Source: Thalassotalea atypica (lineage in GTDB: Bacteria > Pseudomonadota > Gammaproteobacteria > Enterobacterales > Alteromonadaceae). Taken from it: DNA of 64,000 nt. Every line of letters begins with the position of its first letter. Position 1 is the stretch's first letter. Below the pieces are notes generated by a model, which saw only the letters and a list, made by a program, of their open reading frames with translations, ran no database searches and was not told the DNA's origin. The stretch covers positions 3,286,001 through 3,350,000 of the forward strand of contig NZ_AP027364.1 in NCBI RefSeq assembly GCF_030295975.1. The letters run 5' to 3'. Made by a program: the position numbers and the translations under genes. This document shows, in pieces, positions 1-64,000 of the stretch.

Positions 1-171
1 GCGCTAGTTCCTTTACCAATAAGTCGAACATGGTTTAGTGAACAGTTTTTGATAAAAATATTCGAACAAGAGCTGATCACTAACGATCGCTACTACTTAA
101 TACAGCACCAAGATATTCAATCCTCTCCTGAGTTAGTCACCTTCGCGGACTGGGTAAAGCAATGTTTTTAG
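1..171 (+). CDS. LysR-type transcriptional regulator, C-terminal fragment (cut by window start)
   Basis: An open frame enters from the left edge and stops with TAG at 169-171. It gives 56 residues that resemble the last part of a LysR effector-binding domain of the GcvA type. The stretch after RYYLIQHQD ends in FADWVKQCF, similar to the 'F-x-x-W' helix that closes many LysR proteins. The helix-turn-helix end lies outside the window, so the target genes cannot be inferred. Family assignment rests on this short tail only and is moderate. Confidence 0.55.
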   Translation, partial: ALVPLPISRTWFSEQFLIKIFEQELITNDRYYLIQHQDIQSSPELVTFADWVKQCF

Positions 172-187
172 GCTACTGAGAATATAA

Positions 188-206
188 AGGTGAATTAAAT
201 TCACCT
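188..206. terminator. Inverted repeat after the LysR gene, possible weak terminator
   Basis: AGGTGAAT and ATTCACCT form perfect 8-bp arms around a 3-nt loop, 17 nt after the LysR stop codon. A run of six T lies 12 nt beyond the second arm rather than directly against it. Intrinsic termination is therefore possible but not typical. Confidence 0.35.
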
Positions 207-299
207 ATCAAGTGCTTTTTTATCGTTTGTCGAAGAGGCCGCGTCTTTATAAAGTTATTGCGCCTCTTAGGCAAATGCAGTTGACAAAGGAGCAACAAA

Positions 300-827
300 A
301 TGAATAAAAAATCAGGATTAAGTAAAGTGGTAGCACTTACCACTCTATTATGTTCATCAGCCTATGCCACACCGAATACTATTGACATAGACGGGTTAAA
401 GGTCGCAATTATCAAAGATGCAGTTGGTACAAATGAAGTATTAACCGGAAATTATCCTCTGGCCGAGCGTAAACTGACAACATCAAGTAAATTAACGACA
501 AGTCAATTTGATCAATCAATGGGACTTTGCGTAACGTATCTTAAAATGACCAAACTAAATAAAGCAAATAATGCCTGTTCGAAAGCTTTGTCCTCAATAC
601 TAGGTAAAAGTGGTCGAGCCAAATATTTAGCTTCTATGGCGTATTCAAATCGTGCTGTTGTCAAATACCTAGCCAAAGATCATTACGGTGCACTCGACGA
701 CATGAGCTCAGCTATATTGACCAGCCGAAATAAAGTGGTAAAAGATAACTTATTAATTTTAAAACAAAATATAAGTGAACTTTTGAATACATCCAATACA
801 GAGCCTGCTTTTGTAGAAACAGAATAG
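300..827 (+). CDS. Small secreted protein of unknown function, possibly TPR-like
   Basis: The protein has 175 residues. An N-terminal signal peptide (basic MNKK, then VVALTTLLCSSAYA, cleavage expected after AYA) predicts export to the periplasm. The start is supported by AAAGGAG about 7 nt upstream. The mature part is helical. Residues about 110-145 (YLASMAYSNRAVVKYLAKDHYGALDDMSSAI) resemble a tetratricopeptide hairpin with an N-R-A-x-x-x-Y core. Two cysteines (about residues 77 and 93) could form a disulfide. I recognise no named family. A 45-codon gene follows 25 nt later with its own ribosome site, so the two may be co-transcribed. Confidence 0.6.
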   Translation: MNKKSGLSKVVALTTLLCSSAYATPNTIDIDGLKVAIIKDAVGTNEVLTGNYPLAERKLTTSSKLTTSQFDQSMGLCVTYLKMTKLNKANNACSKALSSILGKSGRAKYLASMAYSNRAVVKYLAKDHYGALDDMSSAILTSRNKVVKDNLLILKQNISELLNTSNTEPAFVETE

Positions 828-852
828 TACACACCTACAAGGAGTATAATTC

Positions 853-990
853 ATGCTTAACCGAATAATTGCTAAAATGACTGAACTTACAGACTTTTAT
901 CATCAATTACGAAGCCTTAACATTAGCCAATGGGAAGTCGATTCACAGGCATTTACACCACAAATTAACTCTTTACGACAGAAAAGATAA
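853..990 (+). CDS. 45-residue small protein, unknown function
   Basis: This short open frame begins with ATG, preceded by AAGGAG at a good distance (839-844), and ends with TAA. The product is mostly polar and probably helical (MLNRIIAKMTELTDF at the N terminus), with no signal peptide or membrane segment. A strong inverted repeat with a T-rich tail starts 25 nt after the stop, as expected for the end of a transcription unit. I see no family match. It probably forms an operon with the exported protein upstream. Confidence 0.45.
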   Translation: MLNRIIAKMTELTDFYHQLRSLNISQWEVDSQAFTPQINSLRQKR

Positions 991-1014
991 CGAGATGCAG
1001 TTAATATACTGACA

Positions 1015-1050
1015 TGCGACCATGTGCTAAAGCTGGTCGCACCTTCTTTT
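1015..1050 (+). terminator. Likely intrinsic terminator after the 45-codon gene
   Basis: TGCGACCA (1015-1022) and TGGTCGCA (1034-1041) form a perfect 8-bp GC-rich stem with an 11-nt loop, followed by CCTTCTTTTG. It separates the small-gene pair from the YebC-family gene. Confidence 0.5.
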
Positions 1051-1176
1051 GAATTTACCCGCCTCTTCAGAATTTCTTAATTTTTTACTACTTGGATCAA
1101 TTTACCCTCTCGAAATTAACTTGTCTGGCTGTTAGAATCGTGCAAATTTCTAGATTTAACACGAGAAGCGTTTCAG

Positions 1177-1905
1177 ATGGGCAGAGCTTACCAAAACCGC
1201 AAATTATCAATGGCTAAAACTGCGGGCCAAAAAACCAAAGTGTACTCAAAGTACGGTAAAGAAATTTACGTTATCGCCAAAAATGGTGGTGTAGACCCTG
1301 ACAGCAACTTGTCACTGCGTCGTACCATTGAAAAAGCTAAAAAAGATCAAGTACCTACTCATGTTATCGAAAAGGCAATTGAAAAAGCTAAAGGTACGGG
1401 CGGAGAAGATTATGCTGAAGCGCGTTATGAAGGTTTTGGCCCAGGTAACTGTATGGTGATCATTGACTGTTTAACAGACAATGGCAACCGCACCATTAAA
1501 GACGTCCGTCAGTGTTTCACTAAAACACATTCTAAAATCGGCTCAACCGGTACGGTTTCTCACATGTTTAACCATCAAGCTGTATTTGCTTTTAAAGGTG
1601 AAGACGATGAAGCTGTATTAGAAAACCTGATGATGGCTGATATTGATGTGACTGATGTTGAATTAGAAGACGGGATTATTACCGTATATGCACCGCATAC
1701 GGAGTTTTATAAAATAAAAACAGAGTTTGCAAACAGCATGTCTGAATATAACTTAGAAGTGGAAGAAATTACGTGGGTGCCACAAACATATACAGAAATC
1801 ACCGCTGAAGAAGACATCGCAAATTTTGATAAATTCATCGCTATGTTAGAAGATTGTGAAGATGTTCAAGAGGTTTATCATAACGCTGAATTACCAAGCG
1901 CTTAA
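1177..1905 (+). CDS. YebC/TACO1-family protein
   Basis: The 242-residue protein matches the whole YebC family length. Recognisable blocks are the N-terminal [31 protein letters not shown], the [11 protein letters not shown] helix, the YEGFGPG loop and the [12 protein letters not shown] segment. Family members are described as transcriptional regulators or as ribosome-associated factors that ease translation of proline-rich stretches. The N terminus ([12 protein letters not shown]) differs from the usual MAGHSKW opening, so this is the divergent YeeN-like branch rather than the canonical YebC beside ruvC. It is cytoplasmic, stands alone, and ends at a strong bidirectional terminator. Confidence 0.85.
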
Positions 1906-1918
1906 CCAATAAGTACAA

Positions 1919-1955
1919 GAAATAAAAAAGCAGCTTAACGCTGCTTTTTTATTTC
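1919..1955. terminator. Bidirectional intrinsic terminator
   Basis: A perfect 16-bp stem with a TTAAC loop has a GCAGC/GCTGC core, an A-run on the left and a T-run on the right. It serves the YebC-family gene from the left and the convergent c-di-GMP gene from the right. Confidence 0.9.
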
Positions 1956-1985
1956 CTAATTTCGACAAATTGTAGCGCAAATGCA

Positions 1986-4580
1986 TTAGATGACTTTAGG
2001 TATAAATTCCCCTTCAACAGCTGAGTTCTCTACTTGAACAGACTTAAAATGGGCAACTCGTCCGTTCACTTCCTGTCCAAGCCATTGTATATAGTCTTCA
2101 ATTGGCATTGGTTTAGCGTAATAAAAACCTTGGCCAATATCAGAACCGAAATCGCGTAAAGTATTTTCATCTAATGGACTATTGACTCCCTCAGCAACGA
2201 CCTCCAATCCCAGCCCTTTAGCCATTTTCACAGTAGTTTCCGCTATAATTTTTCGCTTGTTATCATCACACACATTTTCAACAAACTGGCGATCAATCTT
2301 GAGCTCTCGAAACGGTAATTCACTGATATATGCCATAGACGAATAGCCTGTACCAAAATCATCAATAGAGATTGTAATACCTAATTCGCTTAGTTTTCCG
2401 ATCACAGAAACCGCCACCGAGCTGTTTGAAATCGTGGCTGATTCAGTCAATTCTAGTGCTATTTTACTGGCCGGTAGCTCACTGCGTTCAATTAACTCGA
2501 CTACAAAATTGTAAAAGTCGTCAGCAAGCACATCTTTACCACTAATATTTATAGATATCATGTGGTTATAGCCATGCTCAATAAGCTCTTGTTGCTGCGA
2601 TATTGCCTGATTAAGCACCCAGTGAGTTAGCCGATTGATGATACCCATGTCTTCAGCAATAGGAATAAACACGTCAGGTGGAATAAAGCCCTGCTCAGGA
2701 TGTTCCCATCGTAATAATACTTCGCTTCCGCACACATTCATGGTTTTTAAATCAATTTGTGGTTGGTGATAAAGTTTTAACTTGTTTTGTTCAACTGCCT
2801 GTTTTAAATCACTGGCAAGCGCCAAGTTATAAGCTGACAGATCTTCACTTTCAGGCTCAAACTCGGACCATTTATGATGAGTAAATTCGGCATTAGTTAA
2901 CGCTAGCTGAGCCCTGCTTAACAATTTAATTCCACTGTCACCGTGTTCAGGGTAAGTTGACACACCAATGAGTGCTGATAAAGGTATTTTCAAATCATCA
3001 AGCTGATAAGCTTCCTGTACAAGCTGTTGAACAGAACTTATCAGCACGTTCAGAGACTGCTGGCTGTACTGATGATCTACAATAATGGCTAATCGATTAC
3101 CGTTTAGAAAACTTATTTTTTCACCATTGTCTCCTAAAGTTACGATTGCATCATTGTAGGCAAATAAGGGGGTTAGCCGATCATAAATTCGTTTGAACAA
3201 CTCTGTGTTTTTAAAATCAGTAACATACAAAACAACCCGCTCAATTTGTTCCGGTTCAATCACCAAGACACTAAAACGTTTATTCTTGGTGACGACCAAT
3301 TCAGCAATGGCTTTTTCTATCAACACTTTTCTCGGCATGTGCGTACCCGGGTGATAACTAATTTCCCGTAATCGCTCAATTTCAAAGCGCTTCATTCGCT
3401 CTGCCAACGCCAGTGCCATAAATATGATTTCAATCAGCACGGCGAACATAAAAGCGTTACGCGTCAAGAATGAATAGTCTAATTGGTTTAGCAACACTAA
3501 GGGCTGAATGGTTGCCCCTAATAGCAACGGAATCCATGACAAAAAGTAAAATCTTGCCCAGCCATAAGACCGTTTAAGTCGCAACAAGACGATAGCTAGT
3601 GTAATTGCAATAAGAAAAGGCTGTAGACTAAAGAAAAGTTTCGCTTGGTATTCATGCGAAAGTATTTGGCTTATAAGACTTAAAGCGATCAATAAGCCCG
3701 CAAAGCAAATTCCTAGCCAGTATAGGCGTCCTCGCGTTTTGTCATACCGTAAGAAAAATAAGCTAAATAGTAATAAGAACAACACTAAGGTGTAATGAAA
3801 AAATAGCGAGTAGCGATTTAAAATATGTTGGATATTATCTGGGAAAATCAAGTAACCAAACCCGGTAACACTACCGATAACAACAAATGTCGATAATAAA
3901 TACCCAACATAGAAAAGGTAAACTTTGTCCTTTATCGCCGTAAATAACACCAGGTTATACAATGCCATCACCAACATTATCCCGACAAATGTCCCATAAA
4001 ACGCTAACGTGAAAAGCACTTTCTTAGAAAATTGTGATTGCTCATAGGCGATTAAAGGGATATTTGATGGACCTCCCGCGCGCAACTTTAACAGCACTGA
4101 GACTTGTGATTCTCGACTTAACTTAAAAACAACCTGAGGAAAAGTGCGAGATAATACACTTTGCTCTGTTTCAATGGGCTTAAGAGTCTGGTTGTCATTG
4201 CTCAATAAATAATAAGCTTGTTCAGCTAACATCGCATTATCCACATGAAGGACAATGGAAAGATCGCTCTGCTCAGCGTTTGTTAAATTCAATAAAACCC
4301 AATACGTTTTACCACTTAGATCATAAGGAATTTCTTCTGGCTTTGAGTGAACAAAAGAGTCAAGTTGATGCAGTAAATCAGCACTAACATATTTTGACGA
4401 ATCGTCGATTAAATACCGGTAATCTTGGCTTATTTTTGGGTGAGACTGGGATAACGGAGAAATATTGCTAGATGCAACACTTTGCCATAGGCTGTAAACA
4501 ATCAAACAAAGTGAGACAACGATTACACCAAGCAATATTTTATGAGCACCTTCAGCTTTTATGCTGCGCTTATTATTCAT
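1986..4580 (-). CDS. 7TMR-DISM sensor with degenerate GGDEF and intact EAL domain (c-di-GMP phosphodiesterase)
   Basis: The protein has 864 residues. An N-terminal membrane anchor is followed by a periplasmic 7TMR-DISMED2-type sensory domain (about 50-180), seven membrane helices (about 185-395), a GGDEF-like domain (about 410-570) and an EAL domain (about 585-840). The GGDEF signature is replaced by LNGNRLAII, so cyclase activity is unlikely. The EAL domain keeps the expected catalytic and metal residues: EVLLRWEHP (about 620), NISGKD, ELTES, DDFGTGYSS (about 740), LKIDRQF, AEGV and GQGFYYAKPM. The likely role is an inner-membrane sensor that degrades c-di-GMP in response to a periplasmic ligand. 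It is monocistronic between a terminator and a divergent LacI-type gene. Confidence 0.9.
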   Translation of the reverse strand: MNNKRSIKAEGAHKILLGVIVVSLCLIVYSLWQSVASSNISPLSQSHPKISQDYRYLIDDSSKYVSADLLHQLDSFVHSKPEEIPYDLSGKTYWVLLNLTNAEQSDLSIVLHVDNAMLAEQAYYLLSNDNQTLKPIETEQSVLSRTFPQVVFKLSRESQVSVLLKLRAGGPSNIPLIAYEQSQFSKKVLFTLAFYGTFVGIMLVMALYNLVLFTAIKDKVYLFYVGYLLSTFVVIGSVTGFGYLIFPDNIQHILNRYSLFFHYTLVLFLLLFSLFFLRYDKTRGRLYWLGICFAGLLIALSLISQILSHEYQAKLFFSLQPFLIAITLAIVLLRLKRSYGWARFYFLSWIPLLLGATIQPLVLLNQLDYSFLTRNAFMFAVLIEIIFMALALAERMKRFEIERLREISYHPGTHMPRKVLIEKAIAELVVTKNKRFSVLVIEPEQIERVVLYVTDFKNTELFKRIYDRLTPLFAYNDAIVTLGDNGEKISFLNGNRLAIIVDHQYSQQSLNVLISSVQQLVQEAYQLDDLKIPLSALIGVSTYPEHGDSGIKLLSRAQLALTNAEFTHHKWSEFEPESEDLSAYNLALASDLKQAVEQNKLKLYHQPQIDLKTMNVCGSEVLLRWEHPEQGFIPPDVFIPIAEDMGIINRLTHWVLNQAISQQQELIEHGYNHMISINISGKDVLADDFYNFVVELIERSELPASKIALELTESATISNSSVAVSVIGKLSELGITISIDDFGTGYSSMAYISELPFRELKIDRQFVENVCDDNKRKIIAETTVKMAKGLGLEVVAEGVNSPLDENTLRDFGSDIGQGFYYAKPMPIEDYIQWLGQEVNGRVAHFKSVQVENSAVEGEFIPKVI

Positions 4581-4738
4581 TCAATAAAACTCTATTAATC
4601 ACGTTGGGAGTATTATAAGTCAATCCGAAAAAAAATCTCTTCGATTAATCATTAAATAAGAATCTGGATACGACATTAAAATGTACATTAAATAAAGCGT
4701 TATAACGGACCAATAATTTGACAAACTCCATTTATGAA

Positions 4739-4753
4739 CCATGAATTTCATGG
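4739..4753. promoter_or_regulatory. Palindrome upstream of the LacI-type gene, candidate operator
   Basis: CCATGAA and TTCATGG are perfect 7-bp arms around a single T. The site lies about 140 bp before the LacI-type start. A TTGACA hexamer sits at 4718-4723, and a poor -10 (ATGAAT) 17 bp later falls inside the palindrome. Autoregulation or control of the divergent c-di-GMP gene is possible. The palindrome is seen; the role is inferred. Confidence 0.35.
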
Positions 4754-4893
4754 GATAAGCATGCGCTGTGTTAGTGCTTCTTTTTTCTATCGTTCAAATA
4801 AAACAAAAGCAAATTAATTACCCCATTTATATGTACTTAGTTCGTTCTAAAAGGTAGTATTTTGACAATTCATTGGATTGGAAGTTACTCACC

Positions 4894-5916
4894 GTGAAAT
4901 CAAAACCCACTTCATTTGATATTGCTTATCGAGCAGGCGTATCTCAATCAACCGTTTCTAGAGCATTACGCAACAGCCCGTTGGTTAATGAAGAAACTCG
5001 TTTAAAAGTTCAAGCAATTGCAAAAGAATTAAACTACAAAGTTGATAAAAACGCGAGTAATTTGCGCTCTCAACAAAGTGGCACATTGGCGTTACTGCTG
5101 TTTGAAGATCCTACCAACGATGACTCTTTAATAAACCCCTTTTTCTTGTCTATGCTCGGTAGCATCACCAGAGCGTGTTCTGATAAAGGGTATGATTTAC
5201 TCGTTTCATTCCAACAAATGAACAATGATTGGCATGCTGAATTTGAAGACACCAATAAAGCCGACGGTATAATATTGCTCGGTTATGGTGACTTTGTTGA
5301 CTATGAAGAAAAGCTGCAGCAACTAATTGAGCAAGATACTCGCTTTGTTAGGTGGGGTGCAGAGGTGAAGCAACTTCCTATTGTTTCAGTAGGTTGTGAT
5401 AACTTTCATGGCGGCTATCAGGTAACTGAGCATTTAATCAGAAAAGACCGTAAATCCTTCGCTTTTATTGGCGAAGCATCGAGCCATGCACCTGAATTTT
5501 TCGATCGTTATCTGGGGCATTCTAAAGCATTAAAGGATAATAATTTGTTAGTTGATGAGTCATTGCAATTTGATGCAATCTCAACTGAAGAATCAGGCTA
5601 TTTAGCGGCAGAAAAACTCATTACCAGCGGTCAGCCTTTTGATGCGTTATTTGGTGCCAGTGATCTTATCGCAATCGGTGCGATGCGTGCATTACAAAGT
5701 CATGGCTATAATGTCCCCGACGATGTTGCTGTTATTGGCTTTGATGATATCCCAATGGCAAGCTTTACCTTTCCACCTTTAACTACCGCAAAACAGAACA
5801 CAAAGTTGGCCGGTGAGTTATTGGTTGATAGCCTGCTTAAGTTAATCAATGGGGAAGAAGTAAGCACTACTTTGATGCCGACGAGCTTAATCGTACGAAA
5901 ATCATGCGGCAGTTAA
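4894..5916 (+). CDS. LacI-family transcriptional regulator
   Basis: I chose the GTG at 4894 because LacI proteins normally begin a few residues before the helix-turn-helix and GGAAG lies 9 nt upstream. A TTG at 4873 would add seven residues. The 340-residue product has the DNA-binding helices FDIAYRAGVSQSTVSRALRNSPLV, the hinge region near LNYKVDKNASNL, and a periplasmic-binding-protein-like effector domain with DALFGASDLIAIGAMRAL and DVAVIGFDDIPMASF. It converges with an MFS sugar transporter across a shared terminator. The pair probably forms a sugar-uptake unit in which the regulator senses the transported sugar, but the sugar is not readable from sequence. Confidence 0.88.
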   Translation: MKSKPTSFDIAYRAGVSQSTVSRALRNSPLVNEETRLKVQAIAKELNYKVDKNASNLRSQQSGTLALLLFEDPTNDDSLINPFFLSMLGSITRACSDKGYDLLVSFQQMNNDWHAEFEDTNKADGIILLGYGDFVDYEEKLQQLIEQDTRFVRWGAEVKQLPIVSVGCDNFHGGYQVTEHLIRKDRKSFAFIGEASSHAPEFFDRYLGHSKALKDNNLLVDESLQFDAISTEESGYLAAEKLITSGQPFDALFGASDLIAIGAMRALQSHGYNVPDDVAVIGFDDIPMASFTFPPLTTAKQNTKLAGELLVDSLLKLINGEEVSTTLMPTSLIVRKSCGS

Positions 5917-5950
5917 CTCCCAATATAATAGCAGCTTATTTAGCTGACAA

Positions 5951-5979
5951 AAATAAAGGCGCATTAAGCGCCTTTATTT
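5951..5979. terminator. Bidirectional intrinsic terminator
   Basis: AAATAAAGGCGC and GCGCCTTTATTT form a perfect 12-bp stem with an ATTAA loop. It lies between the convergent LacI-type and MFS transporter genes. Confidence 0.88.
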
Positions 5980-5995
5980 TTATAAGTAGTTTAAG

Positions 5996-7447
5996 TTAAG
6001 CATCATCTTTAACAAAAAATACTGAAAGTGCTGCTAAAAACATCGAGCCACCTGCTAACATAATGATATACACCGCTTGATTGGCAAACACGTTACTTAA
6101 AATCCAACCTGATGCAAGACCTGAAATAATTTGTGGCGCAGCGATAGTAAAGTTAAATATCCCCATGTACACCCCTGTTTTATCAGCTGGTAATGCGCCA
6201 GCTAAGATGGCATAAGGCATAGCCAAAATCGCAGCCCAAGCAATGCCAATCCCTACCATCGACCATACGAGACCAAGTGCCCCCTGTGGTATTTCAACTT
6301 GAGTAATTAATAAATCAACATGGGTAAGTGTCGGATCTTGAAAAAGAATAAAGCTCATATAACCAAGGCCTCCTGCCACTAAACTTAAACCATAGGTAAG
6401 TTTTCGGCCAAAAGTGTTGGCAATTCGAGTCATTAGCATTGCAAAAATAACGGAAAACAGTGCTTGTGCTGCATATAAAATACCGACCCAGTCACCAGCC
6501 GCACCTTTTGCCGCCGCAATATCTGCTGGCAAACCACCTGCGGCTTTAATGTATGCTGGGTCAAACCAGTCTATGGCAACGCCCCAAGCATGTTGCGTGA
6601 TAGCAGCAGGGGTGTATGTCCACATAATAAATAAAGCAAACCAAGAGAAAAACTGCACCAAAGCCAATTGCTTCATGATCACAGGCATATCTTTAAACAA
6701 GCCCCAAAAACCTGATAATCGCTCAACCAGTGATTTCGATGCTTGCTGGTCTTTAGCAACTACTTCTGCGTCCATACCTTTGAATGCATAATATTGTTCT
6801 GGTGGGTATTCTTTGGTTCGAAACACTGTCCATAATACCGAGCCAAGTAAAACCGTAGCACCTATATAAAACGACCAAATCACTGATGGTGCCACTTCGC
6901 CTTGGCTTGATAAATTATCTAGCCCAATAACATTGGTTAAGAAGAACGGTAAAATTGAACCAACCACAGCACCAATATTGATCAGTAAAGTTTGAATTGA
7001 ATAGCCTAAGTTGCGCTGCTTATCTGGTACCATATCCGACACAAGCGAGCGAAATGGTTGAAAGGTTACATTAAATGCCGCATCTTTGATGGCAAAAATC
7101 AACAAGCCAAAAATCATCGGAGGTATAAAAGCAACCACCATCGCAGCATTGGGCAGTAGTGCCATTGCGACTGCTGCGACCAAAGCTCCACCGACTATAA
7201 ACGGTAGTCTGCGGCCCATTTTATTCCAAGTTTTATCAGAAGCTGCGCCAACAATAGGCTGAACAATAAGCCCCATAATTGGTGCAGCAAGCCAAAATAA
7301 AGACAAAGACGATAAGTCCGCGCCCAAATCTGACAATATCCGACTCACATTACCGTTTTGTAAGGCAAAACCTATTTGTACGCCGAGAAAGCCAAAACTG
7401 ACATTCCAAATCTGCCAAAAACTTAATTGCGGTTTAGTAGTATTCAT
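5996..7447 (-). CDS. MFS sugar transporter, SLC45/GPH-like (sucrose or maltose type)
   Basis: The 483-residue inner-membrane protein has about 12 hydrophobic segments. The N-terminal motif SFWQIWNVSFGFLGVQIGFALQNGNVSRI and the loop GAASDKTWNKMGRRLPFIVGG are typical of bacterial SLC45/GPH-type sugar:proton symporters, including proposed maltose and sucrose carriers of marine gammaproteobacteria. An enlarged loop follows transmembrane segment 8 (about residues 295-325). A strong parC terminator lies upstream, so the gene must have its own promoter between 7448 and 7560. Substrate identity is inferred only at the level of di- or oligosaccharide. Confidence 0.82.
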   Translation of the reverse strand: MNTTKPQLSFWQIWNVSFGFLGVQIGFALQNGNVSRILSDLGADLSSLSLFWLAAPIMGLIVQPIVGAASDKTWNKMGRRLPFIVGGALVAAVAMALLPNAAMVVAFIPPMIFGLLIFAIKDAAFNVTFQPFRSLVSDMVPDKQRNLGYSIQTLLINIGAVVGSILPFFLTNVIGLDNLSSQGEVAPSVIWSFYIGATVLLGSVLWTVFRTKEYPPEQYYAFKGMDAEVVAKDQQASKSLVERLSGFWGLFKDMPVIMKQLALVQFFSWFALFIMWTYTPAAITQHAWGVAIDWFDPAYIKAAGGLPADIAAAKGAAGDWVGILYAAQALFSVIFAMLMTRIANTFGRKLTYGLSLVAGGLGYMSFILFQDPTLTHVDLLITQVEIPQGALGLVWSMVGIGIAWAAILAMPYAILAGALPADKTGVYMGIFNFTIAAPQIISGLASGWILSNVFANQAVYIIMLAGGSMFLAALSVFFVKDDA

Positions 7448-7559
7448 TCTTAGATCCCTGCGCCTAGATTCGTTGTTGTTTTAATTGCATAGACATTTGA
7501 ACGTAGCAAAGTCGACATACCAGTATTGTTGTTATTTTTCTTGGTGTAGTAACACGTAT

Positions 7560-7591
7560 AAAAAAAGCACACAAACAAACGCCTGTGTGCT
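7560..7591 (-). terminator. Intrinsic terminator of parC
   Basis: Read on the minus strand, AGCACACA and TGTGTGCT form a perfect 8-bp stem with a 10-nt loop, directly followed by at least seven T. It lies about 170 nt after the parC stop codon. Confidence 0.8.
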
Positions 7592-7620
7592 CAAAAACGT
7601 GTGAATTTATAAAGCACTAC

Positions 7621-7654
7621 GGTTGATATTAAAAAGGGAGTATTAATATCAACC
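7621..7654. repeat. Long inverted repeat in the parC 3' region
   Basis: GGTTGATATTAA and TTAATATCAACC are perfect 12-bp arms separated by 10 nt. No T-run follows on either strand, so it is not an obvious terminator. It would form a stable hairpin in the parC transcript between the stop codon and the terminator. Confidence 0.7.
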
Positions 7655-7761
7655 TCAAACAGCATGCTATATCATCACCTTCGATGTTACTTGCTGCTCT
7701 GTATTCGCTCAATCACTTGCATACGTATTCAACATGGGTGTCGAAAATCTAATGTCCTCAT

Positions 7762-10068
7762 CTATTCACTAATGTCCTTTGAATCAGGATTAGCCTCTAC
7801 TTCTGCATCAACAACTTTCGATTCTATTTCAACGCGATCAACACGCTGTAAGCCTCTTGGTAGTTTGTTACCACGACGCCCACGTTCTCCTCGATAATGT
7901 TCTATATCAGACGCTTTAAGCGTCAATTTTCTTCGGCCAGCATGAAGGGTTACTCCATCGGTTGGGTTAATAACATGCAATAGAGTGACATACTCTTCAC
8001 GCGCTTTAGCTCTTGCTGAAGCAATATTAATAATTTTGTTACCTTTACCTTTGCTTAACACAGGTAAGTCTTGCACCGGAAATACCAACATTCGACCTTC
8101 ACTAGTGATAGACAAGCAGAGCTGATTATCCATATCATTAATGAAACAAGGTGACATAACTTTGGCAGCATTCGGTAAACTAAGCATTGCCTTACCGTTT
8201 TTATTCCGGCTAATCATGTCACTGAAACGACCAATAAAACCATAGCCAGCATCAGAGCTTAACAAGTAACTGTCTTCATCAGAGGCCATTACAATTTGCG
8301 TAAACGTTTCCCCTGCTGAAATATTAAAGCGTCCAGTCAACGGCTCACCTTGAGAGCGTGCAGTCGGCAAGCTATGGGCATCGGTGGTATATGCTCGACC
8401 ACTCGAGTCAATAAAGACGACAGGCGCATTACTTCGCCCTTTGGCTGCACATAAAAAGCCATCGCCTGCCTTATAACTCATCGATTCTGGCTCAATGTCA
8501 TGCCCTTTGGCACAGCGTGCCCAGCCTTTTTCTGACACCACTACAGTTACTGGCTCGCTTGGTACTAAATCTTTTTCAGATAACGCTTTAGATTCATCTC
8601 GCTCAACCAATTTCGAACGTCTTTCGTCACCATACTTTTCAGCGGCTTCAAGAATTTCTTTTTTCAACAAGGTGCTCATTCGCGCTTTTGAACCAAGTGT
8701 TTTTTCTAGTTTTTCACGTTCAGCATTTAGCTCATCTTGCTCTGCACGAATCTTAATTTCTTCAAGTTTGGCAAGTTGTCTTAGCTTTATTTCTAATATT
8801 GCTTCAGCCTGACGCTCTGACAAATCAAAGCGACTGATCAACTCAGCTTTAGGGTTATCGAAATTTCGTATAATTTCGATGACTTCATCAATATTTAAGT
8901 AAGCAACTAGTAAACCGTCTAATAGGTGTAACCTTGCTAGCACTTTATCTAAGCGATACTGTAAACGTCTGCGTGTGGTTTCACGTCGAAACTCTAACCA
9001 TTCAGACAAGATATCGCGCAGATTTTTAACTGCTGGACGGTTATCCAAACCAATCATGTTCAAGTTAACGCGATAACTTTTTTCAAGGTCGGTAGTAGCG
9101 AACAAATGCTGCATCAACTGTTCTATGTCTACACGGTTTGATCGAGGAACAACGACTAATCGAATCGGGTTTTCATGATCCGATTCATCACGTAAGTCGA
9201 CCACCATCGGTAATTTCTTTGCCTGCATTTGACTGGCAATTTGTTCTAAGACTTTGCCACCTGAAGCTTGGTGTGGCAGTGCAGTAATGACTATTTCACC
9301 TTGCTCAATATCATAAACAGCACGCATCTTAATGCTGCCACGGCCTGTCTTATATATTTTTTCAATATCAGATTTAGGCGTTATGATTTCGGCATCAGTT
9401 GGGTAATCAGGTCCTTGTACATGCTCTAAAACGTCCTCAAGTTCAGCCTTAGGTTGTTCAATTAGATGCACACACGCATTGGCAACTTCCCTCACATTAT
9501 GAGGTGGAATATCTGTTGCCATACCGACAGCAATACCCGTTATGCCGTTTAGCAAGATATGAGGTAATCTTGCTGGCAGCGTTTTTGGCTCTTTCATGGT
9601 GCCATCAAAATTGGGCGTCCAATCAACGGTGCCTTGCCCTAGCTCAGAAAGCAGTACTTCACTAAAACGAGAAAGTTTTGCTTCTGTATAACGCATCGCA
9701 GCAAATGATTTCGGATCATCCGGAGCACCCCAGTTACCTTGACCATCTACTAACGGGTAACGATATGAGAATGGTTGTGCCATCAATACCATAGCTTCAT
9801 AACATGCGGAATCACCGTGGGGATGAAATTTACCTAAAACATCACCTACAGTACGTGCGGATTTTTTGTATTTTGCTGACGCAGAAAGGCCAAGTTCAGA
9901 CATGGCATAAACAATGCGACGCTGAACAGGTTTTAACCCATCACCAATATGTGGCAATGCACGGTCCATAATGACGTACATGGAATAATTTAAATACGCT
10001 TCTTCTGTAAAGCGTCTTAAAGGGACTTGTTCGATACCTTCTAGGCTGAAATCTAGCGCGTCAGACAT
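7762..10068 (-). CDS. parC: DNA topoisomerase IV subunit A
   Basis: ParC forms the C2E2 topoisomerase IV with ParE, whose gene lies 13 kb away here, and decatenates daughter chromosomes. The 768-residue protein closely follows the E. coli sequence. It has the breakage-reunion domain with the active-site tyrosine in [12 protein letters not shown] (about residue 120), the coiled-coil tower (about 350-490) and a C-terminal beta-pinwheel (about 500-740). The quinolone-resistance region reads [12 protein letters not shown], keeping the serine and glutamate (S80/E84 in E. coli numbering) of susceptible enzymes. AGGAAA lies at a suitable distance before ATG. It appears to be transcribed alone. Confidence 0.97.
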
Positions 10069-10242
10069 GAATTGGCTTTCCTAACTAAACAGTACACACT
10101 GCTTTAAAACATGGGGATTGGTTTTATTATTATCACTCGATAAATGATGCCAAGATCAATGAGGATCATTTATCGTTAGTTGTAGCTTACTTGATAATTG
10201 TGCTCGACAAAATAGATAAAAAGGCAATATTCCTGATTTTTG

Positions 10243-11514
10243 TTATTTATCTATCGACTTGTTCAAATAACTCTCACAAAGTTCATTTGCCGTAACCACT
10301 TGATTACGCCCTTTGGACTTCGCCAAATACATTGCATCATCAGCGCGCTGGATTAATTGATCGAAATCTGTGATTTCTTGTTGATACTGAACAAGGCCAA
10401 TACTTGCTGTCAGATTGAAAGACCGGCGTTCAGTTTGTTGATTTGTTGACGGCGATACGGCTATATGAAACTCAGCTTGAGCTATTTTATCTTTAAGCCG
10501 AACCGCAATGGATTTGGCATCGTCAAGAGTAGCACCAGGTAAGAGAGCAATAAACTCTTCACCACCGATACGTGCAAATACATCGCGAGAACGCATAACT
10601 TCTAAACCCAGTTGAGCCACTTGGATAAGCGCCTTATCACCAGTATCATGCCCGTATTGATCATTCACGTTTTTGAAATGGTCAATATCTAAATAAATAA
10701 TAGATAAAGACTGCTGCCCTTGTTTTGCTTGTTCAAACATCACAAAGCCATCTTCAAATAAACTCGCCCTATTTTTCAACGAGGTTAGGCTATCTATTTG
10801 AGCCAACCACAATAGCTTACGGCGAATATTCAATTGTCTTAACATCAACAAAATAAACACAATGGTGATACAAATTAAGATTGCTGTGTCACGTTCATTA
10901 TCTGATTTTTGTTGTTGAGCTTCTATTATTTTTAATTTTTTAAGCCTACTTTGTTCTTCAAGCAATATTTTTGCTTTATTTTTTTGCTCAATCTTAAATT
11001 TCTTTTCAAGCGTTTCATTCATCTTTTCATTGATGGATTCGTTATCATCAAATTTTCGAGTTAAGTATTTTTTCTTTTCTACGAATGCATGATCGTAATC
11101 GTTTATCTGGATATAGCTGCGCGCTAAGAGCGCGTGCAGTTCTCTAAAAGTTGATGAATTAACCTGAGACTCCGGCAAATTTTTTGCCAATGCTTTAGTG
11201 CTCTCTAGCTTTTCGATGACTAAATTGTATTTCTGCTCATTAAACAGTAGCGCGCCTTCGATAAAATTGATTAAGTATTGCTCAGCGTCATTATTAGCAA
11301 CGTCTTTAAGGTTATCTATTGAAAAACTGGAATCAATGATCATTGACTCTTGTTGCTTTAACATCTGAATAAAGCGCTTGGCTGCATCGTCAATCAAAAG
11401 GTTTACTTTTACTGGTGAAGCTTCTTCCTCTGCGACTTCTTGTGCCAACACAGTTAAAGAGACCGTTGCACAGAGATATAAAAACGATGATAAAAGCCAT
11501 GTGCTTAGCCGCAT
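10243..11514 (-). CDS. Membrane diguanylate cyclase with periplasmic helical sensor (GGEEF)
   Basis: The 423-residue protein starts with a signal sequence (WLLSSFLYLCATVSLTVLAQ). It continues with a helical TPR-like periplasmic region, a coiled coil (about 165-205), a membrane helix (AILICITIVFILLML, about 210) and a GGDEF domain (about 235-410). The active-site motif RIGGEEF and the NDQYGHDTGDKAL block are intact, so c-di-GMP synthesis from two GTP is expected. An inhibitory I-site motif RSRD sits five residues before GGEEF, which implies product feedback. The ATG overlaps the end of the upstream GGDEF gene by 10 bp and is preceded by GGGAG, so the two form an operon. Confidence 0.9.
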   Translation of the reverse strand: MRLSTWLLSSFLYLCATVSLTVLAQEVAEEEASPVKVNLLIDDAAKRFIQMLKQQESMIIDSSFSIDNLKDVANNDAEQYLINFIEGALLFNEQKYNLVIEKLESTKALAKNLPESQVNSSTFRELHALLARSYIQINDYDHAFVEKKKYLTRKFDDNESINEKMNETLEKKFKIEQKNKAKILLEEQSRLKKLKIIEAQQQKSDNERDTAILICITIVFILLMLRQLNIRRKLLWLAQIDSLTSLKNRASLFEDGFVMFEQAKQGQQSLSIIYLDIDHFKNVNDQYGHDTGDKALIQVAQLGLEVMRSRDVFARIGGEEFIALLPGATLDDAKSIAVRLKDKIAQAEFHIAVSPSTNQQTERRSFNLTASIGLVQYQQEITDFDQLIQRADDAMYLAKSKGRNQVVTANELCESYLNKSIDK

Positions 11515-13421
11515 ACTGTATTTCTCCCAGCGTGCTTAGCTTTATATAGCTGCTTATCCGCGACTTTCATTAAATCACTAAAGTCTTGGTGTTCATCTTT
11601 GCAATGTTGAACCACACCAATACTAACGCTCAGCATATGCTCTTGCATTTGCCAGATTTGTTGATAAATTTCTCGCCGTAACTCTTCAGCAATTTTCATT
11701 GCTTGGTCGAAATTGGTTGAAGGCAACAAAACCATAAATTCTTCACCGCCAAGTCGACCATATATATTTGGTGAGTGAATAATATTTGATCCGACACGCG
11801 CTAATGTTATTAGGGCAGAGTCTCCAATATTATGTCCGTATTGGTCATTAATTTTTTTGAAGTGATCGCAATCGATTAATAAGACCGACAATGGGTTATC
11901 CGTGCTGTTAGATTTTGTTAGAAGCTGGTTTCCTTGCTCAATCAAAAAACGACGATTTGCAAGTCCAGTCAAGGGATCTGTGCGTGTCGCTTGAACGAGC
12001 TTTTTTTGCCCTCGGTAAATGCGATGTAAAATCCAGCCAAAAATCAGTGACACAACGGCTAATACGGTTATGTACTTTTCTTTATCTGTGGCTTGTCGAT
12101 TGGCTTCAGAAAGTTTGATATTTTCGATATCAGCTTGGTTTTCGAGTAACTGATTTTCTAGATCGGCCTGCTCACTGTCAAAGCCTAGCCTAAGTTCAGC
12201 GACTACCTGATCTTGTTTACCGGCTAGGTAAATCATCTCTAATTCAGAATAATGATCTAACAAGTGATATGCCTGTTCAAACAATCCCAGGTCATAATGT
12301 ATAAGCGCTTGTAACACCTTAATTCTTAATGCACTGGAAATGTTATGTGAAAAGCCGCCTTCGTTAATGAGCTCTTCAGCTTCATGTAAAGTGTCTAACG
12401 CTTCATCATAATGTTTAATTGCATCAAGCGCCCATGCCTTATCAATTAAGAAACGAAGTTTAGTGTATTTACCTTCTATTTGATCAATAAAGGCACTCGC
12501 TTGTAATAGGTCTTGATAAGCTTGTTCATCAGCCTCATCTCCTTCTTTTCTCGCTTTGGCAAATGCTAGACCAAGATAAGCGCTGATAATTATTTCGGTG
12601 TTTTTAATTTTATCTTGGTTGTCTGCAATCTGCTGATATGACTCTATCGCTTTTTCATAATTTTCAATATTGGCATAGTTGATACCAAGGTTTCGCATAT
12701 TGTTATAGGCGTTACCATAGCTCTTAATTTTGATGTAATGCTGATAAGATTTTTCATAGAATCTAATTGCCTGTTCAGCTTCACCTAACTGACCATATAA
12801 AATACCTAGCTCAGAATAAATAGAGCCACTAAGCTCGTCATCATTAACTTGAAACGAGATTTTTAACGCATCTTGCAAGGCAACAATAGATAGCTCTTCT
12901 TGATTAGTTTGATAATAAATAGCCCCTAAATTAATCAAGCCCTTTGCAATTTGCTCTTGCTGCTCTAAAGATTTGGCAATTTCAAAACCTTCTAGGTAAT
13001 GGCGCTTAGCCAAAGACAAGTCGCCTAAACTCTCATTGGAAAAGCCTAAGTTATAAAATAACTCAGAAGTTAATGTGCTTGGACTATTAATGTCACGAGC
13101 TAGATTAAGGCCTTGCTCAGCCGCCTCCTTGCTTTTGGGATATTCACCTAGCTCAAGGTAGATCTCTGATTTTACATGATAGAAGTGAATTTTATCGTTA
13201 ATGCTTGTTTGCATTAACTGTGGTGATAATTCATTCAGCAGCGCAAGCGCTTCTTTTGGTTCAGATTTGGTTAAATTATCAATAAAAGTCACACGATCGC
13301 TAAAGCTCTCTTCATAAGCTGTCGTAACAAAACTTAGTAAAGAACCACATATCATGAGCAACCAAGCAACGACTTGACGCTTAATTAATCGCCGACCAAA
13401 AGTTAACAATAAACAAACCAA
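11505..13421 (-). CDS. TPR-repeat membrane diguanylate cyclase (GGEEF)
   Basis: The 638-residue protein has a basic N terminus (GRRLIKRQ), a hydrophobic signal segment, and about seven tetratricopeptide repeats (about 45-400; for example ANIENYEKAIESYQQIA and YNLGFSNESLGDLSLAKRHY). A coiled coil, a membrane helix (YITVLAVVSLIFGWIL) and a GGDEF domain (about 480-635) follow. The motif RLGGEEF and the DHFKKINDQYGHNIGDSAL block are intact. Unlike its neighbour it lacks an RxxD I-site; the equivalent residues are HSPN. The start is uncertain: the frame opens with TTG at 13421 without a clear ribosome site, and a second TTG four codons later gives an equally good signal peptide. Confidence 0.85.
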   Translation of the reverse strand: MVCLLLTFGRRLIKRQVVAWLLMICGSLLSFVTTAYEESFSDRVTFIDNLTKSEPKEALALLNELSPQLMQTSINDKIHFYHVKSEIYLELGEYPKSKEAAEQGLNLARDINSPSTLTSELFYNLGFSNESLGDLSLAKRHYLEGFEIAKSLEQQEQIAKGLINLGAIYYQTNQEELSIVALQDALKISFQVNDDELSGSIYSELGILYGQLGEAEQAIRFYEKSYQHYIKIKSYGNAYNNMRNLGINYANIENYEKAIESYQQIADNQDKIKNTEIIISAYLGLAFAKARKEGDEADEQAYQDLLQASAFIDQIEGKYTKLRFLIDKAWALDAIKHYDEALDTLHEAEELINEGGFSHNISSALRIKVLQALIHYDLGLFEQAYHLLDHYSELEMIYLAGKQDQVVAELRLGFDSEQADLENQLLENQADIENIKLSEANRQATDKEKYITVLAVVSLIFGWILHRIYRGQKKLVQATRTDPLTGLANRRFLIEQGNQLLTKSNSTDNPLSVLLIDCDHFKKINDQYGHNIGDSALITLARVGSNIIHSPNIYGRLGGEEFMVLLPSTNFDQAMKIAEELRREIYQQIWQMQEHMLSVSIGVVQHCKDEHQDFSDLMKVADKQLYKAKHAGRNTVCG

Positions 13422-13561
13422 TTATTTTTATAAGAAAAACAGTATAAAACGAATAATTATTAAATTAAAACACATACTCAAACAATTAGTGATTTATTCG
13501 ATAATTAGTTGGGCTTGTCACTTTAAACTTATCTTTATTTACTAACTTCAATACACAAAGA

Positions 13562-13592
13562 TAAAAAAACCGGCGATATCGCTAGCTTTTTA
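13562..13592 (-). terminator. Possible intrinsic terminator of the cytochrome operon
   Basis: An imperfect hairpin has a GCG/CGC core and ATAT loop, extended by A/T pairs. On the minus strand it is followed by a run of seven T. It lies just after the stop codon of the beta-helix/cytochrome gene. Confidence 0.45.
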
Positions 13593-13605
13593 TTATCCAC
13601 TATGA

Positions 13606-15111
13606 TCAATTTTCCCTTGATAACATATAGTTAGCAACCGCTAATCTAGTTTCTTCATCAAGATAGTTTTGCGGCGGCATTTCAGGGTAGTCATCCCGTT
13701 TTTTCACTGGTTTCGCAATATAGTCAGCGAGCCCTTTGGCATTATCCATGTACAACGCTTGAATAATTTGTACTGGTGGACCAATCATTCTGCCTGTATA
13801 GGTATGACAGCCTGTGCAAATGCCCAGATAGGCAATTTTTCCTCTTTCTTCACTTTTAATAACGCGCGGTGCAACTGGCTCATCAAGAATATAGGTATCA
13901 ATGGCATCTGTGTTTGAAAATTCACATTCATTCCAATCATTCACGCCTACCGTGACATAACGATGACGATTAATAATACAACTGTCTCTGCTTGTACCGA
14001 CACGCAGAATATCGGGGTTACCTTGTTTGAATTCGGTCAGCATTAACGCTTTTGCTTCGTCAATGGTATCAAAACCATTGTTCATCATTAGGTTGTTGAG
14101 GATCATAATTCTATCAGGTTTAGAGTCTGCTCCTGGGTCAATCGTGGTATTGGGCGCATTTTCATGATCTGTGATGATAATACCGGCAGTTTTATTGCCC
14201 GTAATAATATTATCTTCAACTATGACTTCATCTGCTGCCATGATCAAAATACCAGTGCCTGCAGGAATACCGGCTACGGTAGAACCCGGTGCACCAAAAT
14301 TCGCCGTGTTGTTATCGACAATAAAGTTATCTCTGATGATGACATCAAAAGTCGTTTTAATTGGTAGCCCTGGGGTAATAAAGGCCAATACCCCACCCGT
14401 GTTATTGTGTACATAATTGTTTTCTACAATGGCATGACGAGAGTTTTCAATTTCAATGCCTGCAACAGAGTCAAACACTTCATTTCTTGAAACATGAATG
14501 TTATCACTCATACCTACATAAATAGCGGCGTCTTCAATGCCCGAAATGATGTTGCCTTCAACAATACCGTTTTTACCTAGTTGTGGGAAAATACCGTATA
14601 CACCGGTATCAACAATGACATTATCACGGATTTCAAAGTTGTTACCCGCTTGCCCCATGATGCCATTGCCTTTGTATTTTGTGATGGTTAGGTTTTGCAC
14701 GACAATGTTATTGCCTGAATACAAAATGGCGTCATTTAAGGTGCCTTTTCCATCAAGTATCGCGCGTTTTCCTTCACGAATAACGCCGATGATACGAATA
14801 TCATCTTTATCGATATACACGGTTTCATGATAAGTGCCAGGCATCACTTGAATGGTATCGCCTGGGCTGGCTTTTTTAACCGCTGCCATAATCGACTCAC
14901 CGTCGTCAACGACATGGGTTTGGCCCACACTTTCACGTTGAATAACAGCAGATTTTGATGCAGAGCTCCCGCTAGCTTTTTTGTCAAAACCGCCGCTATA
15001 ACTAGCGCCACCGTTACTCGAAGTGATCACAGGTGATTGATTATCTTTTCCTATAAAGAGTCCTACACCAAAGGCGACGAGTATTAGGGCGAGACCTAAT
15101 TTCTTATTCAT
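13606..15111 (-). CDS. Parallel beta-helix repeat protein fused to a C-terminal cytochrome c domain
   Basis: I start this gene at the ATG at 15111. It follows GGAG, is one base from the stop of the peroxidase gene, and opens with MNKKLGLALILVAFGVGLFIG, a membrane anchor or uncleaved signal. The 501-residue product has a linker, then repeated right-handed beta-helix turns (about 60-330; recurrent 'N-x-I/V-x-x-N' rungs such as VIVEDNIITGNKTAGIIIT). Its first repeats, SIMAAVKKASPGDTIQVMPGTYHETVYI, resemble NosD/pectin-lyase-like proteins. The C terminus carries one haem site, CTGCH (about 431), with a likely axial methionine in YPEMPPQNYL. It is exported and probably faces the periplasm. Beta-helix proteins of this type have been noted in conserved pairs of unknown function. 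Substrate and reaction are unknown. Confidence 0.82.
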   Translation of the reverse strand: MNKKLGLALILVAFGVGLFIGKDNQSPVITSSNGGASYSGGFDKKASGSSASKSAVIQRESVGQTHVVDDGESIMAAVKKASPGDTIQVMPGTYHETVYIDKDDIRIIGVIREGKRAILDGKGTLNDAILYSGNNIVVQNLTITKYKGNGIMGQAGNNFEIRDNVIVDTGVYGIFPQLGKNGIVEGNIISGIEDAAIYVGMSDNIHVSRNEVFDSVAGIEIENSRHAIVENNYVHNNTGGVLAFITPGLPIKTTFDVIIRDNFIVDNNTANFGAPGSTVAGIPAGTGILIMAADEVIVEDNIITGNKTAGIIITDHENAPNTTIDPGADSKPDRIMILNNLMMNNGFDTIDEAKALMLTEFKQGNPDILRVGTSRDSCIINRHRYVTVGVNDWNECEFSNTDAIDTYILDEPVAPRVIKSEERGKIAYLGICTGCHTYTGRMIGPPVQIIQALYMDNAKGLADYIAKPVKKRDDYPEMPPQNYLDEETRLAVANYMLSREN

Positions 15112-15112
15112 A

Positions 15113-16324
15113 TTATTCTCCGAGCACTTTTTCTGTTGAAGTGAATTTTTTGTTATTGTTAGATATCTGATATTGGCCATCGAGTGGCGGCAGTCCTGAA
15201 GGCACAGCCATGGGCACTTGGGGTGTTAAGCTTTCATCAGTTAATGCCCCTAAGAACTCTACAATGAGATCAAGCTCTTTGTCGGTCAGCTTTGGCTCCC
15301 AAATATGCCAATGTAACTGTAATTTTTCATTTTCAGGCACCGCGTGACCACGCCCTTTATTATAAAATTCTACCGTATCTCTAAGCTCACTAAAGTTTCC
15401 GGCATGCATGTATGGCGCAGTTTTGACAATATTTCTAAGCGTTGGCACTTTAAATCCACCACGTAGCTTTTTCGCCTTGTAGGTTTTCTCTGCGCCAACA
15501 TCAAACATACGATTTTGTCCTTCTGCAACCCCAATCACCGCAATTTGATTGTTGGTAAATAAAGGCGGTTGGTGGCATTCAGCACAGCGTGCAACAAAAG
15601 ATCGAAAAATGTTATGACCTTTAATTTCATTTTGAGTCAGCGCATCATGGTAACCATGCGCGTATTGATCGTAACGACTATTTAGTGAAATCAATGAGCT
15701 TTGAAAGGCGGTTAACGCTGTATAAATATGGTTTAGTTCAATTAAGGAAAGCTCTGGGAATGCTTGGGCAAACATACGCGGATAATGGGGATTACTGCGT
15801 AAAGTCGCTAACAACTGCTTTGGCGTATTACCCATTTCTTTTTTATCAAAAAGAGGCCCTGACGCTTGCTGCTCCAATGTATTTGCTCTGGCATCCCAGA
15901 AAAACTTATCCAAAAATGCGACATTCCATAGCGAAGGTGCAGAGCGTGCAACCTTTTCCCCTGTGACACCAATACTGCGATCTAAATCATCGCTAAACCC
16001 TTTTTCCGGTTGATGGCAACTGGCACAAGAGATAGAACCGTCTTGCGACAACGCAGGGTCAAAAAATAAAAAACGTCCTAAATCTATTTGCGCGGGGGTG
16101 AAGCCGTCACGATGCTTGGGCAGTGACGTTTGTGTTCCACCAACGCCCCTATTTTGCACAGAGTCGTAAATTTGATAACGATTAACCAAATGACAACGTC
16201 CATTGATCAATTCAAAACTTGGCGGACACTGCTCTGCTAAAGCAAATTGTGTCGTTGACTTTGCGTGCACGGGCTTTGCGAAAAATAAAATACTGATGTA
16301 AATAACGACAACTCGAATCATCAT
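15113..16324 (-). CDS. Dihaem cytochrome c peroxidase / MauG-family protein
   Basis: The 403-residue protein begins with a signal peptide (VVVIYISILFFAKPVHA). Two haem-binding motifs are present: CASCH (about 99) and CAECH (about 245). Typical CCP/MauG segments are LGRFLFFDPALSQDGSISC, RSAPSLWNVAF, FFWDAR and VPTLRNIVKTAPYMHAGNFSEL. Family members reduce hydrogen peroxide or use high-valent haem to oxidise protein or other substrates in the periplasm. A cysteine pair near the mature N terminus (CPPSFELINGRC) lies outside the haem motifs and may form a disulfide. The ATG is 2 nt after the stop of the c4-like gene, so the genes are tightly coupled. Peroxidase versus MauG-like function cannot be decided by eye. 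Confidence 0.88.
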   Translation of the reverse strand: MMIRVVVIYISILFFAKPVHAKSTTQFALAEQCPPSFELINGRCHLVNRYQIYDSVQNRGVGGTQTSLPKHRDGFTPAQIDLGRFLFFDPALSQDGSISCASCHQPEKGFSDDLDRSIGVTGEKVARSAPSLWNVAFLDKFFWDARANTLEQQASGPLFDKKEMGNTPKQLLATLRSNPHYPRMFAQAFPELSLIELNHIYTALTAFQSSLISLNSRYDQYAHGYHDALTQNEIKGHNIFRSFVARCAECHQPPLFTNNQIAVIGVAEGQNRMFDVGAEKTYKAKKLRGGFKVPTLRNIVKTAPYMHAGNFSELRDTVEFYNKGRGHAVPENEKLQLHWHIWEPKLTDKELDLIVEFLGALTDESLTPQVPMAVPSGLPPLDGQYQISNNNKKFTSTEKVLGE

Positions 16325-16326
16325 AA

Positions 16327-16968
16327 CTATTCACGCTGCTTAGAAATAAAATAGAGTATATCGTTAAGTTCTTTTTCAGAGACGACGCGGGCCATCATTG
16401 CCATTTGCTTACCGAGTTTATCCTCAACATGTACGCCTCTAATACCGGAAACAAAGTTCTTCATTTGCTGTGATAGATATTTAACGCGATGTCCACTCAA
16501 TTTGGGAGCATTGAATGACTTGTTTCCTTGTGCCTTACCACCATGGCAAGCACCACATTTAGCTTGGTAATAACGAGATCCATTCATGAAGTCACCTTTG
16601 AGCTCTTCTTTGTGCAAGGAAACCGGCAATGAGTGAATATACTGTGCCAGCACTGTGATATCTTTTGGATCTTTTAAATGACTAACACTCGCTCGCATCT
16701 GTTGGCCACCAGTGTCTTGTGGGTGGGCACCTCGAATACCACTGACGAAATTATTGAGCTGACGTGAAATGTACCAAGCTGATTGCCCAGCAATACTTGG
16801 CGCACTTAATTGCAGATTTCCTTGCCCTTGTTCACCATGACATGCGGTACAAGATGAGAACAATTCCTGCCCTTTTTGCGCAATTGCAACTTCTTGCGCA
16901 CCAGCAATTAATGGCAAAGACATTTGACCGACGACTAGCGCCAACGTTAAGAAAAATTTGCTGTTCAT
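16327..16968 (-). CDS. Dihaem c-type cytochrome, cytochrome c4-like
   Basis: The 213-residue protein has a cleavable signal peptide (FFLTLALVVGQMSLPLIAGAQ). Two similar cytochrome domains follow, each with one CxxCH (CTACHGEQGQG at about 38, CGACHGGKAQG at about 136) and a repeated NFVSGIRG segment. This is the tandem arrangement of cytochrome c4 (c553-type), a periplasmic electron carrier. As first gene of the operon it probably passes electrons to or from the peroxidase-like enzyme next in line. The start follows GAGAG and lies about 23 nt after the predicted transcription start of a promoter with an AraC-type operator. Confidence 0.88.
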   Translation of the reverse strand: MNSKFFLTLALVVGQMSLPLIAGAQEVAIAQKGQELFSSCTACHGEQGQGNLQLSAPSIAGQSAWYISRQLNNFVSGIRGAHPQDTGGQQMRASVSHLKDPKDITVLAQYIHSLPVSLHKEELKGDFMNGSRYYQAKCGACHGGKAQGNKSFNAPKLSGHRVKYLSQQMKNFVSGIRGVHVEDKLGKQMAMMARVVSEKELNDILYFISKQRE

Positions 16969-16997
16969 GACACTCTCTTTTATCCAAAGGTAGTGTC

Positions 16998-17056
16998 ACT
17001 ATATGATTGCGCCGCCGCTAATGCTGACGGATTATGGGAAAAGTCTGACGAATTTT
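16998..17056 (-). promoter_or_regulatory. Promoter of the cytochrome operon with AraC-type direct-repeat operator
   Basis: On the plus strand CTGACGGATT (17024) and CTGACGAATT (17045) form direct repeats exactly 21 bp apart, the spacing typical of AraC-family sites. On the coding strand the proximal half overlaps a -35-like CAGCAT (17026-17021), followed by a 17-bp spacer and TATAGT (17003-16998). The same arrangement occurs before the TonB receptor gene (20950-21008), with 26 of 36 bases identical and no gaps. Confidence 0.7.
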
Positions 17057-17073
17057 AAAATAACTCAATAAAA

Positions 17074-18114
17074 TCAAGAATGGCTATGCTTTTTACGGTA
17101 TTCAGTGGGTGTGATCCCATGGGTATTTTTAAATGCTTTGTTAAATGAACTTAAACTACGGAAACCACTATCAAGAGCAAGCGTTAACACCGGCATTTGA
17201 ATAAATTCGGGTTGAACTAGCTTTTCAGATACTTCACTGATGCGATAGAAATTTAGAAAGTCATTAAAATTACGATAATTCATCTCTCCATTAATGAGAT
17301 GCCGTAATTTATATTCATGAATCGCAAGGTGTTTAGCAAAACTAGCAATGGTAATACCGTCTTGTTGGTATAGCTTTTCGTTTTCCATCGCTGCAACAAT
17401 TCGCTCAAGCTCTTTCGAAGATGTTTTTATTGCATCAGTATCAGACTGTCTATTGCTTTGCGTAACAAATAATACATTGAGCTTACTTTCAAACAAAAAG
17501 TAATTGATTGTAGTAACAAGCCCTGCCATTAACAGGCTTTTGAGAATATCAATGCCACTCCAATTCAACTTTAAAATCTGTTCAACGATAATGATCAGAA
17601 AAATATAAATTGCTGATACTGAAATAACACCGCCACGAATATAACGACGCTCCTGGATTAAATCGTCACGCCAACTCAAGATAGCAACATAAAAAGCGTG
17701 AGCGATAAGTGATAATTCCAAAATTAGTTGTAAATAAAAATACACCAAGGCTAAAGAAACGTAATTGCGCAACTCTACGTCAAAACCCAACTGGATGAGC
17801 TTCACTGTTAAAGGTAATAGTAAGGTCGATGCCGCCAGCCAATATTGCCATTTCTTAATTTGCGTATTATCCGCAAATACACTTTGCGCAGTTAACCAAA
17901 ATACCCCTGGCAAAGCGTTGCCCGCAATAAAACCGATATAAAAGATTGGCGTTGAAACATAAGTATATAACTCACCAATAATATAACCCGCGCCTGATAG
18001 CATTAATAAGATAAACAACTGAATGGGTTGGTTATTTTTGTAGTGTTTCAATAATATCAATACACACAAGAAAATTTGTGCGAACGCAAAATGAGAGAAA
18101 AAAGTAGCTAGCAT
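17074..18114 (-). CDS. AraC-family regulator with N-terminal membrane domain
   Basis: The 346-residue protein has about seven hydrophobic helices in residues 1-215 and a C-terminal AraC DNA-binding domain (about 235-346). Recognition helices can be seen in ITIASFAKHLAIHEYKLRHLING and LTLALDSGFRSLSSFNKAFKNTHGITPTEYRKKH. The design suggests a membrane-embedded sensor that acts directly on DNA. It lies between the cytochrome operon and the TonB receptor gene, all on one strand. Both neighbouring promoters carry matching 21-bp-spaced direct repeats, so it is the best candidate activator of both. Its inducer is unknown. Confidence 0.88.
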   Translation of the reverse strand: MLATFFSHFAFAQIFLCVLILLKHYKNNQPIQLFILLMLSGAGYIIGELYTYVSTPIFYIGFIAGNALPGVFWLTAQSVFADNTQIKKWQYWLAASTLLLPLTVKLIQLGFDVELRNYVSLALVYFYLQLILELSLIAHAFYVAILSWRDDLIQERRYIRGGVISVSAIYIFLIIIVEQILKLNWSGIDILKSLLMAGLVTTINYFLFESKLNVLFVTQSNRQSDTDAIKTSSKELERIVAAMENEKLYQQDGITIASFAKHLAIHEYKLRHLINGEMNYRNFNDFLNFYRISEVSEKLVQPEFIQMPVLTLALDSGFRSLSSFNKAFKNTHGITPTEYRKKHSHS

Positions 18115-18207
18115 GTCTGTATTATTTCTTATTGGTATAAAATCATACTAATCATTTAACGCACAAAGTTAAATAGCATGACGGGAATCTTCAGTAGTGC
18201 TCAAAGC

Positions 18208-18235
18208 AAAAAGCCTAGCAACAGCTAGGCTTTTT
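18208..18235. terminator. Intrinsic terminator of the TonB-dependent receptor gene
   Basis: AAAAAGCCTAGC and GCTAGGCTTTTT form a perfect 12-bp stem with an AACA loop, about 20 nt after the receptor stop codon on the minus strand. Confidence 0.85.
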
Positions 18236-18254
18236 ATTCAGTTAGATTAGACAT

Positions 18255-20855
18255 TTAGAATGAGTACTTAAAGTCAACACCCGCTTCTAGACCGCGGTTA
18301 ATCCGACCAATAGGTGTACCTAAGACATCAGCCGTTAAACCACCGATAGACAAAACGTAACGTTCATCCAACAAATTTTTCCCCCAAAGGCCAACCTCAA
18401 TGGTATCGTCATCATTTTCCCAAGACACACGGGCATTAAGTAATGAGGTATCATCAAAATAAGCGCTGACTTCTTTTTTGTAATCCTCTAACCCTGGCTC
18501 ATCAGCGTTGGTATTTTCCAAAAAAACATAATCGACATGGAAATTTACTGTGCCGACATCAAAGTTGGGTGCCCAATCTAACGTCAATGTGTAGTTTAAA
18601 TCAGCATCAGAATCTGTCGTTTGAGCTGGAACTAACTCTCCTTCACCGTTATAAAAATCTGGTGAGAAATTATCAGTGCTGCGAATTTCTGAGATCACCC
18701 CCAGCGTCAAGCTATCGGTTGCTAACCATTTGAGATCAAATTCAAAACCTGTAATTTCTCTATCTTCATTAATAATAGTTGGTACCGCTTGCGGCGAGCC
18801 CGGTGTTTTAGACTGAATCGAGCGTTGTAAATTATCAAGTTCTAAATAATAGGCACTGACATTAGCGATGACTTGATCCCACAAAATACCTTTATAGCCC
18901 AATTCATAGTTAGTGGTATCTTCGGGTTCGAAAGCTTGTGTACTTGGCGCTAATGAATCAAAGCCACCTGATTTATAGCCTGTAGAATATGAACCAAACA
19001 GCATATGGTCATCATTAATTTGATAACTTGCCACTAATCTACCAGTGACTTTGTCCCAATCATCAGACGCTTTTAGATCTGCTGGCTGAAACAATAAATT
19101 GTTTACTCCGGCACGTAGCTGCGTGAACGAGTTGTCAGGTATTAACCAAGTGAAGTCTTTTTCGTCTTTAGAATAACGAAGCCCTGCAATAATGTTCCAT
19201 TGTTCGGTCAGTTTATAGTCAATGTCTGCAAAAATACCCCAGTTGGTAAAGTCTCCAGTATTGTTTACCGTTTCTTGCCACCATTGTCCGCCATAACTTG
19301 GCCCCATTACTTCAGCGAGCCCTAATTGAGCAGCGACGACATCATAGGTGACATCACCCGTTGCTTGAACAATGTCTGAAGTTAGTGGTACACCAGGCAT
19401 ACCAATTGCAGCCATAATATCATCAGCAAAACCCAATGCATTTAACGCACCCGCCCATTCTGGCGCATTCCACATATGATCCATAGGAAAGCCGCTAGCA
19501 CTATAAAAATTATCAACAACAGCCTCAAATGTTGCGCCTGGGCCAAATGCGGCTTCAGCATTGGCATCAGCATTGCCGCCAATCATGCCTGCAACTTGTT
19601 CTGCAATACCACCTCGGATGAACTGATTCAGCTCACCAGTAATTAACCTAGCCGCGGTATCAGCGGTAAGGTTTAACTCAGTTGTTTGCTTAACATCTTC
19701 TTTTGAATAAGAAAAGCCTGCCACGGCATTAATTTTATCACTAACATAATTAAGCTGTAGTTCTGTATAAAATATGTCTGAATCTTCATTATTCGAAGTA
19801 TCAAAATAACGGGTAATGTCAGCAGTACCGTCTTCATCTTGACGATTCACCGTGTCCCAATCACGATAAGAGGCGATATATTTCATTGACAAGTGCTGAT
19901 CAAACTCATGAGTTAACTTAGCGGTGATGCCATACATATCCCTTTTCTCAACACCTTTTCTAACATCATTCTCAGCCTTTGACGCGAACGGTTTAGTACC
20001 TTGATTGTAGGCAAATTCGCTAAAGCCTATCGCCATAGGGGGACCTTGTTCTAAGTCGTCAAAATCGTAAGCTATTTGGAAGTTTGTACTACTTGATATA
20101 TTCCACAACACCGAGACACGCCCCGCATCATGAGAGCGCTCTCCCAAATCCCATACTTTATTATTATCGTTCCAGTTTGGACGAGCAATATTGTCAACAA
20201 TACCGTCTTGTGAATTGGTCAACGCATTTGCACGAACAAATACATTGTCACTTATGGGCACGTTAATCATGCCTTCAATACGCTGTAAATTGTCACTGCC
20301 TAAGGTCGCTTTAACAAAACCTTCAAACTCTTGTTGAGGAGAATTGGGCACCATGTTGACGACGCCCATTGCAGCGTTTCTGCCGAACAGTGTTCCTTGT
20401 GGACCTTTTAATACTTCCACTCGCGCCATGTCTGAAAAGATAACATTTTGCGCTGCCCTTGGCATATAAACATCATCATAAAACGTTGCCGACGAAGGGT
20501 CTCCACCGACACTGATATTGGGGCTAGAAATACCACGCATAGTGATGCCAGCTTGGGTCATGTTGCCATCATCAAAGTCAAAGCCCGAAACAAATTTATC
20601 AATATCGCTGAGTAATACAGAGCTGCTTTCTTCGATTGTATCCGCGCTAATGCTCGAGACTGTAACAGGCACTTTAAGAATATTTTGAACGCGCTTTTGA
20701 GCAGTAACCGTAACTATTTCAATGTCTGAATCTGGTGTATTTTCTTCTGCAGATAACCATAATGGTGTAATGGCTAGCGCTGAGATAATCGCTTGGCTGA
20801 TAATATTGTACGAATGCACTTTACGCTGTGTTTCATGCTTACCCTGTTCACTCAT
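18255..20855 (-). CDS. TonB-dependent outer-membrane receptor
   Basis: The 866-residue protein has an N-terminal signal region, a TonB-box-like segment (IEIVTVTAQKR), a plug domain with VEVLKGPQGTLFGRNAAMGVVNMVPNSP, and a 22-strand-type beta-barrel ending in aromatic residue F (FKYSF). The general type is the large marine receptor family for sugars, lipids or other bulky ligands rather than a clear siderophore receptor. Residues about 395-530 form a long insertion rich in Ala, Gly and Met (for example GGIAEQVAGMIGGNADANAE), probably an extracellular loop. Its promoter matches that of the cytochrome operon, which suggests that the imported compound is a substrate or cofactor of that pathway. 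Confidence 0.92.
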   Translation of the reverse strand: MSEQGKHETQRKVHSYNIISQAIISALAITPLWLSAEENTPDSDIEIVTVTAQKRVQNILKVPVTVSSISADTIEESSSVLLSDIDKFVSGFDFDDGNMTQAGITMRGISSPNISVGGDPSSATFYDDVYMPRAAQNVIFSDMARVEVLKGPQGTLFGRNAAMGVVNMVPNSPQQEFEGFVKATLGSDNLQRIEGMINVPISDNVFVRANALTNSQDGIVDNIARPNWNDNNKVWDLGERSHDAGRVSVLWNISSSTNFQIAYDFDDLEQGPPMAIGFSEFAYNQGTKPFASKAENDVRKGVEKRDMYGITAKLTHEFDQHLSMKYIASYRDWDTVNRQDEDGTADITRYFDTSNNEDSDIFYTELQLNYVSDKINAVAGFSYSKEDVKQTTELNLTADTAARLITGELNQFIRGGIAEQVAGMIGGNADANAEAAFGPGATFEAVVDNFYSASGFPMDHMWNAPEWAGALNALGFADDIMAAIGMPGVPLTSDIVQATGDVTYDVVAAQLGLAEVMGPSYGGQWWQETVNNTGDFTNWGIFADIDYKLTEQWNIIAGLRYSKDEKDFTWLIPDNSFTQLRAGVNNLLFQPADLKASDDWDKVTGRLVASYQINDDHMLFGSYSTGYKSGGFDSLAPSTQAFEPEDTTNYELGYKGILWDQVIANVSAYYLELDNLQRSIQSKTPGSPQAVPTIINEDREITGFEFDLKWLATDSLTLGVISEIRSTDNFSPDFYNGEGELVPAQTTDSDADLNYTLTLDWAPNFDVGTVNFHVDYVFLENTNADEPGLEDYKKEVSAYFDDTSLLNARVSWENDDDTIEVGLWGKNLLDERYVLSIGGLTADVLGTPIGRINRGLEAGVDFKYSF

Positions 20856-21184
20856 TCTTCTCTCCCCCTAATCAACTTTGCTTGAACGCAACGTAGATTT
20901 ACCAATTTATTTTTATTTTATGCTTAGCGATTTTTATATTGCTCAATTCACTATATTGATGGAGATCAAGCAATGCTTACGGAAAGTTAAAAAAACCTGA
21001 CGAATCTTTAGAGTAACCTGAGTGATTATTGAAAACGTCAATAATAATAGCTAATTGAGTGTATAAATGTGGAAATAGAGCAAAATGAGAGGAGTTATAT
21101 CAGGTTCATTTTCGGCTACATATACCTTGTGACTTTCGCTCAATACCAAATAAGAGCCAGCGATACATATAACAGCACCCAGTG
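20856..21184. other. Promoter region of the TonB-dependent receptor gene
   Basis: This 329-bp gap contains the AraC-type operator and promoter (20950-21008) and about 90 nt of probable 5' leader before the receptor start. The remaining part, 21010-21184, downstream of the glyoxalase-like gene, shows no gene or clear terminator. Confidence 0.6.
20950..21008 (-). promoter_or_regulatory. Promoter of the TonB receptor gene with AraC-type direct-repeat operator
   Basis: CTTACGGAAA (20976) and CTGACGAATC (20997) on the plus strand are direct repeats 21 bp apart. On the coding strand the proximal half overlaps a -35-like AAGCAT (20978-20973), followed by 17 bp and TATAGT (20955-20950). This mirrors the cytochrome-operon promoter in sequence, spacing and orientation. 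Confidence 0.7.
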
Positions 21185-21607
21185 CTATTTTGCATAAATA
21201 ATTTTTGCTAGTTCAAAATCCCAAAAACTAGCTTCAATCTTATTACCGTCCGGCTCAATAATAAAACAACCATAATAAGGCTCACCATATTCAGGTCTAG
21301 ATCCGGGTTTACCGTTGCACTTACCGCCTAAAGAAATGGCTTGTTGATAAAAGTTCTTCACCTGTTGCTTATTTTTAGCAACGAAACCAACATGTGTTCC
21401 ATTGCCCGCACTCGCAGGGGCTTTGTCGAAAGGGATTTGTACCCAAAATTCCGGATAACCTTTGCCAAATGCCAGCGCATGCTCATATTGAGAGACTAGT
21501 TCAATATCTAAGGTAGCCAACAACGGTTGATAGAACTGTTTTGCTCTCACTAAATCATTGGTTCCAAGGGACATATGGCAAATACTGCGTTGATGGTTAC
21601 TATCCAT
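21185..21607 (-). CDS. VOC-family (glyoxalase/bleomycin-resistance fold) protein
   Basis: The 140-residue product has a single VOC-type beta-alpha-beta-beta-beta set. It starts with the typical SICHMSLGTNDLVRAKQFYQPLL and ends with GCFIIEPDGNKIEASFWD, where the glutamate is the usual metal ligand position; the first histidine is in CHMSL. I prefer the ATG at 21607, with GGAG 12 nt upstream, over a TTG six codons earlier. Such proteins act as metal-dependent lyases, dioxygenases or antibiotic-binding proteins. The substrate cannot be read from sequence. It is a stand-alone gene. Confidence 0.8.
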   Translation of the reverse strand: MDSNHQRSICHMSLGTNDLVRAKQFYQPLLATLDIELVSQYEHALAFGKGYPEFWVQIPFDKAPASAGNGTHVGFVAKNKQQVKNFYQQAISLGGKCNGKPGSRPEYGEPYYGCFIIEPDGNKIEASFWDFELAKIIYAK

Positions 21608-21869
21608 AAATTTTCTACGCTCCAAAGCTGATTTATCGATGTTAATCTTATCACGGCTTTAATTAATATGACTCTTTTAAACAAAGGAAGTATCCGAATT
21701 AACCTAGCCTCTACAACGTTACTAACTAACTTGTAACCCATGATATTAACAAAATAAGACCAATAAGCAGATTACTGCGATGACCTTACGCAAGATCAAT
21801 TGAGCTAAGTCGTTTGTTTTTGCTAAACTTCATGCTTGCACCCTTTCTCCCAATGTCTCGCAGGTATAA

Positions 21870-22394
21870 ATGAAGTTTTCCTCTTTCAATAGAACCACAC
21901 ATAAATGGGCAAGTATCATTATTGCCTTACCTTTGTTGCTCGTGATTATCACGGGGATATTGCTGTTAGTCAGAAAAGAATTTGCCGCGCTACAACCCCC
22001 TTCGCAAAAAGGCATAGCAACCATACCTTCCATTGGTTTTGAGCAAATATTATCGGCCGCTAAAAGTGTAAAAGAAGCCGAAGTACATAGCTGGGAAGAT
22101 GTCGATAGATTAGATGTTAGGCCCAGTAAAGGCATTATCAAAATTCGTGCTAACAATAGCTGGGAAATCCAAATAGATGGCCAAAACGCGCAAGTGTTAC
22201 AAGTAGCCTATCGACGCTCTGAATGGATAGAAAGCTTACATGACGCTACATATTTTCAGGATTCTGCCAACTTATGGTTGATGTTGCCTGTAGGCATCGC
22301 TTTATTATTGTTATGGCTCACTGGTTTGTACTTGTTTTGTGTGCCGTATGTTAAAAAGTGGCAGCGTAAGAAAAATAAGCAATGGTATTACTAG
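21870..22394 (+). CDS. PepSY-domain membrane protein
   Basis: The 174-residue protein has an N-terminal membrane helix (WASIIIALPLLLVIITGILLLV) and a central periplasmic PepSY-like region containing WEIQIDGQNAQVLQVAYRRSEWIESLHDA. A second helix (LWLMLPVGIALLLLWLTGLYLF) precedes a basic cytoplasmic tail. The arrangement HKW...G...LHDA resembles short PepSY-associated TM proteins often found near redox or iron-uptake genes. A solute-binding protein gene follows 36 nt later on the same strand, which suggests co-transcription. Confidence 0.78.
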   Translation: MKFSSFNRTTHKWASIIIALPLLLVIITGILLLVRKEFAALQPPSQKGIATIPSIGFEQILSAAKSVKEAEVHSWEDVDRLDVRPSKGIIKIRANNSWEIQIDGQNAQVLQVAYRRSEWIESLHDATYFQDSANLWLMLPVGIALLLLWLTGLYLFCVPYVKKWQRKKNKQWYY

Positions 22395-22430
22395 TGCTAG
22401 CACAGTCAAATATCGAACATTAGAAATAAG

Positions 22431-23171
22431 ATGAGTTTTCTATCATATTTACGCCTATTATCTTGCGTAAAAATAGTGCTTCTGCTGACTTTGATTTTGG
22501 CGCAGGTTGTTTCCAGACATGCCGCCGCAGACGATAGTATAACCATTGTAGGAGAGCCTTTCCCACCACTTCAATTTAAAGAAGGCAGCGATTTTGTAGG
22601 TCAATCAATAGATATCGTAAAAAAATTATTGGCTCAAACGGGTGTGCAAGGTGAAATAGAGCTTTATCCTTGGGCGCGGGCATTTCATATGGCGCAAACA
22701 AAAAAAAATGTGTTGTTGATTTCTGTTGCTAGAAATCAAGCACGAGAAAAGAAGTTTAAATGGGTTGGAGAAATCAGCAACAGCAAAAGCTTTTTTTGGA
22801 CCTTAAAGTCTAATCCTGAAACGGTGAACGTTTCAACATACGATGAACTTAAACACTTTAAAATAGTGACTCAACGATATGATCATTTACATGATTATTT
22901 GCTGGCCAATGGCTTTGATCGTGAAATCCCGCTGACCGCAGTCACTAATAAGTCGCAAGCTATTAAGATGCTATATGCGGGTAGAGTCGATTATATTTTG
23001 GGATCAGAAATATATTTAAAAAATCGAATCAGCCAGCTGGGCTTAGATCCGACATTAATCACACCAGTATTACCTGTGAATGCGAAAAAAAGTGGGCTCT
23101 ATCTCGCTTTTTCACCGCAAACGTCTGATGCTTTGGTAGAGCGATTTCAACTGGCTTTTAAGTCGTTATAG
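22431..23171 (+). CDS. Periplasmic solute-binding protein (SBP_bac_3-like)
   Basis: The 246-residue protein has a signal peptide ending near SRHAAA. The mature sequence starts ITIVGEPFPPLQFKEGSDFVGQSIDIVKKLL, the usual opening of the amino-acid/polar-compound binding family 3. Blocks such as WARAFHMAQTKKNVLLISVARN and YAGRVDYILGSEIYLKNRI are characteristic of the subgroup without a linked ABC transporter in Alteromonadales and Shewanella-type genomes. No permease or ATPase lies nearby, so it may serve as a stand-alone sensor or binding protein. A strong terminator follows. Confidence 0.78.
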   Translation: MSFLSYLRLLSCVKIVLLLTLILAQVVSRHAAADDSITIVGEPFPPLQFKEGSDFVGQSIDIVKKLLAQTGVQGEIELYPWARAFHMAQTKKNVLLISVARNQAREKKFKWVGEISNSKSFFWTLKSNPETVNVSTYDELKHFKIVTQRYDHLHDYLLANGFDREIPLTAVTNKSQAIKMLYAGRVDYILGSEIYLKNRISQLGLDPTLITPVLPVNAKKSGLYLAFSPQTSDALVERFQLAFKSL

Positions 23172-23243
23172 GACATTCATTAGCTGTCTGTCATCTAGAT
23201 TGATGCAATACCCTTATCGACGACGCTCTGATTCCACCTGAAC

Positions 23244-23285
23244 CAATCAAAAAAGCCCGCTATATATAGCGGGCTTTTTTGATTG
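23244..23285. terminator. Bidirectional intrinsic terminator
   Basis: A near-20-bp perfect stem has a GCCCGCTA/TAGCGGGC core, A- and T-runs on both sides and a TATA loop. It separates the solute-binding protein gene from the convergent parE operon. Confidence 0.92.
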
Positions 23286-23298
23286 AGTTAGTTTATTA

Positions 23299-25185
23299 TT
23301 ACACTTCAGCCATGTCGCCCTTCGTTTGTAACCATTCTTTTCTGTCACCACTACGCTTTTTAGATAACAACATATCCATAGTCTCCATGGTTTGTGAGTG
23401 CTCATCAACAGTCAATTGTACTAAGCGGCGAGTATTAGGATCCATGGTCGTTTCACGTAATTGTAAAGGGTTCATCTCCCCCAGCCCTTTGAAGCGCTGA
23501 ACATTAACTTTACCACGTTTTTTTTCGGCTTCTATACGATCTAAAATACCGTCTTTTTCACCTTCATCTAAGGCATAAAATACTTCCTTACCGACATCAA
23601 TTCGGTAAAGAGGCGGCATGGCAACATAAACATGCCCAGCTTGAACAAGTGGTAAAAAGTGCTGTGTAAACAGTGCACATAATAACGTAGCAATATGCAA
23701 TCCATCCGAGTCAGCATCCGCTAATATACACACCTTTCCGTAACGCAATGCCGATAAATCTTCACTGTCTGGATCTATCCCTAAAGCAACCGATATATCA
23801 TGCACTTCTTGCGACGCTAAGATTTGGCCAGAGTCCACTTCCCACGTATTAAGTATTTTTCCTCGTAGCGGCATTACTGCCTGAATCTCACGATCTCGTG
23901 CTTGTTTAGCACTACCGCCCGCAGAGTCACCTTCCACTAAAAACAATTCCGTTCTGTCGGTTTCTTGGCTACCGCAATCGGTTAGTTTTCCTGGTAATGC
24001 TGGGCCTTGGGTAATTTTTTTACGAACAATCTTTTTCGCCGCACGCAATCGCCTTTGGGCGTTTGAGATACAAAAGTCAGCTAAAGCTTCTGCAATTTCA
24101 GTGTGCTCATTAAGCCATAAGCTGAAGGCATCTTTGACAACACCAGTGACAAAAGCAGCGCATTGGCGAGAACTTAAGCGCTCTTTAGTTTGACCAGCAA
24201 ATTGTGGATCTTGCATTTTGACAGACAAAATATAACTACATTTGTCCCAAATATCATCAGGGGTAATTTTAACGCCGCGCGGAATAAGGTTTCTGAATTC
24301 ACAAAACTCACGCATCGATTCCAATAAGCCTTGGCGCAAACCGTTAACATGAGTACCGCCTTGAATGGTTGGGATCAAGTTAACATAACTCTCACCTACT
24401 GACTCGCCGCCTTCAGGCAACCAAGTTACAGCCCAGTCAGCCACTTCATTTTGTGAGGTAAACTTGCCTATGAACGGCTCATCCGGTAAGCAAATATTGT
24501 CTTTTAAAGATTCTTTAATGTAATCACGAAGCCCGTCGGCATAACACCACTCTTCTTTTGCTCCATCATTTTTATCATGAAACTTGATGGTTAATCCTGG
24601 ACAAAGTACGGCTTTAGCTTTCAGTAAGCGTTTTAGTTTTGAGACTGAAAACTTAGCTGAATCAAAGTATTTTTCATCAGGCCAAAATTTTACTCTTGAG
24701 CCAGTATTTCGCTTTCCAACTGTGCCTGTTTCAGTTAACTCTTGTACTTTTTCACCGTGCTCGAACGCCATTTCAAATACTTTACTATTGCGTCTTACGA
24801 TCACTTCAACACGTTTTGATAAGGCGTTTACAACTGAAATACCTACGCCGTGCAAACCACCGGAAAATTGGTAGTTCTTATTGGAAAACTTACCACCAGC
24901 ATGCAATTTGCAGAAAATTAACTCAACACCTGAAACCCCTTGCTCTGGGTGGATGTCGGTCGGCATACCTCGACCATCATCAATAATTTCTAACGACTGA
25001 TCTATGTCTAGAATAACACTAATATTTTGAGCAAATCCTGCTAACGCTTCATCAACAGAGTTATCAATAACTTCTTGACCGAGATGGTTCGGTCGGTCAG
25101 TGTCGGTATACATACCAGGACGACGACGTACTGGCTCTAAACCGCTTAAAACTTCAATGGATTCGGAATTATATTGATCGCTCAT
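23299..25185 (-). CDS. parE: DNA topoisomerase IV subunit B
   Basis: ParE supplies the ATPase of topoisomerase IV. The 628-residue protein has the GHKL ATPase domain (EVIDNSVDEALAG, DDGRGMPTDIHPE, GGLHGVGISVVNALS), the transducer domain, and the TOPRIM domain (ELFLVEGDSAGGSAKQARDRE and DADSDGLHI with the metal-binding acidic residues). The C-terminal part (QRFKGLGEMNPLQLRETTMDP) is complete. Length and sequence match the E. coli type. It is the last gene of the nudF-yqiB-cpdA-yqiA-parE series, the same order as in enterobacteria, 36 nt after yqiA. Confidence 0.97.
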   Translation of the reverse strand: MSDQYNSESIEVLSGLEPVRRRPGMYTDTDRPNHLGQEVIDNSVDEALAGFAQNISVILDIDQSLEIIDDGRGMPTDIHPEQGVSGVELIFCKLHAGGKFSNKNYQFSGGLHGVGISVVNALSKRVEVIVRRNSKVFEMAFEHGEKVQELTETGTVGKRNTGSRVKFWPDEKYFDSAKFSVSKLKRLLKAKAVLCPGLTIKFHDKNDGAKEEWCYADGLRDYIKESLKDNICLPDEPFIGKFTSQNEVADWAVTWLPEGGESVGESYVNLIPTIQGGTHVNGLRQGLLESMREFCEFRNLIPRGVKITPDDIWDKCSYILSVKMQDPQFAGQTKERLSSRQCAAFVTGVVKDAFSLWLNEHTEIAEALADFCISNAQRRLRAAKKIVRKKITQGPALPGKLTDCGSQETDRTELFLVEGDSAGGSAKQARDREIQAVMPLRGKILNTWEVDSGQILASQEVHDISVALGIDPDSEDLSALRYGKVCILADADSDGLHIATLLCALFTQHFLPLVQAGHVYVAMPPLYRIDVGKEVFYALDEGEKDGILDRIEAEKKRGKVNVQRFKGLGEMNPLQLRETTMDPNTRRLVQLTVDEHSQTMETMDMLLSKKRSGDRKEWLQTKGDMAEV

Positions 25186-25221
25186 AGAGTATTATATTCT
25201 TATTCTGTATAGGATGTAGTT

Positions 25222-25797
25222 TTACGTTAATTGTAAAAAATTCACAATATTTGGCAGCATTTTTTCGAAGTTGAGAAAACTATGATCGCCGCCTTCTTGT
25301 ACAATCAACTGGCTTTGCGCGTATTTTTGTACCGCTTGACGGTAATCTAACACTTCATCACCTGTTTGTACCATGACTTGATAATTTTTTTGATCTATTT
25401 CTTGTTGTTCTAATCTTTTTAAGTCACTCATGTGCTCTGATGACACTTGGTAAACCTCACCAGTGTATGGGTTTGTTTGCTCACCAATATAATCGGCCAA
25501 TAACGAATATGGCATAACCGCAGGGTTTACCAATACTGCTGGGAGTTGATACTTTTCTGAAAAATACGTGGAAAAATACCCACCTAATGAAGAACCTATC
25601 AAATGCCACTTATCTTTCGGGTAAGTCGCAATAATCTCTTCTAATTGCTTAATCGCTTGCTTTGGAGAGTTGGCGATTTGCGGGCAATGAAACGCAACGT
25701 TTTCGTGATGGGTTTTGATGTAATTTTCCGTCAGTTTCGCTTTCATTGACCCTGGTGATGAATTAAATCCGTGTATGTATAGAATTCGAGATTTCAC
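25222..25797 (-). CDS. yqiA: YqiA-family alpha/beta-hydrolase esterase
   Basis: The 191-residue cytoplasmic protein carries the oxyanion-hole motif YIHGFNSSPGS and the nucleophile elbow GSSLGGYFS. A late DHSFLNF supplies the catalytic histidine, matching YqiA/YcfP esterases. It starts with GTG at 25797, with AGGA upstream inside the stop region of cpdA. The 3-nt gap to cpdA shows tight operon coupling. Natural substrate is unknown; the E. coli homologue cleaves short acyl esters. Confidence 0.9.
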   Translation of the reverse strand: MKSRILYIHGFNSSPGSMKAKLTENYIKTHHENVAFHCPQIANSPKQAIKQLEEIIATYPKDKWHLIGSSLGGYFSTYFSEKYQLPAVLVNPAVMPYSLLADYIGEQTNPYTGEVYQVSSEHMSDLKRLEQQEIDQKNYQVMVQTGDEVLDYRQAVQKYAQSQLIVQEGGDHSFLNFEKMLPNIVNFLQLT

Positions 25798-25800
25798 GTC

Positions 25801-26586
25801 CTAATCGCCCTTAACTGCGCAACTGTAATTTGTATCTGGTAAATAATGCACATGTGTGCGGTAACTGCCATTATCATGTAACTCGATTATTCGATAGCCT
25901 GGTCCCATAGCCAAGGCTTTTACTGTTGGCGCTTGTGTATCAAATTGTATTGAGGTTGCAGGACATGTTAATAGGTCGCAGTATTTGCCTGTTTGCTGCT
26001 TAGTCAAAGTCATTCCTCGATGCACATGTCCGCAGGCAATTCCCTTTAGTAAAGGTAGTTGTTGTAAACTCTGCCATAAAAAGTCTTGGTTTGTCAGGTG
26101 ATGACGATCGATAAAGTACCCGACATCAATAGGGTGATGATGCATAAATATCCATTGATATTTATCTGGCAGTGCCTGGTTTACCAATGTTGATATCTCG
26201 CTAGGAACTATATACCCAGCTGGTGACTCTGATTTCGAAGCAACTAAGTTAATTTCCCAGTGGGCCGTTGTGATGTTCTTGTTTGAACTAAATGGCTCAC
26301 CCTTGAGGTGCTTTGCTAACAATGTTGGGCAGTCATGGTTTCCTGCGACGAAGTAAACAGGATGCTCTAAGTTCGTTTGTAAGATAAGCTCTGCAAAGTG
26401 TTGATATGATCGCTCACTGTGGTCTTGTGTTAAATCTCCGGTAAACACGACGGCATCAAATTCACCGTTATTTGATAGTTCCGCTAGTATATTCGCTAAA
26501 TTGTCGTAGACATTAACACCGTGATGTAATGCGTGACGATCTGCATATAAATGACTATCTGAGATTTGAGCAATGATAAAAGACAT
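25801..26586 (-). CDS. cpdA: 3',5'-cyclic-AMP phosphodiesterase
   Basis: The 261-residue cytoplasmic metallophosphoesterase should hydrolyse cAMP to AMP and so damp CRP-dependent control. Metal-binding motifs appear in order: QISDSHLYAD, VVFTGDLTQDHS, VAGNHDCPTL, FMHHHPIDVG and GHVHRGM. They match class III phosphodiesterases including the CpdA signature. It sits in the conserved yqiB-cpdA-yqiA-parE string. Confidence 0.93.
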   Translation of the reverse strand: MSFIIAQISDSHLYADRHALHHGVNVYDNLANILAELSNNGEFDAVVFTGDLTQDHSERSYQHFAELILQTNLEHPVYFVAGNHDCPTLLAKHLKGEPFSSNKNITTAHWEINLVASKSESPAGYIVPSEISTLVNQALPDKYQWIFMHHHPIDVGYFIDRHHLTNQDFLWQSLQQLPLLKGIACGHVHRGMTLTKQQTGKYCDLLTCPATSIQFDTQAPTVKALAMGPGYRIIELHDNGSYRTHVHYLPDTNYSCAVKGD

Positions 26587-26642
26587 AAAATTTAAGTACT
26601 AAGAAAATGTAAGTAAATGCGAGTAAGTAATAATCTGTTTTT

Positions 26643-27113
26643 CTATAACGAAACTTGAACTTGGCCAAACTCCAAACACATTTGCAACCACTCTTTTAGA
26701 AATTGGTTGGTTTGCAGCTTTTCATCGGGCTGATGCATCTGTTTATTTGGGTAATCATATCTCGGTTTAACATGACGAACACCTTGGCTTGAAATCACTT
26801 CGGCAGCGCGAGCATCATGGTATAAACGTATCTGCATTTGTGGCTTAATATAATCAACCTTGACGCTGTTAGGGAGCACTTGCTCTTGTACGATATAAAT
26901 GAGCGATGTGTATTTGGTTACTTCTTTTACTGATAATACAAAGGCTAATTGGGTTGAAATAAAGAAATGGCGTCGTTCTCCAACGTCCTCTTTATCGGCA
27001 AGTAACTGAAGTGACAAAGCATAATTGGTTGCACATAAATTCATTAAATCGGGCAAACTCGGCCGATATTTGTTGGCACTAAAACCAATATTCCTTGTCA
27101 TTTTAGTTGTCAT
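26643..27113 (-). CDS. yqiB: DUF1249 family protein YqiB
   Basis: The conserved region begins at NKYRPSLPDLMNLCATNYALSLQLL, like E. coli YqiB, and continues with YHDARAAEVISSQGVRHVKPRYDYPN. Function is unknown. Identification rests on sequence resemblance and on its place between nudF and cpdA. I take the ATG at 27113, which gives 156 residues and overlaps nudF by 11 bp. ATGs at 27131 and 27101 are also possible; the latter lies one base after the nudF stop. Confidence 0.85.
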   Translation of the reverse strand: MTTKMTRNIGFSANKYRPSLPDLMNLCATNYALSLQLLADKEDVGERRHFFISTQLAFVLSVKEVTKYTSLIYIVQEQVLPNSVKVDYIKPQMQIRLYHDARAAEVISSQGVRHVKPRYDYPNKQMHQPDEKLQTNQFLKEWLQMCLEFGQVQVSL

Positions 27114-27747
27114 TATCTTGCCATTTTGCACGCAGCGCTTCTGAATTTAAAGCCAGCCATTGTAACCCAATTATAGTCGCTGCATTACAAATTTTTCCTT
27201 CAGCCAACAGCATTAGCGCATCAGCCCTTTTTATCTCGCTGACTCGAATATCTTCCCCTTCTGTCTTTAACCCAAATACACCACTTACATTGCGCGCATC
27301 CACTTTGGCCACATATAAATGGATTTTTTCACTGGTACCGCCGGGACTAGATAAGTATTCCATTATAGGTTCAATGTCATTAATGTAGATATCTAAATTT
27401 GCTTCTTCTTTCGCTTCACGAATAGCAACATCTTGAGGCGATTCATTTTCACCAAACATGCCTGCAACAAACTCTAACAGCCATGGGTTTTCAGTAGTTC
27501 TTAGCGCTCCTGGTCGAAATTGCTCGTTAAAGACTAATGAATCCCTTTTGGGGTCATAGGGCATAAGCACAACCGCATCACCACGTTCAAAGATCTCTCT
27601 GGACAATAGATGGCTTTCCCCTCCTTGAAATAAGGCATGAGAAAGTTGATATTCATTGATCTTAAAAAAACCGTCATATTTTGTTAAAACCTTATGAATA
27701 TTTACATTATTTCTCGTAAAACCAGCGATTAAGCTTTTGATTTTCAC
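27103..27747 (-). CDS. nudF: ADP-ribose pyrophosphatase (Nudix)
   Basis: The 214-residue hydrolase should convert ADP-ribose to AMP and ribose 5-phosphate. The Nudix box is complete: G-MFGEN-E-SPQDVAI-REAKEEANLDI, with upstream NPWLLEFVAGMF. It is divergent from tolC across 154 bp, exactly as in E. coli, and heads the nudF-yqiB-cpdA-yqiA-parE operon. Cytoplasmic. Confidence 0.93.
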   Translation of the reverse strand: MKIKSLIAGFTRNNVNIHKVLTKYDGFFKINEYQLSHALFQGGESHLLSREIFERGDAVVLMPYDPKRDSLVFNEQFRPGALRTTENPWLLEFVAGMFGENESPQDVAIREAKEEANLDIYINDIEPIMEYLSSPGGTSEKIHLYVAKVDARNVSGVFGLKTEGEDIRVSEIKRADALMLLAEGKICNAATIIGLQWLALNSEALRAKWQDNDN

Positions 27748-27901
27748 GCTAAATGTCCTATCATCATCGTGTTGATTATATTTTGTTACATAAGTATACC
27801 ACTGAAAGACAGTTATTTTTATTTAGATATTTTAAGATCACCGGTAGCAAAATTTTAATTTATATCGAAGCCTAAGTGCATATTTAAGGATCTGCGTGCT
27901 C

Positions 27902-29245
27902 ATGAAAAAGACCATTGCCTCAGTTTTTGTAGGAATAGCTTGTGTAGCCACTAGCACATACGCAAAAGCTGAAGATTTATTACAAATGTATCAGCAAGCC
28001 TTGTCAAACGACCCTGTTGTTTTAAAGGCATCTGCTCAATATTTATCTTCACAAGAAGTTATTGAACAAGCTCGTTCAGCTTTACTTCCACAAATCAGTG
28101 CTTTTGGCTCGATTACGGAATCTTCCAGTGAAGTTTACGATTCAGGTTCAGTTTTCGACCGTGATGTTTCTGGCGTTAGCTATGGCGCTAATTTCTCAAT
28201 GCAAGTTTATCATCACGATACTTGGTTGAATTTAGACAATGCTAAGAAAACTGCGCATCAAGCGGACATTGCGTATCAAATTTCAAAACAAGATCTCATC
28301 GTTCGTGTCACTAGCGCATACTTTGCACTACTCAGTGCAAAAGATGATTTAGAATTCGCCGAAGCACAAAAAGTTGCCATTGAGCGCCAGCTTGAACAAA
28401 CGAAACAACGTTTTTCAGTAGGCTTAACCGCAATTACTGATGTTCATGAAGCACAAGCAGAATATGACGACTCAGTAACTCAAGTTATCATTGCACAAAA
28501 TTCTATCTATAATGCTGAAGAAGGGCTTCGTGTTATAACAAACGTTTACCCTCGTGACGTGAGTATCTTGAATACTAAACGTTTTAGTGCTTCTCGCCCA
28601 ACACCAGATAGCGCCGATGAATGGCAGCAAACTGCTGAAGCAAAAAGCTTAGATTTAATCGCGACTAAAATCTCTGTCGACATTGCTAAAGAAAACATCA
28701 ATATTGCTAAAGCTGGTCATTTACCGACCATTGATTTATCGGGTAGCTACTCTGTTTCAGAAGACGATATTGAATTGGGCACTTTACCTGAAGTGAATCA
28801 ACCAAGCCTAGACAGTCACTCTATTGGCCTACAAGTCAATGTGCCTATTTATACGGGTGGTGCAATTTCAAGTCGAGTTCGTCAATCACAACATGACTAT
28901 GTTGCAGCGAGTCAAGACATGGCGCTTGCTTATCGTAGTGTTGTTCAAGACACTCGAAGCTCATATAACACAGTAATTGCTGGTGTATCAGCCATAAAAG
29001 CGTTAGAACAGTCTGTATTGAGTGCGGAAAAAGCACTTGAAGCAACAGAAGCCGGATTTGAAGTAGGTACACGTACTATCGTTGACGTGTTAAACAGTAC
29101 ACGTAACTTGTACAATGCAAAGCGTAACTTGTCGTCTACTCGTTATGTTTATATCAATTCTGTACTAGCGCTTAAACGTGCTGGTGGAACATTATCAGAA
29201 AAAGATATTCAAGACATAAATCAAGGTTTATCACCAGCAATCTAG
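27902..29245 (+). CDS. tolC: TolC family outer-membrane efflux channel
   Basis: The 447-residue protein has a signal peptide (KTIASVFVGIACVATSTYAKA) and the tandem TolC repeats: LLQMYQQALSNDPVVLKA near the start, RFSVGLTAITDVHEAQAEY in the first half and AGFEVGTRTIVDVLNSTRNLYNAK in the second. The two repeats form the trimeric beta-barrel and alpha-helical tunnel used by RND pumps and type I secretion. The ATG at 27902 follows AAGGA by 11 nt; a GTG two codons earlier is the alternative. It is divergent from nudF and ends at a strong terminator. Confidence 0.93.
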   Translation: MKKTIASVFVGIACVATSTYAKAEDLLQMYQQALSNDPVVLKASAQYLSSQEVIEQARSALLPQISAFGSITESSSEVYDSGSVFDRDVSGVSYGANFSMQVYHHDTWLNLDNAKKTAHQADIAYQISKQDLIVRVTSAYFALLSAKDDLEFAEAQKVAIERQLEQTKQRFSVGLTAITDVHEAQAEYDDSVTQVIIAQNSIYNAEEGLRVITNVYPRDVSILNTKRFSASRPTPDSADEWQQTAEAKSLDLIATKISVDIAKENINIAKAGHLPTIDLSGSYSVSEDDIELGTLPEVNQPSLDSHSIGLQVNVPIYTGGAISSRVRQSQHDYVAASQDMALAYRSVVQDTRSSYNTVIAGVSAIKALEQSVLSAEKALEATEAGFEVGTRTIVDVLNSTRNLYNAKRNLSSTRYVYINSVLALKRAGGTLSEKDIQDINQGLSPAI

Positions 29246-29275
29246 TTTACGCTGATTCTGAGTGTTCAAAAGATC

Positions 29276-29304
29276 AAAAAAGGCAGTCATTGACTGCCTT
29301 TTTT
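29276..29304. terminator. Bidirectional intrinsic terminator
   Basis: A perfect 13-bp stem with GGCAGTC/GACTGCC core, ATT loop and A/T-runs lies between the convergent tolC and hldE genes. Confidence 0.9.
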
Positions 29305-29328
29305 ATTGGTTCAATAAACAAGGGGACT

Positions 29329-30753
29329 TTAATCTTCTAACCGAATGGTATTGATGATTTCTGTTGTCGAAATTCCTTCCTCAAAATTGAGCACTTTAAC
29401 GCTACCGCCGTTATCTATCACTTCGCGACCACCGGCTATATCCTCAACTTTATAGTCGCCACCTTTAACTAGCGTATCAGGTAATATATGACTAATTAAG
29501 CGTTGCGGCGTATCCTCAGAGAAATTAACCACCCAATCAACAGCGCCCAAACCAGCGAGCACAGCCATTCGTCTGTCAGCGGGATTAACTGGGCGGCCCG
29601 CACCTTTTAAGCGAGTCACAGAAGCATCATCATTAACTGCGACTATCAGACGTGCACCCAGTTCTTTGGCATGCGTTAAGTACGAAACATGACCGGCGTG
29701 TAAAATATCAAAACAACCATTAGTCATTACAATATGTTCTCCGCGTGTTTGTGCTGCACTGACTGCAATCTTTAATTGTTCTTCACTAACAACACCGTAA
29801 CCACTTTCTTGGCCGGTACTTATTTCTGCCAATAATTCGGCTTCACTGACCGTAGAGGTGCCAAGTTTTCCTACAACAATGCCTGCAGCAATGTTGGCTA
29901 ACGCACTTGCTTGTGTAAATTGAGCGTCTGCTGCGATAGCGAGCGCCAAGGTCGCAATAACGGTATCACCAGCACCGGTGACATCGTAAACCTCTCGTGC
30001 TTTGGTGGGTAAATGAAATTCCTCATGGCCCTTACGCAGTAACGTCATACCATGTTCACTACGAGTGATCAGTAATGCATCTAATGACAGCTCATCCAAC
30101 AACGCTTGTCCTTTTCTGACAATTTCTGCTTCATTTTCACAAGGACCAACTACTCCTTCAAATTCTGATAAATTTGGCGTCAATAAGGTAGCACCACGGT
30201 ATTTGCTAAAGTCACTACCTTTAGGGTCGACCAATACCGGAATATTCCTTTTCTTTGCTGCCGCAATTAAGGTTTGTACATCTGATAATGTGCCTTTGTC
30301 ATAATCAGACAACAGTAACAAATTGTGTTCGTCTAGCAGTGATTCGACATTTTTTACGTAAGCAGATTTATCCACCTCTGCTAAAGATTGTTCAAAATCA
30401 AGGCGCATCAATTGCTGGTTCCGACTGATGACTCGTAATTTAGTGATAGTGGGAATTTGCTTTTCTTCGGTAAAATTACACGCGATATCCATGGCCCGTA
30501 AATGTGTTTTCAAGGTTGCTGCTGCTTCATCAGTACCAGTAATACCTGATAACGTGACCTGTCCTCCCAAAGAAGCAATATTTAAAGCAACGTTTGCCGC
30601 GCCACCAGGTCTATCTTCATGCTGTTCTATTTTTACCACAGGTACTGGTGCTTCTGGAGAAATGCGCTGTGTGGGTCCTTGCCAATACCGATCTAACATA
30701 ATATCACCGGCTACGATGACCCGTGCTTGATTAAAAGTGGGAATATCTACTTT
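29329..30753 (-). CDS. hldE: Bifunctional heptose 7-phosphate kinase / heptose 1-phosphate adenylyltransferase
   Basis: HldE makes ADP-heptose precursors for the LPS inner core. I start at the ATG at 30753 because [25 protein letters not shown] aligns with the E. coli N terminus and GGAA lies 10 nt upstream. The frame stays open about 60 bp further but that part is not conserved. The kinase domain (residues 1-320) has [16 protein letters not shown] and [11 protein letters not shown]. The adenylyltransferase domain (345-474) has [16 protein letters not shown]. It is divergent from an LpxL-type acyltransferase gene across about 60 bp, joining two LPS functions. Confidence 0.95.
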
Positions 30754-30813
30754 CATCCGAAGTTCCATAAACGATATAATGTCAATAAGTCTAACATGAG
30801 TTGAATTTACCAC

Positions 30814-31758
30814 GTGAGTAAAAATAGAGTTTTACAACCTGATTTTAAATTATCATTTCTGCTGCCTCAATATTGGCCTACATGGATTGGAGTGTTTGTA
30901 CTCTACTCTATTTCCTGGCTACCTTATAAACTTCAACTTGGGCTTGGCAGATTGGTAGGTAGGTTACTAGCAAAGACAGGGACTAGCCGTGTAAAAGTCG
31001 CTCGACGTAATTTAGAGCTTTGTTTTCCTGAAAAGTCAGCCCAAGAGATTGACCGCATTGTTAAAAAGAACTTTGAGAATGCTGGCGTTGCTCTTTTTGA
31101 AACAGGTATGGGTTGGTGGTGGCCCAATTGGAGAATTAAACGCAAAGTTAAAGTCGTTGGCAAAGAGCACCTTGACGCTGCCCACGCAAACGGTAAAGGG
31201 GTGCTATTACTTGCTATGCATTATCTAAGCATAGAAATAAATTGCAGGGGCGTTGGCTATTCTCACCCAATGGTGGTTTTTTATCGCCCACATAATAATC
31301 ATCTGATGGAGTATTTTCAATTTAGAGGGCGAGGACGCTCTAATCGCTTTATGTTAGGAAAACGCGATGTGAAAGGGTTAATCAAAGCACTACACGATGG
31401 TGAAACCTGTGTTTACTTGCCCGATCAAGATTATGGTAGAAATCGTAGTTTGTTTATTCCTTTTTTTGGCGTGCCAGCTGCTACCACAACAGGTACACTA
31501 ATATTTGCTCGTCAAAAAAATATCCAAACTCATATGGTCATACCGACTCGCAACGACGACGACAGTGGCTATACAATAGAAATAAAGCCCAAGTTAGAAG
31601 CATTCCCATCTGAAGATAAAAATGATGAAGTTGACTTACTACGCATCAATCAAGAACTTGAACAGGCAATTTTAAGAAAGCCTGAACAATACATGTGGCT
31701 GCATCGTCGCTTCAAAACACGTCCGAATAAGGCTGACCCAGATTTGTATAAATCATAG
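30814..31758 (+). CDS. Lipid A acyltransferase (LpxL/LpxP/LpxM family)
   Basis: The 314-residue inner-membrane-associated enzyme should transfer an acyl chain from acyl-ACP to the lipid A precursor. The catalytic H-x4-E motif is MHYLSIEIN. Other family blocks are [49 protein letters not shown] and [15 protein letters not shown]. An N-terminal membrane helix ([17 protein letters not shown]) anchors it. It starts with GTG. The LPDQDYG form resembles LpxL/LpxP more than LpxM, but I do not commit to a symbol. Confidence 0.9.
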
Positions 31759-31810
31759 ATTTTACGTATGGTATAAATATGAGTAAATTGAGGTTATTTA
31801 AGCATTTGTC

Positions 31811-32515
31811 ATGAGTTTTTGGATTAAAAACATATTATTTGTGGTGATTTTGTTGTCATTGACCTATTTGCTATTGCCAAACATAGATGAACTTAATGCA
31901 ATATTAGACAGTGAGTCACCTGAGCAACAAACGTCAACATCACAAATTTCAAGCGTAACCAGTGAACGAGCTGTGATTGATCCTACACAACACGTTAAAA
32001 AGTCTTTGAAAACAGACAATGCTGCGTCGAAAGGTTTATCTCGTTTTTACGCGAACTTACACGGTGAATTTGGTGAAGAAGCAAAAATTAGAAATAACGT
32101 GGTTTATTTACCTGATCCAACCGGTAACCTAAAAGAAATCCTACAAGCAAAAGCTTTATTAACTAGACCACTCAAAGAAAATTGGCGCGGGCTAAAGGAG
32201 TCTCGGCCATTTAGAAAAGGGGAAACGCTTTTTCAAAAGCTCTCGGAATATGCAGAGAGAGATGGACTAGAAGTTATATGGTGGCTTAATCGAGATTTAG
32301 TGATAAAAGACCCATTTCGCATAGAAAAAGAAATGCTCAAAACGGCCTATTTGATAGGCAATGCCGTAGAAGGACACTTTCCTGAAGGAGTCACCACCTA
32401 CTTTTGTTATAAGCAACGTAGCATCGTATTGATTGACAAAGACTTAGAGTATTTACAAGAAGAGTGTATGGTACTAAACACTGAATCACTTAAAGGTGGT
32501 CGCAGACGTTACTAG
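31811..32515 (+). CDS. Membrane-anchored protein with TcpQ-like C-terminal domain
   Basis: The 234-residue protein has one N-terminal membrane helix (NILFVVILLSLTYLLL), a polar Ser/Thr/Gln-rich linker, and a C-terminal domain (about 115-225). In that domain PFRKGETLFQKLSEYAERDGLEVIWWLNRDLVIKDPF and IGNAVEGHFPEGV resemble the toxin-coregulated-pilus Q C-terminal family. Such domains are found in periplasmic proteins related to pilus or outer-membrane assembly. It follows the lipid A acyltransferase gene by 52 bp. No pilus genes are near, so the role may lie in the envelope more generally. Confidence 0.65.
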   Translation: MSFWIKNILFVVILLSLTYLLLPNIDELNAILDSESPEQQTSTSQISSVTSERAVIDPTQHVKKSLKTDNAASKGLSRFYANLHGEFGEEAKIRNNVVYLPDPTGNLKEILQAKALLTRPLKENWRGLKESRPFRKGETLFQKLSEYAERDGLEVIWWLNRDLVIKDPFRIEKEMLKTAYLIGNAVEGHFPEGVTTYFCYKQRSIVLIDKDLEYLQEECMVLNTESLKGGRRRY

Positions 32516-32543
32516 TCAATAATTGCCATCCTGTAAATCAACT

Positions 32544-32565
32544 AAGAGCTACTGTAGCAGCTCTT
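32544..32565. terminator. Hairpin between convergent TcpQ-like gene and glnE
   Basis: AAGAGCT and AGCTCTT are perfect 7-bp arms around 8 nt, overlapping the glnE stop codon. No long T-run follows on either strand, so this is at best a weak terminator. Confidence 0.3.
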
Positions 32566-35410
32566 TCCATGTTTGATGCACTGCATCACTGTACTTTTTA
32601 AAGTCTGCATCAGCTACTAATGATGGCTTGTTTTGCAGGCTTAAACGATGCCCTAGGGCCCTAAGTTGCTGATAACTTTCAATTAACGATTTTTGCTGTT
32701 TTGACGTTAGCACTTGCAAGTCGGCTAACAATGTTATCAGTCGAAAGTTATCAGAATATCGGCACAGCTCATTGTGTTTTTGCGCATGTTTTAATACTAA
32801 AAATTGAACAATGAATTCAATATCAACTAAGCCGCCCTTTGCTTGTTTGATATCTACAAAACAGTCTTTTGATTTATCGAGGTGTTTTCGCATCTTGTCT
32901 CTCATCTCAATCACATCTGCTTTAAGCTTTGCCACCTCCCTTGCAGCAGATAATGTGGACGTTCGGCTACGCTCAAACGCGTTGATTAGACTGGCATGAC
33001 CATATATAGCTCGAGCACGCACTAACGCTTGATGTTCCCATGTCCATGCTTCATTTTTTTGGTATTGATCAAAGGCATCAATATGAATAGTTAGCACGCC
33101 TGAATTACCAGAGGGTCGTAGTCGCATATCCAATTCATATAAAATCCCACTCGACATTCGTGTATTAAATAAGTGCATGATTTTCTGTGCTAATTTAAGG
33201 TAAAACTGGCTTACTGGAACTTCTCGCTCGCCGTTGGTTACATCATCAGTCGGACAATCATGAATAAAGACTAAATCAAGATCTGAGCCATAGCTGAGTT
33301 CCACGCCACCCATTTTTCCATAGCCAATCACAGCAAATCCTTTATGGCCAGCAGACACGGTAGACTTAGGCTGACCGAATCGTGCAGTGACTTGATGCCA
33401 CGCTTGCTGTACCACTTCGTCTACGATCGCTTGTGCCAATGAGGTTAGGTGATCACTTACTTGCATCACAGGGAGTACTTCAACAATATCGGCGGCGGCA
33501 ATCCTTAGTTGCTGCGCTTGTTTAAACTGCCTCAGCGTCTCCATTTGGACTTCAACATCATTTTCAGGTACCCGCAGCATGACTTGTTGTAGCTCGTCTT
33601 GATACGATGACAGTGCTGGTGGGTTATGAAGTAATTTAGGGTCGATAAGCTCATCAAGCAATAGTGGATATTTGGCAATATGAACGGCAAGCCATTCACT
33701 CATTTCGCACAACTTGATTAAGTGAACTAATGCACCTTCATTTTCGAACAATAGCTCCAAATACGCTGTTCTGGTGAGGATTTTATCGATGACAACAAGC
33801 ACTCGCGATAATACCTGTTCATTAAAACGCGCTTGATAGACATGCTGTATTAACATTGGCATCAATTTATCAAGCACCTGACGCCCCCTCACTCCGATGC
33901 GTCGCTTAGTCGACTCTTGTCTAAACTGAGACAAAACAGACCAAATATCAGTGCAGTTCCATGCCGGCGCCAATTGCTTTAACCAGTCACATGTTTCTTC
34001 ATCTGTCCACTCACTCAACCATAGCGTGCTCCATTGTTCGTCTAGGTTTTGATGATTTGGACTGTCTTCACCTATTAATCCAATAAATGCCTGATGAACA
34101 CCTTGCATGTGTACTTGAATAAGCGTTAGAAGTTCTGACCAACTGTCGATTTTCAGCACGTGTAAAAGTCGCGCCTGGTCTAACTCGGTATCTGGCAACG
34201 TTTGTGTTTGTTGGTCGCCCACTGCTTGAATGATATTTTCTACTCTTCTTAACAGCACGTATGCATCAGTCAGCACTTTTGCACTGCTTTCATCAATCAC
34301 GTCATGCTCAACAAGTAATGGAACTACGGACAGTAAATTCCGCCGCTGCAGCTCTTTTAAGCGCCCACCGCGAATTAATTGAAAGACTTGCACGATAAAC
34401 TCAATCTCACGAATTCCCCCTGCCCCTAATTTAATATTGTGGACTAACTGTCGCCTCCTGACTTCTTGGGCAATCATCATTTTCATTTTACGCAGGCTGT
34501 CGATCACACTAAAGTCGATGTAGCGCCGATAAACAAAAGGCCTCAACATATCATTGAGTTGCTGGTGATGTTTTCCCTGTCCAATCAAGCGCGCTTTTAG
34601 CATCGCATAGCGCTCCCAATCACGCCCTTGCTCTTGGTAATAATCTTCAAGTGCATTAAAACTCATCACCAAAGGACCGCTTTCCCCAAACGGGCGTAAA
34701 CGCATATCAACCCGATAGACAAAACCATCGGCCGTTTTATTATGCAAAGCAGTGATGAGCTTTTGCCCTAAACGGGTAAAGAATTGTTGATTATCTAAAG
34801 TTCTTCTCGCACCTATCGTTTCTCCAGTCTCTGGATAGGCAAAAATAAGATCAATATCTGATGAAAAGTTCAACTCCTGTCCACCCAACTTCCCCATGCC
34901 ATAGACGAGCAAAGACTGCGTTTCTCCATCACGTGAAATAGGCGTTCCCCAACGTTGAGCGCAAAATTCACTGAGCCAGTCTAAAGCAGCAATAATTAAT
35001 GCATCTGCTAAATTGGATAAACGTAGCAATGAAATTTCAAGGGGGTGATCTAACACTAAATCGCCAATGGCAACCTGTACCATCATTTCCAATCGGAATA
35101 TTCTCAAGGATTTATGGAGTGCTTCTTCAGTTTCTGTATTAGCTAGTCGTTGTTTTAACTCTGCTAAATAGTCGGGAACAAAAGTTTCGTTGTAATGCTG
35201 ATGTTGGAATATACTAATTACCGTATTCGGCGCCTGCATAGCACTGCGGTGAACAAAGTCACTCAGCGTGATGGCGTTAATAAAGTTTTGCTGTTGCGAA
35301 TTATCGAGCTGCTCAAACAAAGTCCGATGATGTTCTAAAAATGCTGATAGTGACTTTTCTTTTTGGAGATTGAGCAACGGAAGAGAGAAATGAACGCCTT
35401 GTATTGTCAT
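32549..35410 (-). CDS. glnE: Bifunctional glutamine synthetase adenylyltransferase/deadenylase
   Basis: GlnE adenylylates or deadenylylates glutamine synthetase under PII control, linking activity to nitrogen status. The 953-residue protein has the family's two nucleotidyltransferase domains. The N-terminal deadenylase has GMGKLGGQELNFSSDIDLIF. The C-terminal adenylylase has GYGKMGGVELSYGSDLDLVF. Each is followed by the helical domain with RDWERYAMLKARLI or TWEHQALVRARAI. Length matches E. coli (about 946). It is monocistronic here. In E. coli the ygiF, glnE and hldE genes are adjacent; here ygiF lies 10 kb away. Confidence 0.96.
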   Translation of the reverse strand: MTIQGVHFSLPLLNLQKEKSLSAFLEHHRTLFEQLDNSQQQNFINAITLSDFVHRSAMQAPNTVISIFQHQHYNETFVPDYLAELKQRLANTETEEALHKSLRIFRLEMMVQVAIGDLVLDHPLEISLLRLSNLADALIIAALDWLSEFCAQRWGTPISRDGETQSLLVYGMGKLGGQELNFSSDIDLIFAYPETGETIGARRTLDNQQFFTRLGQKLITALHNKTADGFVYRVDMRLRPFGESGPLVMSFNALEDYYQEQGRDWERYAMLKARLIGQGKHHQQLNDMLRPFVYRRYIDFSVIDSLRKMKMMIAQEVRRRQLVHNIKLGAGGIREIEFIVQVFQLIRGGRLKELQRRNLLSVVPLLVEHDVIDESSAKVLTDAYVLLRRVENIIQAVGDQQTQTLPDTELDQARLLHVLKIDSWSELLTLIQVHMQGVHQAFIGLIGEDSPNHQNLDEQWSTLWLSEWTDEETCDWLKQLAPAWNCTDIWSVLSQFRQESTKRRIGVRGRQVLDKLMPMLIQHVYQARFNEQVLSRVLVVIDKILTRTAYLELLFENEGALVHLIKLCEMSEWLAVHIAKYPLLLDELIDPKLLHNPPALSSYQDELQQVMLRVPENDVEVQMETLRQFKQAQQLRIAAADIVEVLPVMQVSDHLTSLAQAIVDEVVQQAWHQVTARFGQPKSTVSAGHKGFAVIGYGKMGGVELSYGSDLDLVFIHDCPTDDVTNGEREVPVSQFYLKLAQKIMHLFNTRMSSGILYELDMRLRPSGNSGVLTIHIDAFDQYQKNEAWTWEHQALVRARAIYGHASLINAFERSRTSTLSAAREVAKLKADVIEMRDKMRKHLDKSKDCFVDIKQAKGGLVDIEFIVQFLVLKHAQKHNELCRYSDNFRLITLLADLQVLTSKQQKSLIESYQQLRALGHRLSLQNKPSLVADADFKKYSDAVHQTWKELLQ

Positions 35411-35476
35411 CTTTTTATTACCAAATTATGCAAGGGTGTTAATATCGTATGATTAAATCTATTACAACTTAGCGTT

Positions 35477-35509
35477 GGACATATTATGTCATTAGTGTTA
35501 TTAATGACA
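35477..35509. promoter_or_regulatory. Palindromic operator upstream of the lipoprotein/DUF350/SpeE-like operon
   Basis: GGACATATTATGTCA (35477-35491) differs by one base from the perfect palindrome TGACATATTATGTCA found before the YjfI/PspA genes. A second overlapping inverted repeat, TGTCATTA and TAATGACA, spans 35487-35509. The sites lie 30-60 bp before the proposed translation start, a natural position for repression. Confidence 0.65.
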
Positions 35510-35536
35510 AAATACCATAGCATTTTTAAGGATGAG

Positions 35537-36541
35537 ATGGCAGAAATGCATAAAATATCTATCGTTTTTTTGACAGTTATATTATTACTCACAGGCTGTG
35601 GGGATCCTGTCGAAGATCAAATCAACGCCCAAATACCTGTAACTGAGCGACAAGTAATGGCGTTAGGTCAAAAACTACTTGCCGAAGAAATTCCCAATGC
35701 GCAGCGAATCAAAACTTACGCTGATACCTTAGCTGAACAAAATCCACAATTTGCTCCCTTGGTTAATGAATTAAGAAAAGACGGCACACAAGAAGGCCCG
35801 CTTTATTTGGCACTTGTTAGTCGTTTTGAAACGGCAAAAAATCAAGCACACTTATTTACCAACCCACAAGAGAGGTTTGATGAATTGCTTAATATTCAGC
35901 AAGCCGCCGATCCTACTTTGTTTTCTGACGCACTAAGCGACCCATTAAATGTGCTAGCAGATATTTCAAATGGCAAACTAGACCGTGTTAATGCATTGTC
36001 AAAAGCACAAAGTATGGCAGCCAATGGCGCGGAAGATTTTGGTGTCGGCGAACAACTCATTGGAAATCCGGCCTACGGAAACTGGCAAACTCAATCCAAC
36101 GGTACCTCGTTTTGGATGTGGTATGGGCTATATCGAATTTTTGATGATGTTGTAGATTTTGGTCGTAAAAAGCGCGGCAGAGTTTATTATTCTCGGTGGG
36201 GTTCATCGCGCAATTACAGTTATTACAATGACTATGGTCGCACTCGATATAGCTCGCCAAGCCAGTTACAAAAGCAGAATGCAGTTGAAAATAGAACACG
36301 TAAATCGTTTGAAAGCCGTGGGCAAAAATTTAACAGCGCGTACAGCAAAAACCGAACAGGTGCATCTGGAGTGTCAAATAAAAGCAAGACCGCTCAAGCG
36401 AGCGCAAACCGTTTTAGAAATGACACAGCGAGCAAAAGTAAATACGCCAAGTCGTCAAAAAGTAAATCCACTTATTCAAAAAGTGCCAGTTTCAGAAACA
36501 GTAGCAGTAGTACCTCGCGTTCATCACGCCGCGGTAAGTAG
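35537..36541 (+). CDS. Lipoprotein with basic Ser/Lys-rich C-terminal tail
   Basis: I start at the ATG at 35537, preceded by AAGGA; the next ATG (35546) is equally possible. The longer frame from 35486 would overlap the operator. The product (about 334 residues) has a lipoprotein signal, IVFLTVILLLTGCGD, with lipobox cysteine. Residues about 25-190 are helical. A hydrophobic/aromatic patch (SFWMWYGLYRIFDDVVDFG) follows, then a Tyr-rich stretch and a tail built of Ser, Lys, Arg and Asn that is strongly basic. The tail recalls DUF1190 lipoproteins (YgiB/YjfM) that accompany related modules in E. coli, but I see no certain family. It is the first gene of the operon with DUF350 and SpeE-like genes. 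Confidence 0.6.
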   Translation: MAEMHKISIVFLTVILLLTGCGDPVEDQINAQIPVTERQVMALGQKLLAEEIPNAQRIKTYADTLAEQNPQFAPLVNELRKDGTQEGPLYLALVSRFETAKNQAHLFTNPQERFDELLNIQQAADPTLFSDALSDPLNVLADISNGKLDRVNALSKAQSMAANGAEDFGVGEQLIGNPAYGNWQTQSNGTSFWMWYGLYRIFDDVVDFGRKKRGRVYYSRWGSSRNYSYYNDYGRTRYSSPSQLQKQNAVENRTRKSFESRGQKFNSAYSKNRTGASGVSNKSKTAQASANRFRNDTASKSKYAKSSKSKSTYSKSASFRNSSSSTSRSSRRGK

Positions 36542-36561
36542 CAACTAGGAGAATAATAATT

Positions 36562-37467
36562 ATGTTAAACACACTTATCGAAATTACTGCCGTTAATTCG
36601 CAATTATTAACATTTCTTGCCATTGATTTAGTTATCGCTATCGCATTACTAAGTGCCATGCGATTTATTTCTGGCATTTCAGCCAATGTAAACACCACTG
36701 ATGAGTTATCAAAACAAGACAACTTTGCTTTTGGTATAAGCGTTGCGGGTAGCATTGCTGCTTTAGGTATTGTGCTAACAGGCGCAATTACTGGGGAATC
36801 AGCCGAAAGCTTTCTATTAGAAGCAATAGGCATGCTCACTTATGGCGTGTTGGGTTTAGTTTTGATTAAAGTGGGTCGTATCATTCATGATAGATTTGCC
36901 TTAAACCAGCTCAATAAAACCGAACTAATAAAAGCCGGTAACATTACCGTGGGTATCGTTGATGCTGCTGGAGCCATTGCAACAGCAATCATCATACGCG
37001 CTGTGCTGTTATGGGTTTATGGTATTGATGTAAACACCTTCATCGCTATATTAAGTGGTTTTGTTGTTTCACAAGCCATGTTAGTGCTAGTCACACGTAT
37101 TAAAGAAAAACAATACGCGAAGCACAATCAAGACGATTGTTTACAAGAAGCGTTTTCAAATGGGCAGGTGGCTTTAGCTATCCGTTACGCAGGCCAAGTG
37201 ATCAGTACTGCACTTGCCGTCACAGCAGCAAGCTACTTCTTCAGTTACAGTCCAGAAACATTAGTTATCAACTTATTGGGTTGGTTATTATTTGGACTTG
37301 TCATGACATTGCTTGTTGCCTTATTGACCTTTATCGCTAAAAAATTGATTTTATGGGGCATCAATCTAGTCGAAGAGGTTGATCAACAACATAATATCGG
37401 CGTTGCCAGTATTGAGATGGCGATAAGTATTTCAATTGCACTTATTCTTACTGCATTAATGGCGTAA
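36562..37467 (+). CDS. DUF350 membrane protein, tandem domains (YjfL-like)
   Basis: The 301-residue integral membrane protein has about eight hydrophobic helices in two repeated halves. Each half carries a similar segment: FGISVAGSIAALGIVLTGAI in the first and ALAIRYAGQVISTALAVTAA in the second. This matches tandem DUF350 (YjfL) domains. The start follows AGGAGAA. DUF350 proteins recur beside PspA, polyamine-enzyme and K+ channel genes and are of unknown molecular function. The spermidine-synthase-like gene begins 4 nt after its stop. Confidence 0.82.
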   Translation: MLNTLIEITAVNSQLLTFLAIDLVIAIALLSAMRFISGISANVNTTDELSKQDNFAFGISVAGSIAALGIVLTGAITGESAESFLLEAIGMLTYGVLGLVLIKVGRIIHDRFALNQLNKTELIKAGNITVGIVDAAGAIATAIIIRAVLLWVYGIDVNTFIAILSGFVVSQAMLVLVTRIKEKQYAKHNQDDCLQEAFSNGQVALAIRYAGQVISTALAVTAASYFFSYSPETLVINLLGWLLFGLVMTLLVALLTFIAKKLILWGINLVEEVDQQHNIGVASIEMAISISIALILTALMA

Positions 37468-37471
37468 CTCA

Positions 37472-39175
37472 TTGGCTCAATCACCCAATCGTCACCAGTT
37501 ATTTTGGGATGACGCTTTACTGATACTTACCATGGCCGTACTTGCTGGCTGTGGTTTAATCTACGAATACTTACTTTCACACTATGCTGGGCGAGTGCTC
37601 GGCGTAATGGAAAGTACCATCTACACAATGATTGGCTTAATGATTGTATCGATGGGATTAGGTGCATTTGCTGCACGTAATATAAAGTGCGCATTTAATG
37701 GCTTTGTGTGGTTAGAAGTGACTATTGCTTTACTCGGCAGTACAGCAATTCTAATAATTGGCGGCCTGATCGCCATTACTCAATTGATGCCGCAATTGAT
37801 CGCCGACTTATTTGCGCTACCTCCAGACGCCACGCCTAAAGGTGGCATTTTCAAGCAACTTAGCTACATCGCATTTAAGAGCCCCTACTTTTTTGGCTTT
37901 TTACTTGGCTTTTTTATTGGTATGGAAATACCACTTATTGCCCGTATTCGAGAAATCATTCACCAAAAGCACTTACAGCATAATTTGGGCACTATTTATG
38001 GGGCAGATTATGTCGGTGCAGGCATTGGCGCTGCCTTCTGGGTATTACTATTACTTTCGATTGATATCAGTAAAGCCAGTGCCATTACTGCCGGATTAAA
38101 TTTAGCCGCTGGTAGCTTTTTTATTGCACGTTATTGGCAATATCTCAAATGGCGAAAGACATTGGTATCACTGCATATTGTATTGGGACTTGCCATGGTC
38201 GTGATATTCCATGTAGGAAACCAGTGGCTTAATCAAATGAACAACCTACTTTATATGGATAAAGTCGTTTATAGTGCTAAAACACGTTATCAGCAGTTAA
38301 CTTTTACCGAAAGGAAAATGGGCCTTGAACAAGGCAATGTCGTTAATTTTTATTTAAATGGTCGACTCCAGTTTTCTTCTGCTGATGAAGAAATTTATCA
38401 CAGCTATTTGGTTACCCCCGTACTTGCCGCTTCTGCTCGACATGAAAATATTCTAATTATCGGCGGTGGTGATGGTCTGGCTCTCAGGGATATTCTCAAA
38501 TGGCAACCAAAACACGTCACTTTGATTGATCTAGACGGCGAACTCTTGGATATTTTTACTCACCCTGCTGGTTTATTGCCGGATCGATTAACCAAAGAGC
38601 TCCAAGCATTGAATGAGCAAAGCCTAAATGATGAACGAGTCAACATCATCAAGGGCGATGCCTTTTTAGAAATAGACAAGTTGCTCTCATCAGGACAAAA
38701 CTTTGACGCGATAATTGTCGACTTACCAGATCCTAGCCACCCAGACCTTAATAAGCTTTACTCAGTCAACTTTTATGCGAGATTAAAACAATTACTTGCC
38801 GGTGATGGCTTAATGGGTATTCAGTCAACCAGTCCATATCACGCAAAAGAGACCTTTATTTCCATAGGCAAAACGGTGAAAGCGGCGGGCTTTAATCATA
38901 GTCAACAATATCATGATAACGTGCCTAGTTTCGGCGAATGGGGTTGGACTATTGCCTCTAAAATGGGCGCAAGTCCAAAAACTCGTTTGGAACGAATTAC
39001 AAAGCTTCCGGTCGAACACCAGTGGCTAACCTTAGATATGATTAAAGCGGCATTTATATTTCCTAACCACTTTTTTGAGCAGCAAGATGAGATTGGGGTA
39101 AACTATTTAGGTAGCCATACCATATACCAGCTTCACCAAAGTGCATGGCGAGATCAACAAGGCTTAAACAATTAA
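37472..39175 (+). CDS. Membrane-bound spermidine-synthase-like protein
   Basis: The 567-residue protein has an N-terminal membrane half (about 1-235, seven or more helices, ALLILTMAVLAGCGLIYEYLLSHYAG at the start) and a C-terminal Rossmann methyltransferase-fold domain. The latter has IIGGGDGLALRDILKWQPKHVTLIDLD (about 328), DAIIVDLPDPSHPDLNKLYS and PSFGEWGW, typical of polyamine aminopropyltransferases. The aspartate of DLPDPS occupies the expected catalytic position. It may transfer an aminopropyl group at the membrane, but the acceptor is unknown. The start is TTG, 4 nt after the DUF350 stop, which implies translational coupling; an ATG 20 codons later would remove part of helix 1. Confidence 0.82.
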   Translation: MAQSPNRHQLFWDDALLILTMAVLAGCGLIYEYLLSHYAGRVLGVMESTIYTMIGLMIVSMGLGAFAARNIKCAFNGFVWLEVTIALLGSTAILIIGGLIAITQLMPQLIADLFALPPDATPKGGIFKQLSYIAFKSPYFFGFLLGFFIGMEIPLIARIREIIHQKHLQHNLGTIYGADYVGAGIGAAFWVLLLLSIDISKASAITAGLNLAAGSFFIARYWQYLKWRKTLVSLHIVLGLAMVVIFHVGNQWLNQMNNLLYMDKVVYSAKTRYQQLTFTERKMGLEQGNVVNFYLNGRLQFSSADEEIYHSYLVTPVLAASARHENILIIGGGDGLALRDILKWQPKHVTLIDLDGELLDIFTHPAGLLPDRLTKELQALNEQSLNDERVNIIKGDAFLEIDKLLSSGQNFDAIIVDLPDPSHPDLNKLYSVNFYARLKQLLAGDGLMGIQSTSPYHAKETFISIGKTVKAAGFNHSQQYHDNVPSFGEWGWTIASKMGASPKTRLERITKLPVEHQWLTLDMIKAAFIFPNHFFEQQDEIGVNYLGSHTIYQLHQSAWRDQQGLNN

Positions 39176-39200
39176 ATGGTATAAATATTTAAAACGTACT

Positions 39201-39276
39201 TGACATATTATGTCAGAGTGCTAAATTTAACTTCGCTGACATAATATGTCGGTTTGTGAATTGACACTAAATGTCA
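39201..39276. promoter_or_regulatory. Three palindromic operators upstream of the YjfI/PspA operon
   Basis: TGACATATTATGTCA (39201-39215, perfect 7+1+7), TGACATAATATGTCG (39237-39251, one base off) and TGACACTAAATGTCA (39262-39276, TGACA arms) lie in a 76-bp stretch before the DUF2170 gene. Start-to-start distances are 36 and 25 bp. TTGACA hexamers overlap the first and third sites. A fourth copy sits at 35477 before the sister operon. I see no sigma-54-type promoter such as E. coli pspA uses. Confidence 0.7.
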
Positions 39277-39350
39277 TTTCGCGAAATTACTCAATAAGTG
39301 TTTTAAACAATCATGACAGCTATTGAGTATTAATTAGCATGAGGAAAAAC

Positions 39351-39764
39351 ATGAACATTCATAAAATAGCGAATCACTTAAACGCACTAGCTGACAACTC
39401 AGAAACAGGGATGATTTTTGACTGCCAGCCAATTTCAGGTGAAGTAGATGTACTTCAAATCACTGTAATTGGCCGTGAAGAATTACCTATTTTTGTTTCA
39501 GTTACTGACGATCAGGTTCTTTGTATCACTTACCTTTGGGGAAAAGAAGAAGTTAAAGCTGATCGAGTAGAGGACATGCACACAGCAATGTTGGAAATGA
39601 GTATTCCAATGCCACTTTCTTCATTTTCAAAAATCGGTGATAAGTACGTTATTTTTGGCGCACTATCCATTAATTCAACATTTGATGATATCGAGCATGA
39701 ATTAGCCGTATTAAGTAATAACGCCATCGAGATTATCGACGATATGGGCGACTACTTAGTTTAA
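39351..39764 (+). CDS. DUF2170 family protein (YjfI-like)
   Basis: I use the ATG at 39351 because GAGGA lies 5 nt upstream; an ATG 12 nt earlier lacks a ribosome site. The 137-residue acidic cytoplasmic protein reads MNIHKIANHLNAL, then FVSVTDDQVLCITYLWGKEEV and PMPLSSFSKIGDKYVIFGALS, as in the YjfI family. Homologues lie next to PspA paralogues (YjfJ) in many proteobacteria. The pspA gene starts 26 nt after the stop. Function is unknown, perhaps a regulator or partner of PspA. Confidence 0.8.
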   Translation: MNIHKIANHLNALADNSETGMIFDCQPISGEVDVLQITVIGREELPIFVSVTDDQVLCITYLWGKEEVKADRVEDMHTAMLEMSIPMPLSSFSKIGDKYVIFGALSINSTFDDIEHELAVLSNNAIEIIDDMGDYLV

Positions 39765-39790
39765 AAGACCATCACTTAGGAGCATTTTAT

Positions 39791-40486
39791 ATGAGCATTT
39801 TTAAGAAAATTATGACCGCATTCCGTGGTGGCGCATCAGAGGTTGGTGAAGCTATCGTTGACGCCAACGCTACTCGAATTTTTGAGCAAGAGATTCGTGA
39901 TGCAGAAAATCACTTAACGAAAGCCAAACGCGATTTAACAGGCGTTATGGCTCAACAAATGGCCGCAAGCCGGGAAGTGGAGCGTATTACACGTGAAATC
40001 ACAGAGCATGAAGGTTATGCGGGACAAGCGTTAGAAAAAGGCGATGAAACATTAGCCTTAGCTGTAGCTGAAAAAATAGCTAACCTTGAGGTTGAGCTAA
40101 GTGAACAACAGCAAGCTTTAACCAGCTTTGAAAACAATGCTACACGTCTAAAAGAACTGGTACGTAAAAGCGAACGTCAGATTTCTGAGCACAAAAGACA
40201 ACTTTCAATGGTTAAGACTACTGAAAGTGTTCAAAAGGCAACATCGGCAATCACGGATAACTTCTCTTCAAGTAATTCAAAATTACTGAGTGCGAAAGAT
40301 TCATTAGAACGCATTAAAGCGAAGCAGCAAAAGTTTGATGACCAAATGAAAGCGGCTGAAGTGTTAGAAGCTGAAAGCGGCGATAGCGCACTAGAAGCGC
40401 AACTTAAGGCCGCAGGTATTGGTGGTACAGACACGAGCGCAAGCTCAGTACTTGACCGAATTAAAGCTAAGCAAAACAACGCTTAA
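39791..40486 (+). CDS. PspA/IM30 family protein (YjfJ-like)
   Basis: The 231-residue protein is nearly all helix and coiled coil. It begins with the amphipathic membrane-contact segment MSIFKKIMTAFRGGASEVGEAIVD and continues with long heptads (about 35-190) ending in LERIKAKQQKFDDQMKAAEVLE. It resembles ESCRT-III-like PspA/YjfJ proteins that bind stressed inner membrane. AGGAG lies 9 nt before ATG. No pspF, pspB or pspC is present, so this is the paralogue of the YjfIJKL type rather than the classical phage-shock operon. Confidence 0.9.
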   Translation: MSIFKKIMTAFRGGASEVGEAIVDANATRIFEQEIRDAENHLTKAKRDLTGVMAQQMAASREVERITREITEHEGYAGQALEKGDETLALAVAEKIANLEVELSEQQQALTSFENNATRLKELVRKSERQISEHKRQLSMVKTTESVQKATSAITDNFSSSNSKLLSAKDSLERIKAKQQKFDDQMKAAEVLEAESGDSALEAQLKAAGIGGTDTSASSVLDRIKAKQNNA

Positions 40487-40502
40487 TAACTTTTCCAACC
40501 TT

Positions 40503-40547
40503 GCTCAGTGCATTAAGTACATAGTACTTACTTGCTCTGAGCTTTTT
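40503..40547 (+). terminator. Hairpin with short T-run between pspA-like gene and next gene
   Basis: GCTCAG pairs with CTGAGC, and inside this TAAGTAC pairs with GTACTTA around an ATA loop. Five T follow. It ends only about 13 nt before the next start codon (40561), so it could be an attenuating terminator or a structure that lowers translation of the downstream genes. Confidence 0.45.
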
Positions 40548-40560
40548 GAGTTTTATGCCT

Positions 40561-41199
40561 ATGAGTTTTCTAAAAAGTATATTTTCAAAAGAAAAGCCCC
40601 AGCGCGCTGTGAAATCTGTCAGTGACTTACGTGTTAATGACATGATTGTGTTAACGGATAGTTTTGCCTTACCGGAAAATTTGCGGAATCAGCAATTTCA
40701 AGTCACATCCATCAATACTTATGAGTTCGAGCACAAAAATCAACTTGAGTGGGTATTAACTGGCCCAAGTAATATAGAACTATTTTTGTCGCTTGAAGTG
40801 GACGATACCACCGAATTGAAAATTTCATTAAAAGTTGAACATGAAGATGTTGAAAACCTTTTTGACCTAGACCAATTTTCTACTGTATTTAATGAGCCAG
40901 GCCATGCGGAATTGGTGTTTCAGTCTGACACGCCAAAAACTCAAGGTTGGACTGACAACCATTATCGTCAGCATGTTTTTGCTAAAGTGGGTTATTTCCA
41001 TCGCAAAGATCATCGCAGTGAAAGTTTATCTAAATACGAAGGAAATGGCGCTGGCGAGCAATTCGAACTTTATACTTTGTACAATGAACACCAAAGCCAT
41101 GGTGTAGATATCGAGGTTTGGAATGATGGAGATACTGATGTATTTTTAATCCTCTATCGCCCGCTCACTGATATTGTTGATATGTATCCGGGAAGCTAA
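40561..41199 (+). CDS. DUF4178/DUF2491-like protein of the PspA module (YjfK-like)
   Basis: The 212-residue soluble protein starts MSFLKSIFSKEKPQRAVKSVSDLRVNDMIVL. The first half, with FQVTSINTYEFEHKNQLEWVLTGPSNIELFLSLEVDD, looks like the beta-rich DUF4178 fold. The second half (FELYTLYNEHQSHGVDIEVWNDGDTDVFLILYRPLTDI) is also beta-rich. By position it corresponds to YjfK (DUF2491) in the E. coli yjfIJKLM cluster. I chose the ATG at 40561; an ATG at 40555 and a TTG at 40546 lie in the T-rich arm of the preceding hairpin. Family naming is tentative. Confidence 0.6.
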   Translation: MSFLKSIFSKEKPQRAVKSVSDLRVNDMIVLTDSFALPENLRNQQFQVTSINTYEFEHKNQLEWVLTGPSNIELFLSLEVDDTTELKISLKVEHEDVENLFDLDQFSTVFNEPGHAELVFQSDTPKTQGWTDNHYRQHVFAKVGYFHRKDHRSESLSKYEGNGAGEQFELYTLYNEHQSHGVDIEVWNDGDTDVFLILYRPLTDIVDMYPGS

Positions 41200-41201
41200 A
41201 T

Positions 41202-41519
41202 ATGAACAAAAAAGTACCTGAGAAATGGCAATCCTCGGTCAAAGCCATGAAAGCAGTGCAAGTTGCTTTTGACATGGATGAAACATTTCAGCTGGCGATT
41301 CGCCGCGAGGCACTTGAAGCAGGCCTTAGTCCTTCAGAGCAGATCAGAGATATTTTGGGTTTACCTGTAAATAAAAGGCCAAAACGTCCACGTCTAACGG
41401 TAAGTTTATCGGCTGAGGACTACTTACTCCTCGGCGAAAAATACGGTTTGGACCCTGCTCAACAATTGGACATTAAGAAAAAATTAATGGAAGATTTAGT
41501 TAAACACGTTCAACAATAA
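41202..41519 (+). CDS. Small protein with two ribbon-helix-helix-like units, possible DNA-binding regulator
   Basis: The 105-residue basic protein shows the same pattern twice: a short strand, a helix and a second helix. The first is VQVAFDMDETFQLAIRREALEAG plus SPSEQIRDILGL. The second is RPRLTVSLSAEDYLLLGEKYG plus DPAQQLDIKKKLMEDLV. A strand followed by two helices is the layout of Arc/MetJ-type ribbon-helix-helix repressors. It starts 2 nt after the upstream stop with GGGAAG as ribosome site. No named family is recognised. Because it sits in a module whose promoters carry palindromes, a regulatory role is a reasonable inference. Confidence 0.55.
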   Translation: MNKKVPEKWQSSVKAMKAVQVAFDMDETFQLAIRREALEAGLSPSEQIRDILGLPVNKRPKRPRLTVSLSAEDYLLLGEKYGLDPAQQLDIKKKLMEDLVKHVQQ

Positions 41520-41535
41520 TAAGTGTAAATTTCCC

Positions 41536-42006
41536 ATGAATAATAACCTTAAAGTTTATACCGTCGACAATTACGGCGTTAGAAACTACAACTCGCTTTA
41601 TCTCGCGATTATCACCCTGTCTGTGCTTTATGCCATCATCGCCTTATTATCATTAGTGTTAGTTTCGGTCGAGACTGTTTCGCCTGACGCCAACATCACA
41701 ACTTACAAAGATGCCTTTTGGACACTACAAATGAGTGCCAGTACTATAGGATTTGGTGACTTTTACCCGGTAACTTTAGAGGGCAGAATCATTGTATCAG
41801 CCATGTTCTACATAGGTGTTGGTATGGTAGGTTTTATAGGTGCTCAATTCGTTAATAAATTTGTTGGTTTTTCAGATACTAATGTGAAAAACCGTGAGCT
41901 CCGCCGACAGAATAAAGAGATTTTGGATCACAATAAGCAGCTTGAGAAAAAAGTAGACGATTTAGTGAGTAAAATAGAGCAGCTCATTCATAAAAAGGCA
42001 GAGTAG
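41536..42006 (+). CDS. Two-transmembrane potassium channel with C-terminal coiled coil
   Basis: The 156-residue protein has helix 1 (LYLAIITLSVLYAIIALLSLVLVSV), a pore loop with the K+ selectivity motif STIGFGDFYP (about 68-77), helix 2 (IIVSAMFYIGVGMVGFIGAQFVNKF) and a coiled coil (about 120-152) that may hold the tetramer together. There is no RCK or cyclic-nucleotide domain. K+ channels of this kind recur in DUF350/PspA/polyamine gene neighbourhoods. It follows the ribbon-helix-helix-like gene by 16 bp. Confidence 0.87.
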   Translation: MNNNLKVYTVDNYGVRNYNSLYLAIITLSVLYAIIALLSLVLVSVETVSPDANITTYKDAFWTLQMSASTIGFGDFYPVTLEGRIIVSAMFYIGVGMVGFIGAQFVNKFVGFSDTNVKNRELRRQNKEILDHNKQLEKKVDDLVSKIEQLIHKKAE

Positions 42007-42044
42007 CACTAACGAACATCCAAATATACGATTTTTGCGCTATT

Positions 42045-42081
42045 ATTATTTTAATTATCAAACGTTGATTATTAAAATAAT
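42045..42081. repeat. 37-bp near-perfect palindrome before the Lpp-like gene
   Basis: Arms ATTATTTTAAT and ATTAAAATAAT enclose a T/T mismatch, then ATCAA and TTGAT around ACG, so 16 of 17 positions pair. It ends 16 nt before the ATG of the Lpp-like gene. It may be an operator or a 5' leader hairpin; low GC makes a terminator less likely. Confidence 0.65.
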
Positions 42082-42097
42082 ACAAAAGGAAATCATT

Positions 42098-42367
42098 ATG
42101 TTAGTTAAAAGAGTCTCCATCGCTATTGCAGTGTTGGCATTGACAGGCTGCGCGAACACTGAACAATTAGAACAGCTTTCAAGCAAAATTGATAATCTAT
42201 CAGCAAGGGTCACTCAGTTGACGAACGACGTTTCGCAATTGAAAGAACAACAAGCAAAAACACAGCGCACCACTGAAGCAGCCAATAAAGCGGCAAAGGA
42301 AGCTAAATTGGCAGCAGAGCAAGCCAATGAGCGAGTCAATAATATGGTGGATAGCTTTCGAAAATAA
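42098..42367 (+). CDS. lpp: Lpp-like murein lipoprotein
   Basis: The start is the ATG at 42098 with AAGGAAA upstream. The 89-residue protein has a lipoprotein signal (IAIAVLALTGCAN) and a mature coiled coil of heptads (LEQLSSKIDNLSARVTQLTNDVSQL), then an Ala-zipper part. It ends in ANERVNNMVDSFRK, very like the Braun lipoprotein end RLDNMATKYRK. The terminal lysine is the residue that L,D-transpeptidases attach to peptidoglycan. Such an enzyme is encoded next door in convergent orientation, as with lpp and ldtE in E. coli. Confidence 0.82.
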   Translation: MLVKRVSIAIAVLALTGCANTEQLEQLSSKIDNLSARVTQLTNDVSQLKEQQAKTQRTTEAANKAAKEAKLAAEQANERVNNMVDSFRK

Positions 42368-42389
42368 ACATCACAATCAATGATTTATC

Positions 42390-42416
42390 AATAAAGGCTT
42401 TTTATAAGCCTTTATT
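42390..42416. terminator. Bidirectional intrinsic terminator
   Basis: AATAAAGGCTT and AAGCCTTTATT form an 11-bp stem with a TTTAT loop, followed by TTT. It overlaps the stop codon of the convergent L,D-transpeptidase gene. Confidence 0.75.
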
Positions 42417-43317
42417 TTTGAGCTAACGTTTTTACTAACCCACTGGGCGCATGAAATTCAGTAGCAAGCATTTCTCGGTCCAGTTCATGACCCTCAATAA
42501 ACCTGTGGAGAACATTATTTTGCTCAATATAGTTTCTTGTATTATGTTCTATCGATAAAGGTTGATGCATTTCAATAAGCTTTAAATTCTCTTGCTCATA
42601 AGACATTTTGATCGGCTGGTCGATGATCTTGATAGGTGTATTAATTGGTACATTTTCAAAGAGCCACTTAATGTCGTCGTCGTACATTCTTATACAACCA
42701 GAACTAACCCTCATACCAATACCAAAACGTTTATTTGTACCATGAATTAAGTATTCACTGGTTCCTATTCGCATTGCGTACTTTCCAAAGGGGTTATTAG
42801 CACCCGCAGGTACTTCATCAGCAAGCGCAACACCATTTTGCTGTTGATAGCGTTGTTTTAGCGCTTCTGTTGGACGCCAAACAGGATTGATACGTTTTTC
42901 ACCAATGTAGCTAGTCGTTATGGGGGTCTCTAATCCTAAGCGACCAATACCTACAGGAAATACGTGAACTCGTTGTTCATTCGGCAAGAAATAATACATT
43001 CTTAACTCTGGTAAGTTGATTACTAACCCTACGCGAGCAACAAAAGGCAATAATAGTTGGGTCGGGATATTGAGTTTATGCCCTATTGGCGGCAAAAATG
43101 GATCGATCCCTTTGTTGGCTGCCATTAACGCTAAAAAGCCAATATCATATAACTCTGCAATCGCTTGAAAATAATCACCTTTCACAACTGTATGTTGCAC
43201 AGGTTCACCCAATAGCCGTTTACCCGACCTAGGTAATTCATACTCAATGGCTTGTACCTGTGTCAAAGATAGCACAACGCACATTGCAGCTAAGTAAACA
43301 CTAGCACGCACATTCAC
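42412..43317 (-). CDS. L,D-transpeptidase (YkuD family) with LysM-like domain
   Basis: The 301-residue periplasmic enzyme has a signal peptide (SVYLAAMCVVLSLTQVQA), a LysM-like segment (VVKGDYFQAIAELYDIGFLALMAANKGIDPFLPPIGHKLNIP) and a YkuD catalytic domain. The active-site signature is HGTNKRFGIGMRVSSGCIRMYDDD with the catalytic cysteine near residue 205. It is of the ErfK/YbiS/YcfS/YnhG kind that anchors Lpp to peptidoglycan, and the adjacent Lpp-like gene supports that role. Exact paralogue cannot be fixed by eye. Confidence 0.9.
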   Translation of the reverse strand: MNVRASVYLAAMCVVLSLTQVQAIEYELPRSGKRLLGEPVQHTVVKGDYFQAIAELYDIGFLALMAANKGIDPFLPPIGHKLNIPTQLLLPFVARVGLVINLPELRMYYFLPNEQRVHVFPVGIGRLGLETPITTSYIGEKRINPVWRPTEALKQRYQQQNGVALADEVPAGANNPFGKYAMRIGTSEYLIHGTNKRFGIGMRVSSGCIRMYDDDIKWLFENVPINTPIKIIDQPIKMSYEQENLKLIEMHQPLSIEHNTRNYIEQNNVLHRFIEGHELDREMLATEFHAPSGLVKTLAQK

Positions 43318-43351
43318 CTCAATTTATAGAATACATTGCTTGAATAATTCC

Positions 43352-44920
43352 CTAATAGCCTTTGATCACGTATTTATAAGGTTCTTTGATCAATGAGTGA
43401 TAAAAATCTGTTCCATCTACCCTTTTTTTCCGAGGTAATATTTGAATATTCAGCCACGTCATTAATTCATCAGCTTTAACTTCATCAAAAGTAAAGCTAA
43501 CGCGCCCATATTGATCCTGTAGTCCAACAACTAAGCCATAGTCGGTATTGCTGCCTAATGGCGGACGAGCGACAGCCATTACCCTGTAATCTTCGAAGGA
43601 GATATTTTCTTCATCGAAAAACCGTTTGCGTCTCGACATTTCGTTTATGTCAGGCGTTGACCATATAAAGACTTCAACGCCATCACTTTTTCCAAAATGT
43701 TGAGTGCCAGACCATTCATAAATTGCCGAGTTGCTGCTGACGTTTTCTGTATTAACCCTTCTCAGTGCAACTAACATTCGCTCGATTTGATCCGTTCTAG
43801 AAACAAGTTTCGATTTACTGTCGATGAAGTTTATATCAAGCGAGATTTTTTCTTCTCCATCATGAACACCAGAGAAATCTAAATTTTGTAGACCGAACTC
43901 CAACTCGAACGGTTGACTGTTGTCGAATTGGAAAGTTCGTTCATGCTGTTGCCAACCATTAATATAAAGAGGAACACCATTGACCTTAATTTGATAAGTA
44001 TAACTATCTACTGTTTCTGGTAAATTTAAGGCATCACTTTTTACTTTAAAGCTCATATAGGTAATTTTCTCGGTTTGGTGGCGCTCTTTTAAGGTTTTAA
44101 GTGAAGGTGCGATCCACCCTAAATCATGTTTCGCCGACGCGTACGCTTTTGAAAATAGTGAGAAGCGATCGTTAGTCTGATTAATTACCGATGCATTGTT
44201 ACAACTGTTAACATGATCTTCCGAGCCATCCGTTGGTAAGCAATGACCAACTTCACATAATAAATTTATTGTATTAAAGGTTTTATCTTCCTTTTTTGAC
44301 ATACAAATATTGTATGTTGGCACATCCGCTAGGCTGCCCATATACTCATCCAATACCACGCGCTTAAGGATGCCCTTAAATAATCCTTCATTATCAAATT
44401 TTCGTTCAACAATAAGGTATTTACGCCACTTCGCTATGATATTAACTGGAACAATGGGATGATCGGAATAACTCGATGACGGCTCGGTTTGTGAATAGCT
44501 TAACCGTTCACTGTCAATATTGTCGACATCGGAAAAAGTTGGCGCTTTAAATTGCAAGTCAAACTGGCTGACTTGCGCAACTTCCTCAGCTCGCACTTGC
44601 TCTGGGACGGGCTCTTGAGCACCTACAAGCAACTTATAAATTACGAAATACCCTGCAATAGAACCACCTAAACTGACACTTTTCCCTATTTTGGATTCTT
44701 CGATGGTAACTTTGGCCGTGGAGTCGAGAATACCAAACAATACAATTGATATCGCTAAGGCAATTAATGCACAAACGATAGGATAGGGAAACAATTCAAA
44801 CTTAAAGCTTAATGCGGCAAAAACAAGAAAAAATATAGACAACAATACGTAGATGAGAAGAGTTTTATGCGAAGGTGATTTTTTGACTGCCTCATCACTT
44901 ACTTGTGTTGTTTTGGTCAT
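43352..44920 (-). CDS. Membrane-anchored protein of unknown function, 522 residues
   Basis: The N terminus carries two membrane helices (LLIYVLLSIFFLVFAALSF and YPIVCALIALAISIVLFGIL, about 20-65) and perhaps a third near 85-100. The rest (about 110-522) is a large soluble part with no motif I recognise, containing six or so cysteines between 200 and 250 (CMSKKEDKTFNTINLLCEVGHC). No signal cleavage is apparent. Its start overlaps the end of the upstream YdcF-like gene by 26 bp, which implies translational coupling and a shared role. Confidence 0.6.
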   Translation of the reverse strand: MTKTTQVSDEAVKKSPSHKTLLIYVLLSIFFLVFAALSFKFELFPYPIVCALIALAISIVLFGILDSTAKVTIEESKIGKSVSLGGSIAGYFVIYKLLVGAQEPVPEQVRAEEVAQVSQFDLQFKAPTFSDVDNIDSERLSYSQTEPSSSYSDHPIVPVNIIAKWRKYLIVERKFDNEGLFKGILKRVVLDEYMGSLADVPTYNICMSKKEDKTFNTINLLCEVGHCLPTDGSEDHVNSCNNASVINQTNDRFSLFSKAYASAKHDLGWIAPSLKTLKERHQTEKITYMSFKVKSDALNLPETVDSYTYQIKVNGVPLYINGWQQHERTFQFDNSQPFELEFGLQNLDFSGVHDGEEKISLDINFIDSKSKLVSRTDQIERMLVALRRVNTENVSSNSAIYEWSGTQHFGKSDGVEVFIWSTPDINEMSRRKRFFDEENISFEDYRVMAVARPPLGSNTDYGLVVGLQDQYGRVSFTFDEVKADELMTWLNIQILPRKKRVDGTDFYHSLIKEPYKYVIKGY

Positions 44921-45425
44921 ATTTGTTACCTTTTAGTTTTATACCAATAAGCAACATACAATCATAAACAGTGGCGCAAATATCTCTAAACCACATGTAC
45001 AACCAATTTATTGTGCCTGTCGCCGGTCTTCCTGACTCAATGCATAGTGGTACAGCTTCTATTCCTAGCATTCTAAAGAGTATCGTTATTCTTAACACAT
45101 GGTAGTTATCACTGCACACTACCACTTTCATATTTTTTGGGAGCATCTTTACCCCATTAAGTACGGAGTCTAGTGTATCTGTGCTGTCATGATCTTCTAT
45201 GATATTTTCGCGCGTTATGCCACCTTGCATTAATAATTTTGTCATCACGCCTGCCTCGGTTGGCACTGCACTATCTTGGGTACCACCTGTAACGAAAAAG
45301 CGATGCCCTGGCGAGATTTTTTCGTGCTCTAACGCGCCTTTAATTCGCCTCAATAAGCTACCACTAGGGCGCCCATCTCGGTGAACTTTAGAGCCAAAAA
45401 TAGCAATACAAATGTTGTCTGGCAC
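44895..45425 (-). CDS. YdcF/DUF218-like protein
   Basis: The 176-residue protein has the DUF218 core: ICIAIFGSKVHRDGRPSGSLLRRIKGAL, FFVTGGTQDSAVPTEAGVMTKLLMQGGI, the ENIIEDHDSTDTLDSV motif (usually E-x-x-S-x-x-T) and KVVVCSDNYHVLRITILFRMLG. Homologues (SanA, ElyC, YdcF) act in envelope maintenance or bind S-adenosylmethionine. The usual N-terminal membrane helices are missing, but a hydrophobic C-terminal segment (INWLYMWFRDICATVYDCMLLIGIKL) could bind membrane. It overlaps the following unknown membrane gene. Confidence 0.78.
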   Translation of the reverse strand: MPDNICIAIFGSKVHRDGRPSGSLLRRIKGALEHEKISPGHRFFVTGGTQDSAVPTEAGVMTKLLMQGGITRENIIEDHDSTDTLDSVLNGVKMLPKNMKVVVCSDNYHVLRITILFRMLGIEAVPLCIESGRPATGTINWLYMWFRDICATVYDCMLLIGIKLKGNKYDQNNTSK

Positions 45426-45579
45426 TGTTAGTCCGTGTCTAAGCTAAATGAATAAAACTAAGCATTCATTGTTCATAATACCAGTAAAATAACATACCCA
45501 TATAATAAGGTATAGCAAATGGCGATCGCATCAAATAACCAAAATTAAAAGGTAGCACCAGCTTGTAACATTAAAGCGC

Positions 45580-47115
45580 TTAGTTGGTGTGCCAATACGG
45601 CGTGACAGCCAAAGCGGATTTTCTTGAATATTCTAGTGCATCCACCAAGTTTTCAATTTTTGTATCTAACCAACGAATTAGCTTTTCTGGCTGTTGTTCC
45701 AATTGTTGCAATTGTTTTTGTAAAAGCGCATAAATCGCCAGCTCATCAATACCATAAAGAATATCTAACCATGGGCTACGGTAATCCCTACGCAACTCTG
45801 ATGAAAAAAGCTCTCCAAACCAGCAACCAGTGATTAGGCTTGTGGTAAGCTGTTGCTTAAGCTCTAGATACTGCGCAGGTGACATGTCATCACACTGTGG
45901 TGTCGCTTTGACAAGCTCAATAAGGCTTTGCTCAAGGGCTTGATGTGCAAACGACTTAAGAGCACCTGATTCATTGTCATCTTGACGCTCTAACAACAAA
46001 ACTAATAGTGACAACTGAAGTTGATTAAAGCGTTCACCTTCTAACAAGCTAATAATTGCAGCATTCTGCGGAAAACTCTCTCGTTTAAGCTTTAATATTT
46101 CAATCAACTGCTTGCTATATTCTAGTTTTTTTCGGTAACTTCCTGTCTTTGTTGTTAAATCAGCAACATGCTGTGCTTTGTCTAACCAACTCAATTCACT
46201 AATCAAATCATCTAATAAATGGGTAATATTAGAAAGCTTATGAGTATCAACCACAGTGCTAAATATTGACATGCCATGACTTAACATTTGCAAACTGTCA
46301 CGCAAGTTAAACAAATGCTTGAGGTTGGGCTGAAGGATATAAGCATTAATGCTTTCTTGAATTTGAGCAAGACCAAATTCAATGCCACAATAAAAAGCAG
46401 CAACAGGTGATTGTGCAGTGCTAACAGGTGCAATAAGGTGACGTTGTTCATGCCGTTCTTCATCATCCACCATTTCACTGTCTGGTTTAATACTTGGTAC
46501 TTTGAGTTGATGCCAAATGGCATAACCACGGGCCGCTTTGCTTTTTCTGCCAGGCCTCATGTTTAGAACAGTAAACAATAACGAGGCAATAGAAAACAAC
46601 GCTTTAATATCACCCGACATCAGCTCCAGTTCAATTTCACTGATAATTTCACTTTCACTTCCCGATTCGATACTGCCTTGATCAAAGGCTACTTCGACTT
46701 GGCCAAAATCATGGCTAACATGCCAAATTTCACGTTTAAAGTTGGTAGAAAACAAAGGAACAATGGCATTTTGTAATGCGGTGAGTGAATAATTCTCAGG
46801 CCAAATTTCTTCAGGAAACAAGCTTAAATCTGGCTGCGAGGTGTTAATTGTAATATTGTATTCGGGACGTTTATGCAAACCTCCAATAACCTGGCCAGCT
46901 GTTTTGATAGTTTGCTCACGGTACTCTGGATTTGTTCTAACTCTAAGACCCATGTCTAGGCGTCTCAGCTCCAATGAATCGGTATCAAAGTAACTGTTAT
47001 TAAGCTGCTTAGACTGCTGAGAAAATTTAATATTCTCTTGTACGAATAACTTGCTAATTCGCTGTTCAACATCATCTGCATCAACCAGATATTTAAGTTC
47101 TATTTCCGTTTCCAT
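45580..47115 (-). CDS. ygiF: Inorganic triphosphatase, CYTH plus CHAD domains
   Basis: The 511-residue protein begins with the CYTH signature METEIELKYLV (EXEXK) and other tunnel residues in FDTDSLELRRLDMGLRVRTN, RPEYN and SEIELELMSG. The C-terminal CHAD domain (about 225-505) is helical with conserved basic and histidine residues (LRDSLQMLSHGMSIF). The E. coli homologue YgiF cleaves inorganic triphosphate, and CHAD domains bind polyphosphate. It is divergent from ygiM, as in E. coli, but is separated from glnE by the PspA/Lpp region. Confidence 0.9.
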   Translation of the reverse strand: METEIELKYLVDADDVEQRISKLFVQENIKFSQQSKQLNNSYFDTDSLELRRLDMGLRVRTNPEYREQTIKTAGQVIGGLHKRPEYNITINTSQPDLSLFPEEIWPENYSLTALQNAIVPLFSTNFKREIWHVSHDFGQVEVAFDQGSIESGSESEIISEIELELMSGDIKALFSIASLLFTVLNMRPGRKSKAARGYAIWHQLKVPSIKPDSEMVDDEERHEQRHLIAPVSTAQSPVAAFYCGIEFGLAQIQESINAYILQPNLKHLFNLRDSLQMLSHGMSIFSTVVDTHKLSNITHLLDDLISELSWLDKAQHVADLTTKTGSYRKKLEYSKQLIEILKLKRESFPQNAAIISLLEGERFNQLQLSLLVLLLERQDDNESGALKSFAHQALEQSLIELVKATPQCDDMSPAQYLELKQQLTTSLITGCWFGELFSSELRRDYRSPWLDILYGIDELAIYALLQKQLQQLEQQPEKLIRWLDTKIENLVDALEYSRKSALAVTPYWHTN

Positions 47116-47327
47116 ACCGCCTACAGTTTTAAGCCTTATTACAAGGTTTAATTAAAAAAGAATATGTTTGTGAGTTACAGACTACAAAAGGGCTAATTAA
47201 CTCGCAAGTAATTTTATGTTAGGTCAATAGTTTTGTTCACATTTACCTACTATTTCCTGCTTGCTATCCCCCTCACAAAGCCCTAATATCCAATACCATA
47301 AACACATTATTATAAATTGGTTTTGTT

Positions 47328-47924
47328 ATGAAGAAGTTTGGGCAATTACTCGCCTTATTTTGTTTCAGTTTTTCATTGTTTTCTGTCGCTCAAGAGCAAG
47401 AGAGCGACTTCGCTGACGGTTATATTTCTGACGATTTATTTATTTACATGCACGCTGGCGCCGGCACAAACTATCGTATACTAGGAACCATCATCGCTGG
47501 AACGCCTATAAAAGTGACCGGTGAGTCGCTCAATGATTATTCAGAGATCATAGATGAGAAAGGCCGTAAGACATGGGTTGAATCTAAATATGTTTCATTA
47601 AAGCCAGGCCTTCGATTTGTCGTTGCTGAGCTAAATAGCCAAATCGTAGCAGGGTCTGATACGGAAACAACGCTGAAAAGTAATTTAACTAACGCACAAC
47701 AATCACTTGCTGAACTAAGAAATAAAAACAATGAGTTAACTGATCAGTTAACACAGCTCACTAACGAATTATCAACCACAAAACTTGCTCTAAAATCACA
47801 AGATATCGATATACAAAAAGAATGGTTTTATAACGGTGCGATCGTTTTAGTGATCGGCTTGTTACTTGGCATAATTTTACCATATATTGCTTCTAGAAAA
47901 CGTAAAGTAGATTCTTGGACATAG
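47328..47924 (+). CDS. ygiM: SH3-domain membrane-anchored protein YgiM
   Basis: The 198-residue protein has a signal peptide (FGQLLALFCFSFSLFSVAQ), a bacterial SH3 domain (about 28-95; ISDDLFIYMHAGAGTNYRILGTIIAGTPIKV), a coiled coil (about 100-160) and a C-terminal membrane helix (GAIVLVIGLLLGIILPYIA) followed by a basic end. This domain order is that of YgiM, a periplasm-facing inner-membrane protein of unknown function. It is divergent from ygiF as in E. coli. Confidence 0.88.
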   Translation: MKKFGQLLALFCFSFSLFSVAQEQESDFADGYISDDLFIYMHAGAGTNYRILGTIIAGTPIKVTGESLNDYSEIIDEKGRKTWVESKYVSLKPGLRFVVAELNSQIVAGSDTETTLKSNLTNAQQSLAELRNKNNELTDQLTQLTNELSTTKLALKSQDIDIQKEWFYNGAIVLVIGLLLGIILPYIASRKRKVDSWT

Positions 47925-47964
47925 AGCGATATATAAGTATTAGTTTCACTTCAACTCATTGATT

Positions 47965-47993
47965 CGTGGTAAAGTAAATCATACTTTGCCACG
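47965..47993. repeat. Inverted repeat before the first CDP-glycerol-type gene
   Basis: CGTGGTAAAGTA and TACTTTGCCACG form a 12-bp stem (one G-T pair) around AATCA. No T-run follows. It lies 10-22 nt before the possible starts of the next gene and about 40 nt after ygiM. Confidence 0.55.
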
Positions 47994-48014
47994 GATATAG
48001 CCTTGTACACCACC

Positions 48015-49085
48015 ATGAAAATAATTTTCGATGTTCTCCATTTATACTACTTGCCGCAATATTTACCGGTTTATCATCAATTACTAAAAACCAATGCAGG
48101 TCAGGCAACTTTCGTTATTTATCGTAGTATCCATGATGATGTTATTGCACAAATCGTCGAACAAGAACAGTTAGATCATATTTGGGTTGCTTCTAAAGAA
48201 GAAGCCTTAGAATATTACCTAAAAGAAGCAGCGGACTGGGTATTTTTTGCCAACGGTTATGAATTTATTGACCAAGTTCATCAAGTCAGTAAGTCAGTGC
48301 AGTTAGGCCATGGCATTGGTCCTAAGGCGAGCTATTACAACAAATCAGATAAAGCAACAACGGTACGATTTGTTGAAGGCCAGTACCGCACAGATAGGTT
48401 TGAGCAAATGTATCCTGACGATACTTTTGTTAATGTCGGATTCTGCAAACTAGATCCTATTTTAAATGATGAAAATCAAGGATTTGATTTAACGACTTTA
48501 GGACTAAATCCAGCAAATAAAACCCTGTTGTATGCTCCTACTTTCTATCCCAGTAGTATTGAGTGTTTTCCAAAAAATTTCCCTGAGCAATTTTCACAAT
48601 ACAATATTCTGATCAAGCCGCATTACTTCTCACTCAGTAAAGACAAGTATGTTAATCAACGGAAGCTACTAAACCACTGGGCGACTTTTCCAAACGTGTA
48701 CCTGGCAAAAGTAGAAGATTACTCATTGATCCCATTTATGGCCTGTGCAGATTTATTGATCAGTGACGCGTCGTCAGCATTGTTTGAATTTGCCGCCCTC
48801 AACAAACCGGTGATTTGGTGTGACTTTTTGAAATTACGTTGGAGTTATCGCGGCATATTTTCATATCGATTTAAAAAACGTATGGATCAAGATTATGGTG
48901 AATATGCGGAAATCGCCGTTCATGCCCCTAAATACAATGCGCTAAAATCATTGATTGAACAGCAAATTGCCAATCCTGAACAATTACAAGCCACCCGTTT
49001 ATCTCTTGCCGATAAGTTAGCAGGTAAAATAGACGGTAAAGCCAGTGAACGAATCGTCAATTACTTAATCGAACACAAGAGCTAG
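48015..49085 (+). CDS. CDP-glycerol glycerophosphotransferase-like protein
   Basis: The 356-residue protein resembles the C-terminal catalytic part of TagB/TagF-type polymerases. Blocks include LGHGIGPKASYYNKSD, TLLYAPTFYPSSIECF, YNILIKPHYFSLS and MACADLLISDASSALFEFAALNKPVIW, where the D-A-S-S-A-L-F-E segment is the typical nucleotide-binding motif. It probably transfers glycerol phosphate from CDP-glycerol to a surface carbohydrate. A glycerol-3-phosphate cytidylyltransferase-like gene follows. I prefer the ATG at 48015; a TTG at 48003 has a slightly better ribosome site. Confidence 0.82.
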   Translation: MKIIFDVLHLYYLPQYLPVYHQLLKTNAGQATFVIYRSIHDDVIAQIVEQEQLDHIWVASKEEALEYYLKEAADWVFFANGYEFIDQVHQVSKSVQLGHGIGPKASYYNKSDKATTVRFVEGQYRTDRFEQMYPDDTFVNVGFCKLDPILNDENQGFDLTTLGLNPANKTLLYAPTFYPSSIECFPKNFPEQFSQYNILIKPHYFSLSKDKYVNQRKLLNHWATFPNVYLAKVEDYSLIPFMACADLLISDASSALFEFAALNKPVIWCDFLKLRWSYRGIFSYRFKKRMDQDYGEYAEIAVHAPKYNALKSLIEQQIANPEQLQATRLSLADKLAGKIDGKASERIVNYLIEHKS

Positions 49086-49181
49086 GTTTTTATCTTTGCA
49101 TTTATGTTCAATAGCCGTGCTATTGTGTAGAATGCGCAGCCAAAAGATAAGCGTATTTGAAAAACGTATTTAAGGTTTCTT

Positions 49182-49595
49182 ATGAAGAAAATTGGTTATA
49201 CCACTGGGGTTTTTGATCTGTTTCATATTGGCCACCTCAACGTGCTAAAGCGTGCCAAGCTTGAATGTGATTACTTAATTGTCGGTGTGACAAGTGACGA
49301 GCTCTCTATTTCAGTGAAAAATAAAAAGCCCGTGATCCCCTTCCAAGAACGCATGGAAATCGTCGAAGCAATTAAGTTTGTTGACGAAGTTGTGCCGCAA
49401 GTCAATTACGACAAAATGGAAGCATGGAACAACCTTAAGTTCGACATGATGTTCGTAGGCGACGACTGGAAAGGTACCGACAAATGGATAGAAATAGAAA
49501 AAGACTTCGCCCAATTTGGCGTTGAAATTATGTACTTCCCCTACACTTCTCACACTTCAAGTACGATATTACGTGACGTTTTGAAAAAAATATAA
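49182..49595 (+). CDS. Glycerol-3-phosphate cytidylyltransferase-like protein (TagD type)
   Basis: The 137-residue enzyme should form CDP-glycerol from CTP and sn-glycerol 3-phosphate. It has the nucleotidyltransferase motif GVFDLFHIGHLNVLKRAK with HIGH, and the C-terminal SHTSSTILRD in place of RTEGISTT. RMEIVEAIKFVDEVVPQ and DMMFVGDDWKGTDKW are typical of TagD. It lies between a glycerophosphotransferase-like gene and a wzi-like gene, consistent with a supply role for both transferases. A related ethanolamine-phosphate or sugar-phosphate substrate cannot be excluded. Confidence 0.85.
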   Translation: MKKIGYTTGVFDLFHIGHLNVLKRAKLECDYLIVGVTSDELSISVKNKKPVIPFQERMEIVEAIKFVDEVVPQVNYDKMEAWNNLKFDMMFVGDDWKGTDKWIEIEKDFAQFGVEIMYFPYTSHTSSTILRDVLKKI

Positions 49596-49613
49596 GTAGC
49601 AGATAACCAGTTG

Positions 49614-51167
49614 ATGTTTAAAAAGATAAGAAAAACAAAGTCAGTTCAGTTTCGTCTTGCTATTACTACGGCAATTATTTCGCTATGCCCGGTGGCGCAT
49701 GCGAGCCCTTGGGTTGATACCTCAAATATCTTTTTAAGAGCGAACATTCAGCAACTGGCTGATGCAGGTATCATTAAAACACCTGTAACCACCTTTCCAC
49801 TGATGTGGAATGATATTGCCAAAGATCTAACAACATCATCAATAATGTCGCTCCCTGACGACCTTTCTCCTGCCTATCACTACGTCAGGCACCAGCTAAA
49901 ATTAGCAAAGAAAAACAGAAAATCAGTCAAAGCCAATTTAGCCAATCAAGATAAACGCTTCACTAGCTTCGGCGAAGAGTTTCGTGATAAAAACAATATT
50001 CAAGTGAATACCTCATTCTTGACCGATCGTTTTGCGTTTAAAATCTCTACTAACTACACCAACTCACCTAGTGACGGTGACGAAATACAGCTTGACGGTA
50101 GCTACGGCGCCTTCTTCATCGGTAACTGGGTTTTTACCGCAGGCATGCAAGACAGGTGGTGGGGGCCGACATGGGACAGCAGTTTAAGTTTAACCAACAA
50201 TGCGCGCCCTATCCCAGCATTAACATTATCACGTAAATCAGCGATTCCACTTACGGTTCCATTTACAGAAATTGATATTCCATGGACAGTCACCACTTTT
50301 ATGGGGCAAATGGATGATAATCGAGTTGTTAACGACACTTTACTTTGGGGCTTTCGCTTAAATTTTAAACCTACAGAGCAACTTGAAGTTGGTGTAACTC
50401 GTCTTGCGCAATGGGCAGGAGATGGCAGACCTAGCGATTTAAGTACCTTTATTGACGTACTCAAAGGTTTAGACAACTGTGGAGGTACTGGCCCAAGTGA
50501 GGAAGAATGTGCCGCAGGACAAGAGCCGGGCAACCAACTAGCGGGTTATGACATTCGTTATTCAATGGCTATTTTCGATCATCCATTTGCAGTTTCATTC
50601 ACGTCTTTTGCTGAAGATGGCGACAGTAAGGGTGGTTTGAGTATTTTAGGTGAAGAGCGCTACCAAATTGGGCTTGAATCACAACTGCATGTTTTTAACC
50701 AAGCATGGAAAGTATACATAGAAGGCGCAGACACCTATGCTACTTGTCGAGACGGACGAAATGGCCCTGGGGATAGTACCGTTGGTGATTGTTACTACGA
50801 ACATCATATCTATCAAACAGGTATGCGCTATAACGGTAGAAGTGTTGGTAATTTATATGAAAACGACGCCACTTCTTTAGTCGCCGGTGCAATTTCACAA
50901 TCTAACAGCAACACACAAGTTGAACTTAAGTTTCGTTGGCTCCAACTTAATAAAGACAACCATGACAAAGCGCCAGAAACAGATAATATCGGCAACACAT
51001 TAACGTCCATTGCTGAAAACCTATTGATGGTCAGTGGTAAAGTACAACATAGCTACCGAAACTGGCGATTTACTCTCGGCTCTGACATTAGCCAATCAAG
51101 TTATGACAACGATCTTGATGATGACACCAATTTTAACATCTACGCTAATGTAGAAGTTAACTTATAA
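49614..51167 (+). CDS. Capsule assembly Wzi-family outer-membrane protein
   Basis: The 517-residue protein starts at ATG 49614 and has a signal peptide ending near PVAHAS. The mature start SPWVDTSNIFLRANIQQLADAGIIKTPVTTFPLMW is the usual N-terminal helical part of Wzi-like proteins. The remainder is beta-barrel (GNWVFTAGMQDRWWGPTWDSSLSLTNNARPIPALTLSRKS) and ends VEVNL. Wzi acts as a surface lectin that holds capsule or related polysaccharide to the outer membrane. Four cysteines around residues 285-300 and 385-400 may form loop disulfides. Confidence 0.88.
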   Translation: MFKKIRKTKSVQFRLAITTAIISLCPVAHASPWVDTSNIFLRANIQQLADAGIIKTPVTTFPLMWNDIAKDLTTSSIMSLPDDLSPAYHYVRHQLKLAKKNRKSVKANLANQDKRFTSFGEEFRDKNNIQVNTSFLTDRFAFKISTNYTNSPSDGDEIQLDGSYGAFFIGNWVFTAGMQDRWWGPTWDSSLSLTNNARPIPALTLSRKSAIPLTVPFTEIDIPWTVTTFMGQMDDNRVVNDTLLWGFRLNFKPTEQLEVGVTRLAQWAGDGRPSDLSTFIDVLKGLDNCGGTGPSEEECAAGQEPGNQLAGYDIRYSMAIFDHPFAVSFTSFAEDGDSKGGLSILGEERYQIGLESQLHVFNQAWKVYIEGADTYATCRDGRNGPGDSTVGDCYYEHHIYQTGMRYNGRSVGNLYENDATSLVAGAISQSNSNTQVELKFRWLQLNKDNHDKAPETDNIGNTLTSIAENLLMVSGKVQHSYRNWRFTLGSDISQSSYDNDLDDDTNFNIYANVEVNL

Positions 51168-51190
51168 GTTAGCTTCTGCCTAACGATGTC

Positions 51191-52228
51191 TTACCAACGC
51201 CAATAGTTTAGTTTTTTACGTACTTTAAAATTACGCAATAAATTCAGAGGCTTTCGTTTCGCTGGCAGGTTTTTACCTTGCATCAGCTCATCGACAGCAG
51301 CCAATACCCGCTGTGACGACTGACCGTCTTTATACGGGTGAGTTTCACTAACAAAGTGCTCAATTGATGCCATTAAAGGATTAGGTTTGCTCAAGGCAAA
51401 TTCAATGCTTTTTTCTAACTTTTCAACGTCATCAATATCAATCAAGTGTGTTTTAGGGTTTGAATTTTTAAAAGTCACCACAGGTTTACTAAGCAATAAA
51501 AACATACTAAGTACAGAGGAGGTATCACACACCATGACATCAGCTTGTTGCAGTAACGGTATAACGTTATCTGTTTCGACAAAAGTCAAATGTTCACCTT
51601 GGATTGCTTTATACTTATCAACCGTTGAGGCAGCCATTTTCGGATGAAACTGCACTATCCAGCGCCAACGCTGTGTTGCACTGAGTTTCTTTACCGTTTC
51701 GAACACAGTTTCAGCGCAGCTTAACTGCTTGGAGAAGGTTGAACATAAGAGTACAGTTGGTCTTACACCTGCTTGCTGCTCAGAAAAATCATAAAGTGGA
51801 TCAATGGCTGGCCAGCCAGTTTCTTTGACACTGAAATGCTGCAATTTTTTGGAAAGCTTGGCAAATGTTTCAGTGGTGTTTGGCCCCTGGGTACAGTAAA
51901 GATCAAAGTGTCCTCTAATGTTAAAGTGCCCTCGAGTATTTGAACGCTTTTCAACGTTAAAGCCATGAAAAACAGCAACTTTAAAGCCAGGAATAAAATG
52001 AGGTACATTGTTTCCTGGCACAAAGGTCGCGTCAGGGGAGTAACTCATCACATCCTTAATCGACATTAGCCTGTCTTCATCTACTTTTAGGTAATCAAGG
52101 TTGACTTCATTGCCGCTTAAAAACCACTTAACCTGTTCCCCCCTCGCCCTAATAGCCGTCTGCAAAGGACGTAAAATTGCAAAGGAGTAATTCTGAGAGA
52201 CATAAAACAGGTATTTTCTAGTGGACAT
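51191..52228 (-). CDS. CDP-glycerol glycerophosphotransferase-like protein (second copy)
   Basis: The 345-residue product begins MSTRKYLFYVSQNYSFAILRPLQTAIRARG and includes FKVAVFHGFNVEKRSNTRGHFNIRGHFDLYCTQGP, WRWIVQFHPKMAAS and LLQQADVMVCDTSSVLSMFLLLSKPVV. This is the Glyphos_transf fold with its catalytic-loop histidine and the DTSS nucleotide motif. It is convergent with the wzi-like gene and differs clearly from the other transferase in this cluster, so they probably act on different acceptors or steps. I chose the ATG at 52228; a TTG six codons earlier is possible. No clear ribosome site is visible for either. Confidence 0.78.
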   Translation of the reverse strand: MSTRKYLFYVSQNYSFAILRPLQTAIRARGEQVKWFLSGNEVNLDYLKVDEDRLMSIKDVMSYSPDATFVPGNNVPHFIPGFKVAVFHGFNVEKRSNTRGHFNIRGHFDLYCTQGPNTTETFAKLSKKLQHFSVKETGWPAIDPLYDFSEQQAGVRPTVLLCSTFSKQLSCAETVFETVKKLSATQRWRWIVQFHPKMAASTVDKYKAIQGEHLTFVETDNVIPLLQQADVMVCDTSSVLSMFLLLSKPVVTFKNSNPKTHLIDIDDVEKLEKSIEFALSKPNPLMASIEHFVSETHPYKDGQSSQRVLAAVDELMQGKNLPAKRKPLNLLRNFKVRKKLNYWRW

Positions 52229-52498
52229 AATGTATTGTGATTGCAAAAAATTAATGGTCTTTGGTTAATATCCAAAAGTGCACAGCAACAAAGGGTTATC
52301 AACATGCTTTTTAATGTTCGTTACTATACTGCACTTTCATCCGTTTAAAAATTCACAACTGATGTATTCGTTAAATATCACAGAAAGACTAACATGCTTT
52401 CATTAATATACGCTATTTTGATAAATTCAATTGACAAACCGAATTCAGATGCGCTATTAATAGAGCACATACTCTTTTAAGAAATAATAGATCAGCAA

Positions 52499-52561
52499 AT
52501 GTTGAACGCTAAACAAGCTAAATTAATTAACCTCCTCGCACTCATTATGCAGCGCGGGTAG
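52499..52561 (+). CDS. leuL: leu operon leader peptide
   Basis: A 20-codon frame reads ATG to TAG and contains five leucine codons (TTG, TTA, CTC, CTC, CTC), including the run LINLLAL near its middle. Its last codons overlap the start of segment 2 of the attenuator. Ribosome stalling at the leucine codons when charged leucyl-tRNA is scarce would free segment 2 to form the antiterminator. No strong ribosome site is visible, which is not unusual for short leaders. Confidence 0.75.
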   Translation: MLNAKQAKLINLLALIMQRG

Positions 52562-52597
52562 CTTGTTATTATTTAAAAGAAAATAAAGAATAACCTA

Positions 52598-52626
52598 AAA
52601 CCCGCAACATCTTAGCGGGTTTTTTT
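52598..52626 (+). terminator. leu attenuator terminator
   Basis: AAACCCGC and GCGGGTTT form an 8-bp stem with a 9-nt loop, followed by TTTTT. It lies 57 nt before leuA and shares its left arm with the antiterminator structure. Confidence 0.85.
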
Positions 52627-52682
52627 ATGCCCGTGTTTTATCAGTAAAGATATAAGCGAATGGAATTGTTAGAGGAAATAAC

Positions 52683-54296
52683 ATGGGCAACAACACAGAT
52701 ATTATCACCAACTTAAATGGCACCAGCGACAAAGACCGTGTCATTATTTTTGATACCACATTAAGAGATGGTGAACAGGCACTAACAGCAAGCTTGTCCG
52801 TCACCGAAAAGCTTCAAATAGCACAGGCAATTGAACGCTTAGGCGTTGATATCATCGAAGCTGGCTTTCCTGTATCTTCACCGGGTGATTTTAACTCTGT
52901 TCAACAAATAGCGAAAACGGTAAAAAACTCGATAGTGTGTGGGTTATCACGAGCTGTTGAGGGTGACATTAAAGCGTGTGCAGATGCCTTAAGTGTTGCT
53001 GACCAATTCCGAATCCACACTTTTATTTCAACCTCTGACGTACACGTACAACAAAAACTAAAAAAAGATTTTAGCGATGTCGAAGCAATGGCTATTCATG
53101 CGGTTAAATATGCGCGCCGCTTTACCGACGATGTCGAGTTTTCTTGTGAAGATGCAGGCCGCACGCCAATTGATAATTTATGCCGCATGGTTGAACAAGC
53201 CATTAAAGCAGGGGCAAGTACCATTAATATCCCCGATACTGTCGGTTACACCTTACCTAATGAATTTGGTGGAATCATTGAAACGTTATACAACCGCGTA
53301 CCTAATATTGACAAAGCGATTATTTCGGTGCATTGCCATAACGATTTAGGGTTGGCCGTAGCCAATTCGATGGCTGCTATTCAAGCAGGAGCCCGCCAAA
53401 TCGAATGTACTATTAATGGTATTGGCGAACGTGCCGGTAACTGCTCATTAGAAGAAGTGGCGATGATCATGAAAACAAGACAAGACTTGTTGGGTGTTCA
53501 TAGCAATATCAAACACCAAGAGATTGCCCGTACCTCAAAGTTAGTTTCACATTTATGTAATATGCCGGTTCAGCCAAACAAAGCGATTGTTGGTGCAAAT
53601 GCTTTTAGTCACTCTTCAGGAATTCACCAAGACGGTATGTTAAAGGCGAGCAACACCTATGAAATCATGACGCCTGAAAGCGTCGGTATCAGTAAGACGA
53701 AATTAAACCTAACTTCACGAAGTGGCCGCCATGTCATTAAGCACCGTATGGAAAGCTTAGGTTATCAAACGGATGACTACGATTTAGATACCTTATACCA
53801 AGATTTTTTAAAGCTAGCAGATAAAAAGGGTCAAGTATTCGACGATGATTTAGAAGCCTTATTGTACAACATTCAGCAACAGGAAAAGCAAGTACATTAC
53901 CGCATTGAAGACTTAAGCGTGCAGTCAGGCGCAGGGCATTTTGCTACTGCTGGCGTGAAGTTGGCCATCGGTGAGCAAGTTGAAATTCAATCCGCCACAG
54001 GTAACGGTCCCGTTGATGCACTTTATCAAGCAATTAAAAAAGCCGTTGATGAGGAATTTGAAGTCAGTGACTACAAAATTTCAAATAAAGGCGCCGGCGA
54101 AGATGGCTTAGGTGTTGCCGACTTGGTGGTTAAGTTCAATGGCAGAAACTTCCACGGCTATGGCATCGCCACTGACATCATTGAAGCGTCGGGGCAAGCC
54201 TTAGTATCAGCATTAAACGCCATTCAGCGGGCGAAACAGATAGCAAGCTTACGTGAACAACGCCAACAGCAGCCGCCAAAGTCATCTGTAATATAA
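52683..54296 (+). CDS. leuA: 2-isopropylmalate synthase
   Basis: LeuA condenses acetyl-CoA with 2-oxoisovalerate, the first committed step of leucine synthesis. The 537-residue protein has the TIM-barrel domain with [21 protein letters not shown] (metal and substrate residues), [13 protein letters not shown], the metal-binding [13 protein letters not shown] and [16 protein letters not shown]. The C-terminal allosteric domain (about 400-520), where leucine should bind, is complete. AGAGGAAA precedes ATG. It is the first structural gene after the attenuator. Confidence 0.96.
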
Positions 54297-54303
54297 CGCG
54301 TAA

Positions 54304-55497
<1,194 letters not shown>

Positions 55498-55498
55498 C

Positions 55499-56893
55499 AT
55501 GGCATCTACTTTATATGAAAAATTATGGCAGCGTCATTTAGTTGAAGAAAAAGAAGGCGAAACACCGCTGATTTATGTTGATCGTCATTTGATCCATGAA
55601 GTGACATCCCCACAGGCTTTCGCCAATTTAAAGTTTCATAACCGTCCTGTACGCAAACCTGAAAAAACGATTGCGACGATGGATCACAATATTTCAACAC
55701 GCTCCATTGAAATAGATGCTGCTGGTGAAGGCGCTGCCAATCAGTTACGTACCTTGGAAAAAAACTGTAAAGAGTTTGGCGTAAAACTATTTGGTATGGG
55801 TCATGAAAACCAAGGTATTGTTCATGTTATGGGGCCTGAATTAGGTATTACACAACCAGGCCAAGTCATTGTATGTGGCGACTCCCATACCGCTACACAC
55901 GGTGCATTTGGCGCTCTGGCATTTGGCATTGGTACTTCTGAAGTAGAGCACGTATTAGCTACGCAGACCCTACGCCAAACCAAAGCGAAAACCATGAAGA
56001 TTGAAGTTAAAGGCCATGTAGGTGTTGGCATTAGTGCTAAAGATATAATCTTGGCGATCATTGGTAAAACAGGCAGTGCTGGCGCAACGGGGTTTGTTGT
56101 TGAATATTGTGGCGAAGCAATTACGGCTTTATCAATGGAAGAGCGAATGACGGTATGTAACATGAGCATTGAGTTTGGTGCAAAAGCCGGTTTAATCGCC
56201 CCCGACGCAACGACTTTTGACTACCTTGAAGGTAAAGAATACGCGCCTCAAGGTGATGACTGGAATAGAGCAGTTAGCTCGTGGAGCGAGCTTAAAACTG
56301 ATGATAATGCGACCTTTGACGAAGTGCTTACTCTCGATGCAAAAGAGATCAAAGCACAAGTAACATGGGGCACAACACCTGGCCAAGTCACGTCCATTGA
56401 TGCCATTGTTCCTTCTCCCAGTGATTTTGAATCGGCTGTCGAGCAAGAGTCTTGCGCAAAAGCATTGGCCTATATGGGGTTAACAGCTGGTCAAAAAATT
56501 ACTGACATTGAGGTCAATAAAGTCTTTATCGGCTCATGTACCAACTCACGTATTGAAGATTTGCGCGCTGCGGCGAGTATTGCGAAAGGAAAGAAAGTAT
56601 CAGATGGCGTCGATGCTATTGTAGTACCGGGTTCATATCGCGTACGTGCACAAGCTGAACAAGAAGGGTTAGCAAAAATATTTGTTGAAGCTGGATTTGA
56701 GTGGCGCTTACCGGGTTGCTCGATGTGCTTAGGCATGAATGATGACAAATTAGCTGAAGGTGATCGTTGTGCATCAACCTCAAACCGTAACTTTGAAGGT
56801 CGTCAAGGACGAGGTAGTAGGACTCATTTAGTCAGTCCTGAAATGGCTGCTGCTGCCGCTATCGCCGGCCATTTTGTCGATTTAAACGCGTAA
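55499..56893 (+). CDS. leuC: 3-isopropylmalate dehydratase large subunit
   Basis: The start is the ATG at 55499 with AGAGGA 8 nt upstream. The 464-residue aconitase-family protein isomerises 2- to 3-isopropylmalate together with LeuD. The three cysteines for the [4Fe-4S] cluster are visible in FIGSCTNSR and [40 protein letters not shown] and [29 protein letters not shown] are typical of LeuC. Confidence 0.96.
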
Positions 56894-56903
56894 GGAATTT
56901 CTA

Positions 56904-57500
56904 ATGGAAAAATTTTCAACACACCAAGGTTTAGTCGTCCCATTAGATTTTGCTAATGTCGATACTGATCAAATTATCCCAAAGCAATTTTTACAGAAAA
57001 CTGAACGCGTTGGTTTTGGTCAACATCTGTTTCACGATTGGCGTTATTTAGATGCTGCGGGGAAAGAAGACAACCCAGAGTTCATCTTAAATGCACTAAA
57101 ATACCAAGGAGCAAGCATTTTACTTGCCCGTGAAAACTTTGGTTGTGGTTCGAGCCGAGAGCATGCTCCATGGGCATTACAAGAATATGGCTTCAAAGTC
57201 ATTATCGCGCCAAGTTTTGCTGATATCTTTTATGCTAATTGTATTAATATCGGCATTGTTCCAATTAAACTTTCAGAAGAAGAGATTAATGCACTGTTCA
57301 TCCAAACACAGTCTGAACAAATTGAGCCAATGGTTGATCTGCCTAACAATACGCTAACCGTTGGTAACAAGAGCTATCGTTTCTGTTTAGATGCCTTTCA
57401 TCAATATTGTCTAGAAAATGGCGTTGATAGCGTGGGCTGGACCTTGAACAAAATAGACACAATTAAAGCATTTGAAAGCACACTGCCCAGTTGGAGTTAG
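56904..57500 (+). CDS. leuD: 3-isopropylmalate dehydratase small subunit
   Basis: The 198-residue partner of LeuC carries the swivel domain. Family marks are [53 protein letters not shown] and the position after leuC (10-nt gap, AAGGAA ribosome site). It completes the leuABCD operon, followed by a terminator. Confidence 0.96.
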
Positions 57501-57511
57501 TTTTTCTAGCT

Positions 57512-57548
57512 AAGTGCAATACGTCAATGTGTTGCACTTTTTCCTTTT
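57512..57548 (+). terminator. Intrinsic terminator of the leu operon
   Basis: AAGTGCAA and TTGCACTT form a perfect 8-bp stem with a 12-nt loop, followed by a T-rich tail (TTTTTCCTTTT when counted from the stem end). It starts 12 nt after leuD. Confidence 0.75.
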
Positions 57549-57657
57549 CCGATTTTATATAAAACTTTTCAAGAAATTTGATCCTCATTTTTTAAATGCT
57601 ATTCACTAGACTATTATTAACAAGAGTCCCATAACATCTAATGGTTCAACAACTTAA

Positions 57658-58887
57658 ATGGCTTCTAACGCAAACGCTTCAAAATCAGAAAAAATTTCTC
57701 TCTCAAAATTACGCCCAGGCATGTACGTCTTAGCAGTGTTTAAAAAAAATAAAGACGTATCGATAAAATCAGAAGGCTACATCATAAATACGGCCGCCAT
57801 AGATAAACTTAAGGATATAGGTATAAAGGAAGTCGTTGTCGATCCTACCCGAGAAAAGAAAAAAGATAAAATTGATCGTGTTATGCCTGACATTACCCCC
57901 TCTCCAGTGAGAAAAGAAAAGTCATCAAAACCTAAAAAAGTACCTTTAGACGTCGAGATGAAAAAAGCGAACAAGTTATATAATGACGCTAAAGTCCTTC
58001 AAAGTAAGCTGTTAAAAGATATTTCAAAAGGAATCTCCATTGATATTGATGAAGTTAAAAACAGCTCAGACGCAATTGTTGAGTCTATATTTAATAACCA
58101 AGACGCCTTGTCATGTATGTCTCGATTGAGAATGAAAGACGAGTATTTAATTGAGCATTCACTCAATGTTTCCATTTTAATGACCATATTTGCTAAACAT
58201 TTAGCAGTTGACCGAGAAATCATTGAGCAACTTGCTCTAGGAGCGTTTTTACATGACATTGGCAAAATATTAGTGCCATCAGAAATACTCAACAAACCGG
58301 GAAAACTGACGGCTGATGAATATGATGTGATGAAGGAACACGTGAATTCGGGCGTAGGGGTATTGAATGATTTACCGAATATTTCATCGATAACCAAAAG
58401 CACGGTCAAAGAACATCACGAGCGCTTAGATGGCAAAGGTTACCCCGCGCAATTAAACAGCGAGCAAATTTCTCAATATGGACGAATGATTGCCATTGTT
58501 GACAGTTATGATGCGATGACTGCAGAGCGAGTGTATAAAGCCGGCATGTCACCAATTAAGGCATTCAAGATTTTGGTCAAAGATGCACCTAATAGTTATG
58601 ACGAAGAATTAGTTGATAAATTCATTCAATGTCTCGGTGTGTACCCTATTGGAACCTTAGTTAAACTCAATAGTGGTAAACTTGGTTTAATAAGCCAACT
58701 GAATAAAAGCCGCCCACTGCACCCTTATGTGAAAGTGTTTTATAACACACGGCTCAATCAGGCGATCCCTATCGAAGAAATCAATTTAAAAGAATCGAAA
58801 TACAAAGATCAGATTGACTGTTGTATTAAACCTGAAGATTTTAAACTGAACCTTAAGGCTTTCTTCAACGCAGCTTTTCTTAACTGA
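57658..58887 (+). CDS. HD-GYP domain c-di-GMP phosphodiesterase with N-terminal DUF3391
   Basis: The 409-residue cytoplasmic protein has a DUF3391-like N terminus (ISLSKLRPGMYVLAV...IKEVVVDPTREKKK, about 15-80), a charged linker, and an HD-GYP domain (about 155-340). Catalytic motifs are LHDIGKILVPSEILNKPGKLTADE (HD at about 200), HVNSGVGVL, and HHERLDGKGYPAQL (about 253). They predict hydrolysis of c-di-GMP to GMP or pGpG. It stands alone after the leu terminator and converges with the GspAB-type gene, with 15 bp between stops. Confidence 0.92.
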   Translation: MASNANASKSEKISLSKLRPGMYVLAVFKKNKDVSIKSEGYIINTAAIDKLKDIGIKEVVVDPTREKKKDKIDRVMPDITPSPVRKEKSSKPKKVPLDVEMKKANKLYNDAKVLQSKLLKDISKGISIDIDEVKNSSDAIVESIFNNQDALSCMSRLRMKDEYLIEHSLNVSILMTIFAKHLAVDREIIEQLALGAFLHDIGKILVPSEILNKPGKLTADEYDVMKEHVNSGVGVLNDLPNISSITKSTVKEHHERLDGKGYPAQLNSEQISQYGRMIAIVDSYDAMTAERVYKAGMSPIKAFKILVKDAPNSYDEELVDKFIQCLGVYPIGTLVKLNSGKLGLISQLNKSRPLHPYVKVFYNTRLNQAIPIEEINLKESKYKDQIDCCIKPEDFKLNLKAFFNAAFLN

Positions 58888-58902
58888 TTATATTGCTTTG
58901 GA

Positions 58903-60522
58903 TTACCACGAAGCGAGCGCCGGTAAACTAAATTGTTCTCCTTGGAAAACCAAGATAACTTTTTGTGGTAAAATTTTAACCAACTTTACACCATCACCAA
59001 CAATATCGCCTTCGTAACGTTCACGGCCATTCACTTTAACAAAACCACCGCCATCGCTGGCATAAATATGCATATCAAATTGTAAATTCGGAACAGCACC
59101 TTGAAAGCTATTTGGCATGTCCGTTAACGTCCTCACTTCACTGGTGTCAAAGACTTCATTCTGTTTTGATTGTGGCGTTGTGCTCGCGACCTCTTCATTA
59201 GAGGCATCAACCGCTGACTGAAACTTCGCTAACAATGACTCTGGTGCTCCTTCTACTTTACTCAAGTCAAATTGCACTGGCGTCTTAGGCTCACCAGAAA
59301 GAACATGCTGCGCAGGCTCTTCCATCCGCTCTGTTGTTAACAACGGCTCACTAATTTTTTTCGATTCAATGCTCTCAGGAGAAATTATGGTTTCAGCTGC
59401 TTGTTGATTTAGCTGAACAATCTGAATTGATTCAGACTCTTGATTTTCAATAATTGGCCCTGATGAGGTAGCAGCGTTTTCTAAACTTGATGTCGAAACT
59501 TGACTACTCAGCAATTGAGTCTCATTTGTGCTGTTCTCTTGTTTCGTTCTTTCAATGACAGACTGTTCAACATTATTTTGATTAGCGCTATGGGCTGGAT
59601 GAGTACTGCTATCCTGCCCTAACCAATAACTTGTTCCTGCAACGCCAACCATAAAAGCTAACAAGATTGTCATTTGAATATTCCGATGAGCCCACCACGG
59701 CTGATATTGAAACTCAGGGCCTAACGCCTGCGCTGCCGCTTGAACAATGATTTTTTTGTTTACTTTTGATTGATTTTCACCGTAGGCGATCGATAGTGCG
59801 CGATCACACAACAAGTTGATGATCCTCGGGATACCTTGTGATATTTGATGGATCACACCAATGGCTTTTTCACTAAACAAAGACCGATGACAATCGGCCA
59901 CTCCTATTCGGTGTTTGATGTAATGTTTTGCTTCCTCTTTTGTTAATGGAAGTAAATGATAACGGGCGGTGATCCGCTGAGCCAGTTGACGTAAATCACG
60001 TCGCTGTAATAGCTGCTGAAGCTCAGGTTGCCCAATTAATATCACCTGCAACAATTTTTTGGTGTTGGTTTCTAAGTTGGTCAATAACCTTAATTGCTCT
60101 AACACTTCCGGTTGCAGATGCTGTGCTTCATCAATGATAAGAATGGTATTGATATTGTCCGACTGATTTTTCAGAAGCTTATCTTGGATTTTATCGGTTA
60201 AGTACTTCAGCGTTGCCCCTGTTTTCTTGTACCTGACCTTAAGCTCATCACAAATAGTAGCAAGTAACTCCAAACAAGATAACGTTGGGTTTAAGATGAA
60301 TGCTACCTGTGTGTTTTCAGGTAGTTGTTCCAACAAACAGCGACTGATCGTGGTTTTACCTGTACCGACTTCTCCGGTCAACAAAACGAAACCGCCGGTG
60401 TCACCTAAACCATGGGTTAAATGTGCTAACGCCTCACGATGGCGATCGCTCATGAACAAATATTCAGGATTAGGGGCTATGGAAAATGGAATGTCGCTTA
60501 AGCCAAAAAAATTGGTATACAT
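58903..60522 (-). CDS. Fused GspA-GspB type II secretion accessory protein
   Basis: The 539-residue protein joins two normally separate parts. Residues 1-265 are an ExeA/GspA AAA ATPase: FGLSDIPFSIAPNPEYLF, Walker A GEVGTGKTT (about 49), Walker B ILIIDEAQHL and RITARYHLLPL. A membrane helix follows (MTILLAFMVGVAGTSYWLG, about 280). After a Ser/Glu/Gln-rich periplasmic linker, residues about 465-539 match the GspB domain (LQFDMHIYASDGGGFVKVNGRERYEGDIV). GspAB uses ATP to help the secretin cross or assemble at peptidoglycan. I see no separate peptidoglycan-binding domain. No other type II genes are in the window. It is divergent from cca. Confidence 0.88.
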   Translation of the reverse strand: MYTNFFGLSDIPFSIAPNPEYLFMSDRHREALAHLTHGLGDTGGFVLLTGEVGTGKTTISRCLLEQLPENTQVAFILNPTLSCLELLATICDELKVRYKKTGATLKYLTDKIQDKLLKNQSDNINTILIIDEAQHLQPEVLEQLRLLTNLETNTKKLLQVILIGQPELQQLLQRRDLRQLAQRITARYHLLPLTKEEAKHYIKHRIGVADCHRSLFSEKAIGVIHQISQGIPRIINLLCDRALSIAYGENQSKVNKKIIVQAAAQALGPEFQYQPWWAHRNIQMTILLAFMVGVAGTSYWLGQDSSTHPAHSANQNNVEQSVIERTKQENSTNETQLLSSQVSTSSLENAATSSGPIIENQESESIQIVQLNQQAAETIISPESIESKKISEPLLTTERMEEPAQHVLSGEPKTPVQFDLSKVEGAPESLLAKFQSAVDASNEEVASTTPQSKQNEVFDTSEVRTLTDMPNSFQGAVPNLQFDMHIYASDGGGFVKVNGRERYEGDIVGDGVKLVKILPQKVILVFQGEQFSLPALASW

Positions 60523-60636
60523 GGGTAATTTTAATCAATGAAAATAGCTCGATTGAAACTACTAGGATACGTGAAAGAAGTCAAAGTTAATCAAAGCTAT
60601 GGTAAGCTATGCACTTAACTCAAGATGTAACATTCA

Positions 60637-61899
60637 ATGCAAACGACAATTTCAATAAACGATTTAGATACTTATTTAGTGGGTGGCGCCGTACGAGACA
60701 AGTTACTTAACCGCGAAGTAACCGAACAAGATTTCCTCGTCATCGGCGCTACCGCAGCGCAAATGCTGTCACTAGGTTTTACTCCTGTAGGTAAAGACTT
60801 CCCAGTCTTTTTACATCCGAAAACAAAAGACGAATATGCACTTGCTCGAACAGAGCGAAAGCAAGGTCAAGGGTACACAGGGTTTGTTTGCTATGCTGAG
60901 CCTGATGTCACCATAGAGCAAGATCTATTACGCCGTGACTTAACCGTCAATGCCATGGCACAAGATAAAGACGGTAATATCATAGACCCCTACAACGGCC
61001 AACAAGATCTAAGCGATCGTATTTTACGCCACGTCTCTGATGCATTTGAAGAAGATCCTCTGCGCGTATTGCGCGTTGCTCGATTCGCTGCTCGCTACTA
61101 TCAATACGGTTTTAGCATCGCGTCTGAAACGCTTGAGTTGATGAGCAAAATTTCAAACTCTGGTGAGTTGGCAACGATATCAGCTGAGCGCATTTGGAAA
61201 GAAATGCAGCGCAGTTTGACTGAGCCCAACCCTGAAGTATTTTTTGAGGTACTAAGACAGTGTCAAGCGCTAGAAAAAATTTGGCCATCGCTTGACGCGC
61301 TCTGGGATGTACCAAATCCAGCCAAATGGCACCCTGAAATTTGCACCGGTGTTCATACCATGATGGTGCTAAAATCTGCAGTAGAAAAAAGCGGTGCGAC
61401 AACGATTCGTTTCGCGGCGCTTTGTCACGACTTAGGCAAAGGGCTCACCCCTCAAGAGAGGTTACCTTCACACCCAGGCCATGAAAAAGCGGGATTGGAT
61501 TTGGTGGAGCAAATCTGTAACCAATTAAAAGTCCCCAATCAATATAAATCCTTAGCATTAAAAGCGTGTGAATATCATCTGCATTGCCATAAAGCTTTTG
61601 AACTAAAGGCCACAACGATATTACGCATGTTTAATCAACTGGATGTTTGGCGCAAAGTTGATGAATTTGAAGACTTTCTTGTTGTTTGTCATGCTGACTT
61701 TAATGGACGGTTAGGCAATGAGAAAGCGCCTTATCCTCAGCGAGAATTTTTATCTGAAATATCAGGTGCTTGCCGTAAAATCCAAGCACGTCCTTTTGTC
61801 GAACAAGGATTTAAAGGGAAAGACATAAAATTACAAATAGAGCAGGCACGACTAGCTAAGATTGTTGAGCTAAAAGAGGAACTCGAAGATAGAAAATAA
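60637..61899 (+). CDS. cca: Multifunctional CCA-adding enzyme (tRNA nucleotidyltransferase)
   Basis: The enzyme adds or repairs the CCA end of tRNA, and the gammaproteobacterial form also has an HD phosphohydrolase. The 420-residue sequence follows E. coli Cca closely: YLVGGAVRDKLLNREVTEQDFLVIG, DFPVFLHPKTKDEYALARTERKQGQGYTGF, RRDLTVNAMAQD, EDPLRVLRVARFAARY, and the HD motif in ALCHDLGKGLTP (about 262). The N terminus has about nine extra residues (MQTTISIND) before DTYLVGG. It is divergent from the GspAB-type gene and appears monocistronic. Confidence 0.95.
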   Translation: MQTTISINDLDTYLVGGAVRDKLLNREVTEQDFLVIGATAAQMLSLGFTPVGKDFPVFLHPKTKDEYALARTERKQGQGYTGFVCYAEPDVTIEQDLLRRDLTVNAMAQDKDGNIIDPYNGQQDLSDRILRHVSDAFEEDPLRVLRVARFAARYYQYGFSIASETLELMSKISNSGELATISAERIWKEMQRSLTEPNPEVFFEVLRQCQALEKIWPSLDALWDVPNPAKWHPEICTGVHTMMVLKSAVEKSGATTIRFAALCHDLGKGLTPQERLPSHPGHEKAGLDLVEQICNQLKVPNQYKSLALKACEYHLHCHKAFELKATTILRMFNQLDVWRKVDEFEDFLVVCHADFNGRLGNEKAPYPQREFLSEISGACRKIQARPFVEQGFKGKDIKLQIEQARLAKIVELKEELEDRK

Positions 61900-62092
61900 A
61901 CACGATAAAAATCATACAGTAAATGCAGCTCCCTCAACTGTTATCAGTAACATTAATCACCTAAGTAGAGGCTAAATCCAGCTCATAACCTAATTTTATG
62001 ATCTAGTGACATTTTGTTACTGTTAAATGTGCAAATATCGAGCGATGATTAACCTAATTCAGATTTACTTTAATCACTTTAGGGATTGCGAT

Positions 62093-62281
62093 ATGAACAT
62101 CACACACGAAAAAACAGGTGTTGCGGCACAAGAAAGCGAACATGAAAGCGAAATCATCCATGATGTTAACGCGACTAATAATCGCCAAGCATTCACCGTT
62201 AGCAAGAACAAAAACATCAGTAAGCAGCTTTTTAAGTTAGTCGATACGGTAACGCCAAACTACGTGCTAGGTTATAACTAA
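62093..62281 (+). CDS. 62-residue small protein, unknown function
   Basis: I start at the ATG at 62093, which follows AGGGA by 7 nt; the frame is open 66 nt further upstream without a convincing ribosome site. The hydrophilic product has an acidic, His/Glu-rich first half (AAQESEHESEIIHDV) and a basic second half (VSKNKNISKQLFKLVDTVTPNYVLGYN). No signal or membrane segment and no family match. It lies alone between cca and the amidohydrolase gene, flanked by an 11-bp inverted repeat. Confidence 0.45.
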   Translation: MNITHEKTGVAAQESEHESEIIHDVNATNNRQAFTVSKNKNISKQLFKLVDTVTPNYVLGYN

Positions 62282-62502
62282 ACACCAAAGCATATTTGTA
62301 TATGGAATGAGTAACCTTGCTACAAATTACGTTATCGAGTCGAATCATTTACCTAAAGTGATAAGCTAGAGTGTATTGGTAATTTTTTATTGTGTCTTAG
62401 CCAATTGATAAAGCGGTGATGATAAAACATTAGCGCTTTTGAAATATACCGATATTCAATGTAGTTCTGCACAAAGTTCAAGTCCCCGTTAGCTCATAAG
62501 CT

Positions 62503-64000
62503 TTAGTGCACAAATTTCCCAACTAATTTGTCTTGATATTTTCCATGTTCAATCACCACAATTCCGTTAACCACCACATGACTTACACCCGTAGAATAGT
62601 TATCCCACTTTGAAAAATTTGCATTAGCCACAAAACTCTGTGGATCGAAAATAGTGATATCTGCTTGGTAATCTACGGCGATTTTACCCCGTGCTTTTAG
62701 CCCTAAAATATCAGCGGTTTTTGTCGCACTATTATAAATAAATTGATTTATCGACAGTAATTTTTTATCAACAACATATTTTTTGAATTTTTGTGGAAAA
62801 CTAGCGTATTTTCTTGGATGACCGTTGGTGCCGTCTGAAGACGTTACGACCCAAGGCTGCACCATAAACCGTTCAACATCTTCGCCATTCATATTAAACG
62901 ATGCAATGCGCACATCACCTTGTTGCACTAACACTTTGGCAGTATCTACAGGCGACATATTCATCTCTTCTGCCAAGTCTTGTAAGTTCTTACCGATCAA
63001 AGTTGTATCTTTAAAAGCAGTGATCACCAATGACGTAGGCCCACCACGTCGACGAATATTCTCCGCAATTTCTTGCTGTAATTGATCACTAAGCGCCGGA
63101 TCATTCAATCGTTCATAGAACGCTTGCTTTGAATCCGCCATCGCCCACTTAGGCATGATAGCACTGTGCAATTTAGTGCCCGAAGCTAACCAGGGGTACT
63201 GATCTGCAGAGATGCTCATGCCTGATTTTTTTTCATTATTAATCAACTCAATGGCTTGTTTGCTTTGTCCCCACACATCAACTCCTAGCGCTTTGATGTG
63301 TGCAAGGTGCAAGTGAATATCGGCATTTTTCGCAATATTAATTGCCTCTTTGAGGGCGGAAATAAAGCCAATATTAAAGGTGCTTTCATCGCGCAAATGG
63401 GTGTCGTAAATGCCTTTATACTGGCTTGCAACCTTTGCTAAGCGGATCACTTCTTCGGTGGTCGCATAACTTCCTGGTACATAATACAGACCACTTGATA
63501 ACCCAAGTGCCCCTTGCTCCATCGCCTTTTTAACCAGCGCTTCCATTTGCAATAGCTCATCTTGACTAGCGTGACGCTGCTCTCTGCCCATCACCTGCTC
63601 ACGTATACTACCGTGTCCCGTCAGCAAAGCCACATTTGTTCCAATGCCATTACTTTCTAACACTCTAGCCGTATGGCCAATATCAACAGGCCCTTCACCA
63701 TCATTACCATTAACCACAGTAGTTACCCCTTGGGTCAAATAATTGAGGTTATGGTTTTTGTCTGAGCTTAATAACTCTTCCATTGTGTGGGTATGAGGAT
63801 CAATAAACCCTGGACTGACAATATTCCCTTTGGCATCTATCGTTTGCTTTGCATTGAGGGTTTTACTACCGGTTGGAAAAATATCACAAATTTTCTCACC
63901 GCAAATGGCGACATCTATCGATTCGAGTCTATTTTCAAGCTCAGTAAAAACACGTCCACCGGTGATCAATATATCAACCTTCTTATCGGTCTTATTTTCA
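62503..64000 (-). CDS. N-acyl-D-amino-acid deacylase-type amidohydrolase (cut by window end)
   Basis: The frame runs open through the right edge (the last visible upstream residues read ENKTDKKVDILITGG), so the N terminus, probably with a signal peptide, is missing. The visible part, about 498 residues, is a metal-dependent amidohydrolase. Metal ligands are in GFIDPHTHTMEE, YDTHLRDES and HLAHIKALG, and the catalytic aspartate in SSDGTNGHPRKY. The C-terminal beta-domain GKIAVDYQADITIFDPQSF is complete. The family removes acyl groups from N-acyl-D-amino acids or related compounds; dihydroorotase-like paralogues are possible. Context gives no substrate. Confidence 0.85.
   Translation of the reverse strand, partial: ENKTDKKVDILITGGRVFTELENRLESIDVAICGEKICDIFPTGSKTLNAKQTIDAKGNIVSPGFIDPHTHTMEELLSSDKNHNLNYLTQGVTTVVNGNDGEGPVDIGHTARVLESNGIGTNVALLTGHGSIREQVMGREQRHASQDELLQMEALVKKAMEQGALGLSSGLYYVPGSYATTEEVIRLAKVASQYKGIYDTHLRDESTFNIGFISALKEAINIAKNADIHLHLAHIKALGVDVWGQSKQAIELINNEKKSGMSISADQYPWLASGTKLHSAIMPKWAMADSKQAFYERLNDPALSDQLQQEIAENIRRRGGPTSLVITAFKDTTLIGKNLQDLAEEMNMSPVDTAKVLVQQGDVRIASFNMNGEDVERFMVQPWVVTSSDGTNGHPRKYASFPQKFKKYVVDKKLLSINQFIYNSATKTADILGLKARGKIAVDYQADITIFDPQSFVANANFSKWDNYSTGVSHVVVNGIVVIEHGKYQDKLVGKFVH

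Follow-up and report, generated by a model that had tools for sequence, protein, structure and literature searches.

Results

The whole stretch of DNA analysed here, hereafter the window, covers 64,000 nucleotides of Thalassotalea atypica and holds a locus in which every gene lies on the - strand. A TonB-dependent receptor of 866 residues (18255-20855; Pfam Plug and TonB_dep_Rec_b-barrel) is followed by a likely intrinsic terminator (18207-18236, - strand; RNA fold -19.2 kcal/mol, z -4.97), which a consensus scan did not list, and by the gene of an AraC-family regulator of 346 residues (17074-18114). Next comes an operon of three genes encoding 1) a di-haem cytochrome c (16327-16968), with CxxCH motifs at residues 40 and 138, 2) a di-haem MauG/CCP-family protein (15113-16324; Pfam CCP_MauG, 1.4e-54), and 3) a right-handed beta-helix protein (13606-15111; Pfam Beta_helix, NCBIfam TIGR03805 above cut-off), which has one C-terminal CxxCH at residue 432. 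The assignment of the second protein to its superfamily follows from the CCP_MauG domain together with two CxxCH motifs, at residues 100 and 247, and solved relatives were found; against the MbnH model (TIGR04039) it scores 223.8 bits, below the curated cut-off of 362.85. The matches of the receptor and the MauG-like protein are too general to assign a substrate class (iron, copper, or organic).

The regulator ends in an AraC-type DNA-binding domain, with PF12833 (HTH_18) matching residues 260-341 at 51.7 bits (cut-off 33.6; 1.1e-13) and PF00165 at 32.7 bits (cut-off 26.6), and its solved AraC-type relatives include the AraC DNA-binding domain 2k9s. This C-terminal part is also the most conserved part of the protein. 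Hydropathy gives about seven membrane segments in the N-terminal part, and seven long helices also appear in a low-confidence structure model (mean pLDDT of 47), on which basis the regulator is predicted to be located in the membrane.

Upstream of the cytochrome operon and of the receptor gene lie two closely similar sites (17021-17056 and 20973-21008), for which the earlier note had given an ungapped alignment with 26 identities over 36 bases. We recovered the same count. In 1,000 dinucleotide shuffles of the two intergenic regions, the best-matching pair of 36-mers agreed at 20.1 bases on average and at no more than 25, and none reached 26, which rejects a chance likeness. On the coding (-) strand each site holds two half-sites of the form TNCGTMAG, exactly 21 bp apart. 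At the cytochrome-operon promoter the proximal half-site (17024-17031, - strand, TCCGTCAG) overlaps the -35 position and is conserved in relatives, and the second (17045-17052, - strand, TTCGTCAG) lies 21 bp upstream; on the + strand they read CTGACGGATT from 17024 and CTGACGAATT from 17045. At the receptor promoter the corresponding half-sites are TCCGTAAG (20976-20983, - strand) and TTCGTCAG (20997-21004, - strand), reading CTTACGGAAA from 20976 and CTGACGAATC from 20997 on the + strand, again with a 21-bp step. The same note had described two direct repeats per site; the 21-bp pair is indeed present at both promoters, but the receptor promoter has three copies, with a weaker half-site (TCACTCAG, 21018-21025, - strand; + strand CTGAGTGATT) another 21 bp upstream that has similar copies in many relatives. 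The spacers between half-sites carry a T-tract at both promoters, imperfect at the cytochrome promoter, and the T fraction is 0.70-0.90 inside the 21-bp spacers versus 0.23-0.43 in other parts.

Both promoters share one layout, as had been described: on the coding strand the proximal half-site runs into AGCAT, followed by 17 bp and then TATAGTGA. The -10 elements TATAGT lie at 16998-17003 (cytochrome operon, - strand), 20 bp past the proximal half-site, and at 20950-20955 (receptor, - strand). A consensus scan listed no sigma-70-like hexamer pair using either TATAGT, as expected of activator-dependent promoters. The step from the proximal half-site to TATAGT is mostly fixed in relatives, with 20 bp as the commonest offset in a comparative motif scoring that left this step free.

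Both strands of the window were searched for TNCGTMAG-N13-TNCGTMAG with up to two mismatches, which returned only the two sites and the distal pair of the receptor site. Across the whole 4.39-Mb genome, the stricter pattern TTCGTCAG-N13-TCCGTMAG matches exactly the two promoter sites at zero or one mismatch; since it was derived from both sites, the two perfect matches are circular, whereas the absence of others is not. At two to three mismatches the genome gives 48 matches, fewer than the 61 of the reversed control pattern.

The earlier note had named a lack of conservation among relatives as grounds for refutation, but the repeats proved to be kept in loci from 19 genera, with spacing, strand, and position relative to the -10 element all unchanged. 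The DNA flanking them is much less conserved, and their most constrained part is the core CGTCAG. Of the 295 family genomes, 39 have an orthologue of the AraC-type gene; all 39 also have the MauG-like gene, and 37 of the 39 AraC loci carry the 21-bp pair, with up to two mismatches, at one or both promoters. None of the 11 loci that have a MauG-like gene without an AraC orthologue has the pair. Fisher's exact test gives a p value of 2e-9 for operator versus AraC presence with kinship ignored, and the AraC-less genomes with a MauG-like gene come from only two genera, so that the number of independent events is small. Nine flanking ORFs were scanned for a replacement regulator in two AraC-less loci (L180 and L185); no AraC-type protein was found, and L185 contains a MarR-type protein.

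The spacing itself is best judged from exact matches. Upstream of the receptor, 10 exact half-site pairs at 21 bp were counted in 37 regions, with an average of 0.00 at other spacings, and upstream of the cytochrome gene 17 were counted in 38 regions, against an average of 0.14. The opposite strand of these upstream regions had no such pair, nor did either strand of the remaining locus DNA (~0.69 Mb). Under the looser cut of up to two mismatches, the best of 30 other spacings also passes in 16 of the 37 receptor regions and in 25 of the 38 cytochrome regions; that cut alone is therefore weak evidence for one spacing, and the exact-match counts carry the point.

The operator is also largely confined to the two targets on a genome-wide scale. 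In the 39 AraC-bearing genomes, 43 of 45 matches lie at the two targets and the other two inside reading frames, while 39 genomes without an AraC orthologue yield two matches, one inside a reading frame and one at a remnant of the locus; the reversed control gives three matches in each set. The genome-wide pattern has no match in 12 of the 39 AraC-bearing genomes, and a 13th, G238, has a single off-target match. A family-wide structured pattern is found in 31 of 295 genomes, comprising 23 of the 39 with AraC versus 8 of the 256 others, and its reversed control in one genome. Among those eight, the site in G005 is a remnant of the locus, the matched stretches in G185 and G247 have no gene of the locus, and the remaining five were assessed visually, from the matched sequence only.

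Three genomes carry a target away from the AraC gene, each with the operator at that target. In G046 the operon lies near 2.26 Mb and the AraC gene near 1.0 Mb of the same contig (~1.25 Mb apart), and in G053 and G096 the receptor is on a contig other than that of the AraC gene; the receptor promoter of G096 has the 21-bp pair and no clear TATAGT. Several genomes depart from the general scheme. In the seven AraC-bearing genomes of one genus (g52), the cytochrome-side site is recognisable but no receptor-side site is, so that the receptor is not under this control in every genome. The one orthologue found outside the family likewise has an operon-side site only, with two mismatches, and no recognisable receptor-side site. 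In the loci L052, L056, L057, and L059 of the genus g14, the receptor half-sites are degenerate or 22 bp apart, and two of these loci, L057 and L059, do not pass the two-mismatch test.

Discussion

Comparative genomics strongly supports reading the two promoters as a single regulon. Very probably, a membrane-integral one-component activator of the AraC family drives both through the 21-bp direct repeats. Its roughly seven N-terminal inner-membrane helices would carry the sensor, and its cytoplasmic C-terminal AraC domain would bind direct repeats of TNCGTMAG, 21 bp (two helical turns) apart and ending on the -35 element. The regulator would drive the TonB-dependent receptor and the cytochrome c/MauG-like/beta-helix operon, each from a promoter of its own, by which outer-membrane import and periplasmic redox processing would be co-produced. 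That the protein encoded at 17074-18114 controls both promoters had been put forward in the earlier note, and operator conservation, co-occurrence (37 of 39 versus 0 of 11), and the relocated targets all argue for it. Presumably there is also a signal that is sensed and a substrate for the gene set. More tentatively, one could picture a polytopic membrane AraC activator serving just two promoters, with arrays of two to three half-sites on one helix face (21-bp phase) and phased T-tracts curving the DNA; as the G046 operon carries the operator ~1.25 Mb from the regulator gene, such a regulator could then find its promoters from the membrane without its gene being close to them. We regard this picture as possible rather than probable.

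It could be argued that the repeats serve a different DNA-binding protein and that the AraC-type gene only travels with the locus. Regulator and targets are usually neighbours, and much of the co-occurrence could stem from linkage alone, but the three genomes with an operator-bearing target away from the AraC gene speak against this, as does the lack of sites in the 11 MauG-like loci without an AraC orthologue. Since 21-bp direct repeats at the -35 element also fit AraC-type binding, we consider a different reader very unlikely, and we infer that the repeats are bound by the AraC-type protein. An architectural element of curved DNA, formed by repeats and T-tracts without a dedicated regulator, would account for the strong T-tracts of the spacers. 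However, the most constrained part is the CGTCAG core, which AraC-bearing genomes have almost only at the two targets and which none of the 11 loci without AraC was found to contain, making such an element extremely improbable.

The AraC-type protein might instead bind and repress, for example by blocking the -35 element until a signal relieves it. Some AraC-family proteins do act as repressors, and the proximal half-site overlaps the -35 element; against this, the consensus scan found no hexamer pair using either TATAGT, and a step to TATAGT that mostly stays at 20 bp is reminiscent of class II activation. Repression is therefore unlikely, and activation by the AraC-type protein is the mode that the promoter layout suggests.

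Escherichia coli AraC acts on direct repeats at araI, and the system described here resembles AraC/XylS activators in its HTH_18 and HTH_AraC matches above cut-off, in direct repeats two turns apart, and in a proximal half at the -35 element. It differs in its predicted seven-helix membrane N terminus, which takes the place of a soluble ligand-binding domain, in its core sequence, and in the three half-sites at one promoter. Transmembrane transcription regulators are exemplified by ToxR, TcpP, and CadC. According to a survey that puts single-pass forms in the majority, at about 56%, it is poorly understood how membrane-fixed transcription factors act on their target genes (PMC10269533). Our regulator shares with the surveyed proteins a DNA-binding domain fused to a (here predicted) membrane part, and unlike that majority it would combine an AraC-type domain with several helices; a term search of the main text of that survey did not find the word AraC.

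Membrane-bound AraC-type one-component regulators have a precedent in Saccharophagus degradans, where 16 of 31 AraC-type proteins were called membrane-bound; several adjoin polysaccharide-degradation genes, one has two membrane segments, and the authors thought that they act on the adjoining genes (PMC2386152). The fusion of an AraC-type domain to membrane segments, predicted here, is common to both, whereas our locus has a TonB receptor and haem proteins as neighbours, and the portions of PMC2386152 available to us give no operator. In MbnH/MbnT sets, which occur near methanobactin operons, a TonB-dependent transporter also has a MauG-like di-haem protein nearby (PMC3621798, as far as available to us), but here the MauG-like protein falls below the MbnH cut-off and a haem beta-helix protein replaces a recognised MbnP. 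Literature searches returned no match for the operator repeats and their spacing, and, among the papers listed, none clearly about the set of TonB receptor, cytochrome c, MauG-like, and beta-helix proteins; a further paper returned for membrane-bound AraC regulators concerned a two-component system.

The locus represents a small natural system with one predicted membrane regulator, two promoters, and a sharply defined operator, complemented by genomes that carry a target apart from the regulator and by a genus lacking one of the two sites. Shared control of a TonB receptor, a cytochrome c, a MauG-like protein, and a haem beta-helix protein would suggest one common task, and this conserved four-protein set may offer a lead to the substrate.

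A shared operator at two promoters of one locus

The locus is transcribed from the minus strand in the order TonB-dependent receptor (18255-20855), AraC-type regulator (17074-18114), di-haem cytochrome c, MauG-like di-haem protein and beta-helix protein. The last three genes form an operon (13606-16968), the beta-helix protein has one haem motif, and the receptor and regulator genes are separated by a strong hairpin that has a T-run (z -4.97). The 346-residue regulator combines an AraC-type C-terminal domain with an N-terminal part of about seven hydrophobic segments, where a predicted model of poor quality (mean pLDDT 47) shows seven long helices. Downstream of the operon, outside the conserved set, are two adjacent diguanylate cyclase genes (10243-13421), one with TPR repeats.

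An earlier note had placed related stretches at 17021-17056 and 20973-21008, before the cytochrome and receptor genes, with 26 of 36 bases identical. We confirmed both the positions and the identity. None of 1000 dinucleotide shuffles, done in pairs on the intergenic regions, reached that value. The 21-bp direct repeats and the promoter layout described there also hold: in coding-strand orientation, TNCGTMAG half-sites stand 21 bp apart at each promoter; the proximal half-site ends in AGCAT, and TATAGTGA follows after 17 bp. The receptor promoter has a third half-site copy, TCACTCAG (21018-21025), 21 bp farther upstream of the second. No further pair with up to two mismatches was found elsewhere in the 64-kb window, and a motif drawn from the two sites has no third place with 0 or 1 mismatch in the 4.39-Mb genome; at 2-3 mismatches, it gave 48 matches and the reversed control 61.

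Upstream of the cytochrome gene, distal to the pair, a CTGAGTTATTTT-like element (~17055-17066) resembles an inverted, degenerate half-site. Similar elements distal to the pair occur in several genera (loci L038, L039, L061, L066 and L194).

Distribution and gene order in relatives

Regulator orthologues (E <= 1e-77) are present in 39 of 295 family genomes, all of which are among the 50 encoding the MauG-like protein (E <= 1e-90). The complete gene order on one strand was found at 33 of 38 loci, the window not counted, and again at L070 together with a second receptor; the remaining four lack the receptor (L046, L055), a cytochrome match (L062) or the whole operon (L044). One more orthologue, in another family of the order, comes with a two-mismatch pair located between its AraC gene and the MauG-like gene; a cytochrome match is absent there, and the receptor has no pair in front of it.

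The 295 genomes also contain three distant relatives of the regulator (E about 1e-41 to 1e-43). Two of them (L077, L148), about 30% identical, adjoin a 33%-identical beta-helix protein with the other locus genes absent, which is perhaps an older pairing; the 10-kb stretch around the third (L076) has no other locus gene. At L059 (genome G019), several tandem repeats lie between the AraC and cytochrome genes, starting near 9770 in the orientation chosen, and the repeated stretch seems to take in the AraC gene's 3' end. The MauG-like match has one internal stop each in G156 (TAA), G174 (TAA) and G072 (TAG).

Conservation of the operator

Upstream regions were placed by protein matches, with the promoters of L143 and L144 added and the L039 region widened by hand (its receptor site is ~480 bp before the gene). 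With the window included, the 37 receptor regions contain 10 exact 21-bp pairs and the 38 cytochrome regions 17, as against means of 0.00 and 0.14 (highest 0 and 3) at the other spacings between 8 and 60 bp, minus 42. No exact 21-bp pair was found on the reverse strands of these regions or on either strand of the ~0.69 Mb of remaining locus DNA. With up to one mismatch per half, the counts rise to 20 receptor and 26 cytochrome pairs; the remaining DNA has 1 on one strand and 4 on the other, and its averages at other spacings are 1.96 and 2.45. Pairs with up to two mismatches are found in 27/37 receptor and 31/38 cytochrome regions, window included, but the cut is loose: among 30 other spacings, the best one passes too, in 16/37 and 25/38, respectively. 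By this cut, at least one promoter has a pair at 37 of the 39 AraC loci (not L057 and L059).

A 20-bp step separates the pair from TATAGT at 12 of the 16 receptor promoters and 18 of the 25 cytochrome promoters in which both are recognised (pair with up to three mismatches, TATAGT with up to one). Among better-scoring relatives (24 receptor, 30 cytochrome), information content is high in the half-sites and in the intervening T-tracts, and low in the rest. The T fraction is 0.70-0.90 in spacers versus 0.23-0.43 in other parts (25/38 and 31/39 aligned promoters, score at most 4.5).

There are exceptions. The receptor-side site is not recognisable in the seven genomes of genus g52 with the AraC gene (L068-L073, L075), whose cytochrome promoters still have the pair (0 to 2 mismatches), so one of the two targets may be lost or rewired there. 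In genus g14, the sites are degenerate or 22 bp apart.

Co-occurrence of the operator with the regulator gene

In eleven genomes, from two genera, the MauG-like and beta-helix genes are present but no AraC orthologue is found at E <= 1e-40. Their receptor is on the opposite strand and 28-29% or 46-48% identical, the cytochrome is not recognised in two, and none of the 11 loci (11 to 18 kb each) has a 21-bp pair with up to one mismatch per half on either strand. In three genomes, a target is not next to the AraC gene. In G046, a single contig, the operon near 2.26 Mb has an exact pair and the AraC gene is near 1.0 Mb; in the drafts G053 and G096, the receptor is on a different contig from the AraC gene and preceded by an exact pair, with no clear TATAGT in G096.

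Across the 39 AraC genomes, a T-tract-bearing pair pattern (up to one mismatch) gave 45 matches in 27 genomes: 2 within reading frames and 43 at the receptor or operon, the latter including a contig-end repeat of the G096 promoter and two promoters counted twice via overlapping pairs. Nothing matched in the other 12, and G238 has an off-target match only. Thirty-nine genomes without an orthologue (the 11 above plus 28 taken non-randomly from the list head, among them G015 with a distant AraC relative) gave 2 matches, one within a reading frame and one at a locus remnant in G005. The reversed pattern gave 3 matches per set. Fisher tests of the link treat genomes as independent and therefore overstate it.

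In G005, of the same genus, the operator immediately precedes a 100-aa frame (L145:9159-9538), which is covered by a match to the beta-helix protein's C-terminal haem part (82% identity). G005 has no AraC orthologue and no MauG-like match, and no receptor match in the 18-kb stretch that contains the operator. A large deletion likely fused the receptor promoter to the operon end.

A proposed two-target regulon

Direct repeats 21 bp apart that overlap -35 are usual for AraC-family activators. The protein at 17074-18114 is predicted to be a membrane-integral activator of this family, which would bind two or three half-sites lined up along a single face of the DNA helix and touch RNA polymerase at -35. 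One-component regulators bound to the membrane are described as widespread (PMC10269533), and 16 of 31 AraC-type proteins of Saccharophagus degradans were predicted to be membrane-bound (PMC2386152); the regulator is therefore of a known kind. Searches of an open-licence library brought up no paper that clearly deals with this gene set.

New here are a defined, conserved operator, a proposed regulon with two targets, and targets remote from the regulator gene. Since the MauG-like protein scores below the cut-off for MbnH (TIGR04039), a family found near methanobactin operons, a role in copper is a lead only. Shared control would suggest that the periplasmic haem proteins process the substrate brought in by the receptor, or that the order is the other way round.
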